Of a DNA stretch of 16,741 bases, positions 1 to 16,741 are shown in pieces. Position 1 is the stretch's first letter; the number at the start of each line of letters is the position of its first letter. The notes beneath the pieces are model-generated. The model was not told the DNA's origin, made no database searches, and worked only from the letters and a program-made list of their open reading frames with translations. Location: NCBI GenBank assembly GCA_902591645.1, contig CACJBM010000051.1, positions 1 to 16,741 of the forward strand. The letters run 5' to 3'. A program made the position numbers and the translations under genes. This stretch comes from an uncultured Verrucomicrobiota bacterium. GTDB lineage: Bacteria > Verrucomicrobiota > Verrucomicrobiae > Verrucomicrobiales > DEV007.

Positions 1-3000
1 ACCGTCCGCGTCCTCTGTCCTATCATCTATCAAGTACATTGTAATAACGGCATCTGCATTCAACACTCCGTCACTCACACGAACACCAAGCTCGAAACTG
101 ACAGCACTTTCGTAATCGATATCTCCACTGTCATTAACGATAAGCTTGGACCCTATAATAGAAAATGCCTCATTCCCATCGGCATCAGTATTACGGTTAG
201 AGACAATCGAGTAACTGAGTGCATCATTATTAGCATCCGTTGCAACCAAAGCTCCTACCTCGAATGAATTGGGAGCTGACTCAGAAAGAGTAAATGACTG
301 AGCTGCAATGACAGGCGCTTCGTTCGGAAAACTCAGCGGATCAGCCGGATCTCGACCAACTGCTACTTCTTCAGCATCTGTGTACCCGTCACCATCACTA
401 TTTAAATCCAGATCACTCGTTCCATAAATATCTTCCTCCTGAGCCTCCGTCAACCCGTCGCCGTCCGCGTCCTCATCTCGATCATCCGTCAGATTAATAG
501 TAATCACAGCATCATCAGTTAAGACACCATCACTCACTAATACATTCACTTTAACTTGCGTGGCCACTTCATAATCAAGCACGCTCACATCTGTAGTCTT
601 TAGCACATTACCTTCAAATATAAATCCATTGCCTTGATCTATGACCACATAACTCAGCGTGTCTTCCTTATTAGTATCCGTCGCAATGACTGATCCAACC
701 TGAATATACCACTCAGCAATTGTAAATTCCTGATCCGCTATCACCGGCGCTTCGTTAGGGAAATTGGTAGCATCAGCTGGATCACGACCAGCCGCCACTT
801 CCTCCGCGTCTGTGTAACCATCACCATCACTGTTTAAATCCAGGTCACTTGTCCCATGGATATCTTCCTCCTGAGCCTCCGTTAACCCGTCACCGTCCAC
901 GTCCTCTGTCCTATCATCCGTTAAATTAATCGTAACCGTTGTATCCGCAGTCAAAACCCCGTCACTCACTCGAACACCGACCTGGAGACTCGTAGCCGTT
1001 TCGTAATCAATATCTCCGCTGTCATTAACGATAAGCTTGGATCCACTAATGGAGAACGCATCATTGTTGTCGCCATCTGCATTAGTGTTGGAGATAATCG
1101 TGTAGCTTAGCGTATCGTTATTAGTATCCGTTGCCACTAAGGTTCCTATCCCAAAAGAATTATTTTCTGAATCGTACAAATCACTTACCTCCTCTAATGA
1201 AAGTGCTCGGTTGTAGATGCGAATATCGTCAATCAATCCGCCAAAGTAAGACGGAAAGCCATATGCCTCCCAGCGCGCTGTATAGCCAAGGAAAAAAGGT
1301 TCTGAATTACTAAGATCAGCGTCATTTAAGTCTGTAGTGTAGACCTTATCTTCAACACCGTTTTTGAACCATTTTATAACTCCTTTATTGAACGTTAACG
1401 TCCAATAATTCCATAACTCTGAAGCAGGAGTGCTATTTGTAGTATAGTAATCATCTCCCAGGCTACGGAAATTAATCTTGCCTCTTCTATTAAAGTCGTG
1501 ATGAATCACATAACCGTCATCACTGCCCGCAAAACGAGCGTTACCCATTTTGCTAATTATTCCCACTGTATTATCTCCTTGCCCCCACGAGTCCGGTTTT
1601 AACCAAAATGACAAGGACATTTCGTCGTCAAAGTTAAGGTCTGAAGAATCATTAACTTTAATATAGTCATTAACCCCATCAAAGCTGTACGCACTGCCCG
1701 CATTGCCCTCACGATCAGTAGCGAGAGTCGCTCCATTAACAGTACCATTGTTGCCATTACCGCTCTCATCATTGGCATTGCCGTTGAAGGGGTAGTAGGC
1801 GACAAGACCATTTTCTGAGACAGTTGTCTCTGAAAGAGTAAATGATTGACTAGCAATTACAGGAGCCTCGTTCGGAAAATTGGCAGCATCAGCTGGATCT
1901 CGACCAACTGCTACTTCCTCCGCGTCTGTGTAACCGTCACCATCACTATTGACATTCGTATCACTCGTCCCATAAACATCCTCCTCCTGAGCCTCCGTTA
2001 ACCCGTCACCATCCGCATCTTCTGTCCTATCATCCGTAAGATTCACTGTGACCGTTGCATCCGCAGTCAACACACCATCACTCACTCGGACGCCGACCTG
2101 GAGATTAGTAGCCGTTTCGTAATCAATATCTCCACTATCATTAACGATAAGCTTTGATCCACTAATGGAGAACGCATCATTGTTGTCGCCATCTGCATTA
2201 GTGTTGGAGATAATCGTGTAACTAAGCGTATCGTTATTGGTATCCGTTGCCACTAAGATTCCTACCACGATATAATTTTTCTCGAGGTCGTAAAGCGCGC
2301 TCACCTCGCCTGCTGTAAGCGCGCGATTGTAGATGCGGATATCGTCGATTGAGCCATTAAAATGCTGAATGCTACCGCCAGCTCGTGAGCCGATGTAGAG
2401 AGGTTCTGTTGAATCTGCAAGCGGCCCGGAAACATTATTAGATACTACTTCGGTAGAAGTGAGCAGGCCGTCGATGTAGAGCTTCACCCCGTTGTCGTCT
2501 GTTCCGTCATAGCTTGTAACGAAGTGGTACCATTTATCCGGGACATAATTGAATGAAGCGTCCCGGATGATTCGCGAGGCATCCCCATTCCTCCGGTCCT
2601 GATAGACAACCCTTATTGTATTTCCTTCGTTGGCCTGAATTAGAAATTCGCCTTTATTCGCCTGATCATCGAAGTATTTCCCAACAAACACTTGCCAACC
2701 GCTGACGGCATCCCATTTCGCCCAGGCGGAAATAGTTACTGCGCTCAAACCACTGATTGCAGTGGAATCAGGCGCTCTTATATAATCATCAATCCCATCA
2801 AAGCTGTATGAACTGTTCGCATTGCCGTTGCGGTCAGTGGTCAGGGTCGCACCGTTGACCGTACCGTTATTGTCGCTGCCACTCGCATCATCGGCATTGC
2901 CGTTGAAGGGATAGTAGGCCACCAGGCCGTCGTTGAGAGACAGTTCTGGTTCCTCCAGCTCGTAAAGCTCACTGATCTCGGCAGAGCTCAAGACACGATT

Positions 3001-6000
3001 GTAAATACGCACTTCGTCGATTTCACCATGCCAATACATGCCTGCCGAATTCCCTCCAGTAGTAACGGAATGCCCGATTGTTACGTTATCAATGCCCCTG
3101 ACTGTCCCAGCTGATGCAGTGTTGGTTCCGATCAATTGCCCGTTCAGATAGATTTTATATTGGTTGCCATCATAAATTGCACTCACAAGTGACCAATCAT
3201 TTAGGGGCAACACATTCGTCCTGGCTTCTCGTGCCCCGTCACTATTCGCGGCAATGGCAGCCCTGCCCTGATCTGCCTCTGGGTAAGCGCCTCCAAGGCA
3301 CATCAGGCCGAAGGCCTGATTTTGCCCCGGCTGATTTATCCCTTTGCCAGCTCCAACAATGAAAGGATAAGGCTTGTGCGAGAAACTGGATGGATTAACC
3401 CAGGCAGATACGGAAAAATGGTCTGTTATTCCAAGAGTGTTTGAAACATTGATACTGATTGAATCATTGACCCCATCGAAACTGTAGGATTTTAAAGCAT
3501 TGCCGTTGCTGTCGGTGGTGAGGGTAGCACCATTGACAGTACCATTATTCCCATTACCGCTCTCATCATCGGCGTTGCCGTTGAAGGGGTAGTAAGCCAC
3601 CAGACCATCTTCCAAGGTCGGCTTTGGCTTCTCCAGGTCGTAAAGCGCACTCACCTCGCCTGCTGTAAGCGCGCGGTTGTAGACACGGACATCATCCAAA
3701 CTGCCGCGCATTGTGAGACTTTCCGGAGATCCTATGCTAAATTCCGCCTGAGCATTTGGAAATACAGCCGGCCCTTCCTGAGTTGCCATATGTTGTCCAT
3801 CAAGATAGGAAGAATAGTCGCTGCCGTTTTTGGTATAGATTATTTGATGCCATTGCCCATCATCAGTAAAATCAGTACCTGCCAACCAATATGCCGGTCC
3901 CACACCATGGTCAAATACGCTGTAGTAAAATTTCTTATCGGATGCAATATAGTAAACTCCCCATTTCTTTACTGATCCATCGCTACCAGATTGGCCAATT
4001 ATAGGACCGGTCCGTGCTCCATCTGTGTACTTGAACCAAACAGCCAGAGTCATGTTCCCATCGGCAAAGTTTAAGTGGTCTCCATCTGCTGCAGAAATGT
4101 TACCATCGGCTCCATCAAAGCTGTAGGCACTATCCGCATTACCATTACGGTCAGCCGCCAGCGACGCTCCATTAACTGTACCGTTATTACCATTACCGCT
4201 CTCATCATTGGCATTGCCGTTGAATGGGTAGTAGGCGACAAGACCATTTTCTGAGACAATTGTCTCAGAAATCGTAAATGATTGAGCGGCAATTATAGGA
4301 GCTTCGTTCGGAAAATTGGCAGCATCAGCAGGATCACGACCAACTGCTACTTCCTGCGCGTCTGTGTAACCGTCACCATCACTATTGACATTCGTATCAC
4401 TGGTCCCATAAATATCTTCCTCCTGAGCCTCCGTTAACCCATCACCATCAGCGTCTTCTGTCCTATCATCCTTCAGATTGACCGTAATTACCGCAGTATC
4501 AGTTAAGACTCCATCACTAACTGACACATTCACCTTCACTTGATTGACCGGCATTTCGATAACATAAGAATATTTGTTGCTGCCAACATCATCATGCCAG
4601 CCAGTATTTTCATCTCCCGCTCCAGGGCCCACTATTACAGTGTAATTTTGAGCATTCTCACTTGTCACTCCATTGTGATTCGGCTCATTAGAGGACCAAT
4701 CATTAGCACTAAGTGCCTCACCATTGATCCACTTCCAACTCGCTTCATTTTCAGCATCCGACAACCCTATCCATACATGCACTGCACCTTGCGCAACAAC
4801 GGCATCACCTTCATAACTCTCCACTTGCGCATTTACTTTATCAATCTTCTCCTGCGTATCAAGAACAGCTAACCTTCCTCCAAGTGACTCGGCATTCTCT
4901 TTAGCTTGGTCCCAGGTATAACTACCTGCAACAATTTCGAAGGTGCTTTGAGACCAGTCAACATCTTGTGCCTCATAGTCAAGCGTGGTCGAATCCGCGA
5001 CCTTCAGTACATTCCCTTCAAAAACAAATTTATGGATCTTTTCTAGGAGGTAGCCCTTTTCATTGTTTATATTTCCGTTACCCGTTGCCACGTTTGGATC
5101 ATCAACAAGCGAATCATTCCACCGGCGCTGAGAATCTCTAGAAGACCAAAAAATATGAGCGTAATCTTCAGCTGCCAAATTGCCATCCGGCTGTCCTGGT
5201 TCCCAGTTCGCGAACGTCAAGGCTTCTCCAGTAATCCACCTCCAATCTCCTTCTTGTTCATTGTCAGATAATCCAATCCATAAAGATCCAGCAAAACTGT
5301 TAATGACAGAAGTTGCAGTGGAAAGAACTTCCGAAGTATTCAAAACCGCTAAACGCCCTCCCTTAGCCTCTGCATCCGCCTTAGCTTGATCCCATGTGAA
5401 ATTACCCTCGACTATTGAAAAATTGGCAACCGTATAAGTCAGCGAATCTTCCTTATTAGTGTCCGTCGCTATAACTGATCCAACCTCAGTGAGTCGCTCA
5501 ACAACCGTAAATGCCTGATCCGCTATCACTGGCGCCTCGTTCGGGAAATTTGTAGCATCAGATGGATCACGACCAGCCGCCACCTCCTCAACATCCGTGT
5601 AACCATCACTATCACCATCAACTGAATTAGGATCACTCAAATACAGAGTAAGTTCATCGTAGTTACTAAATCCATCACCATCAGAATCAGCTGTATCCTT
5701 AGTGAAAATTGCACCAATCCTCTTGTCCCCATCCATTGTTAAAGTTACTGGATTATCAGTTCCCGTATTAGCTCCAGTCCATTTAGTGAATAAATATCCT
5801 GTGTCGGGTACTGCGGTCACTGTAGCTGTTGAACCCAATTTGTTAGTCGGCGAATATGTAAGAATACCATTTAATTTTCCTTCTTTCTCAATCGTATAAA
5901 GATCAGTCACTTCAGCATTTGAAATGGCACGATTGTAGATACGAACATCGTCAATTCCTCCACGCATGGGGTTCTGTTCAGCATTTCCAATATAGAAAGG

Positions 6001-9000
6001 AGTGGAGGGATTCGGAAAAAGTGTCGGCCCTTCCTGAGTCGTCATCTTTTCACCGTCAAGATAAGAAGTATATGAATTTCCATTTTTAGTATAAATGATC
6101 TGGTGCCATTTTCCGTCATCCACATAAGAAGCTGCTGACAACCAATACGCGGGACCGACGCCATGATCAAAAACGTGAAAGTAAAATTTCTCACCAACTT
6201 CACTGTAGTAAATGTACCACTTTTTGGCTGATCCTCCAGTACGCGGAGACTGTCCAATTAACGTGGTATTCCTTGCCCCTCCCGAAAATTTAAACCAACA
6301 TGACAGGGTCATGTCTCCAGAAGCAAAATTTAAATAGCTCTGGTCAGGAACACTTATATTACTATCATTCCTATCAAAGTCATAGGCGCTATTAGCTTCA
6401 TCATTTCGGTCAGCAGATAGGGTCACTGCATTTATTTCACCATCATTCGCATTCGCGCTTTCATCATTTGCATTTCCTTCAAAAAGATAATGAGCGATGA
6501 GACCCTCCTTGAGGGACAATGAAGTCGATATCGAGCGGGTCGGGTAATCGTCCGCATCATTAGGGTCCGTGCTGTGAGAAATTAACTCATCATAGTTAGA
6601 GAAGCCGTCACCATCAGTATCATTCGTATCTTTAGCAAAAGTGGCACCGATCGTCTTATCAGCATCCATCGTAAGTGTCACTGGATTATCAGTTCCAGTA
6701 TTAGCTCCAGTCCATCCAGTGAATGCGTACCCTACGTCAGGCACAGCAGTGACTGTGGCTACTGCTCCTAACTTGTGAGTGGCAGCTGCAGTGATCGATC
6801 CATTCGCTATATCGCTAGTCGATTTTTCTAAGATATAACCATTAATATTACCCGGATCCAATGGGGCATCATGCCAACCCTTGTTGTCACTATGTAAAAG
6901 CACATACCGCTCGACGTTACCTGCCGCATTGTTAGGATCATTATTCCCCCCCCAATTAGTATATGAAAACTCTTCTCCAGTCACCCATTCCCAACTACCT
7001 TCAGAACCATTTGCATCGGTAGCACCAATCCAATACCTCTGATCTCCAATATTTGGTACGGCCGAATTGACTGCGACCCTCTCGTCATAGGAAGTAATAA
7101 CAGCCAGATGACCTCCCTTTGAAATAGCATCCTCTTTAGCTTCCCTCCAGCTATGAGCTTCACTAACAATAGAATACGTTGACGCCTGCTTTGAATAACT
7201 CAAAATACGGGTTGGATAATCATTCGAATCATTAGGATCTGTAGAGTGAGTCACAAGCTCATCGTAATTACTAAATCCATCACCGTCCGTGTCCGCAGTA
7301 TCTTTAGAAAACTTAGCCCCTATACTCTTATTACTACCCATAGTTAAAGTCAGCGGATTATCGGTACCCGCATCCGCTCCGACCCAGCCAGAAAATACGT
7401 ATCCTGAATCAGCTACGGCTGTGACTAATGTAGTTGTTGTATCTCTTTTGTGAGCAGCTGTATAATTAATAGAGCCATTGGTAATATCCGGCACGGAAGA
7501 AGGAACCTCTAAAAGATAAGGATATGTGAACGGATCACTTCCATCATGCCAATCAGGGTCCCCGGTATGATTAGACTCTATGATGACTGCATAATCCTCG
7601 TTCGAAGAAGGTCCGGCATTATTAGGCTCATTGGTTGCCCAGTTTTCCAATCCGATATTTTCACCAGTGATCCATTGCCATTTCCCTTCAACTTCTTCAT
7701 CAGTTAGACCTAGCCAAAGGGTCGGCCAAGTTCCTAATCCATTCAGATACGCATTAGCAGCATCTAGATTAACCTGTGAATTCAGTACCGCTAACCTCCC
7801 CCCCCGCGATTCAGCATCCTCTTTAGCTTTGGCCCAAGTAAGGGCATTATTAACAATCGAAAATACGGAAGCCTTCTTAAGTAAACTTAAGGTATAAACA
7901 GGATGTAACTCAATAATATAATCACCCGTACCTCCCATTCCAACAACAACATCCGTTGCCCCCTCGATCTTATCTAACTCCTCACCTCCAGATCTTGTCC
8001 ACCTACGAAATTCGCCATTTGCCATTTGGGCCACCATATAATTATCGCTAAATAATATTTTTTCACATCCTGTGAGCCCTTCAGCTATGTCAAAAAATAC
8101 ACCAAAATCGCCATCCTCATCCCCCCAACAGGTCACTGTCCCATCTACAAGAACTGCCGCTGACATTTCATAGCCTGCGGCAACGCTAACTACTCCACCA
8201 AGATTAGCCGGAACAGAATTACCGGAGAAATTATTCCCACCCCAAGAAACAACTTTGCCGTTCTTGAGTAAAGCAACCACATGCGTTCTAGTCATGCTGA
8301 TTTCTTTTATATTCGTGACCCCTTCAGGAGGAGAGGTCGCATCAGAATTGCTTTTTCCCCAAGCCAAAACCGTACCATCTTCTTGTATTGCGAAACTGTT
8401 CTGAGGCCCAGCTGCTATATATACGACCTTCGCTGTTCCCGCATTTTGAAGTGCTGCCGGCACAATGGATTGCCCTTCATGACGGTCATCACGATTAGCA
8501 CCAGCATTGGCTTCTCTGTCCATATCACTTTGCGTTCCTGCCCCCCATGCAATGACCGTACCGTCCGCAAGTAAGGCGAGACAATGATCACTACCCGCAG
8601 CCACTTGAGTTACTTTTTGACCAATTGTAGGCGGAGAGGCCTGACCAAATTCTGGGAAAGTATCTGTTTTGGTGGTTCCTTGCCCCCAACACCGAACTGA
8701 ACCATCATTTAATAATGCAACAACATGACGTCTCCCAGCTGCCACTGAAACAACTTCCCCTTGTATCTCATTGGGAAAATTAAGCCTCCCAGTATAATTC
8801 GATCCACTTGATAGGTTATTGCCAAAAAGCCCATATACAGATTGAGCCAACGAAGTCACACGACGCCCCTCGATGACATCAGGAAAATTAGAATCTAAAG
8901 GGACATAAACCTTTGTAGGATTGCCGTTGCTATTTGAAAAGACCTCCACTCCATCGTGGTGGGAAGAAGAACCAAAAGTTGGGGCATTACCAAGAAAAGT

Positions 9001-9798
9001 TATGCTCGTCAGGCTGGTGCAGCCGTCAAAGGCCCAAGTCCCAATGCTTGTGACGCTGTCAGGAATCGTAATACTACTGAGACTTGTGCAATTTCGAAAG
9101 GTTTCATCCCCAATGCTAGGCACACTACCCAAAATAGTAATACTGGCTAGAGATCTGCATCCACTGAATGCCTCTTGGCCCAGACTAGTAACGCTTGGAG
9201 GAATAATTATACTTGTCAGAGATGTACATCCACTGAAGACATTCCGATCGATGCTGGTCACGCTATACGGAATAGTAATACTAGTCAGACTACTGCATCC
9301 TTTAAAAACAGCTTCTTCGAGACTAGTTACACTGTTTCCAATTATAACGCTGTTCAAGGAACTGCATCCATTAAAAGCATCATGCCCGAGGCTGGTCACA
9401 CTGTCCGGAATCGTGATAGAGGTTAGGCTCGAGCAGTAAAGAAAAGCGTTATCCCCAATACTGGTAACGCTATCAGGAATCGTAATGCTACTCAGGCTAC
9501 TGCATCTTCTAATGGCCTGATCCGCAATGCTAGTTACTCCATCGGAAATCGTGATATGAGTCAAACTCTGGCAGTCTCTGAAAGCCGAGTTCCCAATGCT
9601 GATCACAGGATTCCCTCCAATGGTGGATGGAATGGTCAATGCGCCTGATGCTGCTTCAGAACAATCTGTAATGGTCACTTCACCATTAGAAACTGTCCAA
9701 GTTAGATCACTTAGCGGAACATCTTGAGCCAATGACACCGTCGAAAGCAGCAAAGAAAAAATAATTATAATAGGACTTATAATAAAAATACTTTTCAT
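1..9798 (-). CDS. giant secreted multidomain adhesin-like protein (C-terminus beyond left edge)
   Basis: The frame is open for 3,266 codons from ATG at 9798 to base 1, with no in-frame stop. Residues 1-24 form a Sec signal peptide (Lys2, a long Ile/Leu core, cleavage after SLA). Modules in order: BspA-type LRRs (about 68-274), RCC1-like repeats (347-626), CTLD1 (645-765), InlB-like plus TSP3, CTLD2 (874-991), InlB-like plus TSP3, LamG A (1097-1306), InlB-like plus TSP3, then five cadherin-like/TSP3 units. Unit 1 contains CTLD3 and CTLD4, unit 2 contains LamG B, C and D, unit 3 contains LamG E, and units 4 and 5 are uninterrupted. These folds bind ligands, glycans or calcium, and no catalytic domain is seen. 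The likely role is surface attachment or glycan recognition, which is inference. No Shine-Dalgarno precedes the ATG. A sorting or anchoring signal would lie in the missing C-terminus. Confidence 0.9.
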   Translation of the reverse strand, partial: MKSIFIISPIIIIFSLLLSTVSLAQDVPLSDLTWTVSNGEVTITDCSEAASGALTIPSTIGGNPVISIGNSAFRDCQSLTHITISDGVTSIADQAIRRCSSLSSITIPDSVTSIGDNAFLYCSSLTSITIPDSVTSLGHDAFNGCSSLNSVIIGNSVTSLEEAVFKGCSSLTSITIPYSVTSIDRNVFSGCTSLTSIIIPPSVTSLGQEAFSGCRSLASITILGSVPSIGDETFRNCTSLSSITIPDSVTSIGTWAFDGCTSLTSITFLGNAPTFGSSSHHDGVEVFSNSNGNPTKVYVPLDSNFPDVIEGRRVTSLAQSVYGLFGNNLSSGSNYTGRLNFPNEIQGEVVSVAAGRRHVVALLNDGSVRCWGQGTTKTDTFPEFGQASPPTIGQKVTQVAAGSDHCLALLADGTVIAWGAGTQSDMDREANAGANRDDRHEGQSIVPAALQNAGTAKVVYIAAGPQNSFAIQEDGTVLAWGKSNSDATSPPEGVTNIKEISMTRTHVVALLKNGKVVSWGGNNFSGNSVPANLGGVVSVAAGYEMSAAVLVDGTVTCWGDEDGDFGVFFDIAEGLTGCEKILFSDNYMVAQMANGEFRRWTRSGGEELDKIEGATDVVVGMGGTGDYIIELHPVYTLSLLKKASVFSIVNNALTWAKAKEDAESRGGRLAVLNSQVNLDAANAYLNGLGTWPTLWLGLTDEEVEGKWQWITGENIGLENWATNEPNNAGPSSNEDYAVIIESNHTGDPDWHDGSDPFTYPYLLEVPSSVPDITNGSINYTAAHKRDTTTTLVTAVADSGYVFSGWVGADAGTDNPLTLTMGSNKSIGAKFSKDTADTDGDGFSNYDELVTHSTDPNDSNDYPTRILSYSKQASTYSIVSEAHSWREAKEDAISKGGHLAVITSYDERVAVNSAVPNIGDQRYWIGATDANGSEGSWEWVTGEEFSYTNWGGNNDPNNAAGNVERYVLLHSDNKGWHDAPLDPGNINGYILEKSTSDIANGSITAAATHKLGAVATVTAVPDVGYAFTGWTGANTGTDNPVTLTMDADKTIGATFAKDTNDTDGDGFSNYDELISHSTDPNDADDYPTRSISTSLSLKEGLIAHYLFEGNANDESANANDGEINAVTLSADRNDEANSAYDFDRNDSNISVPDQSYLNFASGDMTLSCWFKFSGGARNTTLIGQSPRTGGSAKKWYIYYSEVGEKFYFHVFDHGVGPAYWLSAASYVDDGKWHQIIYTKNGNSYTSYLDGEKMTTQEGPTLFPNPSTPFYIGNAEQNPMRGGIDDVRIYNRAISNAEVTDLYTIEKEGKLNGILTYSPTNKLGSTATVTAVPDTGYLFTKWTGANTGTDNPVTLTMDGDKRIGAIFTKDTADSDGDGFSNYDELTLYLSDPNSVDGDSDGYTDVEEVAAGRDPSDATNFPNEAPVIADQAFTVVERLTEVGSVIATDTNKEDSLTYTVANFSIVEGNFTWDQAKADAEAKGGRLAVLNTSEVLSTATSVINSFAGSLWIGLSDNEQEGDWRWITGEALTFANWEPGQPDGNLAAEDYAHIFWSSRDSQRRWNDSLVDDPNVATGNGNINNEKGYLLEKIHKFVFEGNVLKVADSTTLDYEAQDVDWSQSTFEIVAGSYTWDQAKENAESLGGRLAVLDTQEKIDKVNAQVESYEGDAVVAQGAVHVWIGLSDAENEASWKWINGEALSANDWSSNEPNHNGVTSENAQNYTVIVGPGAGDENTGWHDDVGSNKYSYVIEMPVNQVKVNVSVSDGVLTDTAVITVNLKDDRTEDADGDGLTEAQEEDIYGTSDTNVNSDGDGYTDAQEVAVGRDPADAANFPNEAPIIAAQSFTISETIVSENGLVAYYPFNGNANDESGNGNNGTVNGASLAADRNGNADSAYSFDGADGNISAADGDHLNFADGNMTLAVWFKYTDGARTGPIIGQSGSDGSVKKWGVYYIASDKKFYYSVFDHGVGPAYWLAGTDFTDDGQWHQIIYTKNGSDYSSYLDGQHMATQEGPAVFPNAQAEFSIGSPESLTMRGSLDDVRVYNRALTAGEVSALYDLEKPKPTLEDGLVAYYPFNGNADDESGNGNNGTVNGATLTTDSNGNALKSYSFDGVNDSISINVSNTLGITDHFSVSAWVNPSSFSHKPYPFIVGAGKGINQPGQNQAFGLMCLGGAYPEADQGRAAIAANSDGAREARTNVLPLNDWSLVSAIYDGNQYKIYLNGQLIGTNTASAGTVRGIDNVTIGHSVTTGGNSAGMYWHGEIDEVRIYNRVLSSAEISELYELEEPELSLNDGLVAYYPFNGNADDASGSDNNGTVNGATLTTDRNGNANSSYSFDGIDDYIRAPDSTAISGLSAVTISAWAKWDAVSGWQVFVGKYFDDQANKGEFLIQANEGNTIRVVYQDRRNGDASRIIRDASFNYVPDKWYHFVTSYDGTDDNGVKLYIDGLLTSTEVVSNNVSGPLADSTEPLYIGSRAGGSIQHFNGSIDDIRIYNRALTAGEVSALYDLEKNYIVVGILVATDTNNDTLSYTIISNTNADGDNNDAFSISGSKLIVNDSGDIDYETATNLQVGVRVSDGVLTADATVTVNLTDDRTEDADGDGLTEAQEEDVYGTSDTNVNSDGDGYTDAEEVAVGRDPADAANFPNEAPVIASQSFTLSETTVSENGLVAYYPFNGNANDESGNGNNGTVNGATLATDREGNAGSAYSFDGVNDYIKVNDSSDLNFDDEMSLSFWLKPDSWGQGDNTVGIISKMGNARFAGSDDGYVIHHDFNRRGKINFRSLGDDYYTTNSTPASELWNYWTLTFNKGVIKWFKNGVEDKVYTTDLNDADLSNSEPFFLGYTARWEAYGFPSYFGGLIDDIRIYNRALSLEEVSDLYDSENNSFGIGTLVATDTNNDTLSYTIISNTNADGDNNDAFSISGSKLIVNDSGDIDYETATSLQVGVRVSDGVLTADTTVTINLTDDRTEDVDGDGLTEAQEEDIHGTSDLDLNSDGDGYTDAEEVAAGRDPADATNFPNEAPVIADQEFTIAEWYIQVGSVIATDTNKEDTLSYVVIDQGNGFIFEGNVLKTTDVSVLDYEVATQVKVNVLVSDGVLTDDAVITINLTDDRDEDADGDGLTEAQEEDIYGTSDLDLNSDGDGYTDAEEVAVGRDPADPLSFPNEAPVIAAQSFTLSESAPNSFEVGALVATDANNDALSYSIVSNRNTDADGNEAFSIIGSKLIVNDSGDIDYESAVSFELGVRVSDGVLNADAVITMYLIDDRTEDADG
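757..2262. repeat. near-identical direct repeat, 757..1146 and 1873..2262
   Basis: The two segments are colinear without gaps at an offset of 1116 bases. Over 1021..1140 against 2137..2256 I count about five differences by eye. The repeat covers the TSP3 double motif and the second part of the cadherin-like fold in units 2 and 3. A third, partial copy of the adjoining LamG start and TSP3 region is at about 4189..4480, matching 1745..2040. Confidence 0.85.
1169..1815 (-). repeat. LamG domain E (single insert in cadherin-like unit 3)
   Basis: The domain runs from ENGLVAYYPFNGNANDES through MSLSFWLKPDSW, LWNYWTLTFNKG and WFKNG to LIDDIRIYNRALSLEEVSDLYDSE. It is framed by SFTLSETTVS on one side and NNSFGIGTLVATD on the other. 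The insertion point is equivalent to that used in unit 2. Confidence 0.88.
2281..2940 (-). repeat. LamG domain D
   Basis: The domain runs from NDGLVAYYPFNGNADDASG through VTISAWAKWD, KWYHFVTSYDG and LYIDG to SIDDIRIYNRALTAGEVSALYDLE. The closing segment is almost the same in DNA as that of LamG B (near 2287 and 3643). The cadherin-like fold resumes immediately after it with NYIVVGILVATD. Confidence 0.88.
2941..3612 (-). repeat. LamG domain C
   Basis: The domain runs from DGLVAYYPFNGNADDES through FSVSAWVNPSS, NDWSLVSAIYDG and YLNGQLIG to EIDEVRIYNRVLSSAEISELYELE. It joins LamG B and D through short KPKPT and EEPEL linkers. GC content by hand count of sampled lines is about 50-55 percent, above that of LamG E and the CTLDs (about 38-43 percent). 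Confidence 0.88.
3625..4251 (-). repeat. LamG domain B (first of three in cadherin-like unit 2)
   Basis: The domain starts at ENGLVAYYPFNGNANDES and ends at LDDVRVYNRALTAGEVSALYDLE. It follows SFTISET, the first strand of cadherin-like unit 2, without a linker. The first roughly 50 residues are nearly identical to LamG E, whereas the core is closest to LamG A, which suggests recombination between copies. Confidence 0.88.
4546..4944 (-). repeat. C-type-lectin-like domain 4, second insert in the same cadherin-like repeat
   Basis: Residues 1619-1751 show FEIVAGSYTWDQAKENAE, GGRLAVL, VWIGLSD, WKWINGE, EPNHNG, WHDD and YVIEMP. The domain splits LDYEAQ from QVKVNVSVSDGVLT, which are nearly contiguous in cadherin-like unit 4. 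CTLD3 and CTLD4 share the TWDQAK and GGRLAVL blocks and are probably close paralogues. Confidence 0.85.
5032..5424 (-). repeat. C-type-lectin-like domain 3, inside a cadherin-like repeat
   Basis: Residues 1459-1589 show FSIVEGNFTWDQAKADAE, GGRLAVL, LWIGLSD, WRWITGE, a QPD motif (galactose-type by family rule), WND, and GYLLEK. The domain lies between SLTYTVA and KFVFEGNVLK, segments that adjoin in the uninterrupted cadherin-like unit 4. It therefore looks inserted into the cadherin-like fold rather than placed between domains. Confidence 0.85.
5881..6510 (-). repeat. LamG/concanavalin-like domain A
   Basis: Residues 1097-1306 form a LamG_3-type jelly roll: GLIAHYLFEGNANDES, YDFD, a WFKF strand, WHQIIYTKNG, YLDG, and the typical end GGIDDVRIYNRAIS-AEV-LY. 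It lies after a TSP3 motif and before an InlB-like repeat. It most resembles LamG B, sharing FDHGVGPAYWL, WHQIIYTKNG and the TQEGP stretch. Confidence 0.88.
6826..7179 (-). repeat. C-type-lectin-like domain 2 (CTLD2)
   Basis: Residues 874-991 have the same order of motifs as CTLD1: W-REAKEDA-GGHLA, YWIGATD, WEWVTGE, a DPNN motif where EPN usually sits, WHD, and GYILEKS at the end. No cysteines are present. It is followed by an InlB-B-like repeat and a TSP3 motif, the same succession as after CTLD1, so the two cassettes probably arose by duplication. Confidence 0.85.
7504..7866 (-). repeat. C-type-lectin-like domain 1 (CTLD1)
   Basis: Residues 645-765 of the giant protein run from FSIVNNALTWAKAKEDAE to PYLLEV. 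Visible family marks are the WxxAKxxAExxGGRLA helix, LWLGLTD, the WQWITGE strand, an EPNN calcium/mannose-type motif and a late WHD in place of WND. The canonical CTLD cysteines are absent. An InlB-B-like repeat follows directly. Confidence 0.85.
7921..8763 (-). repeat. RCC1-like propeller repeats
   Basis: Residues 347-626 of the giant protein contain about five to six blades of the form VVSVAAGxxHxxAL..DGxVxxWG, the RCC1 pattern. Clear blades begin near residues 350, 391, 445, 490 and 525, and the last one is degenerate. RCC1 repeats form a seven-bladed propeller in eukaryotes. In bacterial secreted proteins they are generally taken as binding scaffolds. The segment may be completed by flanking degenerate blades. 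Confidence 0.8.
8977..9597 (-). repeat. nine tandem BspA-type leucine-rich repeats (23 aa, 69 bp)
   Basis: Nine consecutive 23-residue units inside the giant gene follow the pattern IGxxAFxGCSSLTSITIPxSVTS. Each keeps a Cys before the SSL triplet. This is the LRR_5/BspA pattern of bacterial surface proteins, known from adhesins. The preceding residues (about 25-67) match the usual N-terminal cap of such arrays, with TWTVSNGEVTI and the GALTIPSTIGG stretch. The 69-bp period is visible in the DNA but the copies have diverged, so this is an old array. Confidence 0.9.
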
Positions 9799-10151
9799 TC
9801 AAAAAAAATCATTAGGCAGTAACAACCCTTTTATATCCATTTACTTAGTTTATAACAATGCATTTAATCGCAATTACCAAATTCCAAAAAAAACCTAAGT
9901 TTATTGGCATTTATCAAATAACGATTGCAGTCCTTGGTTTGCATGAAGAGAACAACTTACCTTAATTATTAGAATTAAATCCTTTAAACCTGTTGTCTCA
10001 TCTCACTTTGCTCAAGCACATAAGCAGGGCCGACACTCTTCAATGGCTAAAGTCAACGTCACTTGCCGGATCTCTGCCTTTGCCCTCTCCCCTTATGGCC
10101 TTGATCGGCCCCCTCCTCCGGGACTAATCTCTAATCTTAATCCCTTCCCCC
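9799..10151. other. divergent intergenic region
   Basis: These 353 bases separate the giant gene from the plus-strand dehydrogenase gene. The part near the giant gene is AT-rich and holds its promoter. For the plus-strand gene the best candidate I see is TTGCAT (9939..9944), 18 bases, then TAATTA (9963..9968), which is weak and would give a leader of about 175 bases. The last 100 bases are pyrimidine-rich and lack a Shine-Dalgarno before the ATG at 10152. I see no RNA gene, riboswitch or clear operator. Confidence 0.5.
9830..9858 (-). promoter_or_regulatory. sigma70-like promoter of the giant gene
   Basis: On the minus strand, TTGTTA (9858..9853) and TATAAA (9835..9830) are separated by 17 bases. 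They match the -35 consensus at four of six positions and the -10 consensus at five of six. Transcription would start near 9823, leaving a leader of about 25 bases with a run of eight T and no Shine-Dalgarno before the ATG at 9798. This is prediction by pattern only. Confidence 0.5.
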
Positions 10152-13100
10152 ATGAAGCCTCTATTACTTATCCTCATCCTCTGCACCGGATTAGCCCATC
10201 CATCTCAGGGTCAAGTCGTCGGCCCTGAGCCCCTGTACAAGAGCCGGGTCCTGAAGAGTGGTGACGAGGAACGCTTGGTCCCCATCGAGGTCGCACTCAA
10301 TAAGCGCGACCTTTACCTGATCGTCTCCAGTGACGGCAATGCGAGCCACGACTGGGCGAGCTGGATCGAGCCTGAAGTCGTGATGAGAGACGGCACTATC
10401 CTCGACCTCAGCACTTACAATTGGCGCGCCGCCTTTAATCAGGTCAAGCGCGGAAAGACGTACCGCGGCGGCACCATGATGGTCGCCGGAAAAGAATACA
10501 CTAAGGGCCTCGGCACGCATGCCGAATCCTTCATTTGGTTCCAAGTCCCCGAAGACGCCACTACTTTCCGGTCCAAGATCGCTCTCGATGATGGGGGCGC
10601 GGTCCGTGATGGGGAACTGACTCCCGCTTCTGTTCGGTTCCTCGTCTATGACCGCGAGCCGATTGGCTACGACAGGACAAATGACAACTTCAATCTTAAA
10701 TCGCCCGATCCGCAGAGCCTGCCGGCTGAGCAGATTGCAGTACCGGACGATCTCGAAGTGACTACTTGGGCCACGAGTCCAATGTTCCTTAACCCGACCA
10801 ACATGGACACTGATGCGCAAGGGCGGATCTGGGTCGCGGAGGGAGTCAACTATCGCAAGAATCGAAACCGGCGCCCTGAAGGTGACCGTATCGTCGTTCT
10901 TGAGGACACGGACAGGGACGGCAAAGCCGATAGTTCACATGTCTTCGTGCAGGACCCCGAACTGGTCTCTCCACTCGGAATCAGCGTCTTTGGTAATCAG
11001 ATCGTAGTGGCTCAGCCACCGCACCTCATCGTCTACACCGATGTCGATGGCGATCTGAAGTTCGACCCGAAAGTCGATAAGCGCGAGAACCGACTCAGCG
11101 GATTCAATGGCAAGAATCACGACCATAGCCTGCACGCCGTGGTCAGCGGACCGGATGGTAAGTGGTACTTCAATCAAGGAAACTGTGGAGCCCAGTTCAA
11201 GACCAAGGACGGGGATGAGTTTTTCATTGGCGGCCAATACAATGGAGGCGAAAATCCACCAGCCGATTCTCAGGGCATCGCCGGCAAGCAAAGCTCCGAT
11301 GGGCACGTGTGGGTCGGCGGATTCGCAGCCAAAATGAACCCCGATGGAACTCAGGTCCGCATCATTGGACATGGTTTCCGCAACAGCTACGAACACACGG
11401 TCAGCTCGTTCGGGGACGTCTTTCAAAACGACAACGATGACCCGCCAGCGTGCCGCACTACCTGGCTCATGGAGGGTGGATTCCTCGGTTTCTTCTCACC
11501 TGACGGAAAACGTGGATGGAAAGCGGATCAGCGACCGGGCCAGAGCATACAAGATGCTCAGTGGCGACAAGCGGACCCTGGAGTATTGCCGGCCGGAGAC
11601 GTGTACGGCGGCGGCTCTCCCACGGGGATCTGCTTCTACGAAAACGGTGCCCTGCCTTCGAAGTATTCCGGACTGCTCCTGAGCTGCGAAGCTGGCCGCA
11701 AGGTCGTCTTTGGGTACTTTCCTAAACTCAAAGACTCTGCTTTCAAGCTCGACCGTTCAGACTTCATTAAGAGCAAGGGAAGTAACTTCTTTCGCCCTTC
11801 CGATGTGATGGTCGGTGCCGATGGTGCTCTTTACGTCGCTGACTGGTTCGACTCCGGAGTCGGCGGTCATAGCGACAATGACGAATCCTGCTCTGGAACC
11901 ATCTACCGAATCGCCCCGAAGGGATTCGAGCCGCGGATTCCCAAAGCCGATCCCAAAACCATTGAAGGCGCGGTGACCCTCCTTTCGAGCCCCGCCCAGA
12001 ACGTTCGATTCGTCGGGTTCCAGACCCTCAAGGCCGCCGGGCCCAAGGCAATTCCCGCGGTCCGTAAGCTTCTCGAACATCCAAACGAATATGTTCAGGC
12101 CCGCGCTGTCTGGCTACTCCCTCTGCTCGGCAATGAGGGACTCAAGATCGTCAACTCAATGCTCGGTAAGAGCCCAGACGCGCAGAAGCGGTTACTGGCC
12201 TTCCGTGCCCTCCGCAACGCCGGACAAGACGTCGTTCCCCTCGTTTCAAAGCTCTCGAGGCAGGAACCTAGTGCTGCAGTTCGTCGGGAAGCCGCGATCG
12301 CCCTGCGAGACGTTCCTGCCGATCGCAAAATTTCCCACCTCTTCTCTCTCCTTCAACAATGTAAAGCGGATGACCGGACCTATCTTGAAGCCTGCGGGAT
12401 CGGAGCCAAAGGTGCCGACACTGACCAGCTCTGGCTCGACTTGAAGCGGAGCGCCTCCATTGATGATCCTGCCAAATGGTCAGCAGCTTTTGCCCGCATC
12501 GCCTGGCGCATTCGGCCCCCATCAGCCATCGATGATTTACTTAACCGCGCCGAAGAGACGACTCTTCCCCTGGAGGCTCGTCTCCTCGCGGTCGAAAGCC
12601 TCGCCTTCTACGACAATCGCCGTGCCGTTCCCGCTCTTCTCAAAGCGGCAAAGATCAATGGCCCGGTCGGAGCAGAAGCCACACGATGGTTGATTCATTT
12701 AGGCAACACTCGTTGGCGAAAGTTTAGAGTCTTCGATTCCTTAAAGAAGGAAGGAATCTACGACCCATCCCAAGTCAAAATCACCGAAATTGTCGTTCCG
12801 CCCGCCGGGTCCAAGTCCAAATTACCGACCGTCGCTAAAATCCTCGCCCTCGAGGGCAATGCCGAGAAGGGCAAGATCACGGCCGCGCGTTGCGTGATGT
12901 GCCACCGGATCGAAGGGCTGGGCATCGACTACGGCCCGTCCTTGGAAGGATGGATCCAAAACCAAGGAGACGAGAAATTTGTGCAGTCCGTCGTGAACCC
13001 CTCCGCCGAGATTGCTCACGGTTATCCCGGCAGTCGCGTCCAACTCAAGGACGGAAAAGAAATTCATGGCCTGACCCTGAGTTCCAAAAATCCGCTCATC

Positions 13101-13256
13101 GTGCAAAGCCAGGGCGGCATCGTGCAAGTCATCCCTTCAGGCAAAATTAAAAGCGTCGAGCCGCTCGGGCGATCCCTCATGCTTTCCGCTGAACAACTCG
13201 GTATGAGTGCTCAGGATGTTGTCGATATTCTTGCCTACCTAAAATCGCTCAATTAG
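10152..13256 (+). CDS. PVC-type dehydrogenase-like protein with NPCBM domain, HEAT repeats and heme-binding CxxCH tail
   Basis: This 1034-residue protein has a signal peptide (about residues 1-20, MKPLLLILIL core). An NPCBM-like carbohydrate-binding module (about 45-170) follows, with ASHDWASWIEPEVV and GLGTHAESFIWF. The PVC-specific membrane-bound-dehydrogenase propeller (about 195-595) shows NPTNMDTDAQGRIWVAEG, NHDHSLHA and SDVMVGADGALYVADW. HEAT-like helices occupy about 600-850. The C-terminal cytochrome-type domain carries heme motif CVMCH at 914-918 and GPSLEGW. The family is known almost only from Planctomycetota and Verrucomicrobiota, with substrates unproven. A periplasmic oxidation feeding electrons to the heme tail is inferred, and the NPCBM suggests a sugar substrate or wall anchoring. 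It stands alone on the plus strand, has higher GC (mid-50s percent in sampled lines) than its neighbours, and stops 15 bases before the convergent gene. Confidence 0.9.
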   Translation: MKPLLLILILCTGLAHPSQGQVVGPEPLYKSRVLKSGDEERLVPIEVALNKRDLYLIVSSDGNASHDWASWIEPEVVMRDGTILDLSTYNWRAAFNQVKRGKTYRGGTMMVAGKEYTKGLGTHAESFIWFQVPEDATTFRSKIALDDGGAVRDGELTPASVRFLVYDREPIGYDRTNDNFNLKSPDPQSLPAEQIAVPDDLEVTTWATSPMFLNPTNMDTDAQGRIWVAEGVNYRKNRNRRPEGDRIVVLEDTDRDGKADSSHVFVQDPELVSPLGISVFGNQIVVAQPPHLIVYTDVDGDLKFDPKVDKRENRLSGFNGKNHDHSLHAVVSGPDGKWYFNQGNCGAQFKTKDGDEFFIGGQYNGGENPPADSQGIAGKQSSDGHVWVGGFAAKMNPDGTQVRIIGHGFRNSYEHTVSSFGDVFQNDNDDPPACRTTWLMEGGFLGFFSPDGKRGWKADQRPGQSIQDAQWRQADPGVLPAGDVYGGGSPTGICFYENGALPSKYSGLLLSCEAGRKVVFGYFPKLKDSAFKLDRSDFIKSKGSNFFRPSDVMVGADGALYVADWFDSGVGGHSDNDESCSGTIYRIAPKGFEPRIPKADPKTIEGAVTLLSSPAQNVRFVGFQTLKAAGPKAIPAVRKLLEHPNEYVQARAVWLLPLLGNEGLKIVNSMLGKSPDAQKRLLAFRALRNAGQDVVPLVSKLSRQEPSAAVRREAAIALRDVPADRKISHLFSLLQQCKADDRTYLEACGIGAKGADTDQLWLDLKRSASIDDPAKWSAAFARIAWRIRPPSAIDDLLNRAEETTLPLEARLLAVESLAFYDNRRAVPALLKAAKINGPVGAEATRWLIHLGNTRWRKFRVFDSLKKEGIYDPSQVKITEIVVPPAGSKSKLPTVAKILALEGNAEKGKITAARCVMCHRIEGLGIDYGPSLEGWIQNQGDEKFVQSVVNPSAEIAHGYPGSRVQLKDGKEIHGLTLSSKNPLIVQSQGGIVQVIPSGKIKSVEPLGRSLMLSAEQLGMSAQDVVDILAYLKSLN

Positions 13257-13271
13257 CCCCCAAATGGGCGG

Positions 13272-14102
13272 TCATTTCACTGTTCCGCTATTTGAGCCTT
13301 TCACCTTCTTGAGTTTTCGAGGAAATACGATCTCCGCCCAGATTGGTTTGTGATCAGACAATGGCTTTTCTAGTTCGATTATGCCTCCGGCTGTTGCCTG
13401 GGCTCCAGACAGGCTGTTGTACAAAATGTGATCTATCACACCCAAATTATTTTTGGGATTTTGGGCATTGTATGTAAACTCCTTGGAAAGATCAATCTTC
13501 AGATCATTCCACGTTGCTCTAAATCCTGCCCCCTCAATCGTTTTCATGGCAGCGTCGCCAATGTTGTTGTTGTAATCCCCAACGACGATAACTCTCTTAG
13601 TTGCCTCCTCAGGTAGAACCTTGGTCGCAAGGCTATGCGCATGGCCATCATTTGCGCCCGACTTGCAGATATGCAGCGAGTAAAATGCGAATGAAACTCC
13701 ATCAATCTTAGTCACAGCTCTGACAACCGACGCAGGATTCCAGCCCCGGCCCGTGAGTTTGTGTTCTTCATTACCTTCTAACGGTGTCCTGCTGAGAATC
13801 GTCTTGTACTTATTCTTGTGATTTGCCGAAGAGATCTTGCCCACAAAACTATATTGCATCCCCAGCACCTTGCCGACGCGAGCCGTCCAATCACCATCTG
13901 GAGCTTCGTCAAAACCGATGATATCCAGCTTGTATGGCTTGAACATCTCACCAATCTGTTCCGGAGTCGCGCTTTTGCCGAACTCAACATTATAAGAAGC
14001 AACACGAACCGTAATGGGCTTGTCAGGCACTGGAGCGGCAAGACAGAGTGTTGCTCCGCACAAGCATGTAACGATAAGGGATAATAATTTTATGGCTCTC
14101 AT
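13272..14102 (-). CDS. secreted endonuclease/exonuclease/phosphatase family protein
   Basis: This 276-residue protein starts at ATG 14102 with a Sec signal peptide (residues 1-22, ending CLA-A). The EEP catalytic set is complete: Asn38 in ASYNVEFG, Glu66 in GFDEAP, His144 in FYSLHI, Asp176 and Asn178 in VVGDYNNN, Asp224 in VIDHILYN, and Asp250-His251 in LSDHKPIW. The fold cleaves phosphodiester bonds using a divalent metal. Nucleic acid, lipid and phosphoinositide enzymes share it, so the substrate cannot be assigned. The protein has single-domain length and no membrane anchor, so it should act outside the cytoplasm. The upstream metallophosphoesterase gene lies 87 bases away on the same strand, so co-transcription is plausible. 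Its stop faces that of the dehydrogenase gene across 15 bases. Confidence 0.88.
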   Translation of the reverse strand: MRAIKLLSLIVTCLCGATLCLAAPVPDKPITVRVASYNVEFGKSATPEQIGEMFKPYKLDIIGFDEAPDGDWTARVGKVLGMQYSFVGKISSANHKNKYKTILSRTPLEGNEEHKLTGRGWNPASVVRAVTKIDGVSFAFYSLHICKSGANDGHAHSLATKVLPEEATKRVIVVGDYNNNIGDAAMKTIEGAGFRATWNDLKIDLSKEFTYNAQNPKNNLGVIDHILYNSLSGAQATAGGIIELEKPLSDHKPIWAEIVFPRKLKKVKGSNSGTVK

Positions 14103-14189
14103 TCTAAATTGCTTCTATTCGATAGATTCTTTGTTCACGATTCCCCTCAAGACCAACGCGTAGCGGTAGCGCATTTAACTCTATGTCTT

Positions 14190-15137
14190 CTAGTCCTTCA
14201 AGCTGAACTGTCTCCGATCACTGTGCTGCTTGTGTGTGCGGTTGATGCAGTGTAACTCTAGGTCAACGGAAGTTCTAGTGAGCTTCATATCGACCCATCC
14301 ATGTGCATGGCCTTTTCCGAAATAGTAGCTGACTGCCGGTTGATTAATGAGATGGAGATTGTCCAGTCGATCATACTGCCACTCATGCGTGTGTCCATAG
14401 AAGTAGGCCTTGGCATGCTTTCGTTCGGCAAGAAGTTTCAACAGAGACGATCCATCACGCATGCCCTTAATGGGACGCACGCCTCGGTTGTTATACGGGT
14501 TGTAGTGACTAAAAATAAGGGCTGGCTTATCCGCTCGTTCGTCGAGTTGTTTGGCGAGCCAGTCCAACTGTTTGTCTCCCAAGGCTCCATTTCCCGAATC
14601 CAACAGTACGAGGTTCGCGTGCGACAGTTCAATCACGCCCGCCTGAACGCCCATGTGCTCTTTCTTAAGGAACGGGAGTAATTTCCATAAATTCCCACGA
14701 TTGTCGTGATTGCCAATTGTCACATGAATGGTAATGCCCGCGGCACGAATCGGCTCCACAAGCTTGAGAAACTGTTTATACTCGGCTTCAGTACCCCTGC
14801 CGAAGGTACAGTCGCCGTTGACGATCAGGTGAGCGGGTCGAGGATTGAGTGCTATTACGCTCTTGGCCGACTGTACAAGGCATTTTACTATATGCACGCT
14901 TTCATGCTCACCCTCCTTGACGAGCGAACCAGGCCACTTCGTACCCGGGTAGACAAGATCCGGATCGGCACTGATGTGCGTGTCCGCAAGCAAAGCAACT
15001 CGATTTGGGTCCAGCCCAACACGTTCGCTCTCCGCAACGGCGGCCAACGCGCAAGGCACCATCATTGCCGTGCCGCCAAGAGCGAACGAGCCCTTGACGA
15101 ATTGACGGCGAGTAATCGGTGGTAGAATAATTGGCAA
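14190..15137 (-). CDS. Tat-exported calcineurin-like metallophosphoesterase
   Basis: This 315-residue protein has a Tat signal, TRRQFVKG at residues 9-16, with a hydrophobic stretch to about residue 33. Metal-site motifs of the calcineurin-like fold are all present: Asp52-x-His54 (ADTH), Asp109 in NGDCTFGRG, Asn143-His144 in GNHD, His211 in FSHYN, and His249/His251 in GHTH. It should be a folded, metal-loaded periplasmic or exported phosphoesterase of unknown substrate. The start is TTG at 15137: an in-frame TAG lies about 45 bases upstream with no ATG or GTG between, and the first internal ATG would remove the twin arginines. It precedes the EEP gene on the same strand. A tRNA-like fragment ends 17 bases upstream of its start. 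Confidence 0.88.
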   Translation of the reverse strand: MPIILPPITRRQFVKGSFALGGTAMMVPCALAAVAESERVGLDPNRVALLADTHISADPDLVYPGTKWPGSLVKEGEHESVHIVKCLVQSAKSVIALNPRPAHLIVNGDCTFGRGTEAEYKQFLKLVEPIRAAGITIHVTIGNHDNRGNLWKLLPFLKKEHMGVQAGVIELSHANLVLLDSGNGALGDKQLDWLAKQLDERADKPALIFSHYNPYNNRGVRPIKGMRDGSSLLKLLAERKHAKAYFYGHTHEWQYDRLDNLHLINQPAVSYYFGKGHAHGWVDMKLTRTSVDLELHCINRTHKQHSDRRQFSLKD

Positions 15138-15153
15138 TTTGAGGGATTTAAAG

Positions 15154-15207
15154 TGGTTCCTGCGGTTGAATTTGAACTAACTACACTCCCGTTGAAAGTC
15201 AACGAGT
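15154..15207 (-). pseudogene. degenerate tRNA-like 3' half (possible attachment site remnant)
   Basis: On the minus strand, 15181..15165 reads as a T arm with loop TTCAAAT. It is followed by exactly seven acceptor bases (CGCAGGA), a discriminator A and CCA (15156..15154). This matches the spacing of a tRNA 3' end. The T stem has one mismatch and one G-T pair. A stem-loop with ACTTT loop lies at 15207..15188, but it is not a proper seven-base anticodon loop. No matching 5' acceptor strand (TCCTGCG) is seen upstream, so this is not an intact tRNA. A TTC anticodon (Glu) is possible but unsupported. Confidence 0.35.
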
Positions 15208-15250
15208 TAAGGATGATGGGACACACATAGGGACACACGAAATGTGAAAT

Positions 15251-15343
15251 AAGCTTAATGAGGTTGCAGAAAAGTGGCCCAAACTACCGAAGGAAATCCA
15301 TGATGCCATATTGGCAATCGTTGGATCGACTAAGGAAACATAA
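15251..15343 (+). pseudogene. remnant of an integrase-type C-terminal tail
   Basis: A 30-codon open stretch reads KLNEVAEKWPKLPKEIHD then AILAIVGSTKET and ends in TAA at 15341..15343. It follows a stop in the same frame and has no start codon at its beginning. The pattern (alternating helix, WPxLPxxIxxAILAxV) is like the last residues I recall from many Planctomycete/Verrucomicrobial tyrosine recombinases. That attribution is from memory and needs a search. The position beside a tRNA-like 3' end fits the remains of an integrated element. Confidence 0.3.
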
Positions 15344-15382
15344 TCCCCCGAACAACTGACCATGAATCATGGGTTCTGAGCG

Positions 15383-15868
15383 TTATTTTTTATAAGCTTC
15401 TTCTTGTGAATCAACAGGCTCACCTTTGCTGTTCCAATACTTTGCAGAACCTTCGACTAATTTGCCATCCTTGTAGTTTTTTTCTATACCCCTCTGCCCG
15501 TTTTCATGCCACTGAGTCTCTAGCCCCTCCTCCTTGCCGGCCTTGTAATTTGCTTCTACAGCCTTCTGCCCGTTTTCATGCCACACTACCCATAGCCCAT
15601 CAAGTTTGCCGTCCTTGTAGTTTGCTTCTGTATGCTTCTGTCCGTTTTCATGCCATGACACCACTAATCCATCTAATTTCCCGTCCTTGTAGTTTGCTTC
15701 ATACTTCTTTCCCCCGTGATAGTTGGAGGGTTTATACCAGATAGGGGGAGGGAAGCCCAGTTGAAGGCCTGGCCATGACTGTGGTCTACCGTCTGTTTCT
15801 TTTGGAACACAGCCTGACGCAAACAGGGGCAGTGTTACAATGATCAGGAATAAGGGTACGGGGTTCAT
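15383..15868 (-). CDS. MORN_2/YwqK-type repeat lipoprotein
   Basis: This 161-residue protein has a lipoprotein signal with lipobox ASGC (Cys20). Residues about 55-140 hold three clear 24-residue repeats, EANYKDGKLDGLxVxWHENGQK, plus a final variant ending in YKDGKLVEG. This is the MORN_2 pattern of the YwqK family, named antitoxin-like in databases, though the role of most members is unproven. The end, KYWNSKGEPVDSQEEA, is nearly the same as the end of the other repeat protein at 16173. The ATG at 15868 lies three bases after the stop of the small membrane protein, so translation is probably coupled. It should be membrane-anchored outside the cytoplasm. Confidence 0.85.
   Translation of the reverse strand: MNPVPLFLIIVTLPLFASGCVPKETDGRPQSWPGLQLGFPPPIWYKPSNYHGGKKYEANYKDGKLDGLVVSWHENGQKHTEANYKDGKLDGLWVVWHENGQKAVEANYKAGKEEGLETQWHENGQRGIEKNYKDGKLVEGSAKYWNSKGEPVDSQEEAYKK
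15455..15700 (-). repeat. 72-bp tandem repeats encoding MORN_2 units
   Basis: The plus-strand string ccgttttcatgccac or a close variant recurs with its g at 15500, 15572 and 15644, a period of 72 bases. This encodes the 24-residue WHENGQK units of the lipoprotein. It is a coding repeat and not a separate element. Confidence 0.8.
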
Positions 15869-15871
15869 GGG

Positions 15872-16141
15872 TTATTTAATCAGCTTTCCTTGAGTTCCTC
15901 GCATAAAAAATTTCACAACCCATATAAGTAATTGTAATAACGCAGCAAAATAACAGATGAAAACTCCAATCAGAAAAAAAGTTAACGCCACGCCAGATCC
16001 ATTAGCCCCATCACTCCCATCACCCAGAATAACACCAACAATAATTAAAAACGCACCGATTAGAAAAAGTCCACAACCAGGATAACCCAATAATAACGTT
16101 TTTGATGCTCTCTTCTTCTTTTCTTTTATCTCTTCACTCAT
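15872..16141 (-). CDS. small two-helix membrane protein
   Basis: This 89-residue protein, counted from ATG at 16141, begins MSEEIKEKKKRASK, a highly charged cytoplasmic tail. Two hydrophobic segments follow: about LLLGYPGCGLFLIGAFLIIV and VALTFFLIGVFICYFAALLQ, with a short GDGSDGANGSG loop between. It ends in a basic tail, FFMRGTQGKLIK. The positive-inside rule puts both ends in the cytoplasm. A TTG two codons upstream (16147) is possible, but the ATG is preferred. It sits between two YwqK-type genes, with 31 bases to the upstream gene and three to the downstream one, so all three are probably one operon. No family is recognised. It could be a membrane partner of the repeat proteins, which is inference. 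Confidence 0.75.
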   Translation of the reverse strand: MSEEIKEKKKRASKTLLLGYPGCGLFLIGAFLIIVGVILGDGSDGANGSGVALTFFLIGVFICYFAALLQLLIWVVKFFMRGTQGKLIK

Positions 16142-16172
16142 AACCAAACAGGCGCGCGGGTTTCATGAGTTA

Positions 16173-16741
16173 TTATTTGTTAGCTTCTTCTATTGTATCA
16201 ACAGGTTCGCCTTTGCTATTCCAATACTTGTCCGAACCTTTTACCGCTTCCCCATCTTTGTAGGTTTTAGCTGTAATTATTTTACCAGTTTCATCCCAAA
16301 AAACCCACAATCCATCACCCCTACTATCGAGCCCCCAACTATCGGCATTCCCTTCCGCTTTTTTCTGACCATTTTGGTGAAATATTTTAAGCAAGCCATT
16401 AGGCACACCTCTCTTATATGTTGTTATACTCCAAACTTTATCAGTCCATTTGGAGGCTTCATTACTATCTCCCAACAATTCGTTTTTCTCTAATGCCTCT
16501 TGGAGCTCTTTTCTTCTCGTTTCAAGAAGCTCTTTACCGCTCTTTGGGTGCATCCTATAAGAAATGCCTGAAAAAAATTTTCCATTTTTCCTTGTTATAA
16601 CTTCGCCGTCTAATCTACGAAATTCATCAAGGTCCATTTTTAGCTCGTATTCTTTAACGGCACCTTTGGGCACAGTTACTCTCTCCAGACCCTTTACAAA
16701 ATATCGATCGTATTCTGCAAGTTTATCTAAACGTAATTTGA
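16173..16741 (-). CDS. MORN_2/YwqK-type protein, N-terminus beyond right edge
   Basis: The frame ends at TAA 16173 and stays open to the window edge. A GTG at 16673 could serve as a start, but the codons before it (LDKLAEYDRYFVKGLERV) read like protein continuous with what follows, so I call a 5'-partial gene. The C-terminal half carries degenerate MORN_2 units: GVPNGLLKIFHQNGQKK, GDGLWVFWDETGKI and TYKDGEAVKGSDKYW. The last 25 residues closely match the end of the 15383 lipoprotein, so the two are paralogues. The N-terminal part (DLDEFRRLDGEVITRKNGK) contains another weak repeat. Whether it has a signal peptide cannot be seen. It is the first gene in view of the three-gene cluster. Confidence 0.78.
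   Translation of the reverse strand, partial: KLRLDKLAEYDRYFVKGLERVTVPKGAVKEYELKMDLDEFRRLDGEVITRKNGKFFSGISYRMHPKSGKELLETRRKELQEALEKNELLGDSNEASKWTDKVWSITTYKRGVPNGLLKIFHQNGQKKAEGNADSWGLDSRGDGLWVFWDETGKIITAKTYKDGEAVKGSDKYWNSKGEPVDTIEEANK

What the first reader, a model, noticed from the sequence alone, without database searches (positions are those of the whole stretch)
1160..4308. LamG modules plugged at one fixed slot in successive cadherin-like units: three, one, none, none
After the first strand (QSFTxSE) and before VGxLVATD, unit 2 carries three LamGs, unit 3 one LamG, and units 4 and 5 only a few residues (WYIQ; SAPNSFE). The same slot is thus empty, single or triple. This looks like a constant scaffold with exchangeable, expandable cargo that could change binding specificity between strains.
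Basis: partly seen in the sequence, partly recalled or inferred. Interest (0 to 1): 0.7.

Follow-up and report, generated by a model that had tools for sequence, protein, structure and literature searches.

The report
Split cadherin repeats carrying swappable lectin-like modules
A giant, probably cell-surface, protein of a probable verrucomicrobial bacterium carries lectin-like modules inserted inside its repeated cadherin-like units, and its DNA suggests that one inserted module was exchanged while the scaffold around it stayed the same; the general layout is known from other bacterial adhesins, but this form was not met elsewhere in the material searched.

Summary
A 3,266-aa frame (window 9798 to 1, minus strand, open at the edge) has five TSP3+cadherin-like units. 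Between QSFTxSE and VGxLVATD, unit 2 holds three LamGs (666 aa), unit 3 one (226 aa), units 1, 4 and 5 only 4, 4 and 7 residues. In 43 distinct units (5 from the window) this slot is 4, 6 or 7 residues in 41; only the two window units are filled. "Exchangeable" is supported: units 2 and 3 are about 90% identical in DNA up to 45 codons into the LamG, then 46%, then 89% from the first post-slot residue; unit 3's LamG core is nearest to LamGs of proteins with other architectures. "Expandable by copying" is not supported: unit 2's three LamG cores are mutually dissimilar. Variation between strains could not be tested; no orthologue was found. The closest known principle is the split domain of RTX adhesins. 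Both structure models failed (mean pLDDT 48 and 44).

The parts
1..9798 (-). Giant reading frame, 3,266 aa in the window, runs off the window edge at its 3' end
7879..8781 (-). RCC1-type repeats, aa 340-640, after an LRR_5 region
5680..7872 (-). CTLD, InlB-type (Flg_new_2)+TSP3, CTLD, InlB+TSP3, LamG0, InlB: modules placed in line, not inserted (aa 643-1373)
5434..5541 (-). Unit 1, first cadherin piece (aa 1420-1455); slot A holds only RLTE
5041..5421 (-). CTLD inserted in unit 1 at slot B (cadherin model 44|51)
4960..5037 (-). Unit 1, middle cadherin piece ending LDYEAQ (aa 1588-1613)
4555..4944 (-). CTLD inserted in unit 1 at slot C (cadherin model 74|75), just after LDYE
4474..4545 (-). Unit 1, last cadherin piece (aa 1752-1775)
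4264..4308 (-). Unit 2, pre-slot strand NEAPIIAAQSFTISE
3631..4245 (-). LamG 2a in slot A of unit 2
2953..3606 (-). LamG 2b in slot A of unit 2
2281..2928 (-). LamG 2c in slot A of unit 2; its last 53 nt are 94% identical to those of LamG 2a
2035..2265 (-). Unit 2, post-slot cadherin part starting VGILVATD
1873..2031 (-). TSP3 linker between units 2 and 3
1828..1872 (-). Unit 3, pre-slot strand NEAPVIASQSFTLSE
1165..1809 (-). LamG 3 in slot A of unit 3; first 45 codons match LamG 2a in DNA, the core does not
919..1149 (-). Unit 3, post-slot cadherin part starting IGTLVATD
487..756 (-). Unit 4, uninterrupted cadherin-like unit (slot WYIQ)
28..324 (-). Unit 5, uninterrupted cadherin-like unit (slot SAPNSFE)

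Best explanation
This is a very large secreted surface protein, most likely an adhesin. Its TSP3+cadherin-like repeats act as a stalk and as split domains: the chain leaves a cadherin unit at one of a few permissive loops, folds an autonomous cargo domain, and returns to complete the cadherin fold, so that the cargo projects sideways. Slot A (after the conserved E of QSFTxSE) takes LamG, slot B takes a CTLD, slot C (after LDYE) takes a CTLD here and RCC1 repeats in relatives. Units 2 and 3 arose by duplication of a unit that already had a LamG in slot A; afterwards the LamG core of one of them was replaced by a different LamG. The left breakpoint lies up to about 45 codons inside the LamG, in its conserved first segment, and the right one at the slot edge. 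Shown at sequence level: the layout, the empty slots in the sampled relatives, the mosaic DNA. Inferred: recombination through the conserved LamG ends as the route, completion of the cadherin fold across the insert, calcium stiffening, ligand binding, secretion and surface location.
For: Layout. Slot A is 4, 6 or 7 residues in 41 of 43 distinct units and filled in 2, both in the window. Unit 2 against unit 3: nt identity 0.90 over 356 nt up to aa 1896/2708, then 0.46 over 466 nt (LLR 95.1, largest of 500 permutations 8.8); on the other side (LamG 2c against LamG 3) 0.51 over 637 nt, then 0.89 over 392 nt from aa 2512/2884 (LLR 82.0, permuted maximum 14.2). Selection on the protein alone does not explain it: among identical residues the same codon is used in 52 of 63 before the slot (24.8 expected from this gene's codon usage), 31 of 42 in the first 52 LamG columns (16.3), 7 of 21 in the core (7.9), and 91 of 119 after the slot (46.1) (binomial values). 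LamG 3's core is 54% identical to P0146 and 53% to P0142, which have other architectures, but only 24 of 123 core columns match LamG 2a. LamG 2a and 2c share the last 53 nt at 94% (LLR 23.7, permuted maximum 8.9), with the same codon in 13 of 15 (4.7 expected). Slots B and C in unit 1. RCC1 at slot C: P0002, P0003, L045, L046, L047, L058. The scaffold matches solved cadherins, e.g. protocadherin 5szr_A, E 5e-14, two stretches.
Against: Both AlphaFold models are unusable (mean pLDDT 47.6, pTM 0.42; 43.9, 0.37), so completion of the fold across the insert is not shown. Filling of slot A was met in this one protein only, so the exchange rests on one pair of units in one contig. The synonymous change points for units 2 and 3 are only slightly above the permuted maxima (11.2 against 9.5; 10.4 against 9.2), and the left one falls at aa 1870/2682, about 19 codons into the LamG rather than 45; the synonymous change point for LamG 2a against 2c (4.2) is below its permuted maximum (11.7), as are those for 2a/2b and 2b/2c. 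Slot C cargo in the relatives is RCC1 each time, not visibly exchanged among them, and the closing cadherin pieces after RCC1 score low (6 to 13 bits). Conserved LamG ends with a variable core are a general feature of the LamGs fetched (1,516 domains, a set chosen by words shared with the query), so the protein pattern alone proves nothing. No within-species variation, secretion or binding evidence exists.
Confidence: 0.65

Rival explanations
1. Ordinary beads-on-a-string shuffling: LamGs were joined in line, and the short pre-slot strand is a leftover of an earlier cadherin unit rather than part of a split fold.
For: In other proteins LamG stands in line before a cadherin-like unit that has a first strand of its own (L075, L070, P0028, P0018, P0329). 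In the window itself CTLDs and LamG0 stand in line before InlB units. No usable structure.
Against: In both filled units the pre- and post-slot halves together make exactly one unit, with no duplicated or missing part. The pre-slot strand is kept with its conserved E, and the post-slot halves start without a first strand of their own. Unit 1 shows insertions at two further interior points, and RCC1 sits at one of these interior points in relatives.
Confidence: 0.15
2. No exchange: units 2 and 3 are old duplicates whose LamG cores diverged fast in place, while the ends and the scaffold were kept alike by gene conversion or selection.
For: LamG ends are conserved in general. Synonymous change points for units 2 and 3 are only slightly beyond permutation. 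Scaffold units could homogenise.
Against: The cores have different nearest relatives in the fetched set: LamG 3 with P0146 and P0142 at 53-54%, LamG 2a with LamG0 at 59%, which in-place divergence would not give. Synonymous similarity extends into the LamG start (31 of 42) and is at expectation in the core (7 of 21, 7.9 expected).
Confidence: 0.15
3. Assembly chimera between repeats.
For: The source is unknown and repeats within the gene are many.
Against: The frame is open over 9.8 kb. The longest exact repeat inside it is 65 nt, and repeats near the LamG start are 33-35 nt, short for confusing current assemblers (general knowledge).
Confidence: 0.05

Closest known systems
Split domains of RTX adhesins (AhLap, FrhA, MpIBP; PMC12077191 and PMC10865825, abstracts and passages seen; Graham et al. 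2024 Proteins 92:933, seen only as a citation)
   Same: A stalk domain is interrupted by a ligand-binding domain with adjacent termini, which buds out sideways before the chain returns to complete the host fold; giant repetitive adhesin.
   Different: In the passages seen the hosts are Ig-like domains, an RTX beta-roll and a vWFA domain. Here the host is a cadherin-like repeat with three slots, LamG, CTLD or RCC1 cargo, three cargos in series in one slot, and DNA evidence of cargo exchange. Whether the window protein ends in an RTX region is unknown, as its end lies outside the window.
LamG/cadherin/TSP3 multi-domain proteins of Verrucomicrobiales (nearest: P0002, P0003, P0123, P0040)
   Same: Same modules (RCC1, CTLD, InlB-type, TSP3, cadherin, LamG, in different subsets) in other orders.
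   Different: Slot A is empty in every unit of theirs that was measured; their LamGs stand in line.
Metazoan cadherins with LamG (CELSR, Fat)
   Same: Cadherin fold by profile (CELSR1 chain 8vy2_A, whole-chain E 1.5e-18, no single stretch passing alone), and both module types in one protein (recalled).
   Different: In those the LamG domains follow the cadherin array in line (recalled); they are not inserted in a cadherin repeat.

Membership tests
Cadherin domain (PF00028) | Profile match above the curated cut-off | tested here: met
   31.3 bits against 28.8 for the whole protein, E 2.8e-7, no single stretch passing E 0.001 alone; alignment A2 matches solved cadherins, e.g. 5szr_A E 5e-14 with two stretches
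Cadherin domain (PF00028) | Seven-strand Greek-key fold with calcium sites | tested here: inconclusive
   Models unusable; the LD-x-E and first-strand E positions align with protocadherin sequences
LamG / Laminin_G_3 (PF13385) | Profile match above the curated cut-off | tested here: met
   389.1 bits against 27.6, five stretches
C-type lectin-like domain (PF00059) | Profile match above the curated cut-off | tested here: met
   138.6 bits against 22.6, four stretches; sugar binding not tested
Split-domain adhesin | Host domain interrupted by another complete domain and then resumed in register | tested here: met
   Sequence level only:
Split-domain adhesin | Host fold completed across the insert, cargo projecting from it | tested here: inconclusive
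   Two structure jobs of low confidence
Split-domain adhesin | The inserted domain binds a ligand | not testable with these tools
   Needs a binding experiment
RTX adhesin | C-terminal RTX beta-roll and type I secretion signal | not testable with these tools
   The C-terminal end lies outside the window and no genome is held

The most novel reading that the evidence does not exclude
The cadherin repeat works as a general multi-slot display frame in this lineage: three loops accept any fold with adjacent termini (LamG, CTLD, propeller), and homologous recombination within the widely conserved LamG start and end segments swaps the binding core in place, so that one adhesin gene can draw on the genome's whole LamG pool to change its target.
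Probability: 0.3. Interest if true: 0.68.

Novelty: new variant of a known kind. Interest (0 to 1): 0.5.

Why it matters
Rapid change of bacterial adhesins is usually pictured as gain and loss of whole repeats (general knowledge). Here the repeat stays and the module inside it changes, with breakpoints that can be read in the DNA. If it holds in related strains, it gives a sequence rule (conserved LamG ends, fixed scaffold edges) for finding swapped adhesin tips, and a ready-made frame for displaying foreign domains. It also extends the split-domain principle to cadherin-like repeats and to several slots in one fold.

Tried and rejected
Tandem copying as the origin of the triple LamG: rejected, because LamG 2a, 2b and 2c are 39-42% identical overall and dissimilar in the middle. 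Only their ends are alike, notably the last 53 nt of 2a and 2c (94%), which rather suggests addition of further modules through end homology; the synonymous change point for that pair does not exceed permutation (4.2 against 11.7).

Orthologue test: the nearest genome by the neighbouring DUF7133 gene is G047 (85% aa; 79.7% nt), but a serine-hydrolase-type gene (my reading of the translation, from no family search) lies where the adhesin should start. G047 has one match to aa 1420-3266 of the protein at E <= 1e-10 (E 5.1e-16, 32% identity, over LamG 2c) and none at E <= 1e-30 to aa 320-1419. That second piece matched 3 of 74 family genomes at E <= 1e-30, all partially. So no orthologue was found; several of these genomes are small and perhaps incomplete.

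Other filled slot A: none met. What was examined: the best 120 listed proteins of each of three searches (of 738, 4,633 and 6,693 hits; 329 distinct proteins besides the window's own), chosen by words shared with the query, and 119 loci, mostly from 74 family, 386 order and 384 class genomes (overlapping sets; matches in 21, 22 and 15 of them at E <= 1e-10, 1e-15 and 1e-12), in which only part of the candidates were scored and at most 30 loci returned. Only units matching both half-profiles were measured; more distant cadherin units (for example in L003-L008 and L064) were not. Rarer cases can have been missed.

Structure prediction: two jobs with shallow alignments (7 and 5 rows) gave models too poor to use; no fold search was run on them.

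A 9-nt direct repeat TCAGAAAAT (minus strand) flanks LamG 3 (1162-1170 and 1810-1818, read, coordinates worked out by hand). It may be a target-site trace, but SEN may also be a shared motif, so I give it no weight.

Literature: 8 searches of the held open-access library, judged from titles and starts of abstracts of the listed papers only (15 of 28, 10 of 10, 15 of 616, 5 of 5, 12 of 21, 9 of 10, 0 of 0, 3 of 3). No listing showed a bacterial cadherin repeat with LamG, CTLD or RCC1 inserted. Subscription papers are mostly not held; the 2024 Proteins paper was not held. PMC12153261 (calcium-dependent adhesins of Pseudoalteromonas with cadherin-like domains) was seen in a listing and not read.
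Full report
What is there. The window's minus strand has one open frame from 9798 to 1 (3,266 aa, open at the window edge). Pfam gives BspA-type LRR_5, RCC1, four CTLD stretches, three InlB-type (Flg_new_2) stretches, TSP3, five LamG stretches and cadherin. A divergent neighbour (10152-13256) is a PVC-type CxxCH heme-binding protein (TIGR02604, E 3.6e-135). The best two genome loci found with the scaffold are Verrucomicrobiales MAGs. The organism is therefore probably a member of Verrucomicrobiota; no genome is held for the window.

The slot. The scaffold repeats stop and resume at fixed points in the DNA (read on the minus strand, pre-slot copies end at 280, 712, 1828 and 4264; post-slot copies start at 270, 1161 and 2277). 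With profiles for the two halves, slot A measures 4, 666, 226, 4 and 7 residues in units 1 to 5. In the enlarged census of 330 proteins (the window's own included) and 119 loci, 43 distinct units had both halves: 32 with 7 residues, 8 with 4, 1 with 6, and the two filled window units. Units in which one half did not pass the thresholds, and repeats of the same sequence, were dropped before this count. Empty is the usual state in this sample, so filled is most simply the derived state.

Two more slots. A cadherin profile of 99 positions splits unit 1 at 44|51 and at 74|75, each time around a complete CTLD. Uninterrupted counterparts of unit 1 exist (P0122, P0124). In relatives the second point holds RCC1 repeats: P0002, P0003, L045, L046, L047 and L058. 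The closing cadherin piece was scored, at 6 to 13 bits, in P0002, P0003, L047 and L058; L045 is cut by its contig end, and in L046 it was not scored, but L046 aligns with P0003 at 74% through to the end. P0002 and L045 share units and are probably the same gene (one search counted them once in part); L045, L046 and L047 come from one genome, G038. Slot C thus takes different cargo in different proteins, though always RCC1 in these relatives. Against solved cadherins, slot A falls right after the conserved E of the first strand and slot C right after LD-x-E. That these motifs bind calcium in cadherins is recalled, from no call.

Exchange. Units 2 and 3 are 90% identical in DNA from the TSP3 linker through the pre-slot strand and the first 45 LamG codons, then 46% to the end of the first LamG compared; on the other side, LamG 2c against LamG 3 is 51% and the scaffold is 89% from the first post-slot residue. 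The nucleotide change points lie far above the maxima of 500 permutations (95.1 against 8.8; 82.0 against 14.2); the synonymous ones only slightly (11.2 against 9.5, at about codon 19 of the LamG; 10.4 against 9.2). Codon identity among identical residues gives the same picture: 52 of 63 before the slot (24.8 expected), 31 of 42 in the first 52 LamG columns (16.3), 7 of 21 in the LamG core (7.9), 91 of 119 after the slot (46.1). The simplest reading is that a unit with a LamG was duplicated and then the rest of one LamG was replaced. LamG 3's core is nearest to P0146 and P0142 (54% and 53%), proteins of other architecture; LamG 2a's is nearest to LamG0 of the same protein (59%); 2b and 2c have only weak relatives in the fetched set. 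LamG 2a and 2c have nearly the same last 53 nt (94%, LLR 23.7 against 8.9), but the synonymous change point of that pair does not exceed permutation (4.2 against 11.7). The likely route is recombination through the conserved LamG ends. These ends are conserved in the LamG domains fetched (mean top-residue frequency 0.78 in columns 1-20, 0.17-0.35 in columns 61-180, 0.56 in columns 181-200; 1,516 domains, a set biased by the word-based search), so the protein pattern alone would not show exchange; the DNA comparison of units 2 and 3 and the differing relatives of the cores carry the argument.

Limits. Both structure predictions failed. No orthologue was found: in the nearest genome, G047, another gene lies beside the shared DUF7133 gene, and in 74 family genomes only 3 had matches, all partial, to the RCC1-to-InlB part at E <= 1e-30. 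Among relatives that share the RCC1-in-cadherin end, the C-terminal part is 71-74% identical over 742 to 1,770 aligned columns, while the order of LamG, CTLD and InlB before it differs (P0003: LamG x3, CTLD, InlB x2, LamG, InlB x7; L046: LamG, CTLD x2, LamG, InlB). Assembly error is unlikely, since the longest exact repeat inside the frame is 65 nt.

Relation to known work. Ligand-binding domains budding from split domains are described for RTX adhesins (PMC12077191 and PMC10865825; abstracts and passages seen). In those passages the hosts are Ig-like domains, a beta-roll and a vWFA domain; the word cadherin has no occurrence in either main text. The window protein is laid out like these but cannot be filed as an RTX adhesin, because its end lies outside the window. 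Hence: new variant of a known kind.

Noticed in passing
window 15383-16739 (-): Two ORFs with MORN_2-type repeats (the second just below the curated cut-off), one with a 72-nt tandem array at 15462-15704.
   Followed up: no
window 10152-13256 (+): DUF7133/PVC CxxCH heme-binding protein; 67 of 74 family genomes have a match at E <= 1e-100, and in G047 a different gene lies upstream of it.
   Followed up: partly
L045, L046, L047, L058; P0002, P0003: RCC1 repeats inserted inside a cadherin-like unit just after the LDYE-type motif (LQYQ in P0002 and P0003).
   Followed up: partly
window 1162-1170 and 1810-1818: 9-nt direct repeat TCAGAAAAT (minus strand) flanks LamG 3 at the slot edges; could be a target-site trace or a shared SEN motif.
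   Followed up: no
window 9044-9581: LRR_5 region made of 69-nt DNA repeats.
   Followed up: no
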